A stretch of DNA of 43,523 nucleotides from Gammaproteobacteria bacterium (GTDB taxonomy: Bacteria; Pseudomonadota; Gammaproteobacteria; GCA-001735895). Location of the stretch: assembly GCA_014382695.1 (NCBI GenBank), contig JACNJF010000123.1:1-43523 (forward strand), in the 5' to 3' direction. The position numbers were made by a program, and so were the translations under genes. This document shows, piece after piece, positions 1 to 43,523 of the stretch. The number at the start of each line of letters is the position of its first letter. Position 1 is the first letter of the stretch. Below the pieces are notes generated by a model. The model did no database searches. It was not told the DNA's origin and was given only the letters and a program-made list of their open reading frames with translations.

Positions 1-1209
1 GGCTTTGCGCACGGCCTGTAGCGCCTGCCTGTTAAGATGGCCATCGGCGATCATACCTTTTGCCTGCTGGAATCGGCTCAACGCCCGACGCGTAGCAGGG
101 CCGAACATGCCGTCTGGATTGCCAGCATCGTAGCCCAGCAACACAAGGTCCTGTTGTAAACGTTTTACTTCCGCTAAAGTGATTGGATCGCTGTCCGGGT
201 CGGCTGCGCGAGTCAACTCCACACTTCCGGCAATACGATCGGCCAGTCTTCCTACCGCAATAGCGTAATACTCGGAACGGTTCCAGCGCATGATGACTTC
301 GAAATTGTCGTAGACAAGAAATACAGGTCCACGGTGGCCAGCGGGTACCAGCACAGCGGCGTTGATGGCGAGCAATGGTAGAGCGCTGCCATAGGCATCA
401 GTAACACCGAGGCCTACCCATTCTGTCAGCGACCGTTTCTGGTCTCGGCCAGAGAGGCTGTAGTCGAAATTCTGCGGCAAGCTGATTTCGCGTCCCCAAC
501 GTAGCTCCCTCTTCCAGCCAATACCACGCAGAAAATTAGCCGCTGAAGCCAGTGCATCAGGGATGCTCCCCCACAAATCGCGCCGGCTATCCCCATCTCC
601 ATCGACTGCATATTTCAGAAATACCGACGGCAGGAACTGGACATGCCCGATGGCACCGGCCCAGGAGCCACGCATGCGCTTTAGCTCAACATCACCGGTT
701 GCAATAATCTTCAGCGCCGAAATGAATTCATCCGAGAAAAAGCTCGCACGGCGCGGGTCACAGGACAGCGTTGCCAGGGCATCTGTGGTGGGAATTTTAC
801 CGAAGTAGCTACCATAGTTAGTTTCGAGGCCCCAGAAAGCCAGCAGATAATGGGCGGGCACACCGTACTCAAGTTGCAGCCGTTTCAGCAGGTCGCGATG
901 TTTGTCATAAAGCGCACGACCCTGCTCCACGCGTTGTGTTGTTACACGGCGGTTATAGTAGTCGGCAAAGGTACTGGTGAATTCAGGCTGGCTACGATCG
1001 AGTTTGATCACCCTTTCGAGACGCCTGGTATCTTTCAATACTGAAGTGACGATCGCGCTATCCACGCCTTCACTGCGCGCACGCTCACCCAGTGCGGCGA
1101 GGCAGGTTTCAAATTCCACATCGGTGTTTTGCGCAAATACCGGCGCTAAAAACGACAGCAAAACAGTCGTGATAATTCCCACAACACCCCGGTTGTATTT
1201 TTTCAGCAA
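1..1209 (-). CDS. Lytic murein transglycosylase, MltB-type with C-terminal peptidoglycan-binding domain (3' end outside window)
   Basis: This is the reverse-strand reading frame that stays open from a TTG start at 1209 to the left edge (403 codons). GAGGAG lies 9-10 bases before the TTG, and the N-terminus is a signal peptide ending near VFAQN. The SLT_2-type catalytic domain is clear: FWGLETNYG holds the expected catalytic Glu, followed by GAIGHVQFLPS and YAVDGDGD..RDLW..IPDALASAA, all hallmarks of the MltB-like family. The last ~60 residues (LVLLGYDAG.PDGMFGPATRRAL) are a PG_binding_1 domain. The family usually runs to about 400-430 residues, so only a few residues should be missing. The role is periplasmic cleavage of glycan strands during wall turnover. 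It is a single gene on its strand here. Confidence 0.93.
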   Translation of the reverse strand, partial: MLKKYNRGVVGIITTVLLSFLAPVFAQNTDVEFETCLAALGERARSEGVDSAIVTSVLKDTRRLERVIKLDRSQPEFTSTFADYYNRRVTTQRVEQGRALYDKHRDLLKRLQLEYGVPAHYLLAFWGLETNYGSYFGKIPTTDALATLSCDPRRASFFSDEFISALKIIATGDVELKRMRGSWAGAIGHVQFLPSVFLKYAVDGDGDSRRDLWGSIPDALASAANFLRGIGWKRELRWGREISLPQNFDYSLSGRDQKRSLTEWVGLGVTDAYGSALPLLAINAAVLVPAGHRGPVFLVYDNFEVIMRWNRSEYYAIAVGRLADRIAGSVELTRAADPDSDPITLAEVKRLQQDLVLLGYDAGNPDGMFGPATRRALSRFQQAKGMIADGHLNRQALQAVRKA

Positions 1210-1276
1210 GGAACCAGTCTCCTCAAAGCGATGGTGAAATTAACTCAATCGAGTTGTGAATAATGAATCAAAGTCA

Positions 1277-1465
1277 TTACGACCTTAGAGACATAAAAAA
1301 GGGAATCCAGAAGACCAGCATGATGACTATCACAATTGTTTGGCCCCGGCTGATGGCACAGTGTAAATCACCCGATTCACCCGCCGCTCGAACCTTCGTG
1401 ATGACATCCAGTAATAACACTACCACCCATTCAACCATAGGCAATAGCATCGTAGTAATTGCCAA
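1277..1465 (-). CDS. Possible small two-helix membrane protein (unknown)
   Basis: A 62-codon reverse frame with a TTG start and AGGGA 9 bases upstream (1475-1479). The product has two hydrophobic stretches (about residues 1-20 and 42-58) separated by a polar, charged loop, which could be an inner-membrane hairpin protein. No family is recognised. The high hydrophobicity is the only positive sign beyond the ribosome-binding site, so this may be a chance frame in a gene-poor gap. Confidence 0.3.
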   Translation of the reverse strand: MAITTMLLPMVEWVVVLLLDVITKVRAAGESGDLHCAISRGQTIVIVIMLVFWIPFFMSLRS

Positions 1466-1479
1466 ACCGATTAATCCCT

Positions 1480-2046
1480 AGCGTAACAAACCAAATGACA
1501 ATAATTGGGATTTAAGAGTTGAAATCATGAAACTCTCGACTATCTGAATTTAATTGCTGAAAGCATAGCAATAAAATGGGGGGAATTCGCGAACAGTGTA
1601 TCTATTTATTCCCTTTCCTGATGAAATGTTTATAGAGAGCGCTGACATTGTAATGATCGCACTGGCACAGTGCGTATACGTTGTTTGTGGACTGATTCAT
1701 ATTGACCTGAGTCCGGAGGCTATTTCTGGAGTTTCCTGGGTCGGACCGACCCAAAAGATAACGGTTTTAGGGAGAATCATCCTGCCTCCAAAAATAATTC
1801 ATAACAATAACGACCGCAACTGCCACATTGCCCGTATTCATCATGTAAAAACAATATGAGGTGCCTTTAGCTTTTAGTAGTACTAACTGAACTTAAATAG
1901 TTTTATAAGTCGATTAATCAATCAGTTAACGGTTTAATTAAGCTCCCGTCGAGCCAGGACCGCTGAACACCTGGACACCTGCCCTTGATGAATTTTGACC
2001 CTTGAGTCCGGTCCTTAGCCATGCCTTTTATTTTGTGTAATTAGCG
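1480..2046. other. Gene-poor stretch with inverted repeats
   Basis: No convincing gene was seen. An 88-codon plus-strand frame at 1596-1859 starts with GTG behind a G-run, but its product has no protein-like pattern. The stretch holds a 15-base near-perfect palindrome at 1738-1752 and a pair of 7-base inverted arms (AGGACCG 1956-1962, CGGTCCT 2009-2015) just downstream of the PHB depolymerase gene. Those arms could be an mRNA-end structure, but no T-run accompanies them. The AT-rich part at 1850-1945 has no clear promoter. Confidence 0.4.
1738..1752. repeat. 15-base palindrome GGGTCGG-A-CCGACCC
   Basis: Seven-base arms pair perfectly around a single central base. No T-run follows on either strand, so it is not a plain terminator. 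It could be an operator or a relic; nothing nearby identifies a cognate regulator. Confidence 0.4.
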
Positions 2047-3570
2047 TCATTTCTTTCCAGTATCGCAGACACCCACCTGAAAGCCGTCACCATCCCTGAA
2101 CAGTGCGGTTTCGCTGAATAGACTCCATAACCCCATATAGTCCCAGGAGCCTCGGGCGAAGGTGAGCCCGAACCACACCTGGGCTCGACCTGCGCTCACG
2201 TGCGTGATGTTATTGCTGTAATAGGGGTCGCAGCTGGCGACTGGAGAACGGGTGGTGATGGTTGTTGTGTCGGACGCCAGTTCTTCGCCCGTGTCGGTGA
2301 TGAATCCCAGTCGGTAGCGGTACGCCGTGGCTGGGGAGAGCCCCCGGTCGACATAGCTGTTGCCGTTGACCGGGTTAAGGTTCACGGGTTCGAAGCGGTC
2401 GCTATTGTCTGTCGCCCGATAGAGCTGGTATCCGGACCTGTTCCGGCCCGGATTCCAGACCAGTGATACCGATGTAGCGGTGGCATCGATTGCGAGCAGT
2501 GCTGGCGGCTTAGCGGGGGAAATAGATTCGGTCGGTCGGTAACTCTGAGACAGTTGCTTTAGCATGTTTCGGACCGCATGGATCTGAGCGCCATTGCGAT
2601 AGGCAAAATCCGCTCCGCTATAACCCCACCAGTCCCAACAGCCCCTGGGGTTGAAAGGACCCGTCCGGGTCGCCTGTGTTTGCGGGTACAGGATGATGAT
2701 GCCGTTGTTATCCGCCCACTGGTTGTATCCGGCGTTGCGGTAGAAGGCGTCATCGACTTCATCGGCATTCTGGCGACAGCCATGAAATACGACATGCACC
2801 CGGCACGACTGCTGTTGAGCGCAGGCTTGCGGCACATACAGATAGCCCTGTTTCGCTAACCCAATGCTGCGGCTATCCTGCGCTGTAAATGCGCTTTGAT
2901 CGAATGCAATAATCTCACCGGCGGATACACCCGCTACCGGCGCAGTCAATTTTCCATACAGATGCTGCAACAGTAGACCGGCCCCGTCGTAGTCGCAATC
3001 GTTGATGAACGGTGCATCGGTCAACGAGCATTCCGCTCCATACTGTTGTGTGATCATGGCATGACCGGTGCCAAGCGTATCCTGGTAGTAAACCTGTGTG
3101 TGTGGAACATAGTGCGTGACAGCGTCATACAGGCTATTCATCACCGATTGCCGGACCACACCGTCTTTGTATCCGGAAAACAACCAGACCTGCTGACGCA
3201 ACAGGTTACTCGGCGCGGCGATACTGCCGTTAGCGGCGGCAGTTTCAATCTCGGCGATGGCTTGCAGAGGATCGGGCTGGCCCTGCATGCAGGGCCCAAG
3301 AGCCGCGTTGACGCCATCTGCGGCGCAGCGATAGGGCCCTCCGGCAAACACACCGACTCCACTCACTATGTCGGAGTGGGCAGTGCCAAATTGCAGCGCC
3401 ATGTAGCCGCCGGAAGAGACGCCGGAGACCGAGGTCGTGTTTATATCCACGTTGTAGCCCGGTAGCGGTGCAGCGCTAGCGGTTACTGCATACAGCAGGA
3501 GCAGCAATAACTTCAACAGCTGAAAGATGCGGGGCCGAATTCCATTCGATGCGCTGAGGTGCTCATTCAT
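2047..3570 (-). CDS. Extracellular short-chain polyhydroxyalkanoate (PHB) depolymerase, catalytic domain type 2
   Basis: Secreted esterase expected to hydrolyse poly(3-hydroxybutyrate) outside the cell. I take the ATG at 3570 (507 residues) because it places a classical signal peptide (L-rich, ending near ASAAPLP) at the N-terminus; an in-frame TTG 66 bases upstream has no usable ribosome-binding site. The lipase box GVSSG (nucleophile Ser52) comes early, the likely Asp136 (GYKDG) and His170 (GTGHAM) follow, and the oxyanion motif HVVFHGC (about 259-265) comes last. This order is the type 2 arrangement. A fibronectin-III linker spans roughly 353-442. The C-terminal ~60 residues (SNNITHVSAGRA..ARGSWDYMGLW) match the polymer-binding domain seen in PHB depolymerases. 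It stands alone, with an AT-rich intergenic region upstream. Confidence 0.93.
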   Translation of the reverse strand: MNEHLSASNGIRPRIFQLLKLLLLLLYAVTASAAPLPGYNVDINTTSVSGVSSGGYMALQFGTAHSDIVSGVGVFAGGPYRCAADGVNAALGPCMQGQPDPLQAIAEIETAAANGSIAAPSNLLRQQVWLFSGYKDGVVRQSVMNSLYDAVTHYVPHTQVYYQDTLGTGHAMITQQYGAECSLTDAPFINDCDYDGAGLLLQHLYGKLTAPVAGVSAGEIIAFDQSAFTAQDSRSIGLAKQGYLYVPQACAQQQSCRVHVVFHGCRQNADEVDDAFYRNAGYNQWADNNGIIILYPQTQATRTGPFNPRGCWDWWGYSGADFAYRNGAQIHAVRNMLKQLSQSYRPTESISPAKPPALLAIDATATSVSLVWNPGRNRSGYQLYRATDNSDRFEPVNLNPVNGNSYVDRGLSPATAYRYRLGFITDTGEELASDTTTITTRSPVASCDPYYSNNITHVSAGRAQVWFGLTFARGSWDYMGLWSLFSETALFRDGDGFQVGVCDTGKK

Positions 3571-3785
3571 AGTTTTAGTTTCCGAACAGGGATTGGTTTC
3601 AATATTGTTAATCCAGGTCCAGCTTTGACCGATCAACTCGCCTTTATTCTACGGTATATATTCTTGGGACACCGAATTTTGAGAACTCAATGCCTTCGGT
3701 TGCTGGATGGAGTTTTACCGCCTCCCAGAGGCAGCTATAAAGCAAGACTGTCTTTGACTCGGTAGTTTTCACGCATTTCACGCTT

Positions 3786-3814
3786 TTTTCATATTCCCAG
3801 TTTCAGGTTATAAT
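3786..3814 (+). promoter_or_regulatory. Sigma70-type promoter for the small Cys-rich protein gene
   Basis: A perfect -10 TATAAT at 3809-3814 lies 17 bases after TTTTCA at 3786-3791 (4 of 6 to TTGACA). Transcription would begin near 3821, giving a leader of about 30 bases before the gene at 3851. Confidence 0.6.
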
Positions 3815-3850
3815 AGCGTTTCTTTCACCTGATCGTGGTTAGTGAATACA

Positions 3851-4198
3851 ATGAGTTCCGACTCCATCATTTTGATCTGTATTGGCCTGCTGTTGCTCAC
3901 TCTGTTTATTGTGATGGCGATCCACCTTGGCCGTAATTTCAGGTTTATGCGCCAGCGCCAGCGTAAGCTGGCTGACCGGATTGAGAGCCTGCGCTTAAGC
4001 AAAATGCTGGGCCTGTTGAATATCCCGCTAAAAAAATACGCGGCGAAAACCTCCGATGCTGAGAAAGCTCGCCATATCTGGGCCTGCGAACGCTGCCCGA
4101 ATCCCGATCAGTGCAATCAGGCCCTGGCCGGTAAACAGATCGATGCCGATAGCTTCTGCCCCAATTATCCACGCCTTAAGATTCTGAAAAAAGATTAG
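3851..4198 (+). CDS. Small membrane-anchored Cys-rich protein (DUF6455-like)
   Basis: About 115 residues. There is an N-terminal transmembrane helix (about residues 5-24), a basic stretch and coiled region, then a C-terminal Cys motif of the form C-x2-CP-x4-C ... FCPNYPRLKIL. The motif resembles the DUF6455 family, whose function is unknown; this match is by eye. I prefer the ATG at 3851 over the in-frame GTG at 3842, since AGTGA lies 5 bases before the ATG, although neither has a strong ribosome-binding site. The gene is monocistronic, driven by the promoter just upstream, and converges on the YecA gene 40 bases downstream. The four Cys could bind a metal or form disulfides. Confidence 0.75.
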   Translation: MSSDSIILICIGLLLLTLFIVMAIHLGRNFRFMRQRQRKLADRIESLRLSKMLGLLNIPLKKYAAKTSDAEKARHIWACERCPNPDQCNQALAGKQIDADSFCPNYPRLKILKKD

Positions 4199-4238
4199 TA
4201 AACGATCACGCCTTAATCAACGCCCACCGGCAACTCAC

Positions 4239-4940
4239 TCAATGCAAGCAGCACTTTTTGTATTTCTTGCCACTGCCACAGGGACAGGGGTCGTTGCGTC
4301 CGACCGGTGGTTCACTATGACGAAAGGCCTTGAATTGCGGCTCTTGTAGCGAGCGCTGACGCAGCCAGTAAGTGTGTATGGCGATCACATTCGGGGTGAT
4401 GGATTGCTGTAGCTTTTCGATTTCCTGATCCGACAGTTCATCGAAGTTTGCGGCGGTGAATTCCGGGGTAAAGGCCTTGATCGGTGCCAGCAGTTTGCTC
4501 ATTTCGGTGGAATCCATTTGCCATTGATCAGCATTCAAACTCACGCCACGCATATAACCTTCGCACCATTCATCGACAATCATATAGGTTTGTCCTTTGG
4601 ATTCGCGTTCCATGAACATCGGTTCGAAGTTTTTCGGATCTTTCATCAGAAAGGCGGCCACACTGTTCATATAGCGCATCAGCAGAGAGAGCACTTTTTC
4701 GGCTTCCTGCTGGCTTTCCCATTCCGGTTCAAAGTCTCCCCACAGCGAGAGTAACCAGCGCGAGGGTGGAATCATAGCGGGACCACTCACGATGGCGGTA
4801 AAAAAGCCGTCCAGCGTGGAAAGATCGAAGATGCCTTCATCCTGACCTTCGACCGCGAGGTCTTCATCGATCCGCTCCAGCAAAAAGTCATCAAGCCAGT
4901 CCAGTTCGGCTTCTGTGGGCGGGTTCAGTTTGTTTTGCAT
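4239..4940 (-). CDS. YecA/UPF0149 family protein with C-terminal SEC-C zinc motif
   Basis: A 233-residue cytoplasmic protein. Residues ~10-180 have the UPF0149/YgfB-YecA pattern (LDGFF.AI..GP..IPPS.WL..LWG), and the extreme C-terminus carries the SEC-C metal-binding motif ([18 protein letters not shown]) known from SecA tails. The combination is typical of YecA, which is reported to contact SecB or the ribosome. AGGA lies 7 bases before the ATG. It is the last gene of a minus-strand run, 51 bases after the sugar dehydrogenase. Confidence 0.92.
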
Positions 4941-4991
4941 AAGGATTCCTGTGAATAATCGGTAAAATTTGTGTAATCGTTTAGCGTTGGG

Positions 4992-6077
4992 TCAGTTGGG
5001 TCTGAGCACAAAAATCTTGCCGCTGTCGGTCGAGAAATAGAGCCAGCCTTCGGGGCTCTGTGCCAGCGCCCGGATGCGTTCGCCGAGATCCTGCAACAGG
5101 CGCTCTTCGGCAATCGCTGCACCCTTTTCATTCAGCGTGATTCGGTTCAGGTGACGCAGTTTGAGCGCACCGGCGAATAGATTGCCCTGCCACTCGGGAA
5201 AGGCATCCGCACTGTAGTACAGCAGGCTGCCGGGAGCAATCGAGGGATCGTAAACCTTGACCGGCTGTTGCATGCCGGCACGCTCGGTGCCTTCGCCCAC
5301 GGCCACCGGACCCCAGTATTCCTTGCCATAGGAAATCACCGGCCAGCCATAGTTCTGGCCTTTTTCAATCAAATTGATTTCATCGCCACCGCGCGGTCCG
5401 TGTTCGATTTCCCATAGTCGCTGGTGCGTGTTATCCCACACCAGCCCCTGCGGATTGCGATGTCCATAGCTCCAGATTTCGGGCAGCGCATCAGCCTGGC
5501 CGATGAAGGGATTATCCGCCGGTAATGCTCCATTCCGCTGCAGTCGAAGAATAGAACCGGCATGATTCTGCAGATTCTGTGCGTTCGGTCTTTCACCACG
5601 ATCACCGACGCCGAAATACACATGGCCCTGATCATCGAAAGCGATGCGACTGCCAAAGTGTTGACTGGTATCGGTGCCGGATGTGGTCACCAGCAGATCC
5701 TGCCATTGCTGAAGACGGTTGTGCTGCAGCTGTGCGCGCGCCAGCGTGGTCGCGCCCTGTCCGTTAATAGACTTGCTGTAGGTAAAATAGAGCCAGGGAT
5801 ATTGCGCATAATCGGGAGCCACAGCAACATCGAGCAGGCCACCCTGACCTTCTGCATATACCGCTGGCAGTCCGCTGATTTTCTGCATTTTCCCGTTGCG
5901 GGTGTGGAGGATGCGCGCATTGCCATCACGCTCGGTAATCAGCAACTCGTCAGCACTAATAAACGCCAGTCCCCACGGCACTCCCAACCCGGAGGCGAGC
6001 TGTTGCAGCTGAAAGTTCTGCGCCAGCAGCGGAGTGCTGAGCTGGCACAGGCATGCAATCAGTAGCAGGGCTTTCAT
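4992..6077 (-). CDS. PQQ-dependent aldose sugar dehydrogenase (YliI/Asd type), periplasmic
   Basis: About 361 residues with a signal peptide ending at LLAQN. The six-bladed beta-propeller of soluble PQQ sugar dehydrogenases is recognisable from GVPWGLAF, LLITERDG, GQGGLLDVAVAPDY, the active-site His region SQHFGSR, GVGDRG, SYGHRNPQGL, and WEIEHGPRGGDEIN..GQNYGWP. Family members oxidise aldoses in the periplasm using PQQ and calcium and pass electrons to the respiratory chain. The start is the ATG at 6077, with GGGAG 6 bases upstream; the in-frame TTG two codons earlier lies inside that site's spacer. It begins 12 bases after the DUF4197 stop, so the two are likely co-transcribed. No PQQ biosynthesis gene is in the window, so PQQ must come from elsewhere. 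Confidence 0.93.
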   Translation of the reverse strand: MKALLLIACLCQLSTPLLAQNFQLQQLASGLGVPWGLAFISADELLITERDGNARILHTRNGKMQKISGLPAVYAEGQGGLLDVAVAPDYAQYPWLYFTYSKSINGQGATTLARAQLQHNRLQQWQDLLVTTSGTDTSQHFGSRIAFDDQGHVYFGVGDRGERPNAQNLQNHAGSILRLQRNGALPADNPFIGQADALPEIWSYGHRNPQGLVWDNTHQRLWEIEHGPRGGDEINLIEKGQNYGWPVISYGKEYWGPVAVGEGTERAGMQQPVKVYDPSIAPGSLLYYSADAFPEWQGNLFAGALKLRHLNRITLNEKGAAIAEERLLQDLGERIRALAQSPEGWLYFSTDSGKIFVLRPN

Positions 6078-6089
6078 CGGCAACTCCCG

Positions 6090-6836
6090 CTATCGGGCAA
6101 AATAACCGTATACCGACTTCATCAGATCGGTGCTGCGTTTGGCCGGTTGTTCTCTGATCAGTTTTTCTTCGATCGCAATCCGGTCAAACAGCGCATCCAT
6201 CGCATGATTCAACACGTAATCATCGATATCCACCAGTTGCGTGCTATACGCAGGTGCAAGAGTGCTGATCTTGCTGGTGAGTGATTTATAGCTGCTGGTG
6301 AGGCCGGTTTTGTCGGTGGCAGCCTTGATGATGGGACGAAATTTGCTGCGTAATATGGCATCGGTTTTATCCTTGAAATAGGCGGTTGCTGCATTGTCGG
6401 TACCTTTCATGATGCTGATCGCGTCGTCCAGGGTCATGGCAGTAATCGCGCTGGTAAACACCGGGACTGCTTTTTCGACCGATTGTTCGGCGGCCAGATT
6501 AAGGCGCTGCTCAAACTCATCGACCTGCCTGCCCTGGCCAAACTTTCTTAATACATCAGCCGCTTTGTCGAGCTGTTGCGGTAACGGAATACGGTATACA
6601 TCGCTCAGACTAAAGCCGTTGACCCGGCTCAGCAGATCGACAGAATCGCCAACACCCTGCGCCAGCGCCTGCTTGATCGCTTCACCAATCTGCCCACTGC
6701 TAAACTGATCGGAGCCCTGCGTCTGCTGTTCAATCAACGGTTTTACCTTGTCCAGTATCGGCTCAAGCTCCTTACAGGCGCCCAGGCTACTGATTATCAG
6801 TACGGAGAAAAAAAGTCGGTTTATCAATCTATTCAT
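6090..6836 (-). CDS. DUF4197 lipoprotein
   Basis: About 248 residues. The N-terminus is a lipoprotein signal with lipobox S-L-G-A-C, so the mature protein should be lipid-anchored in the cell envelope. The rest is mostly helical and matches the DUF4197 family (GIGEAIKQAL..GV.., SGLSD..IPLP..L, and a C-terminal V..Y.L..A.D.LF..IA.EE..IR..P). The function is unknown. An in-frame ATG at 6878 would add 14 residues ahead of the lipoprotein signal, so I chose the ATG at 6836 although its ribosome-binding site is weak (GGTAG, 15 bases away). It is the first gene of a run with the PQQ sugar dehydrogenase. Confidence 0.85.
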   Translation of the reverse strand: MNRLINRLFFSVLIISSLGACKELEPILDKVKPLIEQQTQGSDQFSSGQIGEAIKQALAQGVGDSVDLLSRVNGFSLSDVYRIPLPQQLDKAADVLRKFGQGRQVDEFEQRLNLAAEQSVEKAVPVFTSAITAMTLDDAISIMKGTDNAATAYFKDKTDAILRSKFRPIIKAATDKTGLTSSYKSLTSKISTLAPAYSTQLVDIDDYVLNHAMDALFDRIAIEEKLIREQPAKRSTDLMKSVYGYFAR

Positions 6837-6977
6837 GGCTGTTGTCTTGCTACCTCGATATTTCTGTTTAATACGCATTATGGTGTCACGATGACGGTTG
6901 ATTTATATACGGGGATTGAATAGATTAACACCTCAGCGTCATCAAACCCATAACAAATCTAACTCAGGGAATAACAA

Positions 6978-7466
6978 ATGAAATATCTTATCAGCGCTCT
7001 TTTTCTAATGACATTTTTATCCAATACAGTGGTTGCACAGGAGGAGCCAATGATGATCAGCACCAAGCGACTATCTTTGCCCACCGCAACCAAAATTGCC
7101 CAGGGGGCGATTGCCGAATGTACCAAACGCGGGATTCAAATTGCCGCTACTGTAGTGGATAGAGAAGGCATCGTACAGGTCACCTTACGCGACACGATTG
7201 CGGCCCAGATTACAGTGCCGATCAGCCGCGACAAGGCGTACACCGCAGCAAACTTCAACAGCGCAACCTCGGCCATGGTGGATCGTGCGGACAGCCCGAT
7301 AGGCCGTCAGCCCCATCTGATTATGTCGCCGGGCGGCCTGCCCATCCATGTTGGTGGCGCACTGGTCGGAGCCGTCGGTGTGAGTGGTGCACCATCCGGA
7401 ATTACCGATGAAGAATGCGCGCAGGCCGGTATCAATACCGTGCAGGATGATCTGGAAATGATGTAA
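6978..7466 (+). CDS. Secreted GlcG/HbpS-family heme-binding-like protein
   Basis: 162 residues with a cleavable signal peptide (cut near VVAQE) and the GlcG/HbpS (DUF336) fold: LSLPTATKIAQGAIAECTKRGI..AATVVDREGI, S.DKAYTAANF, and the glycine-rich GGLPI.VGGALVGAVGVSGA. Family members bind heme or small molecules, and HbpS acts as an extracellular redox/heme sensor component. The start has AGGGA 8 bases upstream. It is a monocistronic gene converging on the HupE-like gene. The exact ligand cannot be told from sequence. Confidence 0.9.
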   Translation: MKYLISALFLMTFLSNTVVAQEEPMMISTKRLSLPTATKIAQGAIAECTKRGIQIAATVVDREGIVQVTLRDTIAAQITVPISRDKAYTAANFNSATSAMVDRADSPIGRQPHLIMSPGGLPIHVGGALVGAVGVSGAPSGITDEECAQAGINTVQDDLEMM

Positions 7467-7516
7467 ACCGTGCGGTCTTAAACTCTGCCAGGCTGTTTAT
7501 TGGATGCCCGCTAACA

Positions 7517-7547
7517 GCATGCTGGCATGGCGATTTTTGCAGCATGC
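7517..7547. other. Hairpin GCATGCTG / CAGCATGC after the GlcG-like gene
   Basis: Eight-base perfect arms (7517-7524, 7540-7547) enclose a 15-base loop containing a run of five T. It lies 50 bases past the GlcG-like stop and could stabilise the mRNA end. No T-run follows the stem, so it is not a canonical terminator. Confidence 0.3.
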
Positions 7548-7584
7548 CGGACTGACAGTTTCAGAAGCAACCCGCATCACGATG

Positions 7585-7690
7585 ACACGAAGTACACGAA
7601 GTACATGAAGTACATGAAGTACATGAAGTACATGAAGTACATGAAGATGATCCCGTCTTCGTGTGCTTCGTGCTCTTCAACTTCTTCGTG
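7585..7690. repeat. Nine-base tandem array (7 units) plus inverted CTTCGTG arms between convergent genes
   Basis: Seven units of nine bases run from 7585 to 7647: two of ACACGAAGT, four of ACATGAAGT and a last ACATGAAGA. Just downstream the complementary strand sequence appears as CTTCGTG, CTTCGTG and CTTCGTG (about 7657-7690), so the whole can fold into a long hairpin. The same CACGAAG vocabulary makes up the 140-bp repeats near 11.9-12.2 kb. It lies between two genes that end towards each other. Confidence 0.85.
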
Positions 7691-7726
7691 ACATACTTTT
7701 ATTGTCTACTTCCGATACCCGCCCGT

Positions 7727-8872
7727 TTAACTGACCCACTCCAGCCGTTCCCAGAACCAGTACAAACCCGTGATGGAGATCATCACCGAGAGCGGAATCA
7801 CCACCACATGGCGATAGGTCTGCTGATTTTTGAACCACAGCGCGACTCCGAAAAAAGCCACGGTAATGATAAATAGCTGACCGAATTCGATACCGATATT
7901 GAAGCTGATCAGGGCCAGTGCGAAAGCATCCACCGGCATACCAAACTCGGACAGGATCGAGGCAAAGCCGAGTCCGTGTAACAGACCAAAACCAAACACC
8001 AGCCACAATCGACTTCGATGCAGGCGCGGACTAAAGATATTCTCGATCGCCACATACGCGATGGACAACGCGATCAACGGTTCCACCACACGCGATGGCA
8101 GGCTGAAGATATCCAGCATCGACAGGCTCAGCGTGATCGAGTGTGCCAGCGTAAACATGGTGACCTGCCACAGCAGCGGTTTGAGTTTTGAACTGAGCAG
8201 GAAGATACCGATGACGAACAGGATGTGATCCAGTCCAAGCGGTAGAATATGCTGAAACCCGGCTACTACGTAGGTTTTCAACACGCTAAAAAAAGACTGA
8301 CGGGTAAAGATTTCATCCAGCGAATAGGGTTCGGTGTAGACATCCTCCTTCAGCCACTGATGATCCGACCAGTGCCATTTTTCATTCGCTTCATCCACCT
8401 GTCTGACCCGCGTGGCATGATCGCCAAAACGCTGCGGGTAATACCAGGTCAGCTGTTTGCGGTCACGCTCGACCTTACCGCTCAGGTTAATTACGCTGAT
8501 ACGCGGCACTTTGGTATAGCCCGGCTCAGGGATTTCTACCGAGCTGACCTTGAGCGCTACCGACTGATCGTCCAGCCGCACGTCGACGCCCTGCAGCAGT
8601 TGCGTTTTAAATTTTTCAAACTCGACTAGCAGTGCATCCGGCTCCATCACCCGGTAGCGATCGTACTCATCCGCATTGGGTGCCTGTTTGGTATTGCTGT
8701 AGCGCCCATTGATCTCGCTCAGCAGGGCTTCGATGCTGGCACGAATCTCAATCTGGATCTCACCACGGGTATACACGCTGATCTCGATTAGCGCCGGTCG
8801 AACCACATCGGCAGCCAGTGGCGTAGCCAATAACAAAGCTAATAAACCGATTAAAAATGATTTACAATGCAT
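7727..8872 (-). CDS. HupE/UreJ-like membrane protein (HupE_UreJ_2 family)
   Basis: 381 residues. A signal peptide (~1-21) is followed by a periplasmic region of about 185 residues, then six or so transmembrane helices from about residue 205. The membrane part carries the family hallmarks LGLDHILFVIGIFLL, TLAHSITL, a second LLHGLGFAS and FNIGIEFGQL. HupE and UreJ are linked to nickel uptake for hydrogenase and urease. The longer HupE_UreJ_2 proteins are common in bacteria without either enzyme and their substrate is unproven. No nickel enzyme gene is nearby. It is divergent from soxB with 123 AT-rich bases between them. Confidence 0.88.
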   Translation of the reverse strand: MHCKSFLIGLLALLLATPLAADVVRPALIEISVYTRGEIQIEIRASIEALLSEINGRYSNTKQAPNADEYDRYRVMEPDALLVEFEKFKTQLLQGVDVRLDDQSVALKVSSVEIPEPGYTKVPRISVINLSGKVERDRKQLTWYYPQRFGDHATRVRQVDEANEKWHWSDHQWLKEDVYTEPYSLDEIFTRQSFFSVLKTYVVAGFQHILPLGLDHILFVIGIFLLSSKLKPLLWQVTMFTLAHSITLSLSMLDIFSLPSRVVEPLIALSIAYVAIENIFSPRLHRSRLWLVFGFGLLHGLGFASILSEFGMPVDAFALALISFNIGIEFGQLFIITVAFFGVALWFKNQQTYRHVVVIPLSVMISITGLYWFWERLEWVS

Positions 8873-8995
8873 TTCAAAATAAAAAATAAACAGGGAATAA
8901 ATAGATAATATTTTGCATCTTATATCAAAATTCTGTCTCTAGTTTACTAAATCCAAAAACACATACTTTCAATAAAACACTACGTTGGAGTGCTC

Positions 8996-10903
8996 ATGAA
9001 TAAATTTGATCGTCGTGATTTCATCAAAATGATAGGTGCTGGCGCAGCGGCTTCAAGCATCCCTGCTTTGTGGTCGAGCAGTGCTTTCGCCCACAAAATG
9101 CCTGACAATTTTTACAACATGCCGATGAACGGCAATGCCCGTATCCTGCATATTACCGATATACACGGTCAGTTACTGCCGGTTTATTTCCGTGAGCCCA
9201 ATGTCAATCTGGGCGTCGGTGACGCCTACGGCCGACCTCCACATGTCGTCGGCAACAAACTGATGAAGGAGATGGGACTCAATCCGGATAGCCCCGAATC
9301 TTATGCCTATACCTATCTGAATTTCCTGCAGGCGGCCAAACAGTACGGCAAAACCGGTGGTTATCCGCAGATTAAATCCCTGCTCGATATGCTGCGTCAG
9401 CAGGCTGGCGGACGCCAGAATACGCTGACACTGGACGGCGGTGACCTGTGGCAAGGTTCCGGCACATCGCTGTGGACGCGCGGCGTCGACATGGTGGAAG
9501 CCTCCAATATTCTGGGACTGGACGTCATGGTCGGTCACTGGGAATTCACCTATCGTGAAGACGAAGTGCTGAGTAACGTCGCATTGTTTAAGGGTGACTT
9601 TATCGGCCAGAACGTGCGCGTCAAACAGGAAGCCCTGTTCAGTGACGAGTATCCGAAGATGGTGGAAAAATATGATGGTCGCGGGCTGTATGATGAAGAC
9701 TCCGGCCATGCTTTCCGCCCGTATGTAATCAAGGAAGTCGGCGGTGCACGCATCGCTGTGGTGGGACAGGCCTTTCCACGTACCGCTAACGCCAATCCTC
9801 AGGAGTTTTTCCCGGACTGGTCGTTTGGCCTGCGTGAAAGCGATATGGCCGATCTGGTCGAAACCATCCGTGGCGATGAAAAACCGGATGCAGTGGTACT
9901 GCTGTCGCATAACGGCATGGACGTGGATATCAAGATGGCCGAACGTGTGCCCGGACTGAATGCCGTGTTCGGTGGTCATACACACGACGGTATGCCAAAG
10001 CCTCTGAAGGTTAAAAACGCAGCCGGTAACGATTGCTGGGTGACCAATGCCGGTTCCAACGGCAAGTATGTCGGGGTGATGGATTTTGATATCGACAACG
10101 GCATCAAGAACATGACCTACAAGATGTTCCCGATCATTTCCAACTGGCTGCCGGAAGACAAGGAAATGAAGGCGTACATCGATCAGATGCGCTCCAGAAA
10201 ATACGATAAAAACATCATCGAAAGCCGTTCCAAAGAATTTTTTTACAACCCCAAACGGGTCGGTAAAACCTATCAACAGATCCTCGAAGAAAAGCTTGCG
10301 ATTGCCGACCGTACCCTGTACCGCCGTGGCAACTTCATGGGCACCTGGGATCAGGTTCTGGTGAATGCGTTACGCCATGAATATCAGGCGGATGTTGCGA
10401 TGTCTGCCGGGGTACGCTGGGGCACCACCACGCTGGAAGGCGACTGGATTACGATGGAAGATGTGATGACGCAATGCTCCATGACCTATGCCGAAACCTA
10501 TGTGCAGGAAATGTCGGGCAAAGACTTGATGAATATTCTGGAAGGTGTGGCGGACAACCTGTTTGACCCTGACCCGTATTTACAGTCTGGTGGCGACATG
10601 GTGCGCCTCGGCGGCATGGACTACACCATCGATCCGAGCAAAAAGCTGTACGAGCGGATTACCGATGCCAAACTCGATAACGGGCATGTGATCGAAGCTG
10701 ATCGCATGTATAAGGTCGCCGGCTGGGCCAGTGTTAACCGCACTCCGGAAGGCCGACTGATGTGGGATGTGGTACATGATTATATTCTGGCTACACGCGA
10801 CAAAAAGGATCATGTATTGCGCCTGCCCAAGATCAATCATCCACACCTGGTTGGCGTGAGTGCAAATCCGGGCATTGCGGATTATCCTGGCAAAGTCAGC
10901 TAA
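8996..10903 (+). CDS. soxB: Thiosulfohydrolase SoxB
   Basis: About 635 residues. SoxB is the di-manganese enzyme of the periplasmic Sox pathway that removes the terminal sulfone as sulfate from SoxYZ-bound intermediates. The start is the ATG at 8996, with GGAG 5 bases upstream; the GTG two codons earlier falls in the spacer. The N-terminus is a twin-arginine signal (RRDFIK) cut near SSAFA, as expected for a protein exported folded. Metallophosphoesterase and SoxB-specific motifs are intact: ITDIHGQ, LDGGDLWQGSGTSLWTRG.DMVEASN, MVGHWEFTYRE, GQNVR, LLSHNGMDVD and GGHTHDGMPKP. A 5'-nucleotidase-type C-terminal domain follows. No other sox gene is in the window; it ends in a strong terminator, so it is transcribed alone. 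Confidence 0.97.
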   Translation: MNKFDRRDFIKMIGAGAAASSIPALWSSSAFAHKMPDNFYNMPMNGNARILHITDIHGQLLPVYFREPNVNLGVGDAYGRPPHVVGNKLMKEMGLNPDSPESYAYTYLNFLQAAKQYGKTGGYPQIKSLLDMLRQQAGGRQNTLTLDGGDLWQGSGTSLWTRGVDMVEASNILGLDVMVGHWEFTYREDEVLSNVALFKGDFIGQNVRVKQEALFSDEYPKMVEKYDGRGLYDEDSGHAFRPYVIKEVGGARIAVVGQAFPRTANANPQEFFPDWSFGLRESDMADLVETIRGDEKPDAVVLLSHNGMDVDIKMAERVPGLNAVFGGHTHDGMPKPLKVKNAAGNDCWVTNAGSNGKYVGVMDFDIDNGIKNMTYKMFPIISNWLPEDKEMKAYIDQMRSRKYDKNIIESRSKEFFYNPKRVGKTYQQILEEKLAIADRTLYRRGNFMGTWDQVLVNALRHEYQADVAMSAGVRWGTTTLEGDWITMEDVMTQCSMTYAETYVQEMSGKDLMNILEGVADNLFDPDPYLQSGGDMVRLGGMDYTIDPSKKLYERITDAKLDNGHVIEADRMYKVAGWASVNRTPEGRLMWDVVHDYILATRDKKDHVLRLPKINHPHLVGVSANPGIADYPGKVS

Positions 10904-10922
10904 CGCGTTGGTTGACAGATTT

Positions 10923-10948
10923 AAAAGCCCCGCCTGCGGGGCTTTTTT
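10923..10948 (+). terminator. Rho-independent terminator of soxB
   Basis: An 11-base perfect stem (AAAAGCCCCGC / GCGGGGCTTTT) with a 2-base loop is followed by a T-run, 19 bases after the soxB stop. Confidence 0.93.
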
Positions 10949-11104
10949 ATGCGCGTGGTAAAAGACGATTTTTTACTCCATTGCAAACGAAGACAGCACC
11001 ACTGATTGCGCCCTGAAAACACCATTTCCCTACTAACACAGCGACAAGGCTATATTATGATGTGCTAAACTACTCGCCTTAAAATTTCACCGGAGGATTG
11101 CCTT

Positions 11105-11848
11105 ATGATCTCAGACATTGGACGCGGAACGGCCTATCTGGCCAGAGGTGTAGCGCTCATCAAAAACCCCAAAATCAGGCCCTATGTACTGATCCCGCTG
11201 ACACTCAACATCCTTCTGTTTGGCGGCCTGATATGGGCAGGATTTAGCCAGCTATCCACTTTGGTCGAGTGGCTGATGTCGTTTGTCCCCGGCTGGCTGG
11301 CTTTTCTGGAAGGTATACTCTGGCTGCTTATCTCGTCGTTTGCGCTGGTGCTGGTTTTTTTCACCTTCACCCCGATCGCCAACATCATCTCCGCGCCTTT
11401 CAATGCGATCATGTCGGAAAAAATTGAAGAACTGCTGACCGGCAAGGATATCAATTCCAATGTCAGCCTGATGACGATCATCAAGGACAGCATTCTATCG
11501 CAGCTCGGTAAACTGGTTTACATTTTACTCTGGTCACTGGTACTACTGGTGATCAGCCTGATCCCGCTGATTAACTTCATGGCTCCGGTTCTATGGGTCA
11601 TCTTCGGTTCCTGGCTGCTCTCGCTGGAATACCTCGACTACCCGATGGGTAACCACGACCTGACCTTCAAACAACAGAAAATAGCGCTCAAAAAACGGCG
11701 CGGGCTGGCGCTCGGATTCGGTGGCGGCATCATGGTGTTAACCAGTATTCCAGTCATCAATTTTATTGTGATTCCAGTCGCCGTCGCGGGCGCGACCGCC
11801 ATGTGGGTAGATGAATTTAACGCCGACCACGCACTGCAAAACACCTGA
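11105..11848 (+). CDS. cysZ: CysZ-type sulfate transporter (EI24 family membrane protein)
   Basis: 247 residues with several hydrophobic helices and the CysZ pattern: G..YL..G..LI..P.IRPYVLIPL..N, TPIANIISAPFN..MSEKIE.LL, and LEYLDYPMGNHDL.FK.Q. CysZ admits sulfate across the inner membrane for assimilation. GGAGG lies 8 bases before the ATG. Its position beside soxB may be chance, since CysZ is an assimilation protein while SoxB releases sulfate in the periplasm. It converges on the AhpD-like gene, with two copies of a repeat between them. Confidence 0.93.
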   Translation: MISDIGRGTAYLARGVALIKNPKIRPYVLIPLTLNILLFGGLIWAGFSQLSTLVEWLMSFVPGWLAFLEGILWLLISSFALVLVFFTFTPIANIISAPFNAIMSEKIEELLTGKDINSNVSLMTIIKDSILSQLGKLVYILLWSLVLLVISLIPLINFMAPVLWVIFGSWLLSLEYLDYPMGNHDLTFKQQKIALKKRRGLALGFGGGIMVLTSIPVINFIVIPVAVAGATAMWVDEFNADHALQNT

Positions 11849-11863
11849 AGTAGACATTGGAGG

Positions 11864-12003
11864 ATAAAAGCATGGCACGAAGAGTTTAAAGAACACGAAG
11901 TACACGAAGGTTTTATAGCGCTTATTATCTTCGTGCCCATCGTGAGCTTCGTGGTGGAAAGGTTTTTAACGGATGACCAGATACTGTGTTTCGTCATTGT
12001 GGC
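11864..12003. repeat. 140-bp intergenic repeat, copy A
   Basis: Begins at ATAAAAGCATGGCACGAAG and ends at CATTGTGGC. It is nearly identical to the copy at 12081-12220, with scattered substitutions and small indels near the right end. Internally it has three CACGAAG words on the left (from 11876) and two CTTCGTG words on the right, so it is an imperfect palindrome that can fold on itself. It has no coding content. Confidence 0.9.
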
Positions 12004-12080
12004 GAATGCCGCAATCCAGCGCAGTCTGTGATGACAATTTCTTTATGCCGCAGGATTTCACAGCAACATCGTGATGACAC

Positions 12081-12220
12081 ATAAAAGCATGGCACGAAGA
12101 GTTTAAAGATCACGAAGTACACGAAGGTTTTATATCGCTTATTATCTTCGTGCCCATCGTGAGCTTCGTGGTGGAAAGGTTTTTCCGGATGACCAGATAC
12201 CCTCTTTCCGTCATCGTGGC
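12081..12220. repeat. 140-bp intergenic repeat, copy B
   Basis: The second copy of the CACGAAG palindromic element, in direct orientation 217 bases after copy A. The 77 bases between the copies are not repeated. A GTGATGACAC sequence just before it and CCGTCATCGTGGC at its end could be terminal inverted sequences, as in a MITE-like element. It lies between cysZ and the AhpD-like gene, which converge. Confidence 0.9.
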
Positions 12221-12254
12221 ATGCACCTCAATCAGGTCCATCAAATAATATCTC

Positions 12255-12818
12255 TTAACGTTTCGCAACCCGATGCATGATCGGTAATAAAAAAGGAGCA
12301 CAGATCAGGAACAGTATCAACTCAACAGGCCAGTGACTGCCGGCGACCGGATTTCCACGAAAACGCTGCAGGAAAGCATCGAAGGTATTCCCGCTCAGAT
12401 TGCCAAAATATATCGCCGCACACAGACTGCGAATCGCGAATACCTGCATGGGTGAATAATGAGCCATCAACAACTCCAGCTGTGCAGGCTCCGGACGTGC
12501 TCCCGATTCGGCATAATGCAGCGCAAAGATTAGCGCCGGTTTTTCACTTTCAGCACTCCCCTGCGGAATCAACTGCTGCAGCAACGAATCAACCTCTGCA
12601 GAGTCCAGACCACTACGCTCAGCCATTTTTGCATGAAACCAGCAACAGTAAGAACAGGCATTCACCCCTGAAACCACCAGCAGGATGCGCTCCGCAAATC
12701 CTGGCGCTAAACCGCGCAACAGATAAACCCAGAGCACACCAGGGATTGACTTTATCAGCCCATAACTGGCTGCCAGCAGCCCGCTAAAAGTAAAGATCCG
12801 CTTGCGAAAAACGTCCAT
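12255..12818 (-). CDS. AhpD-like (carboxymuconolactone decarboxylase fold) membrane-anchored protein
   Basis: About 187 residues from the ATG at 12818, which has GGAG 10 bases upstream inside the end of the preceding gene. The core motif N-A-C55-S-Y-C58-C59-W-F-H62 fits the AhpD redox signature CxxC-x3-H, with an extra adjacent Cys. The C-terminus ends in a hydrophobic helix (WPVELILFLICAPFLLPI) and a short basic tail, so the protein may be tail-anchored. AhpD relatives use the paired Cys in peroxide or disulfide chemistry. It follows the small gene 12826-13101 by seven bases, suggesting coupled translation. The substrate is unknown. Confidence 0.75.
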   Translation of the reverse strand: MDVFRKRIFTFSGLLAASYGLIKSIPGVLWVYLLRGLAPGFAERILLVVSGVNACSYCCWFHAKMAERSGLDSAEVDSLLQQLIPQGSAESEKPALIFALHYAESGARPEPAQLELLMAHYSPMQVFAIRSLCAAIYFGNLSGNTFDAFLQRFRGNPVAGSHWPVELILFLICAPFLLPIMHRVAKR

Positions 12819-12825
12819 CGTTAGC

Positions 12826-13101
12826 TTACTCCGGCACAACGGCAAAAGACTGCGCGCGATCCTGTTCCTGCTGCAGGGTATTTTTCATCCAGCAGTTTTT
12901 CCAGCGCTTAATCGGAACCCCATCCACCAGTTGACGTGCATGCTCCAGAGCCAGAGGGTCCGCGTGCGGAAATTCGCTAATCAATGTGTGCGCAATCTGC
13001 AGATAAACCCGATCATCCTGCTGCCTGTCATCAGCCTCCAGCGGGATGGAGACGATCAATAACAGACCCGGTATACATTTTAAGCGGTTGTGCAGCGGCA
13101 T
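12826..13101 (-). CDS. Small protein of unknown function upstream of the AhpD-like gene
   Basis: 91 residues, ATG start with AGAGAG 7 bases upstream. The N-terminus is mildly hydrophobic (PGLLLIVSIPLEAD); the rest is polar with an acidic/His stretch (LISEFPHADPLALEHARQLVDG). No family is recognised. Its stop lies seven bases before the AhpD-like start, and that gene's ribosome-binding site is within this gene, which supports a real two-gene operon. Confidence 0.6.
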   Translation of the reverse strand: MPLHNRLKCIPGLLLIVSIPLEADDRQQDDRVYLQIAHTLISEFPHADPLALEHARQLVDGVPIKRWKNCWMKNTLQQEQDRAQSFAVVPE

Positions 13102-13424
13102 GAGGCAATCTCTCTGAAATCAGCAATGTGACAATCATAAAAGAGATCTTAGGAAAGGTCTGTAACATAGTCACACTGGAGATCCCAACAAGTTAGTACA
13201 AGATAATGGCCGGATCAGCCCGATGAATCAGGGCTGGCATTCCGTAATAAGCCTGAGCAAAAATTTCTAATGCATCCAATTCAGCGACATTCTGATCTAC
13301 CCGGTTATGTCTGGTGAAGTAGTGCTTCTCCCAAAGCCGTGATCACGGCGTATCAATTAAGGGCCTTAGTGAAAATAATTGTTAAAATCAGCAAATCCCC
13401 CACCCCTATATGGCAAATAAATTC
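13102..13424. other. Intergenic region with a 14-base perfect palindrome
   Basis: No gene was seen. It contains the perfect palindrome GCCGTGATCACGGC (13336-13349) and a hairpin CAGCCC / GGGCTG (13216-13221 and 13231-13236). The arms of the palindrome abut without a spacer, so it does not fit a CRP or FNR site. It lies upstream of the small-protein genes and downstream (by orientation, upstream) of the minus-strand AhpD-like operon, so it is a divergent control region. Confidence 0.5.
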
Positions 13425-13512
13425 TTGACATTAAAAGTTAACAGGGGTAACAATTTAGTACCAAGAAGTACTACGTATAGACTGAGGGATTAGAGAAGTA
13501 CGTTTCCCGTAC
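13425..13512 (+). promoter_or_regulatory. Candidate promoter and operator region for the small-protein genes
   Basis: A perfect -35 TTGACA is at 13425-13430. The best -10 is AACAAT at 13449-13454 (18-base spacing, 4 of 6), which is weak. An inverted repeat TAGTAC-N6-GTACTA (13456-13473) sits where transcription would start, and a second GTACG-N5-CGTAC lies at 13498-13512. Both share the GTAC core, as repeated operators for one regulator would. Promoter strength and regulator are inferred. Confidence 0.35.
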
Positions 13513-13573
13513 GATGGATATCTGATTTATCATTGTTAAAAGTCTTGATATAAATTCGCAGGAGTTATATCGG

Positions 13574-13825
13574 ATGTTAAAACAAACCGTTAAATGGATC
13601 ACAGGGAAATATATTACCCCGCGCTATTTTCTGCACGCAAATCCTGACATTCATTCTCCGCAGGACAACATCAGCAATTTTCAGGCACAACCATTAAATC
13701 AGAATTCGTTTCCCCTGAGACAATTCTTTACCCCGAGCATTGATGGTTTAATCAACTCAGAAAATACTCCCTCAAGCAGTCATTTTATGCCGTCCTTAGA
13801 GCACGAGCCTTTGCGTTCAAGCTAA
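13574..13825 (+). CDS. Small hypothetical protein
   Basis: 83 residues with a good ribosome-binding site (AGGAG, 9 bases before the ATG). The product is polar, rich in Asn, Pro and Ser, with no transmembrane helix or recognised motif. Codon use is plain and AT-rich compared with neighbouring metabolic genes. It precedes a membrane-protein gene by 17 bases, so they may share a transcript. No function can be assigned. Confidence 0.5.
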   Translation: MLKQTVKWITGKYITPRYFLHANPDIHSPQDNISNFQAQPLNQNSFPLRQFFTPSIDGLINSENTPSSSHFMPSLEHEPLRSS

Positions 13826-13842
13826 CAACAATAACGCTTAAT

Positions 13843-14637
13843 ATGGAAAATACGATCATGGAACACTGGATTGAATTATTATTTAGCTACGGCCCTTACG
13901 CGGTCTTTGTCCTGCTGGTTTTTTTAATAGCGCCTAAACAGACCAAAATATTTTTGAGCTGTGATAAACAGGATAAAGTATGCCGAACGCTATGCGGAGG
14001 TGTCGCCGTTGGCTGCTGGATACTGGTCGCCGTTATGGCCTCAGCAATCCTCTACTCCTGGCCGCCAAAGCTGGTCTACGAAGGTTCGCTGGGCAGGCAC
14101 TCAGATGATGTAATCTTTTTCCCGGGCGAGAATCTATTTCTAACCACCAGTGATTTGCGCGATGGATTACTGGAGTGGCGCTATGTAGTCGTGGTTAATA
14201 ACCTGAATCCAGGTCACAAGCAATCTGAGTTTTTCCTGCGCCATCGCTGGGGAGAAGGCGATCAACAGTTTAAAGACTACGAGATTGCCTTAAGTGATTT
14301 TGCCTCAGGGACCTTCAACCTGAAATCTGATCCGCAGGACCCCAGCGTACTGCTGCATGATAATGAAGTCTTTGCCCGTGTTTCACATCACTCACAAGCA
14401 CAGCAGAATGCCAGCTCTTCATCAGTTGAATACTGGTTTGCCGCCTATGCTCAGGAACCTGAGAATTTTCCCATGTTAATAAACTCGTTAAACTCCAGAA
14501 ATCCGCATTTTCAAACTCAGGCAACACGTGAATTACACAGCCTTTCAAATACAGAACTTAAGAGCTTGATGTCCACAGCTGGTGGCAGCGCCCAATCGCA
14601 GATAAAACTGGAACTCCAGCGGCGGATTGAACGGTGA
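13843..14637 (+). CDS. Membrane protein of unknown function with two N-terminal helices
   Basis: 264 residues. Two transmembrane helices (about residues 12-29 and 49-73) are joined by a short basic, Cys-containing loop; the remaining ~190 residues are soluble, with a central beta-rich part (DVIFFPGENLFLTTSDLRDG) and a helical C-terminus (LHSLSNTELKSLM..QIKLELQRRIER). An ATG at 13858 (MEHW) has GGA 10 bases upstream and is an alternative start. No family is recognised. It is followed by a long intergenic stretch. Confidence 0.65.
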   Translation: MENTIMEHWIELLFSYGPYAVFVLLVFLIAPKQTKIFLSCDKQDKVCRTLCGGVAVGCWILVAVMASAILYSWPPKLVYEGSLGRHSDDVIFFPGENLFLTTSDLRDGLLEWRYVVVVNNLNPGHKQSEFFLRHRWGEGDQQFKDYEIALSDFASGTFNLKSDPQDPSVLLHDNEVFARVSHHSQAQQNASSSSVEYWFAAYAQEPENFPMLINSLNSRNPHFQTQATRELHSLSNTELKSLMSTAGGSAQSQIKLELQRRIER

Positions 14638-14842
14638 AACCAGTTATGTAACAGAAAATTTTTAAGCTAGACCCATTACTGCAGAATAAGAGCTTATTTT
14701 GAAAGGTTTTTTTATTTGTATTTGTCTTCTGGACGTAATGAGCGAATTATTATCTGTATAAATGGACACCTGCCAGCGATCAAAATTGTAATGTTTACCC
14801 ATCCTGGCATTTGACTCGGAAACAAAAAAGGGAGAAAACCAT

Positions 14843-15157
14843 ATGAAACTCAAGAACCAAAAAAACATGTTATTTATATCAATGCTGCTATTCAGCCAGG
14901 TTGCAGCCAGTTGCCCATTAGCTCAACAGGAAATGTACCAATTAAGCATGCAACAGGGAGGGTATCTGTCTCCTCAACAATCCTCGATGTTTATGCAGCG
15001 CTGCAACCAGGAATCAATGACAATGTATCAATATGGAAACACAATGAACTCCGGATCCAACTGTACCAGTGGCATATTTACCGGAATGAATGTGCATCCA
15101 GATAAATGTCTGGGTGGAAACCTGCTAGAGTCTATTTTCGATAGTTTTAATGAATAA
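14843..15157 (+). CDS. Small secreted Cys/Met/Gln-rich protein of unknown function
   Basis: 104 residues with GGGAG 8 bases before the ATG. There is a clear signal peptide (MLLFSQVAAS) and a mature part of about 80 residues rich in Gln, Met and Ser with four Cys (SCPLA, RCNQE, NCTSG, KCLGG), which suggests a periplasmic disulfide-bonded protein. No family is recognised. It stands alone. Confidence 0.7.
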   Translation: MKLKNQKNMLFISMLLFSQVAASCPLAQQEMYQLSMQQGGYLSPQQSSMFMQRCNQESMTMYQYGNTMNSGSNCTSGIFTGMNVHPDKCLGGNLLESIFDSFNE

Positions 15158-15343
15158 AGTTAATCGTTGATGCACCAGGGCACCGATATTCTGGAAGTGG
15201 GAATAGTGAACGTGACAGACTGCTCTGAATAAATTTTCGAAATAGCCTGTGGTTTAGGGGATTGATGCGCTGTTTACACATTCAGTCCTCTTACCACATA
15301 CGCCAAGGCCGGTATTTCTATACGCGGCATGTGCCTAGTTCAA

Positions 15344-15359
15344 CCCCACTTGTATGGGG
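15344..15359. other. Hairpin CCCCA-N6-TGGGG in the convergent gap
   Basis: A five-base stem lies about halfway between two converging genes (15157 and 15418). No T-run is present, so it is only a weak candidate for a bidirectional mRNA end. The remaining ~260 bases of the gap show nothing else. Confidence 0.25.
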
Positions 15360-15417
15360 AAAACACGATCTACTATGTAACTCGGTCTGTGCAGGTTCTC
15401 GTTTGACTTTAACGTCA

Positions 15418-15627
15418 CTAGCTGGAAAAACTTGCTGAGACTTCAGCACCGCGTTTCTTTCTTAAACTCTGATATTGATCTTTCATACTTTCAATGATCT
15501 CAACCAGCATTTGTGAATGTGCAGTCGTATGACTCTGCTGATACGTGTAGGTGACCTGCCTGGACATCTTGTTAATGGAGTCCAGTAACCTCAGTTCTTC
15601 ATCGTTTATCCTGTCCAGATGTTTCAT
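15418..15627 (-). CDS. Small helical hypothetical protein
   Basis: 69 residues, ATG start with a GAGAAG-like site 4-6 bases upstream. The sequence is amphipathic and Gln/Ser-rich (INDEELRLLDSINKMSRQ, LVEIIESMKDQYQSLRKKRG), consistent with a helical hairpin or coiled coil. No family is recognised and it may be a chance frame, though the pattern is protein-like. Confidence 0.45.
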   Translation of the reverse strand: MKHLDRINDEELRLLDSINKMSRQVTYTYQQSHTTAHSQMLVEIIESMKDQYQSLRKKRGAEVSASFSS

Positions 15628-15781
15628 TTTACTTCTCGCTTCTTCTTTCGTTACTCTATTTATAGGCCCTCAGCACAGCAGGGTCTGTGAAGCCGATTAA
15701 GTTTTAGCTGTGAACTTTTTACTTTGAAGGGTTTTATTAACCTGGGGCTATCAGCAGTTTGTTTCTATCAATGACTTTTTT

Positions 15782-16249
15782 CTACTGCATTTCACCCAGA
15801 TTAGCCGGTTGCCAGGCGGCCTGCTGTAACAACCAGGTATCCTGTTTCACCAGCTCCAGTTCAAATTTATACACCCGTGCGCGTAGACTGGACAGCATAC
15901 TGGCATCGGCAATGACGCTGCCTGCCATTGCGACATGCAGGGTTACGGAAGCCTGCGTCTTCGAGTGAAGCTTTATTTCGCGTATTTTGCTGAACAGGAA
16001 AATGCTTTTATGGCGAAAAAAATACAGCTGGGCCAGTTTCCTGAGCTGCAGTTTGTCGAGTTTTTTCTCATCACGGTAACTGTCGTGGATTAGCTCGGAC
16101 AGATCACTGGCACTGCGATTTTCGGCAGCCTTGATGCCGTTATCAATAAACTGTCTAATTTCATCTTCCGGCGACAGCGGCGTACTGGAACAGGCCTGTA
16201 GCACCAGCAGGAATGTAATACATAGCCCGGTGAGTATTCTGTTAAGCAT
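15782..16249 (-). CDS. Lipoprotein of unknown function translationally coupled to the GGDEF-EAL gene
   Basis: About 155 residues. The lipoprotein signal has lipobox L-Q-A-C, followed by a nuclear transport factor 2-like pattern (DEIRQFIDNGIKAAENRSASDLSELI..SY) and a C-terminal half with two beta-rich stretches. The fold assignment is by eye. The start ATG (16249) lies inside the last codons of the GGDEF-EAL gene; the two overlap by eight bases (16242-16249), which implies coupled translation. An envelope accessory to c-di-GMP signalling is plausible by context but unproven. Confidence 0.75.
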   Translation of the reverse strand: MLNRILTGLCITFLLVLQACSSTPLSPEDEIRQFIDNGIKAAENRSASDLSELIHDSYRDEKKLDKLQLRKLAQLYFFRHKSIFLFSKIREIKLHSKTQASVTLHVAMAGSVIADASMLSSLRARVYKFELELVKQDTWLLQQAAWQPANLGEMQ

Positions 16250-18569
16250 CTGAACTATTTTCGGGTGAAGGGTCAGCACTCAACTGACGGCTCAATAAGC
16301 GGTCAAATTCATCCTGCGGCAAAGGTCTGGAAAAATAATACCCCTGACAGAAGTCACAATCGATACTCGACAACAGACTGAACTGTTGTTCCGTTTCTAT
16401 GCCTTCCGCAATGACCTTCAATCCAAGTTTATGTGACATCACGATGATCGCTTCGACGAGCGCAAAGTCACTCGGGTTATGTACGATGCCATCGACGAAA
16501 GACTTATCGATTTTCAGAAAATCGATATCAAACTTCTTTAAGTAAGAAAGTGCCGAATAGCCGGTGCCAAAATCATCGATCGCAACCTGGATACCTGCAT
16601 CACGAAACTGCAGCAGCTGGTTGTTGATGCCGGGGTCATTCTCCATCAGGATGCCTTCGGTGATCTCGATCACCACACTTTCACCGGATAGATTGATCTG
16701 TGCCAGATGAATCAGCCAGTCCTTGGTCAGTTCTTTCGATTTAAACTGAACCGGAGAGACATTGATGCTGATCATGAAATGTGGATGGTAACTCTGCTGC
16801 CAGCGCTGCGCCTGCCGCGTTGCTTCCTGGAATACCCAGTCACCAATCTCTGTAATCAGATTGGTTTCCTCTGCCACTGGAATAAACTGTAAGGGGCTGA
16901 TTAACCCGTCTCGCGGATGCCGCCAGCGAATCAGCGCTTCTGCTTTGATAATACTTCCACTCGCCACATCGATGACTGGCTGATAATGCAATTCAAACTG
17001 TGATTCTGTGATCGCTTCGCGTAAATCGTTCACGATTTGATGGCGTTTCTGCGATAAATCCTGCATTGCAGGGGTAAAGTAACTGAAGCAGCTTCGACCC
17101 AGTTCTTTCGAGCGGTACATTGCCTGATCGGCATTTTTCAATAAGTTCTGGGCAATATCACTATCCTCTGGACACAGTGTGATTCCGATACTGGCACTGA
17201 TATAAATGGCTTCGCCATTGACCAGAAAAGCTTCACTCAGCTGTTTGATAATATCCGCTGATATCCGATCAACGAAATGAGCATCTTTCACACCGGACAG
17301 TATCAACGCAAACTCATCACCGCCTATTCGGGCAATAACATCCACTTCACGCACACAGGATGTAATTCGTTTGGTCACATCTTTAAGCAACAGATCACCA
17401 ATATGATGCCCAAGGTTATCATTCACTTCCTTAAACCGGTCCAGATCAATAAACAGTAGTGCGAACGTCAGACCACTACGCTTTGACAGCCGGATATTAT
17501 GTCGCAGTTGATCGGTAAACAGGCGCCGATTCGGTAAGTTGGTTAAAGGGTCGTAGTTCGCCTGCGACCAGATGATGCGCATAATTTTACGGCTGATTAA
17601 AAACATAACCACAAACACGATGGAGCCAATCAGGATGATGGCAATACCAAACCGGATCTTCAGGTTAACCGCCGGCTCGGTAATTTGTTCAAACGGCGCG
17701 ATCGTAATCACGCTCCAGTCCAGCGCCTGATTGGCCCCAAACTCTGCCATGTCGGCAAAACCGGCCATCACTTTAGAACCATTCATGCCGCGATAGATGA
17801 TGCTACCCACAGATTCCTGAGCTGAGAATTTTGCTAATAGCTCGGGCGCTGTCGCCAGGTCAGGAAAGGTATCGGTTACCTTAACATGGCTATTAGTCGT
17901 CGCAATTACTTTGCCATCGTTGTTTACGATATACGCATGGTGCTGGATATTTTCATTATTGCTGCTTAGGTCGCCCATAATTTCACTGGCTGCATTCAGG
18001 TTGGTTTCCAGCAGCAGCAACTTGAGCGGTGCTTGATCGGATTCATTAGTCACTGTGGTTAATAACACAACCCCCAGGGAACCATCATCGATCTCTGTAA
18101 GATTGGAAAAAAACACATCCCCCGGCTGGCTGCGCCTCGCCAGCGGAAGCAATTGTTTCAAGTCGGGGTAAAAATCCAGCACGTTGCGGCCAATTTCCTC
18201 TTCACTCGAAGAATGTGCAAGCACGACCCCTTCCAGCGTGGTAATTTCAATGTTATTGATGTAATGGTTTTCGGTAAAAATTTCAGCAATATATTTATTG
18301 ATGGACTCCAGATCGTCCGTTTCTAAAATATCGGCTTTGGATATTTCACGGATATCGACCAGACGCTGGGCATAGAAGCGATCAATGTTGCGGCTGATCA
18401 GTATGGATTTATCTTTCAGGCCATTGGATAGCGTTTCGACCAGTGTTTCTGTTGCATTATGGCTGACTACAAAATAGATGATCCCCATTGGAATCAGGGA
18501 GATCAATAGCACAATCGCGCCGAGATAAAGACTCAGGCGTGTTTCATATTTAAAACCTCTTGCGGACAT
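16242..18569 (-). CDS. Membrane dCACHE-GGDEF-EAL protein (c-di-GMP synthesis/hydrolysis)
   Basis: About 775 residues from the ATG at 18569; upstream in-frame codons lack protein-like content. Order: TM helix (~13-35), periplasmic double-Cache sensor (~40-295), TM helix (~306-326), GGDEF domain with the intact motif at 416-420, and EAL domain from ~515 with E544-A-L, the N in INVSP, E in EITEG, DDFGTGYSAL and KIDKSFV. The inhibitory site RxxD lies at 407-410, exactly five residues before GGDEF. Both catalytic sites therefore look intact, so the protein may switch between diguanylate cyclase and phosphodiesterase in response to a small-molecule signal. It is followed by an overlapping lipoprotein gene. 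Confidence 0.95.
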   Translation of the reverse strand: MSARGFKYETRLSLYLGAIVLLISLIPMGIIYFVVSHNATETLVETLSNGLKDKSILISRNIDRFYAQRLVDIREISKADILETDDLESINKYIAEIFTENHYINNIEITTLEGVVLAHSSSEEEIGRNVLDFYPDLKQLLPLARRSQPGDVFFSNLTEIDDGSLGVVLLTTVTNESDQAPLKLLLLETNLNAASEIMGDLSSNNENIQHHAYIVNNDGKVIATTNSHVKVTDTFPDLATAPELLAKFSAQESVGSIIYRGMNGSKVMAGFADMAEFGANQALDWSVITIAPFEQITEPAVNLKIRFGIAIILIGSIVFVVMFLISRKIMRIIWSQANYDPLTNLPNRRLFTDQLRHNIRLSKRSGLTFALLFIDLDRFKEVNDNLGHHIGDLLLKDVTKRITSCVREVDVIARIGGDEFALILSGVKDAHFVDRISADIIKQLSEAFLVNGEAIYISASIGITLCPEDSDIAQNLLKNADQAMYRSKELGRSCFSYFTPAMQDLSQKRHQIVNDLREAITESQFELHYQPVIDVASGSIIKAEALIRWRHPRDGLISPLQFIPVAEETNLITEIGDWVFQEATRQAQRWQQSYHPHFMISINVSPVQFKSKELTKDWLIHLAQINLSGESVVIEITEGILMENDPGINNQLLQFRDAGIQVAIDDFGTGYSALSYLKKFDIDFLKIDKSFVDGIVHNPSDFALVEAIIVMSHKLGLKVIAEGIETEQQFSLLSSIDCDFCQGYYFSRPLPQDEFDRLLSRQLSADPSPENSSDA

Positions 18570-18852
18570 TGTTTGAATACAGCTCAACCGAGGTAAATAA
18601 TTAAAAGTTAAGTTCAGTATAGATGCTAAAGGATTGTACTGTTGACTGAAACAGTAAATTATCAAACTTATGATTTATTTTATGAGCAGATGGCAGGAAA
18701 ACTCTTTTCAGCGATCATCTAGAATAAAGACCGGACATGCTGACAAGCCCGCTGAAAAAGGCATAAAGCCTGTCCTGTTCTGGTGAAAAATACGCCTGTG
18801 AGACACAACCCCCCTGGTTTTACTCAGGAGGGCTGGAACTGATTTTCAGGAT

Positions 18853-19833
18853 TTATTTCAGTGGTTTCAACTTCAGATCTTCGGTGGAAGCTTTGACAAA
18901 ACCGTAGCTTTGATAAATATTCTGCGCCTGCTCTGTGCCGAGGTAAGACATAAAACGCATTGCGTTATAAGGGTTACGTCCTGTTTGCAGACTACCAATC
19001 GCATAGCCAACCTTATCCCGCATATTGTAGGGATCGGGTATAGCAACCCCTTCAACCTGGCGGCCTTCCTTCTGTGCGTGTATTACTTCAGAGGTCCATA
19101 CGATGCCGACGTCGGCTTCGCCGTTTTCGATCCGATGTGGAGTTTCACGGTGATGACGCTCAGTGAAATAGGTTTTACCTTCGACAGCCCAGCAGCCTTT
19201 ACACATTTTATTCGCGGTGACTTTTTCATGCAGGCCAAGGTCTTTCAGCATCTGTGAACCGTAGAACTTGAAAATCCCTTCAGTCAGCGGATTAGGATGG
19301 GATTGCACCAGATCATCACGCCCCAGATCCTGCGGCCCTTTGATGTTTTTCGGATTACCTTTGGCGACCATCAACTCCAGCTTGTTGTGTGTATAGATGC
19401 TGTAATCGTGCATGGTTCCCTGCTGGTTTAGTTTCTTTAGATGCCCCAGGTTGACACTCGCAAACAGGTCAGGGTTCTGCGCGGTGTTCTGGCCATTGAT
19501 ACTGCCCTGCTTAAGGATCTGCCCGTTTAGAATCTGCCCGGGTGGAATGGTTTCCACATAGATGCTCTTAATGTCAGGATTCTTTTGCTGAAAATCACTA
19601 ATCACTTCTTCCATCGCCATAAACTGATTACCGGCCAGATACATCACCAGTTCAGCTTTATACGAATCTGAGACTTTTCCATATTCAATCTTGCCATCGC
19701 TGTAGAAGGTGCGATAGTCATGACCTTCCCCGGCATCGGCTTCGGCGGCGTCTTTTGATTGCGCGAAAGCACTGACTGAAAAGCTCAGGCCTGTCGCAAG
19801 CAATGTCATCATTGCCAGTTGTTTAAAATTCAT
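18853..19833 (-). CDS. Periplasmic oxyanion-type solute-binding protein (ModA-like) with CxxCW motif
   Basis: 326 residues from the ATG at 19833 (AGAGGA 8 bases upstream), with a signal peptide ending at SAFAQ. The body has the type II solute-binding layout seen in ModA and sulfate-binding relatives: ELVMYLAGNQFMAMEEVI..F, PDLFASVN..HL, NKLELMVAKGNP..I, and ADVGIVWTSEV. A C211-K-G-C214-W motif is unusual for the family and could bind a metal or heme-like group or form a disulfide. No permease lies next to it; an orphan ABC ATPase is at the far end of the same block. It follows the membrane regulator gene by 82 bases. The ligand is unknown; molybdate or tungstate is a guess from context. Confidence 0.78.
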   Translation of the reverse strand: MNFKQLAMMTLLATGLSFSVSAFAQSKDAAEADAGEGHDYRTFYSDGKIEYGKVSDSYKAELVMYLAGNQFMAMEEVISDFQQKNPDIKSIYVETIPPGQILNGQILKQGSINGQNTAQNPDLFASVNLGHLKKLNQQGTMHDYSIYTHNKLELMVAKGNPKNIKGPQDLGRDDLVQSHPNPLTEGIFKFYGSQMLKDLGLHEKVTANKMCKGCWAVEGKTYFTERHHRETPHRIENGEADVGIVWTSEVIHAQKEGRQVEGVAIPDPYNMRDKVGYAIGSLQTGRNPYNAMRFMSYLGTEQAQNIYQSYGFVKASTEDLKLKPLK

Positions 19834-19841
19834 TGAGTCAT

Positions 19842-19862
19842 CCTCTTTATGATTATTAGAGG
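19842..19862 (-). promoter_or_regulatory. Short hairpin that includes the ribosome-binding site of the binding-protein gene
   Basis: On the minus strand CCTCT (19862-19858) can pair with AGAGG (19846-19842), and the latter is the Shine-Dalgarno of the gene starting at 19833. A five-base stem with an 11-base loop is weak, so any control of translation is inference. Confidence 0.25.
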
Positions 19863-19915
19863 ATGCAGTTTCAACATGAACCGCCTCACAACACAATTGG
19901 TAAGACTGCCAAGGG

Positions 19916-21766
19916 CTATACGGTATTTTTACTAGGTTCTTCAAAAAAACCTGATGAAACAGCTAGTTGTACGAGCTCAGTAGAAGATTTAGCTTTCGAT
20001 TTGCGCAATAGATTAGCTCGGTGCATATCCACCGTTTTGCTACTGATCGCCATTATTCTTGCCATTTCCTTGGTCGACTCACCCTGTGTCAGCAATTGCA
20101 GTACTTCCTTTTCACGCGGAGTAAGATCGGCCAGGCGCTGTTTCAACGTTAGCAACTGATGGTCGCTGCGCTGTTGCTGCTCTATCAGCAGAATTTCCTG
20201 GCTAATCCACTGTGCTACCAGATGGAGCATTTTAAAGCTCAACGCAGAATTCAGCTGCTGGGTACCCTGTAGATTATCCAGCGGATACTGTGCCGCCGTG
20301 CCAAACTCAAACAGGTAGCATTGCTGCGGATCCACCATGACAGGACAGGCAATATAACGATGCCAGTCTGCGTTCGCCTGCTGAAAAACCAGTTGCTGAG
20401 TGTCAATAGCCTGCTGCGACAGGGCGATGGAAAGCTGCACTGCAGAAGAAGCCGTTGCAGGACTGCAATCACAGGCGCTAAAACGGCCGCCCTGGTAACT
20501 TGAAACAAGCGCCTGTTCGGTGCCCAGAAAAAGGCGCAGGGCGTCGACGATTAAACACAGCTTCTGGGTGCGATTCAGCTCATCACGCATAAAGATATCG
20601 TACAGCGATTGCGCCAGCTCACAGCTATCGCTCAGACTGTTATCCACATTGATATGTGACTCTATTTTATTCTGCAACGCCAGATTGGTCTGATTCAGTT
20701 CTTCGGTACGTAGCTGGATGCGGTCCTCCAGTTGCTCCTGATGCCGCTGCAAAGCCAACTGAGTCGACTGCAGGTGCTGATTCGTACGATACAGACGGAT
20801 CAGCGTAGCCAGACTGATCAGCACCAGCAGAATGATGATCACCAGCCAGTGTCGATAGGCTAACCAGAAACTGCTGAAGTCGAGCGAAACCGGCTGATAA
20901 GGCTCAACCTGCAGGCGCCGTAATACCGCATGTACCGCATCGTAATTGAGTGGAATAGTCCAGCCGGCCCCCGCTGCGCGCAGTGCGGCGTCATCGTCTT
21001 CCTTCATCAGCAACAGTGCAAGCGCAAGCTGTTTGGACAGGGCTGTATCGGTCGCCGGTAATTTGGCGAAAGCCCACTCCGGGTATAGATCTACGCTATG
21101 CAACAGTGGAAATGCTGCATGCTGCTGCGGCGCAAGAATACGCAGCTGTGACAGCTCAATCTCACCCTGTTCGGCCATTTTCTCAAGGATACCACTGCGA
21201 ACCGTGCCGACATCGGCATTCCCGGCTAACACGGCCCTGACCACATCGGCATGCGGAAAGCCCAGCCACTTAACCGTCATTTCCTGCAATGGATCAATAC
21301 CGATACTGAGTAAAGCATCCTGTGCCAGTTGAAACCCACCGAAGGCGTCTTCGTTCACCGCTGCCAGGCTACGCCCCCGGAGTTGCTGCAGTTCGGTGAG
21401 TTCGCTGCTGGCGCGGGTAAAGATAACCGCACTGAACTGTTCCAGCCGGGTCTGCTGAAACTGGTACAGAAAGGTCGCGATTCGGGTCACCCCAAATTTA
21501 ACTTCGAGACGGATGTAATGACTCGGATTGGTCAGGATAAAGTCCAGCTCGCCCTTGTTGATCGCATGCTCAAACTCGGCATGACTCAGCGCGACGATGT
21601 GAAACTGGTGATCAGTAATTTGACGTGATAGATAATCCGCTGTTGGTTGCCAGCGGCTTAATGCCTGTGGTTTGCCATCATAGGCGAGTACAGCGATCGA
21701 CACCGATGCGGCCTGCAGCGGTGTGTGTAACATCAGATACAGCAGTAATACGCTCAGAATTTTCAT
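19916..21766 (-). CDS. Membrane-spanning regulator: periplasmic PhnD-like sensor fused to LuxR-type DNA-binding domain
   Basis: 616 residues from the ATG at 21766 (signal/anchor MKILSVLLLYLMLHTPLQA). A periplasmic PhnD-like binding domain spans ~22-285 (ILTNPSHYI, GRSLAAVNEDAFGGFQLA, KWLGFPHADVVRAVLAGNADVGTVRSGILE). One transmembrane helix lies at ~307-325, a coiled coil at ~330-375, a GAF-like region at ~385-525 with several Cys (CDC, AC, QQC), and a LuxR HTH at ~547-605 (LTPREKEVLQLLTQGESTKEMA). No histidine kinase or receiver motif is present. The PhnD domain with downstream LuxR output recalls the TtrS/TtrR pair, here in one chain. It precedes the binding-protein gene and probably controls it. 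An upstream TTG five codons earlier is possible. Confidence 0.85.
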   Translation of the reverse strand: MKILSVLLLYLMLHTPLQAASVSIAVLAYDGKPQALSRWQPTADYLSRQITDHQFHIVALSHAEFEHAINKGELDFILTNPSHYIRLEVKFGVTRIATFLYQFQQTRLEQFSAVIFTRASSELTELQQLRGRSLAAVNEDAFGGFQLAQDALLSIGIDPLQEMTVKWLGFPHADVVRAVLAGNADVGTVRSGILEKMAEQGEIELSQLRILAPQQHAAFPLLHSVDLYPEWAFAKLPATDTALSKQLALALLLMKEDDDAALRAAGAGWTIPLNYDAVHAVLRRLQVEPYQPVSLDFSSFWLAYRHWLVIIILLVLISLATLIRLYRTNQHLQSTQLALQRHQEQLEDRIQLRTEELNQTNLALQNKIESHINVDNSLSDSCELAQSLYDIFMRDELNRTQKLCLIVDALRLFLGTEQALVSSYQGGRFSACDCSPATASSAVQLSIALSQQAIDTQQLVFQQANADWHRYIACPVMVDPQQCYLFEFGTAAQYPLDNLQGTQQLNSALSFKMLHLVAQWISQEILLIEQQQRSDHQLLTLKQRLADLTPREKEVLQLLTQGESTKEMARIMAISSKTVDMHRANLLRKSKAKSSTELVQLAVSSGFFEEPSKNTV

Positions 21767-21847
21767 AGCACAGCGAATCAACCGGGTAAGCCCATGACTT
21801 TGAACTGAAGCGGAGTGATTCAGCCCGTTGTGTTAAATTTTTTCAAG

Positions 21848-22810
21848 TTATGTAGCGGAACAGGAAACCGATTTCACCAGATAACGGTCTATCGTCGAAA
21901 CCGAGCAGCGTTGTACCAGTCGCACCATCACAAAGATGATCACCAGAGTAAATATAACACGGCCGAGCAGGATTCCGCTCAGATCAGCGCCGATCAGCAT
22001 CATCAACAGAGTATCCTCGATCAGGCTGTGTGACAGGCCCAACAGGGAAATCGAAAACAGTACATCACGTGGCTTGATATGCCCGGCCTGAGCCTCGTTA
22101 ATCAACAGCGCTCCACCGTAGGAAATGCCAAGGGTCACCCCCACCAGAGTAATGGTTTCGGCTTCACGCCCGATACCCAGCAGCTGTAAAACCGGACGCA
22201 ACAGATTGGTGATATGATCGATAATGCCGACTCGTTTCAACACATCCAGTAACAACACCAGCGCAAACACAATACAGAAGATGATGACCAGGCTGGTGAG
22301 CTGACCGTATGCCCAGCTGAGCAGTGATTTATCCACCACCTCGGGGGTCCACAGCAACTCAGCCGGCTGTTGCAACCAGTTTCCAGCGCTATAGATAAGG
22401 TTAAACAGGATACCAAATAGAATCGCCATGCCGACCCGCAACAGTATGGTCAGACTGATACGAACACCGGCTTTTTGCGCGATACGTCCTTCTATCGGCA
22501 GTGCATGAGCAATCAGCATCATGCTGCTGATGATGGTAACCTGAGCCACCGTCATCGGAACATCGGAGGCCAGACTGGCATACACCACGATTCCGCCGTA
22601 AAGATTGGTAACCAACGCAGTGGCCCACACCAGCCCCATGGCTCCGGGAAGGCCAACCCACTCCATAATAGGCGAAAGCCATTCGGACAGCAGGATAACC
22701 AGACCCAACTGTTCCAGAATTTTGATCACGATAATGATCGGTATCATCAGCTTAAACAGGGTAAGACTAATGCCTGCGGATTTTTTAAAAATATTCAGCA
22801 GGTAGTTCAT
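21848..22810 (-). CDS. Gate-domain (nucleoside recognition) integral membrane protein
   Basis: 320 residues, almost wholly hydrophobic with about eight helices. It shows two Gate-type repeats (VGLPGAMGLVWATALVTNLYGGI; LGISYGGALLINEAQAG..KPRD) as in SpmA/SpmB, FeoB and nucleoside-transporter gates. The substrate is unknown. It starts six bases after the phosphatase stop, so the two are co-transcribed. It is the last gene of the Mo-cofactor block before the regulator. Confidence 0.85.
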   Translation of the reverse strand: MNYLLNIFKKSAGISLTLFKLMIPIIIVIKILEQLGLVILLSEWLSPIMEWVGLPGAMGLVWATALVTNLYGGIVVYASLASDVPMTVAQVTIISSMMLIAHALPIEGRIAQKAGVRISLTILLRVGMAILFGILFNLIYSAGNWLQQPAELLWTPEVVDKSLLSWAYGQLTSLVIIFCIVFALVLLLDVLKRVGIIDHITNLLRPVLQLLGIGREAETITLVGVTLGISYGGALLINEAQAGHIKPRDVLFSISLLGLSHSLIEDTLLMMLIGADLSGILLGRVIFTLVIIFVMVRLVQRCSVSTIDRYLVKSVSCSAT

Positions 22811-22816
22811 GCGAAG

Positions 22817-23308
22817 TTAGAGGTTATGCTGCTTACGAATATGCTGCAGTAGCCCTGCAGAAGCATCCTGGATCAGATCCAGTACAAACTCAAAACCATT
22901 CTTGCCGCCATAGTAAGGATCAGGCACTTCACGCTCGGAAAATTGACTCGCATAATCCAGCAACAGTGCCAGCTCGGCCTTACCATCACCCGGATTCTGT
23001 GCCTGCATATCGGAAAAGTTATCCTGATCCATAGCCAGCAGGTAATCAAACTCGTGGAAATCCGTGGCCATAAATTTCCTGCCGCGCAGCATCGAGATAT
23101 CAATCTGACGGTTGCTAGCCGCCGTCTGTGAGCGCCGGTCGGGCGCTTCACCGATATGATAGGCATGAGTGCCTGCCGAATCGATATGGATGGCTGCAGT
23201 CAGCCCCTGCTGTTGCACCAGTTTACGAAAGGCACCTTCGGCAGTAGGAGATCTACAGATGTTTCCCATGCACACAAACAGGACTTTAATAGGTTGTTTA
23301 TCAGTCAT
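22817..23308 (-). CDS. Low-molecular-weight protein-tyrosine phosphatase
   Basis: 163 residues with the P-loop C13-M-G-N-I-C-R19 (CX5R) followed by SPTAEG, and the general-acid loop VPDPYYGG near 126-133. These are the complete catalytic signatures of the LMW-PTP/arsenate-reductase fold. LMW-PTPs dephosphorylate tyrosine residues, often on polysaccharide-export kinases, but no such kinase is in the window. It is 49 bases after moeA and 6 bases before the Gate-domain gene. Confidence 0.95.
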   Translation of the reverse strand: MTDKQPIKVLFVCMGNICRSPTAEGAFRKLVQQQGLTAAIHIDSAGTHAYHIGEAPDRRSQTAASNRQIDISMLRGRKFMATDFHEFDYLLAMDQDNFSDMQAQNPGDGKAELALLLDYASQFSEREVPDPYYGGKNGFEFVLDLIQDASAGLLQHIRKQHNL

Positions 23309-23357
23309 AAAAATAAAATATTATCCGGAAATTAAGACTCTTGGCTGCATTCGAGTA

Positions 23358-24617
23358 TCAGTCAAAGTAGTGTATAAAAAACTGGATATCCACCTCGCTA
23401 CCCGCCTCGACCGGTCCGCACTCTTCCGCTAAAACCATAAAGCAATTGGCCTGACTCATCGAGGTCAGTATGCCAGAACCCTGTTTCCCGGTCAGGGCGA
23501 CCTGCAGATTTCCCTGCGCATCGGTGCTGGCGATGGCGCGCTGAAACTCACGCCGTCCCGGATTTTTTCGGATCGCATGCAGGCTGCGTGCTTTCAGTGT
23601 CAACACGTCTTTATGCGGCAGCCCCTTCAGCTTCCTGAGACAGGGTAAAACGAATTGATAAAACGTCACCATCACCGCTACCGGGTTACCCGGCAGCCCG
23701 AAAAACAGCGTATCGTTGATCTTGCCGGAAGTTAAAGGACGACCAGGTTTCATCAGGATCTTCCAGAAATCCATGCTGCCGATATCCTGCAAAATATCCT
23801 TGATGTAATCGGCCTCACCCACCGACACTCCGCCCGACGTGAGCACAACATCGGAACAGCGTGCCGCCGCTAACAGCGCCTGACGAATAGCTTCCGGGTC
23901 ATCCCTGACCACACCCATATCGATGATATCCACATCACAGGCTTTCAGCAGACCATACAGACTGTAGCGATTGCTGTCGTAGATATCACCGCTGCGCAGC
24001 GTTTCGCCGATCGACCTAAGCTCATCACCGGTGGAGAAAAAACTGACCCTGGGTTTTCTGTAGAGTGTCATTTCATTGATGCCGAGGGACGCCAGTACGC
24101 CAAGTTCGGCGGCGTTGATACGGCTCCCCTTTTGCAGCACCGTACTGCCCTGGCTGATATCTTCACCGGCAAAGCGCAGGTTCTGATTTTTGCGATGACC
24201 CGTACCAATTTCAACATGCTCAGCATCCAGCACATTTACATCTTCCTGAATCACGATGGTATCGGTACTCGCTGGCACCATCGCACCAGTCATGATACGC
24301 ACACACTGATTTTGCTGACATTCGCTGGTAAATGGTTTACCGGCAAAGGCGGTTCCAATTACCTGAAAGGAGCGACTACTGGCTGCAGGCAGGTCTGCGC
24401 TACGCAGTGCATACCCATCCATCGCAGAGTTATTGTGCGCCGGTACGTCGCAGGGTGATCTGATATCTTCGAATAAAATGCCGTGCAGACAGTCACGCAA
24501 GGCTCGCTGTTGATATTCAGCGATTACCGGGGTTGCTGTGAGTATCGCCGTTACCGCCGCAGCGACTGTTATCGCGCCCTGTTCGAAAGAATCATTGCAA
24601 CTGGGCTGTTTGATCAT
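23358..24617 (-). CDS. moeA: Molybdopterin molybdotransferase MoeA
   Basis: 419 residues, full family length. MoeA inserts molybdate into adenylated molybdopterin to finish the molybdenum cofactor. All landmarks are present: PAHNNSAMDGYAL, RIMTGAMVP, STGDELR, SNRYSL, TSGGVSVGEADY, MKPGRPL, FFGLPGNPVAVMV and the C-terminal domain IV. It starts 34 bases after mobB, and its site (GCGAGA) is modest. It is part of the ATPase-mobA-mobB-moeA run. Confidence 0.97.
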   Translation of the reverse strand: MIKQPSCNDSFEQGAITVAAAVTAILTATPVIAEYQQRALRDCLHGILFEDIRSPCDVPAHNNSAMDGYALRSADLPAASSRSFQVIGTAFAGKPFTSECQQNQCVRIMTGAMVPASTDTIVIQEDVNVLDAEHVEIGTGHRKNQNLRFAGEDISQGSTVLQKGSRINAAELGVLASLGINEMTLYRKPRVSFFSTGDELRSIGETLRSGDIYDSNRYSLYGLLKACDVDIIDMGVVRDDPEAIRQALLAAARCSDVVLTSGGVSVGEADYIKDILQDIGSMDFWKILMKPGRPLTSGKINDTLFFGLPGNPVAVMVTFYQFVLPCLRKLKGLPHKDVLTLKARSLHAIRKNPGRREFQRAIASTDAQGNLQVALTGKQGSGILTSMSQANCFMVLAEECGPVEAGSEVDIQFFIHYFD

Positions 24618-24651
24618 TGTTCTCGCACTTTGGTTGAGGGATTAAAAAAGC

Positions 24652-25179
24652 TCAGGCCGGAAATACCAGCCGGTAGATAAAGTCAGCAATCATTTCGGGC
24701 TTATTCAGGTCGAGTAACTGTAAGTCGGTCTGTATGTCCTGGTTATGATCACTCGCCAGCGCAATAATATCCTGATCATTTTCGAACAGATAGGGTTTAT
24801 TTAATGCGGCTCGGTGTAATTCTATTTTGGCGAAATGCTCGCGCTTGAAGCCTTCCACCAGAATCAGATCGATATTGGCATGATCCAGGTCATCGATCAG
24901 TTCAAACAGCTTCGGTTCCGCCTGAAACGATTCAAACTCGGTGATCAGGGCTTTGCGCCGAGCGGAGGAAATCAGCATCTGGTAGGCACCGGCCTTGCGT
25001 AATTCAAAGCTGTCTTTTCCCGGATGATCGATCTCAAAATCATGATGTGCGTGTTTAATAACCGCGATACGAATATCTCGCTGCCGGAGCAGTACGATAA
25101 TTTTTTTGAGCAGAGTTGTTTTACCGGTACCGCTGTAAGCAGAAAAACCGATAACCGGAGGTAGTCTAGTCGCCATCAT
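24652..25179 (-). CDS. mobB: Molybdopterin-guanine dinucleotide biosynthesis GTPase MobB
   Basis: About 175 residues. The Walker A loop AYSGTGKTTLL is at the N-terminus, followed by KHAHHDFEIDHPGKDSFELRKAGA and LVEGFK, all typical of MobB, which assists MobA in attaching GMP to molybdopterin. I chose the ATG at 25179 (or 25176), 10 bases after the mobA stop; the open frame continues upstream into mobA, but those residues are not MobB-like. No strong ribosome-binding site is seen, so translation is probably coupled to mobA. Confidence 0.94.
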   Translation of the reverse strand: MMATRLPPVIGFSAYSGTGKTTLLKKIIVLLRQRDIRIAVIKHAHHDFEIDHPGKDSFELRKAGAYQMLISSARRKALITEFESFQAEPKLFELIDDLDHANIDLILVEGFKREHFAKIELHRAALNKPYLFENDQDIIALASDHNQDIQTDLQLLDLNKPEMIADFIYRLVFPA

Positions 25180-25189
25180 TAAACACGCT

Positions 25190-25768
25190 TTAATGCATGT
25201 CTTCGGGTGAATTGATATTGGTAAACATTGTTTTTTGATCACTGAAATCAACCAGCTCTATCGAATGCTGCCGATACCACAGGTCGATTTTGCGATCCCC
25301 GGCCGCCAGATACTGTTGCAGACTGTGTTGCAGGGAAACCGGGATCAGTGCATACACCGGCTGCATGCGCTCACCATCACTGGCAATCGCGATATCACAG
25401 CCCGAGCGATTCTTCGCCTGCATCATACGCTGCAGGTAATCTGGCGCGAGCAGCGGCCCATCACAGGGCAAGGTTAGAATACAGGTACTTTTTACCGAAG
25501 ACATACAGGCCAGAAACCCGGCTAACGGACCCTGAAAATCATTCAGCGAATCCTCTACCACCGGATAGCCCAACGCGGCATATTCATCTCGGTTACGGTT
25601 CGCATTAATCACAATTTGCCCCGTCTGCTGGCTGACAGCCGTAAGCACATGAGCGATGAGTGTTTGATGTTGATAACGGACCAGACCCTTATCCTGTCCG
25701 CCCATGCGACTTCCACGCCCGCCCGCCAGAATGACCGCCGTGATATCAGCCGATTTCAGAGACTTCAT
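25190..25768 (-). CDS. mobA: Molybdenum cofactor guanylyltransferase MobA
   Basis: 192 residues. The nucleotidyltransferase signature LAGGRGSRMGGQDKGL is at 15-30, with N-R/N-x-x-x-Y, DS..FQGPLAG and LPCDGPLLAPDY in order. MobA attaches GMP to molybdenum cofactor for DMSO-reductase-family enzymes such as nitrate or formate enzymes. Its ATG overlaps the TGA of the ABC ATPase (ATGA, 25765-25768), so the two are one translational unit. Confidence 0.97.
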   Translation of the reverse strand: MKSLKSADITAVILAGGRGSRMGGQDKGLVRYQHQTLIAHVLTAVSQQTGQIVINANRNRDEYAALGYPVVEDSLNDFQGPLAGFLACMSSVKSTCILTLPCDGPLLAPDYLQRMMQAKNRSGCDIAIASDGERMQPVYALIPVSLQHSLQQYLAAGDRKIDLWYRQHSIELVDFSDQKTMFTNINSPEDMH

Positions 25769-26469
25769 GCACGATTATATTTGTAGTTGTTAAGGTCGGT
25801 GACTCTAGCAGATTTATTACGCGGTTTCAGGTTTGTCAATTTGCCATGATCAATCTGTAGACGCTCATCCTGCAGGCCGTTAAATATTTCCGGATCATGA
25901 CTGGCAATCACCATGCCGATTCCCTGGCTCTTGAACTGTTCGAGCAGTTTTAGTGTACGCAGCTTGGACTGTTGATCCAGATTAGCGGTCGGCTCATCCA
26001 GTAACACGACTTCCGGATTACGTAAATAAGCTCTTGCAATCGCAACCCGCTGCTTCTCACCGCCTGACAGGCTTTTCGCATTTTGCTGGATAATATCCTC
26101 AATCCCTGCCCACTCAATAGCTTTCTCAATCAACTGCAGCGGTTGGCGACTGACCTTCACAATGTATTGCAGGTTCTGTTCTACACTGCCTTCAAACATA
26201 TACGGCTGTTGATGCAGATACATAATATTTTTCAGCAAGATGGATTTGCCCTGGCTCCATTTGTAGTCTTTGTGATTGATCCGAAGATTACCGCTATCTG
26301 GCTTTTCAAGACCCGCCATTATTTTTAACAGGGTCGACTTACCCGCACCATTCTCACCGATCAACAGGGTACACTGGGTGGCATTAATCTTAATGCGGGC
26401 ATCTGCCAGAACCTGGCGGGATCGATAGGACTTGTTGATTCCAAGAAAATTATATTCGAAGTTATTCAT
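25765..26469 (-). CDS. ABC transporter ATPase, likely molybdate/tungstate (TupC/ModC-like)
   Basis: 234 residues with Walker A GENGAGKSTLL, Q-loop YLHQQPYMFEGSV, signature LSGGEKQRVAIARA, Walker B VVLLDEPTANLD and H-loop ASHDPE. The Q-loop surroundings and short length recall TupC-type tungstate importers. It overlaps mobA by four bases, which links it to molybdenum/tungsten handling. No permease gene accompanies it in the window, and the only binding protein in the block lies 6 kb away, so its partners are unclear. Without the permease this assignment is tentative. Confidence 0.8.
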   Translation of the reverse strand: MNNFEYNFLGINKSYRSRQVLADARIKINATQCTLLIGENGAGKSTLLKIMAGLEKPDSGNLRINHKDYKWSQGKSILLKNIMYLHQQPYMFEGSVEQNLQYIVKVSRQPLQLIEKAIEWAGIEDIIQQNAKSLSGGEKQRVAIARAYLRNPEVVLLDEPTANLDQQSKLRTLKLLEQFKSQGIGMVIASHDPEIFNGLQDERLQIDHGKLTNLKPRNKSARVTDLNNYKYNRA

Positions 26470-26651
26470 TATTCAGGTTCAATACAGATGATTTGATTTA
26501 CCAGTAATGGCAAATCGAACGATATACGATCGCAAATATTTTTTGCAGATATACTTAAAGCAATTCCAGTGCCAACCCTTTCTTTACGCAATTACAGCTT
26601 AAAATCAGCTGGCTAAAGTGTTATTTTAAGTAGAGAATATGCGAAAAAAGT

Positions 26652-26693
26652 TATAATTATTACCGCTTAAATAGAAGTTAAGTTTCTATTTAA
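26652..26693 (+). promoter_or_regulatory. TATAAT followed by a 10-base inverted repeat upstream of the two-component genes
   Basis: A perfect TATAAT is at 26652-26657 without a good -35. Starting 10 bases later is the perfect inverted repeat TTAAATAGAA-N7-TTCTATTTAA (26667-26693), which would overlap the transcription start and the first bases of the leader. It could be an operator or an mRNA stem-loop. Confidence 0.5.
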
Positions 26694-26801
26694 CGAAAAA
26701 AACATTAGAACATGGGACAAAATAACCCAGGGCACCTTGTAGATACGGTCATTTATGCACCAGTGTCTATTGAAGTAAATTATGAGGAGCAGAGTACCAC
26801 C

Positions 26802-28220
26802 ATGAGCCAGCCAGCAGTCAAAAATGATTCAATAAAACAGGATCAAACCATACCCATTAATCAGGCTAATGTTAACCTTTTAAAGCAACGCTCAATTCTG
26901 GTGATTGATGATGAACACGGCATCCGAAATTTCCTGATCAAGGGCCTGTCGAAGTATGTTGGACTAGTCGAATCCGCTGAAAATGTAGAAAAAGCAGAAG
27001 CACTACGCCAACGCTGCCATTTTGACCTGATCATTTCAGATATCAAACTACCCGGAAAATCAGGCGTAGAATGGGTTGAAGAACTACGTGAGTCTGGCTG
27101 TTCGACTGCGGTCATCTTCATCACTGCACACGCCCATCTGGATGTTGCAATTTCAGCCATACGAGCAGGTGCGGCAGACTTCATCATCAAACCTTTTCGT
27201 ATGGACCAAATCATTAATGCGGTCGAACGCTGCATCGAACGGCAGGATATGAAGCGGGAAAACTTTGTGTTACGACGCCAGGTCGACAAGATTTACGACA
27301 GTTCCGGGATGATCGGTGCCTGTCAGCTGATACAGAACCTGTGCTCTGTGATAAAACGCGTAGCGCCGATGCCTTCCACCATATTGATCGAAGGTGAATC
27401 GGGTACCGGCAAGGAACTGGCAGCCAAGAGTATTCATGACTTGAGCGGACGCAAGGGCAGTTTCGTACCGGTTAACTGTGGCGCAATCTCGGCTGAACTG
27501 CTGGAAAGCGAACTCTTCGGCCATGTAAAAGGTGCTTTTACCGGCGCTCATCAGGGCCGCGAAGGTCTGTTCACCTATGCCAATGGCGGCACCCTGTTCC
27601 TGGATGAAATCGGCGAGATGCCGATGTCGATGCAGGCTCACTTGCTCCGGGTACTGGAAGAAAAAACTATCCGCCCGGTCGGTGCCAATCAGGAAGTCCC
27701 GGTGGATGCACGCATCATTGCCGCAACCAATCGCAAACTTGAACAACTGGTCGTGGAAGGCAAATTCCGTCAGGATCTTTTCTTCCGCCTGAATGTTCTG
27801 AACCTGCATATACCGGCCTTACGCGAACGCATTGAAGACCTCAAAATTCTGGCGCAATATTTCATTCAAACCCTGTCAGCCAGTCTTGGCATTAAGCCTA
27901 TTGCACTTGACGAGTCTGAACTGGCTCTGTTATCCAGCTATCACTGGCCAGGTAATGTGCGTGAACTGAAAAATGTGATCGAACGCAGCCTGTTACTGAA
28001 CAAGCCTGCCAGCGAATGTATTACCGGTTCGGTGCAAAAACCCGCCGTAACCGATAGTTCAGCCCCCGCAGGTATTCTACTGGAAGATATTGAAAAGCAT
28101 CATATCCTGAAAATCCTCAACATGGAGGGCGGCAATAAATCGGCAGCGGCCCGTCATCTGGGAATCTCCAGAAAAACCCTTGAACGCAAGGTCGCAGCCT
28201 GGGAACAGCAGCCATTTTAA
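26802..28220 (+). CDS. Sigma54-dependent response regulator (NtrC family)
   Basis: 472 residues from the ATG at 26802, which has GAGGAG 12 bases upstream; the ATG at 26712 has no such site and its extra residues are not conserved-looking. Receiver domain ~30-145 with D36, D37, phospho-acceptor D80 and K130; AAA+ domain with GESGTGKE (198-205), GAFTGA (244-249) and GGTLFLDEIGEMP; C-terminal Fis-type helix-turn-helix (GGNKSAAARHLGISRKTLERK). Such proteins activate sigma54 promoters when phosphorylated. It is followed by the histidine kinase after 14 bases, so they form one operon. No clear GG-N10-GC promoter was found by eye in the neighbouring gaps, so its targets may lie elsewhere. Confidence 0.95.
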   Translation: MSQPAVKNDSIKQDQTIPINQANVNLLKQRSILVIDDEHGIRNFLIKGLSKYVGLVESAENVEKAEALRQRCHFDLIISDIKLPGKSGVEWVEELRESGCSTAVIFITAHAHLDVAISAIRAGAADFIIKPFRMDQIINAVERCIERQDMKRENFVLRRQVDKIYDSSGMIGACQLIQNLCSVIKRVAPMPSTILIEGESGTGKELAAKSIHDLSGRKGSFVPVNCGAISAELLESELFGHVKGAFTGAHQGREGLFTYANGGTLFLDEIGEMPMSMQAHLLRVLEEKTIRPVGANQEVPVDARIIAATNRKLEQLVVEGKFRQDLFFRLNVLNLHIPALRERIEDLKILAQYFIQTLSASLGIKPIALDESELALLSSYHWPGNVRELKNVIERSLLLNKPASECITGSVQKPAVTDSSAPAGILLEDIEKHHILKILNMEGGNKSAAARHLGISRKTLERKVAAWEQQPF

Positions 28221-28234
28221 AGTGGTTCTGGCGG

Positions 28235-30329
28235 ATGCGACCGGTTCGTCTTATCCTGAATAAAATTCGCCACAGCCTGCGCTATAAACTACTGGTACTG
28301 GTGTTATTCCCGATCGTTGTGGTGATGCCGATTGCACTGCTACTAGCCATTTACTGGGGCTCAAATTTCAGTTATGAGCAGCTATACATCAAGGTCAATA
28401 CAGACCTGTCGGTTTCGCATGACGTGTTCCAGCGCATCCAGCGAGATTACCTGCATGCACTGGGTAAAACCGGCGAGTCCTACCCGTTTAGAACCGCTCT
28501 TGCCAGTGCCGATAGTACCGAAATACAGTTACAGATTCGCCGCCTGCAACAGGAAAATGCGTTTTCCTACATCCACCTGACCGACCAGAATGGCACTGTT
28601 ATTCATCCACGGGAAGACTCGGGACAGGCTGTCAGCACCCGCTACTCTTCCGCTCGAGAGGCCGCCAGAGCTGGCATCCAGTCATCTGGCATCGAGATCT
28701 TCTCCGCCGCTGAACTGGCTGTCGAGCATCTGGCCGGACCGTTAAAACTGCCGCTCATCACAACCCCCCGCGCGCGCTAGTGAACGAAAGGTCGAAGACC
28801 GAGGCATGATGATTCGAGCGCTGTATCCCATACTTGCACAAAATGGGAACGTCGAAGCGATTCTGGATGCTGGCGTGCTGTTGAATGCCAACTTCAACTT
28901 CGTCGATATCATCCGCGATCTGGTGTATGGTCCGGGCAGTCTGATCAGCGGCAGTATTGGTACCGTTACGGTGTTTCTGGATGACGTGCGGATTAGCACC
29001 AATGTACCGATCCGGCCGGGCGAAAGAGCACTCGGCACCCGCGTATCGGATGAAGTCAGAAGCAAGGTTCTGGATCAGGGACAGACCTGGATCAACCGAG
29101 CCTTCGTGGTTAACGACTGGTACATCTCTTCTTATGAACCGATACTGGACATCGATGGCAAACGTGTCGGTATGCTGTATGCCGGTTTTCTCGAAACGCC
29201 CTTTCGCCAGTCGTTACTGAAAGCACTCGCGGTGCTGGTACTGCTGTTCTTCGCACTGATGGGACTGGCAGGACTGGTCGCAGTGAAAGGTGCCAAATCT
29301 ATTTTTAAGCCGATCGAGCAGATGAGTCTGGTGGTGCATGCGACACGCCGGGGCGAACAGAGAAGACTGGGCAAAATAGCCTCAAAAGATGAAATCGGCA
29401 CACTGGCGCAGGAACTTGACGTGATGCTGGAGCTGCTGAACGAGCGTAAACACCTGCTACAAAACTGGGCCGATGCGCTGGAAGAAAAAGTCGAAGAACG
29501 AACCTCAGAATTAAAGATTAAAAACACTGAACTGACGCATACCATCCAGGTGTTACGTAAAACCCGCCAACAGCTGGTGAGCGCAGAAAAACTCGCAGCG
29601 CTGGGTGAACTAACCGCCGGAGTCGCGCATGAAATCAATAATCCGACCGCAGTCATGCTCGGTAATCTGGATATTATTATCGCTGAATTGGGGCCGGCTC
29701 TGGAGCCGGTGCAGGATGAGGTTGACCTGGTAGTCGAGCAAATCTACCGCATCAAGGACATCACCAATAATCTGCTGCAATACGCCAAACCGGATACCTA
29801 TGCCGGTTACATGGTCGAGACCGATATCAATACTGTGATCAAAGACACCCTCAAACTGGTGCGCCATTTACGCCCACGCAGTCATTACAGGTTAGAACTA
29901 CAGACCTGTGCCAGTCTGAAAATTCAGATAAACCCACAGGAACTGCAACAGGTTCTGGTCAATCTGATCGGCAATGCGATTCAGGCCTTACCCGACAGCC
30001 ATGGTCTGATCAACATCATCACTCAGGACCAGTCGGATAGCGTTCAGATCATCATTCAGGACAACGGACATGGCATGGATAGTGACAGTGTCAACAAGGC
30101 TTTCAACCCTTTTTATACCACCAAGGGCCAGGGTGAAGGCACCGGTCTGGGGCTTTCCATCAGTTACAGCCTGATCCGTCGCTACGGCGGGGATATCGAA
30201 GTCATTTCCGGACTCGACAGCGGCACGACTTTCACCGTAACACTACTGTGCAATCCAGTGATGATGGAAGATGAAAAGATGATCAAGGAACAACTGGAAG
30301 AAATGGAGTCCAGCCTGATACAGGATTAA
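28235..30329 (+). pseudogene. Cache-domain sensor histidine kinase, split by a frameshift
   Basis: Two frames together encode one NtrB-like kinase. The first (28235-28780, 181 residues) has a membrane helix (~17-42) and most of a periplasmic Cache domain, and ends at TTPRAR plus a stop. The second frame resumes as SERKVEDRGMM and continues to 30329: the end of the Cache domain, a second membrane helix (LLKALAVLVLLFFALMGLAG), HAMP, coiled coil, the H-box GVAHEINNP, N-box NLIGNAIQAL, and G-boxes DNGHGM and GTGLGLSIS. Joined, it gives about 697 residues of ordinary layout. The break lies at CC(GC)4T (28768-28778); one more GC unit restores TPRARASERKVEDRG, the expected family sequence. It partners the sigma54 regulator just upstream. 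It is either a real inactivated or phase-variable gene or a sequence error. Confidence 0.88.
28768..28778 (+). other. CC(GC)4T frameshift site in the histidine kinase gene
   Basis: The 11 bases CCGCGCGCGCT cover the point where the reading frame changes by +1 (equivalent to a missing 2-base unit). The same 11 bases lie at the break in the glutamate dehydrogenase gene. A preceding C6 run overlaps the site, so a single extra C could also explain this case. Confidence 0.85.
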
Positions 30330-30347
30330 AACCGATTTAACCCGCGT

Positions 30348-31316
30348 TTATTCGCTATTTGCAGCGACCGCTACTTTGCGTGGCGTACGTGTTTTACGCA
30401 CTTCCTTGATGCCATGTGCTTCGAGCAGACATTGCATCATGGTTTTTACGATGCGCGAGGGTTTCGGTGCACGCCGTACGATAGCCGAATACTGCACATT
30501 GTATTTAAACAGGTCACTTTCGATACGCTGCATCTTACCTTTCTCCACAAAGCTTTGCGCATAATGGTCCGGCAGAAAACCGATATAGCAGCCGGACAGA
30601 ATGAGCATGGCAATCGATTCCTGATCATTCGAAACGGCTTCTCGTTTTAATTTAACATCATCGGCAAATTCCATATTGGGCGAGTGATAACCCAGACCGG
30701 CATAGCTGTATTCCTGTAGATCCTCCCAGCTCAGATCGGCATGCTTCTGGTCGAATAACGGATGCTCGGGCGCGCAGTAAAGATACATAGTCTCCCAGAA
30801 CAGCGGAAAGTAATCGAGACAACTGGAATGGCGGTGCAAAGGTACGATGCCAAGATTGTAGGTGCCATCCATCACCAGTGGTTCGATCGCATTCAACGGC
30901 TGCACGTGCATCTGCAGGCTCACTTTGGGAGCCTGCAGATCAAACAGTTGCAGGGCATGCGGAATTTTAGCCGCTGGATTGGTGATCGAAAGATCCCCCA
31001 TCGCAATGATCAGCGTACCGGTAATCTTTTGATGCAGCTCATGGACTTCAGAACGGAATGAATCCATCGCGCCCTGTAAGCGCAAAATAGAATTATAAAC
31101 ATGCCGACCTTCTTCGGTCAGGGTAAAACCTGCCCGCCCCCGCCGACACAGATGCAATCCGCCCAGGCGTATCTCAAGATCCTTCAGATGACGACTGATC
31201 ACCGAGCGGCTGATATTTAACTTTAACTCGGCTGCCGACAGGCCACCGCTTTCTACAATCTGGCGAAACACGCGCAATAATCGAACATCGATATCGCTTA
31301 ACTGACCTAGTAACAT
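30348..31316 (-). CDS. LysR-type transcriptional regulator
   Basis: 322 residues. The N-terminal winged helix-turn-helix (~8-66: LRVFRQIVESGGLSAAE..LN.SRSVISRHLKDLEIRLG..LC.RGR.GF.LTEEG) is followed by a periplasmic-binding-type effector domain (~95-295) with an Arg/Lys-rich C-terminal tail. GGGG lies 5 bases before the ATG. It is divergent from the glutamate dehydrogenase operon over 435 bases, so it may control that operon, as LysR genes often control divergent neighbours. Its 3' end comes 18 bases from that of the histidine kinase. The effector is unknown. Confidence 0.95.
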   Translation of the reverse strand: MLLGQLSDIDVRLLRVFRQIVESGGLSAAELKLNISRSVISRHLKDLEIRLGGLHLCRRGRAGFTLTEEGRHVYNSILRLQGAMDSFRSEVHELHQKITGTLIIAMGDLSITNPAAKIPHALQLFDLQAPKVSLQMHVQPLNAIEPLVMDGTYNLGIVPLHRHSSCLDYFPLFWETMYLYCAPEHPLFDQKHADLSWEDLQEYSYAGLGYHSPNMEFADDVKLKREAVSNDQESIAMLILSGCYIGFLPDHYAQSFVEKGKMQRIESDLFKYNVQYSAIVRRAPKPSRIVKTMMQCLLEAHGIKEVRKTRTPRKVAVAANSE

Positions 31317-31751
31317 CTATACCCCAAACCTAATCAAATTTTTCCCGCTAATGCTCATTTCATTCAGCACAAACTGCCCTTTAAAACGTGCACTAACACA
31401 CAATTAACTGCTGAAAGTTTCATAAACCAGAAAGCACGAATTCAAAACCCTGTATTTACATAAGCTAGCTTTATAACAAGTATAAGGCAAGATAAATACC
31501 TACACTGCCAGACATTTTAGCAGTAGAGTGGGGAAGCTATAAAGTTTCAGGATGAAACCTTAGTCTCCACCCGGCGCCGCACCCGTATTGGGCATGTTGC
31601 TAAACTTTCCAGAAATTCAGCGAACGGCTCTGATCATTGCTCAGGGTGATAGCAACTGTACTGAACAGCGACCAGTAGCGTTAAGAATAATAATATCAAA
31701 ATATAAAAAGCCGACCCTTCCGAGTTGGCTAATCATTGAGGAGCAATCGAT
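31317..31751. promoter_or_regulatory. Divergent control region between LysR gene and glutamate dehydrogenase operon
   Basis: No gene is supported here. It contains the palindrome AAGCTAGCTT (31462-31471), TTTACA at 31455-31460 and TATAAG at 31481-31486 (20-base spacing, too long for a clean promoter), a short hairpin GTTTC-N5-GAAAC (31544-31558), and near the start codon a 7-base stem AGCCGAC/GTTGGCT with one G-T pair (about 31709-31730). The leader before the ATG at 31752 could be structured. No known riboswitch was recognised. Confidence 0.4.
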
Positions 31752-34700
31752 ATGGTACAACAGAATCCGGCTAGCACTGATGGCATCATTGATCAGCTTG
31801 TTGCTTTATTACAGGCAAGACTGCCAGCGCAGGCCAATACACTCGAAACCTTTGTCAGACTGTACTATCGGGGAACTTCGAGCAAGGATCTGAACGAGTC
31901 CAGTATCACCGACCTCTACAGTAAAGTCATTGCACACTGGAGTCTGGGTAGCCATTTCAGCGCCGGCAGTGGCTGTAATATCCGAGTATACAATCCGCGC
32001 ACAGAGGCGCAGGGATGGGATTCCATCCATACCATCGTTGAAGTGGTCACCGACGATGCCCCTTTTCTGGTGGACTCGGCCCGCATGGCAATTAATCGAC
32101 TGGGATTCTCGATTCATCTGTCGATCCATCCGGTGATGCATATCGAGCGTGATGCTGAGGATAATTTCATGCAGGCGGTAGCGCGCAGTGATGCTGGCCC
32201 CACCGCGCGTCGTGAATCCTTCATGCTGTTTGAAATCGATCGTCAGAACGATCCGTCCATACTGGCCAGGATACAGACTGAAGTCCAGCAGGCAATCCAG
32301 GATGTGCATACTATCGTGTCTGATTTCGATGCGATGCGCAGTCGGCTCCAGTCCGACCTTGACCACCTCAACACACAGCCAGCGTCGATCAATGCCAACG
32401 AACTGCAGGAAGGAGCAGCCTTTCTACAATGGTTGATCGAAGATAATTTCGTTTTCTTCGGCTATCGTGAGCACCGCCTGATCAATCAGGATGGTGAAGA
32501 TCAATTACAGATCGTCCCCGGCACCTCGCTCGGCCTGCTGCGCAAAACCGATGAAAACAGCGACTCCAGTTCATTATGCAGAAGCTTTGCCGCACTCCCG
32601 CCAGAGGCCCGTTGTCTGGCACGTAATCCCGAACTGCTGGTCATCACCCGCTCCGGTTCCGAATCGACCGTGCACCGTCCGGGCTATATGGATTACATTG
32701 GTATCAAGCAGTTCAATGCCGAAGGTGAAGTGATCGGAGAACATCGCTTTCTAGGACTGTATACCTCCGCCGCCTACACCGGCGATACGCGCAATATTCC
32801 GATCCTGCGCCGTAAGGTTGAAAATGTCATCAAAAGTACCGGCAGCCACGAAAATAGCCATGCCGCGCGCGCTGGCCGATATTCTGGAAACCTTTCCACG
32901 GGATGAAATGTTCCAGATTTCTGAACCAGAACTACTCGAAACAGCACTCGGCATACTGCAGTTACAGGAAAGACAGAAAACCACGCTATTTATCCGGCGA
33001 GACCCATTCGGGCGCTTTTACTCCTGTCTGGTGTATATCCCGCGCGATCATTTCAATACCGATGTCAGAAAGCAGATCAGCCTCATTCTGGAACAGGCTC
33101 TGCATGGAGAATCGATCAAGTTTTCTGTCAAGATTAGTGAATCGGTTCTGGCCAGAGTGCACTTTCTGATTCATATAACCCCTGGCACCTATAGTCCGCA
33201 TGACAGCGCTAAAATCCAGGCCGACATCGTGGCCGCGATTCGCCCCTGGCGCGATTATCTGCATGATGCCCTGCTCGATCGTTTTGGCGAAGAAGAAGGC
33301 AATCGACTGCATCGCCATTACAGCGACGGTTTTCGCGCGGATTATCTTGAAACCTATTCGCCGGAGATTGCGCTACATGATATCCAGCAGATGGAAAAGC
33401 TCAGCCAGACGGGCGACATCGGGATGGCATTATTCCGTCCGCAGGATGCCCCCGACAACCTGCTGCGCTTTAAGCTGTACAGTTTCGGCCACCCGGTTCC
33501 ACTCTCTGAAGCCCTGCCTATGCTGGAAAACATGGGCCTCAAGGTGATTGATGAGCATCCCACTAAAATCCGGCTGCCGGATAAGGAAGTCATCTGGATC
33601 CATGACTTTGGCATGCTGCATACCGAGCAGAACCTGCAACTGAACACGGTAAAGGAAATTTTTCAGGATGCCTTCCCACTGATTTTTCGCGGAAAAGTGT
33701 CCAACGATGGATTTAACCGGCTGACCCTGCGCGCGGGACTCGGCTGGCGCAGGGTGTTGATCCTGCGTGCCTATTCACGTTATCTGCGTCAGGTGCGCGG
33801 TACCTTCAGTCATGACTATATGATTCAGGCACTGATCGGCAATGCCGACATCGCCACCCTGCTGATCGAACTGTTCGAAGCGCGCTTCGATCCGCAGCGC
33901 GAACAGGCACGAGCACAAACCGTTGCCGGCATTGAAGCGCAAATCTATCAAGCACTGGATCAGGTTGCCAGCCTCGATGAAGACCGGATTATCCGCAGTT
34001 TTGCCGGAGCCATCAGTGCCAGTATCCGCACCAATTATTACCAGCCCGATATCAACGGTATTATCAAGGATTACCTGTCGTTCAAACTCGACTCCTCAAA
34101 AGTGCCTGAATTGCCGGACCCGCGCCCCAAATTCGAAATCTTTGTTTACTCGCCACGTGTCGAAGGTATCCATCTGCGCGGCGGCAGTGTTGCCCGCGGT
34201 GGTCTACGCTGGTCGGACCGCTCGGAAGACTTCCGTACCGAAGTACTGGGACTGGTAAAAGCCCAGATGGTGAAGAATGCGGTGATTGTTCCAGCCGGCT
34301 CGAAAGGTGGCTTTGTGGCTAAACAGTTACCGCCGAATGGCAATCGCGAACAGATCATGGCCGAAGGTATTGCCTGTTACCGGATCTTTATCAGCGCGCT
34401 GCTGGACCTGACCGACAATATCGTGGATGGCGTGATTCAGCCTCCGGTACTGGTGGTCAGACACGACAGCGATGACCCTTATCTGGTGGTCGCCGCCGAT
34501 AAAGGCACCGCTACCTTTTCCGATATTGCGAATGGCGTGGCCGCCGATTACGGCTTCTGGCTGGGCGATGCCTTTGCCTCCGGTGGCTCGGTCGGCTACG
34601 ATCACAAGGCCATGGGGATCACCGCAAGGGGCGCCTGGGAATCGGTAAAACGCCACTTTCATGAGCTTGGACTGGACACCAACCGCGATGAATTCAGTGT

Positions 34701-36630
34701 GATGGGCATCGGCGACATGAGCGGCGATGTGTTCGGCAATGGCCTGCTACTGTCACGTAAAATCCGCCTGCTCGGCGCGTTTAATCATCAGCATATCTTC
34801 CTCGATCCGTCGCCGGATTGCGAACTCAGCTTTAGTGAGCGCGCGCGACTATTCCAGCTGCCTCGTTCGAGCTGGGAAGATTACAATAATCAACTGATTT
34901 CAGCCGGTGGTGGACTCTATCTGCGCAGTGCGAAGAAAATCCCGATTACTGCAGAGGTACAGAGCATGCTGGGTATAGAGGCCAGCTCTCTGCCCCCTAA
35001 CGAGCTGATCAAGGCCATGCTCAAAGCACCGGTCGATCTGTTGTGGAATGGCGGCATAGGCACCTATGTGAAGGCCAGTGATCAACAGCACCTGGAAGTC
35101 GGTGATCGGGCTAACGAAGCGGTCCGTATTAACGGTAAAGAGCTGCGCTGTCGGGTGGTAGCAGAAGGTGGCAACCTCGGCCTGACCCAACTCGGACGTA
35201 TTGAATACGCACAGCATAAGGGTCGTATTTTTACCGATGCGATCGACAACTCAGCCGGCGTTGACTGCTCTGACCATGAAGTAAATATCAAGATCCTGCT
35301 CAACTCGGAGATCTCTGCGGGCAGCATGTCGTTCCCGCAGCGCAATGATCTGCTCGTCAGCATGACCGATGAAGTTGCCGCACTGGTGCTTAAAAATAAC
35401 TATCAACAAACCAAAACGCTGACCCTGGCAAGCTCTCAATCATTGCGTATGATAGAAGTGCATGCGCGCCTGATACGGTCACTTGAATTGCGCGGCGCAT
35501 TGAACCGGGTGATTGAGTATTTACCCTCCGAAGAAATCATCCTGGAGCGGATGAATAAGGCGGAAGGATTGACCTCACCCGAACTGTCTGTGTTGCTAGC
35601 CTACGTCAAGATCGATCTGTACGATCAATTGATCGTATCTGATTTGCCTGAACAGGCTTATCTGCAAAGCTCACTGTTGAATTACTTCCCGACACCCCTG
35701 CGTGGCGCATTTCCGGTTGCAATGAACAACCATCGTCTGCGTAGAGAAATCATCACCACCGAACTTACCAATGGCATGGTCAATCGCGCAGGCATTACCT
35801 TCGCCTATCGAATGAGCGAAGAAACCGGTGCCAGCCCGGCAGACATTACCAAGGCCTATATCATTATCCGCGAAATCTTTAGCCTGGCAGGCCTGTGGAG
35901 CGAACTGGAAGCGCTGGATGGAATGATCGCTACGGATGTACAAACGTCGATCTACTTTGACTCGCGTAAACTGATGGAAAGAGCCGTACGCTGGATCATT
36001 CAAAACCGACCCTGCCCGCTCTCGATTGACCAGAATATTGAACGCTACCGGCCGCTGCTGCAATATCTGGCAACCATACTGGTCACCCGTATCGATCAAC
36101 AGCAGCATAAAAACGCGCAGGCCAAAACCATTAAACTGATCAAGGCCGGAGTACCCGAATCCCTCGCGATTCGAGTAGCCACCTTCGATGCACTCTCATT
36201 CGGTATGGAACTGGTGGAAACCGCTATCGCCACCCAGATCGATCTGGATGTAGTGGTGGCGGTTTACTTTCAGACCGGTGAGCAACTACAGCTTAACTGG
36301 TTAAGAAACAGTATCTCAGAACTTCCACGCAATACGCACTGGCAGGCCATCGCGCGAGGCACGCTCAGAGATGATCTTCTGGAGCTGCACAATTTAATCA
36401 CCAGTCAGGTCCTGTATTGCGTTCCGGCACATGCCGAAGCAGATGCGCTGGAAAGCTGGATCGGACAGAATAAAAAACAGGCCGATCACTGTTTCAAGCT
36501 CATTACCGAGCTGCACACAGGCCCGGCTCCTGACTATACGATGCTATCTGTCATCTTACGCGAACTCAGGCGACTGGTTCATCAACCAGTTCCTGCAGCT
36601 GTGGCAATTCCAACAACAGGTGTCGCATGA
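31752..36630 (+). pseudogene. gdhB: NAD-glutamate dehydrogenase, large (GdhB) type, split by a frameshift
   Basis: Two frames together encode a ~1626-residue enzyme, the size of the Pseudomonas GdhB family (~1620). This class deaminates glutamate to 2-oxoglutarate in catabolism. The first frame (31752-32906) holds the N-terminal ACT-like region, starting at an ATG with GAGGAG 8 bases upstream, and reaches GLYTSAAYTGDTRNIPILRRKVENVI before running into a stop. The second resumes as LADILETFPRDEMFQ and carries the catalytic core: [56 protein letters not shown] and WNGGIGTYVKAS. The switch is at CC(GC)4T (32863-32873); inserting one GC gives SHAARALADILETF, aligning with relatives without a gap. 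An initiation inside the gap (ATG at 32818) would yield a protein without the regulatory N-terminus. It heads an operon with the decarboxylase 54 bases later. Confidence 0.9.
32863..32873 (+). other. CC(GC)4T frameshift site in the glutamate dehydrogenase gene
   Basis: The same 11 bases as in the histidine kinase gene, with a +1 frame change of the same sense. Here no homopolymer adjoins, so gain or loss in the GC tract is the simplest explanation. Another (GC)4 at 34839-34846, with different flanks (A before, GA after), is in-frame and intact. Confidence 0.85.
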
Positions 36631-36684
36631 GCATAAAATCTACTACGGCCATAACGGGAATCACAACAATACCAGGAGGCATCC

Positions 36685-39549
36685 ATGTCTGAAAATAACA
36701 CTATACCCTTGAGAAAGTCGCTGGATTACTACCATAGTGCAAGCCAGCTACGATTCGATACCTGGCATCGACTCGAACATTACACCACACAGCTGAGTGA
36801 CCGATCTGCACGTAAAGCGGATATTGCGCGCTTCAAGAAAGCCGCCCACGATGCAATGAGCATTCTCGAAACCATCGAATACTATACCGCGTTTCCTTCA
36901 CGCGAAGATTTCAAGACGCTGTGGAAATTCCTCGATCGTGAAGACTACTCGACCCTTTCGCGCATGGTTGTGCGTCTGGTACGAGCCATCACCACCCATT
37001 CCTATCAGCGTAATACTTTTTCTTCCATCCAGCGCCTTAGCGTGGGTGATGAATCGGCCGATACCGAAGAAGAAAATGAACAGGATCCATCGCAGGTTAA
37101 ACCCTACTTCGAAGTACTGTTTGTAGACGATATGAGCAATGCCGATGAAACCCGTCTACGCAATGGCCTACGCGAGATGCGCCGGCCCGATGATCGCTTT
37201 CACTATGAAGTGATTACGGTACCGACGTTTGAAGATGCGTTGATCGCAGTGCTGTTCAATTACAATATTCAGGCCTGTGTCATCCGTTACGGGTTTCCGT
37301 TTCGCTCCAAGAACCATCTGGAAGTCCTGCAGCGTTATCTGTCGGGTCTGAATGAGTCCGATGCTGAAGAACAGCCGGATAATGACCGTGGCCCGTTACT
37401 CGGTGCAATGATCTCCGAACTGCGTCCTGAACTAGACCTGTATCTGGTCACCGATGTGGCGGTTGAGGAAATCGCCGGCAGTATTGCGGAGAAATTCCGC
37501 CGCGTGTTTTACCGTCAGGAAGACTATCTGGAACTCCATCTGGCCATCCTCAGAGGCGTTTCCTCACGCTATGAAACACCCTTTTTCTCGGCCCTCAAGG
37601 AATACAGTCGTAAACCAACCGGCGTATTCCACGCGATGCCAATTTCGCGCGGGATGTCCCTGACCAAATCAAAATGGATACGCGACATGCTACATTTTTA
37701 CGGCATGAACGTGTTTCTGGCAGAAACCTCTGCCACCTCTGGCGGTCTCGACTCACTGTTACAGCCGAGTGGTCCAATCAAAAAAGCGCAGGAACTGGCC
37801 GCACGTGCCTTCGGTGCCAGCCGTACCTATTTCGCCACCAATGGCACCTCAACATCAAATAAAATCGTGGTGCAGGCACTGATCAAGCCGGGTGACATCG
37901 TACTGGTCGATCGGGACTGTCATAAATCCCATCATTACGGCATGGTGCTGGCTGGCGCTCAGGTGTGCTATCTCGATTCCTACCCGCTCAGCCAGTATTC
38001 GATGTACGGTGCGGTGCCACTGGAAGAAGTCAAACACCGCCTGATCCAGTACCGCAACGCCGGGGTGCTCGATCGGGTCAAGATGCTGCTGCTGACAAAC
38101 TGTACCTTCGATGGCATCGTGTATAACGTCGAACAGGTGATGCAGGAATGTCTGGCGATCAAACCGGATCTAATTTTCCTGTGGGATGAAGCCTGGTTTG
38201 CGTTTGCTGGATTTCACCCGACCTATCGCAAACGGACCGCGATGTACTGCGCAAAGATGCTGGAAGCACGTTACCAGAGCACCCAATACCGCGAGAGCTA
38301 TGCCGCCTATAAGAAAACCCTGAAGAAGCTGGAATCCAAGGGTAACGATGAGGCCTGGATTGAGACCCCGCTGATGCCGGATCCGGACAAGGTCAAGATC
38401 CGCGTGTATGCCACACAGTCGACCCATAAAACTCTGACCTCTCTGCGCCAGGGTTCGATGATTCATGTGTATGATCAGGAATTCCGGCACAAGGTGGAAG
38501 AATCTTTCTCCGAAGCCTTCATGACCCACACCTCGACGTCACCTAACTATCAGATTATTGCATCACTCGATGTCGGTCGCCGTCAGGTCGAACTGGAAGG
38601 CTATGAACTGGTACAGAAGCAGCTCGATCTGGCCATGGCATTGCGTGAACGCATTACCACTCACCCACTGTTGAATCGTTTTTTCTCGGTGCTGGTGGCG
38701 AGCGAAATGATACCTCCGAAATTTCGTCCGTCCGGCATTGATACCTACTTCGATCCGCAAACAGGCTGGCGCAACCTGAATATGGAAGAAGCCTGGACCA
38801 AGGATAACTTTGTGATCGACCCCAGCAGGATCACGCTGTATATCGGCAACACAGGTATCGATGGCGACACCTTCAAAAACCGTTATCTGATGGACAAGTA
38901 CGGGATCCAGGTGAATAAAACGTCGCGTAACTCGGTACTGTTTATGACCAATATCGGCACCACGCGCAGCTCGGTCGCCTACCTGATCGGGGTACTGGTA
39001 AAGATTGCCAACGATCTCGATCGCGAATGGAAAGACAGTAGTCCACGTGAACGCCGTATCATCGAACGACGCATCAAATCTCTGACCGTAGAGCTACCGC
39101 CACTGCCGGATTTCAGCTATTTCCATCCGATGTTTTCACGCGGCAAGGCGCTGGGTACGCCGGAAGGCGACATCCGCACCGCCTACTTCCTGTCTTACGA
39201 CGAGCGCCTGTGTGACTACATGCGCATCGATGATGAACTGATCGAAGAGGAAATGGGCAAAGGACGCGAACTGGTGAGTGCCGGCTTTGTGATTCCCTAC
39301 CCGCCGGGCTTTCCAATACTGGTACCCGGACAGGTTTTGAGTAAGGAGATACTCAACTTTATGCGCGCACTGGATGTAAAGGAAATCCATGGTTACAGAG
39401 CCGATCTCGGCTTAAGAGTATTTAGAGATGAAGCACTGATCAGCGGATCTGAAACCACGACCTCCAGAGTCACCGTAGCCGATATCGCAGCCGTTATCGC
39501 CCAGGAAACGAGCAATCTAGACTCTGATCAATCACCCGAAGATAATTAA
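36685..39549 (+). CDS. PLP-dependent Orn/Lys/Arg-family decarboxylase, long form
   Basis: 954 residues; AGGAGG lies 5 bases before the ATG. The N-terminal ~135 residues are helical and atypical, followed by a response-regulator-like wing (~140-280, FEVLFVDDMSNADE) as in inducible decarboxylases. The PLP core (~310-760) has ATNGTSTSNK for the phosphate, D-x-x-H-K-S-H-H (His ~413), FLWDEAWFAF with Asp501 for the pyridine N, and STHK with Lys582 as the Schiff-base residue. The C-terminal domain follows. Such enzymes decarboxylate arginine, lysine or ornithine to agmatine, cadaverine or putrescine; the substrate here cannot be read from sequence. It follows gdhB by 54 bases and precedes the ATP-grasp gene by 17, so all lie in one operon. 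Confidence 0.93.
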   Translation: MSENNTIPLRKSLDYYHSASQLRFDTWHRLEHYTTQLSDRSARKADIARFKKAAHDAMSILETIEYYTAFPSREDFKTLWKFLDREDYSTLSRMVVRLVRAITTHSYQRNTFSSIQRLSVGDESADTEEENEQDPSQVKPYFEVLFVDDMSNADETRLRNGLREMRRPDDRFHYEVITVPTFEDALIAVLFNYNIQACVIRYGFPFRSKNHLEVLQRYLSGLNESDAEEQPDNDRGPLLGAMISELRPELDLYLVTDVAVEEIAGSIAEKFRRVFYRQEDYLELHLAILRGVSSRYETPFFSALKEYSRKPTGVFHAMPISRGMSLTKSKWIRDMLHFYGMNVFLAETSATSGGLDSLLQPSGPIKKAQELAARAFGASRTYFATNGTSTSNKIVVQALIKPGDIVLVDRDCHKSHHYGMVLAGAQVCYLDSYPLSQYSMYGAVPLEEVKHRLIQYRNAGVLDRVKMLLLTNCTFDGIVYNVEQVMQECLAIKPDLIFLWDEAWFAFAGFHPTYRKRTAMYCAKMLEARYQSTQYRESYAAYKKTLKKLESKGNDEAWIETPLMPDPDKVKIRVYATQSTHKTLTSLRQGSMIHVYDQEFRHKVEESFSEAFMTHTSTSPNYQIIASLDVGRRQVELEGYELVQKQLDLAMALRERITTHPLLNRFFSVLVASEMIPPKFRPSGIDTYFDPQTGWRNLNMEEAWTKDNFVIDPSRITLYIGNTGIDGDTFKNRYLMDKYGIQVNKTSRNSVLFMTNIGTTRSSVAYLIGVLVKIANDLDREWKDSSPRERRIIERRIKSLTVELPPLPDFSYFHPMFSRGKALGTPEGDIRTAYFLSYDERLCDYMRIDDELIEEEMGKGRELVSAGFVIPYPPGFPILVPGQVLSKEILNFMRALDVKEIHGYRADLGLRVFRDEALISGSETTTSRVTVADIAAVIAQETSNLDSDQSPEDN

Positions 39550-39566
39550 TAAACTCAGGACTAACT

Positions 39567-41030
39567 ATGACTATTAAAAAATTACGCAATATTTCTGACA
39601 TTCGTCGCTACTTCCATCGCAACGAAACACCTATATTCTTTTTTAGCGCGACCAACTTTAATCTGCTGGGTATCAGCGAATGGGTGTCTAACTTTCATTA
39701 TATCAATTACATCGACTGTTTCGACGGGCGCCATCCGAACGTATTCGTACCCAGTGAAATACCACATCGTGAATTTGAAAGCATCGAAGACATCAATAAC
39801 TACCTGCTGCAGCACAAGGAAGTGATCGACTTTGTAGAATCCAAAGGTCCCGGCGGTAAAGCGGTATTTCTGATGTTCGATGAACAGACCGAAGCACTCT
39901 GCGCTGAGCTGGGCCTCGATGTCTGGTTTCCGTCTGCTGAGCTGCGTTCCCGCGTCGATAACAAGATTGAAACCGTACGTATCGGTAATCGCGCTGGCGT
40001 CCCCAGCGTACCGAACATTCTGTCCAAAGTAGAAAGCTATAAACACCTGTGCGAAGTGTCTGCCGAACTCGGCACCGATCTGGTATTACAGTCTGCTTTC
40101 GGCGATTCCGGCAAGACCACCTGGTTTATCTCGAACCAAGAAGAATACAAAAAGTACGCCAAACAGATCGAAAAGGAAGATGAAATCAAGGTCATGAAAC
40201 GGGTCAATGTACGCGGTTCAGCGATTGAAGCCTGTACCACCAAGAAAGGCACCATTGTTGGCCCGCTGATGACCGAACTGGTCGGCTTCAAGGAACTCAC
40301 CCCGTACAAAGGTGGCTGGTGTGGTAATGAAATATTCCCCGACGCCTTCCCGCAGGATGTGCGCGATAAGGCGCGTGAATTTACCTTCAAGTTTGGTGAA
40401 GCTCTGCGCGAAGAAGGCTATCGTGGCTATTTTGAACTGGATTTCCTGATCGATCAGGATAACGGTGAAATCTATCTGGGTGAACTCAATCCACGTGTAA
40501 CCGGTGTCAGCAGCCTGACTAACTCAGCCGCATTCGCTCACGCCGATGCGCCACTGTTTCTGTTCCATCTGCTGGAATTTTCCGATATCGATTTCGAACT
40601 GGATGTCGAAGAGCTGAATGATCGCTGGTCTGATCACGACAATATCGACGGCTGGAGCCAGCTAGTCCTTAAGTTCAACGAAGACCGGGTTGAATGGGTC
40701 AGTGGTGCACCCGAATCCGGTATCTGGCGTGCGGAGGATGACGGTCGCATGATGTATCAGCGCTTCGATTATCATCGGCGCGGTATCGTCAGCGAAAAAG
40801 AAGGCTTTTATCTACGCATCATTGGCGAGGGTGATTATATCTACAAGGGTGCTGACCTCGGCATTCTGATCACGCGTGGTCGCCTGATGAATGATGACTT
40901 CACCCTGAATGAAAGAGCTAAGCGCTGGATACGAGACCTGCATAATTCATACGTCTCTCAACCTCTGGAAAATGTAAAACAGGAGGATGTTCCGATGAGT
41001 CTGGAAGCAGGAGCTTTCAAGATTCTCTGA
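39567..41030 (+). CDS. ATP-grasp ligase of unknown substrate (biotin carboxylase-like fold)
   Basis: 487 residues. An N-terminal preATP-grasp part (~1-125) is followed by the ATP-grasp fold: DNKIETVRIGNRAGVPSVPN, glycine-rich LVLQSAFGDSGKTTWF, VMKRVNVRGSAIE, and the metal-binding GELNPRVTGVSSLTN at ~315-330. A C-terminal region of ~130 residues (WSQLVLKFNEDRVEWVSGAPESGIW) is not shared with common carboxylases. Family members form an amide or thioester bond through an acyl-phosphate intermediate. Because it sits between a decarboxylase and an Ntn hydrolase with 17- and 11-base gaps, ligation of an amine or amino acid is a likely role, but this is inferred. No biotin-carrier protein is nearby. 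Confidence 0.9.
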   Translation: MTIKKLRNISDIRRYFHRNETPIFFFSATNFNLLGISEWVSNFHYINYIDCFDGRHPNVFVPSEIPHREFESIEDINNYLLQHKEVIDFVESKGPGGKAVFLMFDEQTEALCAELGLDVWFPSAELRSRVDNKIETVRIGNRAGVPSVPNILSKVESYKHLCEVSAELGTDLVLQSAFGDSGKTTWFISNQEEYKKYAKQIEKEDEIKVMKRVNVRGSAIEACTTKKGTIVGPLMTELVGFKELTPYKGGWCGNEIFPDAFPQDVRDKAREFTFKFGEALREEGYRGYFELDFLIDQDNGEIYLGELNPRVTGVSSLTNSAAFAHADAPLFLFHLLEFSDIDFELDVEELNDRWSDHDNIDGWSQLVLKFNEDRVEWVSGAPESGIWRAEDDGRMMYQRFDYHRRGIVSEKEGFYLRIIGEGDYIYKGADLGILITRGRLMNDDFTLNERAKRWIRDLHNSYVSQPLENVKQEDVPMSLEAGAFKIL

Positions 41031-41041
41031 TACGCATTTTC

Positions 41042-42040
41042 ATGCATCTACATTTTGACGCGATTGCGGAGACTAAGCCGGGGCCAGTATGGACCGGCTT
41101 ATTTAATCGTCACTGGGAAGCCTATAAAGCCTGGTTTTTATCATCCGGTGAAAGCGACCGGCCGAGTTATCTGGAATCGCGCCGGATGCTGCGAAAATAT
41201 GTTCCTGAATTACTGCCCACCTATGAAAAACTGGTAGAGCTGGCGGGCGGCGGTGATCTGGCTGCCCGCTTTCTTGCCCTGTATCGACCTCCTCCCTATA
41301 TCGCCGGCTGTTCGCAGGCGGTGTGGCCGGATCATTATCAGCCGATACTGGTGCGTAATTACGATTACAGCCCGAGCCTGTGTGAAGGCACCCTGTTGAT
41401 GAGCCAATGGAACGAGCGGCGCGTGATTGCAATGGGTGACTGCCTTTGGGGAGTACTCGACGGGATTAACGATAGCGGTCTTTCGGTTTCACTTTCGTTC
41501 GGTGGCAGACGTGTGGTTGGCGATGGCTTTGGTGTGCCTCTGATCCTGCGCTATGTACTCGAATTTTGCGACACCTCGGAAGAAGCCGTAAAGGTACTGG
41601 AAAGAATACCGACTCACATGTCCTACAATGTCACGGTGCTGGACCGCAGCGGGCGTTTTCAGACTGTTTTTATGGCACCGGACAAAGACCCTGTGATACG
41701 CCAGATTCCGTTTGCGACCAATCATCAGGGCCGTATTGAATGGCATCGGCATGCACGTGCAACAGCTTCCCTCGAAAGAGAACGTTTTCTGGCGGATCGT
41801 CTGGCCGATAGTGTGGAAACCGAGAAAGGTTTCATTCGTTCGTTTATGGATTCCCCACTTTACTCGAAGAAATACCAGAATGGTTTCGGAACGGTTTATA
41901 CGGCGGTGTATCGTCCACTGCAGGGCGCGATGGAATTACGCTGGCCGGGCATGACCTGGCGTCAGTCTTTCGATAACTTTCAGGAAGGACGTCAAACCAT
42001 CCGTTACCTGTCGAAGGCTCCCGAGTATACCCAGAAGTAA
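41042..42040 (+). CDS. C45-type Ntn hydrolase (acyl-CoA:6-APA acyltransferase-like)
   Basis: 332 residues. The Gly-Cys pair in PPYIAGC90SQAVW followed by ILVRNYDYSP is the hallmark of C45 Ntn hydrolases, in which self-cleavage before Cys frees it as the N-terminal nucleophile; the pro-part of ~89 residues is close to the ~102 of isopenicillin N acyltransferase. The next motifs are GDCLWGVLDGINDSGLSVSLSFGG, ILRYVLEFCDTSEEAVKVLERIP and ATNHQG. These enzymes hydrolyse or transfer acyl groups on amides. It starts 11 bases after the ATP-grasp stop without a clear ribosome-binding site, so coupling is probable. It ends before a strong terminator, closing the operon. Confidence 0.9.
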   Translation: MHLHFDAIAETKPGPVWTGLFNRHWEAYKAWFLSSGESDRPSYLESRRMLRKYVPELLPTYEKLVELAGGGDLAARFLALYRPPPYIAGCSQAVWPDHYQPILVRNYDYSPSLCEGTLLMSQWNERRVIAMGDCLWGVLDGINDSGLSVSLSFGGRRVVGDGFGVPLILRYVLEFCDTSEEAVKVLERIPTHMSYNVTVLDRSGRFQTVFMAPDKDPVIRQIPFATNHQGRIEWHRHARATASLERERFLADRLADSVETEKGFIRSFMDSPLYSKKYQNGFGTVYTAVYRPLQGAMELRWPGMTWRQSFDNFQEGRQTIRYLSKAPEYTQK

Positions 42041-42086
42041 ATCTTTAACTGCCCTGTATTGTTGTGTACTCATAACTGGATGCAAC

Positions 42087-42129
42087 TCGGTGTAGAAAGA
42101 CTGCTGGACGGCTTCTACACCGATTTTTT
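42087..42129 (+). terminator. Rho-independent terminator closing the operon
   Basis: Arms TCGGTGTAGAAAG (42087-42099) and CTTCTACACCGA (42112-42123) pair with one bulged A and are followed by six T. It lies 47 bases after the C45 stop. On the minus strand no T-run follows, so it acts for the plus-strand operon. Confidence 0.92.
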
Positions 42130-42137
42130 GTCCATCT

Positions 42138-42590
42138 TTACAGCATTTCGTCGTTGGGTAGCTCATCCCTGACCACCAGCACGGAACGGGAAAAATGACG
42201 CACGACGCGTTCTGCATTCGGGCCTAACAGGTAATCCTTCATCTCTGGTCGATGCGAACCCATGATAATAAGATCCGCGTTAACTTTCTCGGCCATCGCG
42301 ATGATCTCCCGGTAGGCTTTACCCTCCGCCACAATATGCTGGACTTTACAGTCGGCAGGGATCCTCCTGGTAACGAACTCATGCAACAATTTTCCGGTAT
42401 CTTCCAGATGCCTCTTTTCGAAGCCTTCAGGAAAGTAATTACCAACAATGGACATTCCAAACTCAGGAATCACCGTCATCACATGTAAGCGTGCTCCAAA
42501 GGCCTTACAGTGCGCCAGTGCGACGGGTAAAGCGGAACGCCAGGAGCTTTCATGATTCAAATCGACAGGTAACAAAATATCTTTATACAT
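42138..42590 (-). CDS. Universal stress protein (UspA family)
   Basis: 150 residues from the ATG at 42590 with GGAG 7 bases upstream. The fold is clear: YKDILLPVDLNHESSWRSALPVAL, LHVMTVIPE, and the ATP-binding motif IIMGSHRPEM..YLLGPNAERVVRHFSRSVLVVR (G-2x-G-type loop). It begins 13 bases after the TRAP permease stop, so the two share a transcript. In Halomonas the USP TeaD is likewise encoded with the TRAP transporter TeaABC and modulates its uptake; the parallel suggests a regulatory role here. Confidence 0.94.
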   Translation of the reverse strand: MYKDILLPVDLNHESSWRSALPVALAHCKAFGARLHVMTVIPEFGMSIVGNYFPEGFEKRHLEDTGKLLHEFVTRRIPADCKVQHIVAEGKAYREIIAMAEKVNADLIIMGSHRPEMKDYLLGPNAERVVRHFSRSVLVVRDELPNDEML

Positions 42591-42603
42591 TACTTTACTC
42601 CAA

Positions 42604-43523
42604 CTAGGCTTTGACCGTTTCTGGCTCAGAGTGTGACGGTTGATCACGACGTTTGCGTTGCATCGATGCTATCAAGAACAGCAACAAAAGTGCAGGAATA
42701 AACATCAGCTGCTTATAAGGCTGAGATTGCGGTACCAGTAATTTGGTAATTTTCTGGTCAAACTCGAGTCCGGCTTTTTCAGCCGCACTATCAAACCCGG
42801 CATTATTAATGATCACGTCCTCTCCATCCACGCTAAAGTCGAGACCGGCATTCGATAGCCTTTCAGCACCGTCCTTACCATCAGGCATCAGTAGCACCGC
42901 GATAAAGCTTCGCGGATTACCGATTTCATCGAGTCCATCGATATTTAGCCGCAGTTGCTCACCAGGTTGCATGCCTGCCGCCGCTTCTACCAGTTGAGAC
43001 GGACTACTTTCAGCATAGGGAGGCACCACTAGATCCATCCAGAATCCCGGTCGGAACAGGGTAAAAGCAATCAGTATCAGGGTCAGTGATTCATACAGAC
43101 GGTTTTTGGTTAGGAAATACCCCTGCATCGCGGCGGTAAAAACCAGAATGCCGATGGTCGATATCACGAATACAAAAATACCCTCTGCCCAACCCACATT
43201 GATCAACAGTAGATCGGTGTTGAAAATAAACAGGAAAGGCAGAATGGCAGTCCGCAAACTGTAAAAGAAAGCGACAAAACCGGTTTTCATCGGATCACCG
43301 CCCGAGATCGCAGCGGCGGCAAAGGAGGCCAGCCCTACCGGCGGGGTTACATCCGCCATGATGCCGAAGTAAAACACAAACAGATGCACTGCAATCAACG
43401 GTACGATCAGCCCGGATTCCTGACCCAGGGTCACGATGACCGGAGCCAGTAAGGATGAGACCACAATATAGTTAGCCGTGGTCGGTAAACCCATACCCAG
43501 AATCAGGCTCAATACAGCGGTTA
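42604..43523 (-). CDS. TRAP transporter fused permease (DctQM type), C-terminal part with DUF3394 domain (5' end outside window)
   Basis: The reverse frame is open through the right edge, so the true start lies beyond it; the TTG at 43512 is internal. The visible ~305 residues hold the end of the DctM-type large subunit (ILGMGLPTTANYIVV, FYFGIMADVTPPVGLASFAAAAISGGDPMKTG), further helices, then a soluble DUF3394-like domain (~residues 170-270 of this fragment; IDGLDEIGNPRSFIAVLLMPDG) and a last membrane helix with a basic tail. TRAP permeases import organic acids or similar solutes with sodium. The periplasmic binding subunit is not in the window. The substrate is unknown. Confidence 0.92.
   Translation of the reverse strand, partial: TAVLSLILGMGLPTTANYIVVSSLLAPVIVTLGQESGLIVPLIAVHLFVFYFGIMADVTPPVGLASFAAAAISGGDPMKTGFVAFFYSLRTAILPFLFIFNTDLLLINVGWAEGIFVFVISTIGILVFTAAMQGYFLTKNRLYESLTLILIAFTLFRPGFWMDLVVPPYAESSPSQLVEAAAGMQPGEQLRLNIDGLDEIGNPRSFIAVLLMPDGKDGAERLSNAGLDFSVDGEDVIINNAGFDSAAEKAGLEFDQKITKLLVPQSQPYKQLMFIPALLLLFLIASMQRKRRDQPSHSEPETVKA

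Follow-up and report, generated by a model that had tools for sequence, protein, structure and literature searches.

A recurrent proteobacterial cassette joins an OKR-fold decarboxylase, an ATP-grasp ligase and a C45 hydrolase and may act on an omega-amino acid amide

Genes for a pyridoxal phosphate (PLP)-dependent decarboxylase of the Orn/Lys/Arg type (OKR; DC), an ATP-grasp ligase (GRASP) and a C45-family Ntn hydrolase (C45) form a real, recurrent and undescribed cassette, whose enzyme families are known and whose combination is new. We describe it from a window of 43,523 nucleotides (the whole stretch of DNA analysed), gammaproteobacterial contig JACNJF010000123.1. A search of the literature for this set of genes, or for PRK06524, the family of the ligase, returned nothing relevant, in keeping with the initial annotation of this DNA, which knew of no named pathway with this set; no reaction has been assigned in this setting to any of the three families (PRK06524, C45 and the Rv2531c-type decarboxylases). 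The loci show directly which genes are present, that they are linked and that their active sites are intact; for substrates and products, we infer that the cassette may make and break an omega-amino acid amide, with gamma-aminobutyrate (GABA) as the likeliest such acid, a reading to which we assign a probability of about 0.38. Assigning the operon would correct many annotations together and make the question of the Rv2531c substrate testable. The features of the locus are:

36685-39549, + strand: DC, OKR-type decarboxylase, 954 aa (PF01276 and Rv2531c similarity)
39567-41030, + strand: GRASP, ATP-grasp ligase of NF005096, 487 aa (profile score, fold and ELNPR motif)
41042-42040, + strand: C45 Ntn hydrolase proenzyme with nucleophile Cys90, 332 aa (NF040521, structural model and Ntn residues)
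42088-42129, + strand: intrinsic terminator 3' of C45, hairpin and T6 (sequence and fold)

The three genes constitute one tight operon closed by a strong terminator. As initially annotated, the window's ORFs are separated by 17 nt (DC to GRASP) and 11 nt (GRASP to C45), with 54 nt between the stop codon of an upstream glutamate dehydrogenase (GDH) gene and DC. The claimed terminator is borne out by an almost perfect hairpin (CGGTGTAGAA...TTCTACACCG) followed by T6 at 42088-42129; folding gave z = -3.4 (97-nt spacer), and a consensus scanner reported no terminator because the hairpin loop exceeds its allowed length. A role for GDH in the cluster, also put forward in the initial annotation, did not hold up. 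The gene encodes a 180-kDa NAD-GDH and is frame-broken into an ORF at 31752-32906 (ACT1 domain) and an ORF at 32818-36630 (the remainder, C-terminal part); one relative (L016) reads both as a single protein, and the break lies near 32866-32870. Since this GDH adjoins the cassette only in the window and two close relatives (L016 and L019), we rejected it as a cassette member. An unrelated dehydrogenase of the Glu/Leu/Phe/Val type lies near the rhizobial copies L101, L103 and L104, a weak hint only.

Using the GRASP protein as a query, we collected 80 related loci and located DC and C45 in them by tblastn. C45 flanks GRASP in all 80 and DC lies nearby in 72, with median gaps of 33 nt between DC and GRASP (n = 67) and 20.5 nt between GRASP and C45 (n = 80). 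Among the eight loci without a counted DC, four (L034, L053, L074 and L077) are cut by contig edges in genomes that carry DC, L017 has a partial DC at a contig edge, and L083 has its DC elsewhere in the genome; DC was not found in two Thiothrix genomes, nor in a Shinella plasmid, for which the plasmid record alone was searched. An independent sample of 299 Pseudomonadota genomes, drawn evenly and including the window's own, gave the same picture: besides the window's genome, 12 carry DC and eight carry GRASP, all eight being among the 12 (genome-level Fisher p = 3.5e-13, a statistic that ignores relatedness). Every one of these eight genomes keeps DC, GRASP and C45 within a few kb of each other, in three gene orders: DC-GRASP-C45, CN-GRASP-C45-DC (CN being the CN hydrolase described below), and C45-CN divergent from DC-GRASP. 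Because the gene set is kept while its order is shuffled, functional linkage is favoured over inheritance as a block. These data support DC, GRASP and C45 as a conserved functional unit and supply the co-occurrence survey that the initial annotation had proposed; it had held that genes scattered among relatives would tell against a shared pathway, and in the relatives the three genes are linked. Leaving aside the window's own genome, the cassette occurs in 8 of 298 Pseudomonadota genomes in the sample (~3%), and its hosts comprise alpha- and gammaproteobacteria, betaproteobacterial and rhizobial plasmids, and one planctomycete assembly.

Two features of these loci had been overlooked in the initial annotation: a fourth gene and a context of GABA catabolism. 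The gene encodes a nitrilase-superfamily CN hydrolase (amidase; PF00795, 105 bits), is present in 65 of the 80 loci, mostly directly upstream of DC, and retains the conserved Glu, Lys and Cys blocks (FSEL, K-FPF and ICYD). The source genome carries it on another contig (C114; L096:684-1523, 54% identity), and L016, L019 and L020, all close relatives, have it immediately past the TAXI-TRAP-USP genes with which the window ends. Within the random Pseudomonadota sample, CN hydrolase is found in six of eight GRASP genomes and in none of the four genomes with DC only.

Examination of the neighbouring genes revealed GABA transaminase (GabT) near the cassette in 21 of 80 loci (about a quarter) and succinate-semialdehyde dehydrogenase (SSADH) in five; one locus (L044) forms an array, GabD-GabT-CN-DC-GRASP-C45, whose GabD and GabT both score above curated family cut-offs. 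A ureohydrolase was sought in the 21 GabT loci and found in none of them, and a local agmatine-to-GABA route is therefore incomplete there. TRAP (TRAP/TAXI) genes occur in about 15 loci, USP genes in 12 and a PuuR-like regulator in eight, while a PuuA-like (gamma-glutamylputrescine-synthetase-like) gene is found in one of the 80, so that the loci do not read as a Puu pathway. The Thiothrix and Shinella cassettes that lack DC carry instead AruI (755 bits in Thiothrix, cut-off 500), an aldehyde dehydrogenase (ALDH), an agmatinase-type ureohydrolase and DadA, with RidA and a racemase-arginase fusion in addition in Shinella. This AruI/ALDH/ureohydrolase/DadA set is a route ending in GABA. GABA would thus unite the cassettes with and without DC; arginine is an alternative common theme. 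Four further apparent neighbour clusters (c4, c8, c12 and c14) were discarded, since their ORFs were mere shadows on the strand opposite cassette genes or adjacent genes, in genomes rich in GC.

All three enzymes look catalytically intact, judging from residue conservation, and the motifs listed in the initial annotation stood. DC matches OKR_DC_1 (PF01276, 265 bits), and its PLP lysine, Lys582 in an STHK motif, is kept in 69 of 69 family sequences. The closest solved relative is Mycobacterium tuberculosis Rv2531c (9N0N/9N0O), which matches at 833 bits over 919 aa (residues 18-936), a full-length similarity that includes the long N-terminal region. We placed DC in the Rv2531c family by this match to the M. 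tuberculosis structure, determined by cryo-EM; K582, R322, R588 and N744 are common to DC and that family (PDB 9N0N/9N0O/9N0P), and a 2026 review calls the activity of Rv2531c unknown (PMC12910592).

DC shares with the classical Orn/Lys/Arg decarboxylases (LdcI, AdiA and OdcC) the PLP fold and the STHK lysine, but differs from them at three positions close to the active site. Firstly, Glu526 of LdcI (the Glu of VEKTG), proposed from docking as a substrate-binding site (PMC5607190), is present in the three classical chains we aligned (AdiA and two LDCs) and is Asn744 in 69 of 69 DC-family members, leaving DC without the acidic residue proposed to hold the distal amine of the substrate; secondly, the Ser of the classical post-lysine (F/L)SQ motif is Arg588 in all 69; thirdly, a Gly of the classical TPGHxGG is Arg322 in all 69, the family reading (M/L)P(I/V)(S/A)RG (AMPISRG in DC). 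Judged from the alignment, these replacements together tell against a basic substrate and would fit an acidic one. DC thus probably differs in specificity from the ordinary Lys/Arg/Orn decarboxylases, and the initial expectation of an ordinary amine made from a basic amino acid fares poorly, an acidic glutamate having been lost and an invariant arginine gained. The gained arginines could have other roles, and the Glu526 argument combines a docking proposal with an alignment. A sister DC clade of six sequences (support 100/100) lies beside Asp-Al_Ex (AspT) antiporter genes in 6/6 cases, a layout in which a decarboxylase is paired with an acidic-amino-acid exchanger; the AspT proximity is a property of the sister clade, not of the cassette DC clade.

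GRASP belongs to NF005096/PRK06524 by score (768 bits, curated cut-off 684) and also matches CPSase_L_D2 (27.4 bits, cut-off 19.8). Its Mg/ATP residues around ELNPR (D292, E306, N308 and R310) are invariant in 36/36 sequences, and a predicted model of moderate confidence (pLDDT 78.6) has biotin carboxylase and PurK as its closest folds. The family is named 'biotin carboxylase', yet GRASP reads ELNPR(V/I)TGAS where biotin carboxylases read EMNTR(L)QVEH, the bicarbonate motif being absent. With TGAS in place of QVEH, the family name is probably a misnomer, and the likeliest activity of GRASP is that of an amide ligase. A GRASP paralogue (45-50% identity) in relatives adjoins amidase-like and MttB-like genes, named by sequence inspection; this would again set a putative ligase beside an amide hydrolase. 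C45 carries an AAT domain (112 bits) and scores 181 bits against C45_proenzyme NF040521 (cut-off 85). Cys90, R105, D108, N227 and R246 are invariant in 34/34 sequences, and Gly89, which precedes the nucleophile, is kept in 28/34, with Ala or Ser in the rest. Its AlphaFold model (pLDDT 93.7) best matches 2X1C, a precursor isopenicillin N acyltransferase (E 2.6e-13), consistent with a Cys-nucleophile Ntn proenzyme of AAT fold.

In the pathway we favour, DC would strip the alpha-carboxyl group from glutamate, its likeliest substrate among the acidic amino acids, to give GABA; aspartate, giving beta-alanine, is the alternative. GRASP would convert a carboxylate to an acyl-phosphate and couple this to an amine, one of the two partners presumably being the omega-amino acid; C45, after self-cleavage before Cys90, would remove the acyl group by hydrolysis or transfer. 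An amide of this pathway is probably also the substrate of the CN hydrolase, whose gene lies elsewhere in the source genome, and freed GABA could be drained by GabT and GabD. For the GABA reading speak the uniform Asn744, the two gained arginines, AspT beside the sister clade, GabT and SSADH near the cassette, the arginine-to-GABA genes where DC is absent, and a GRASP without QVEH; against it, GabT is absent from most loci, and the cassettes with AruI point just as well to an arginine theme.

That theme underlies the main rival, which we consider rather unlikely: DC would make agmatine from arginine, GRASP would add a protecting acyl group, comparable to the gamma-glutamyl group in the Puu pathway, and C45 remove it, and meanwhile the guanidine would be removed and the chain oxidised to GABA, the CN hydrolase serving in deguanidination or amide hydrolysis. 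Such a route would fit the OKR fold of DC, the AruI, ureohydrolase and D-amino acid dehydrogenase genes of Thiothrix and Shinella, the Shinella racemase-arginase fusion, the PuuR-like regulator, and the DC of plasmid XES5, which has argP, argO and rocF within 5-8 kb. It is harder to reconcile with the loss of the classical distal-amine Glu throughout the family, with GabT loci devoid of a ureohydrolase, and with a gamma-glutamylputrescine-synthetase-like gene in a single locus.

Two other readings give the amide a different purpose or replace it with a carbamate. The product could be a specialised amide that is secreted or stored (a signal, an osmolyte or a siderophore-like compound), C45 then being an acyltransferase rather than a hydrolase; the isopenicillin N acyltransferase-like fold and the tight linkage across diverse genomes are as this would predict, but genes for a dedicated exporter, for tailoring or for a carrier protein are not conserved among the loci, whose recurring neighbours are importers (TRAP/TAXI) and GABA catabolism, and we regard it as quite unlikely. 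We find it improbable that GRASP is a PurK- or biotin carboxylase-like ATP-dependent N-carboxylase of an amine or guanidine, with C45 and the CN hydrolase cleaving the carbamate or amide: the family name and the nearest solved folds point that way, whereas TGAS occupies the QVEH position and C45 enzymes are N-acyl amidases or acyltransferases.

The favoured omega-amino acid amide pathway resembles two known systems. In the black-ebony-tan system of Drosophila, a PLP decarboxylase makes beta-alanine, an ATP-dependent ligase conjugates it to an amine, and Tan releases it (PMC5555718). The three-step logic is alike, as an analogy that would not imply homology of the pathways, and the ligase families differ. 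Ebony is an NRPS-like enzyme, not an ATP-grasp; we take Tan to be a C45-family hydrolase, and the beta-ureidopropionase Pyd3 is a CN hydrolase. It is possible, although we think it unlikely, that the cassette is a bacterial counterpart, spread over many proteobacteria, in which an OKR-fold decarboxylase of acidic amino acids, an ATP-grasp ligase forming GABA or beta-alanyl amides, and C45-mediated release are combined; if true, this would bring a new specificity for the OKR fold and a likely activity for Rv2531c. The Puu pathway from putrescine to GABA (PuuA/PuuD) is similar in its ATP-dependent amide formation, later hydrolysis and GABA end product, and some cassette loci have the PuuR-like regulator. 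PuuA is glutamine-synthetase-like and PuuD is a class-I amidotransferase-type hydrolase, however, and both families are absent from the cassette.

A defence-system reading was set aside after a PADLOC search gave no match. We also considered a FixJ/CATCH-N link in Sinorhizobium meliloti, in which SMa0680/SMa0682 are reportedly FixJ-regulated and SMa0684 is said to be the symbiosis-essential adiC. On pSymA of strain 1021, the sole DC matches are two tandem classical OKR-like genes (26-34% identity), which we take to be SMa0680/SMa0682 in an unannotated record, and GRASP was not found on this plasmid; we therefore dropped the link, and the cassette of strains SM11 and RU11 is thus a different, accessory locus.

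The 180-kDa NAD-glutamate dehydrogenase gene upstream of the cassette of decarboxylase, ATP-grasp ligase and C45 hydrolase genes (window positions 31752-36630) is split by an apparent frameshift near 32866-32870, either a sequencing error or a real break; by comparison, its counterpart in L016, a close relative of the window, is a single frame of 1634 aa. In relatives of the window's family (L003-L010) the ATP-grasp enzyme has a 48% paralogue, whose neighbours include amidase-like, MttB-like methyltransferase, GlxA-like regulator and M24-peptidase-like genes. This locus perhaps represents a parallel amide route with a quaternary amine as its target.

Within the tree of Rv2531c-like decarboxylases, the cassette of L047, recorded as Oceanobacillus sp. 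HTM 045, clusters with Paracoccaceae, indicating either a mislabelled or contaminated assembly or a transfer. In the sister clade, outside the cassettes, the decarboxylase gene is linked to AspT-type antiporter genes in all six cases (L111, L112, L140-L143); together, the two could form an undescribed system for acidic-amino-acid decarboxylation and antiport.

Plasmids of Rhizobium leguminosarum (L103, L104) carry cassette copies that are decaying or duplicated: the decarboxylase is split, the C45 match covers only the first 75 residues and adjoins an IS30 gene, and an additional, N-truncated ATP-grasp copy is present. On the Shinella plasmid L102, the 'alanine racemase' gene (12788-14575) encodes an alanine-racemase N-terminal domain fused to an arginase-family domain, probably an arginine racemase-arginase, and is adjoined by AruI, DadA and RidA genes. 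Downstream of two Shinella-type cassettes, those of L102 and L106, lies a conserved opposite-strand set (L102:14990-19452, L106:15036-19452) comprising NadE-like, adenylate-forming enzyme, acyl carrier protein and AsnB genes, possibly a separate biosynthetic operon of its own.
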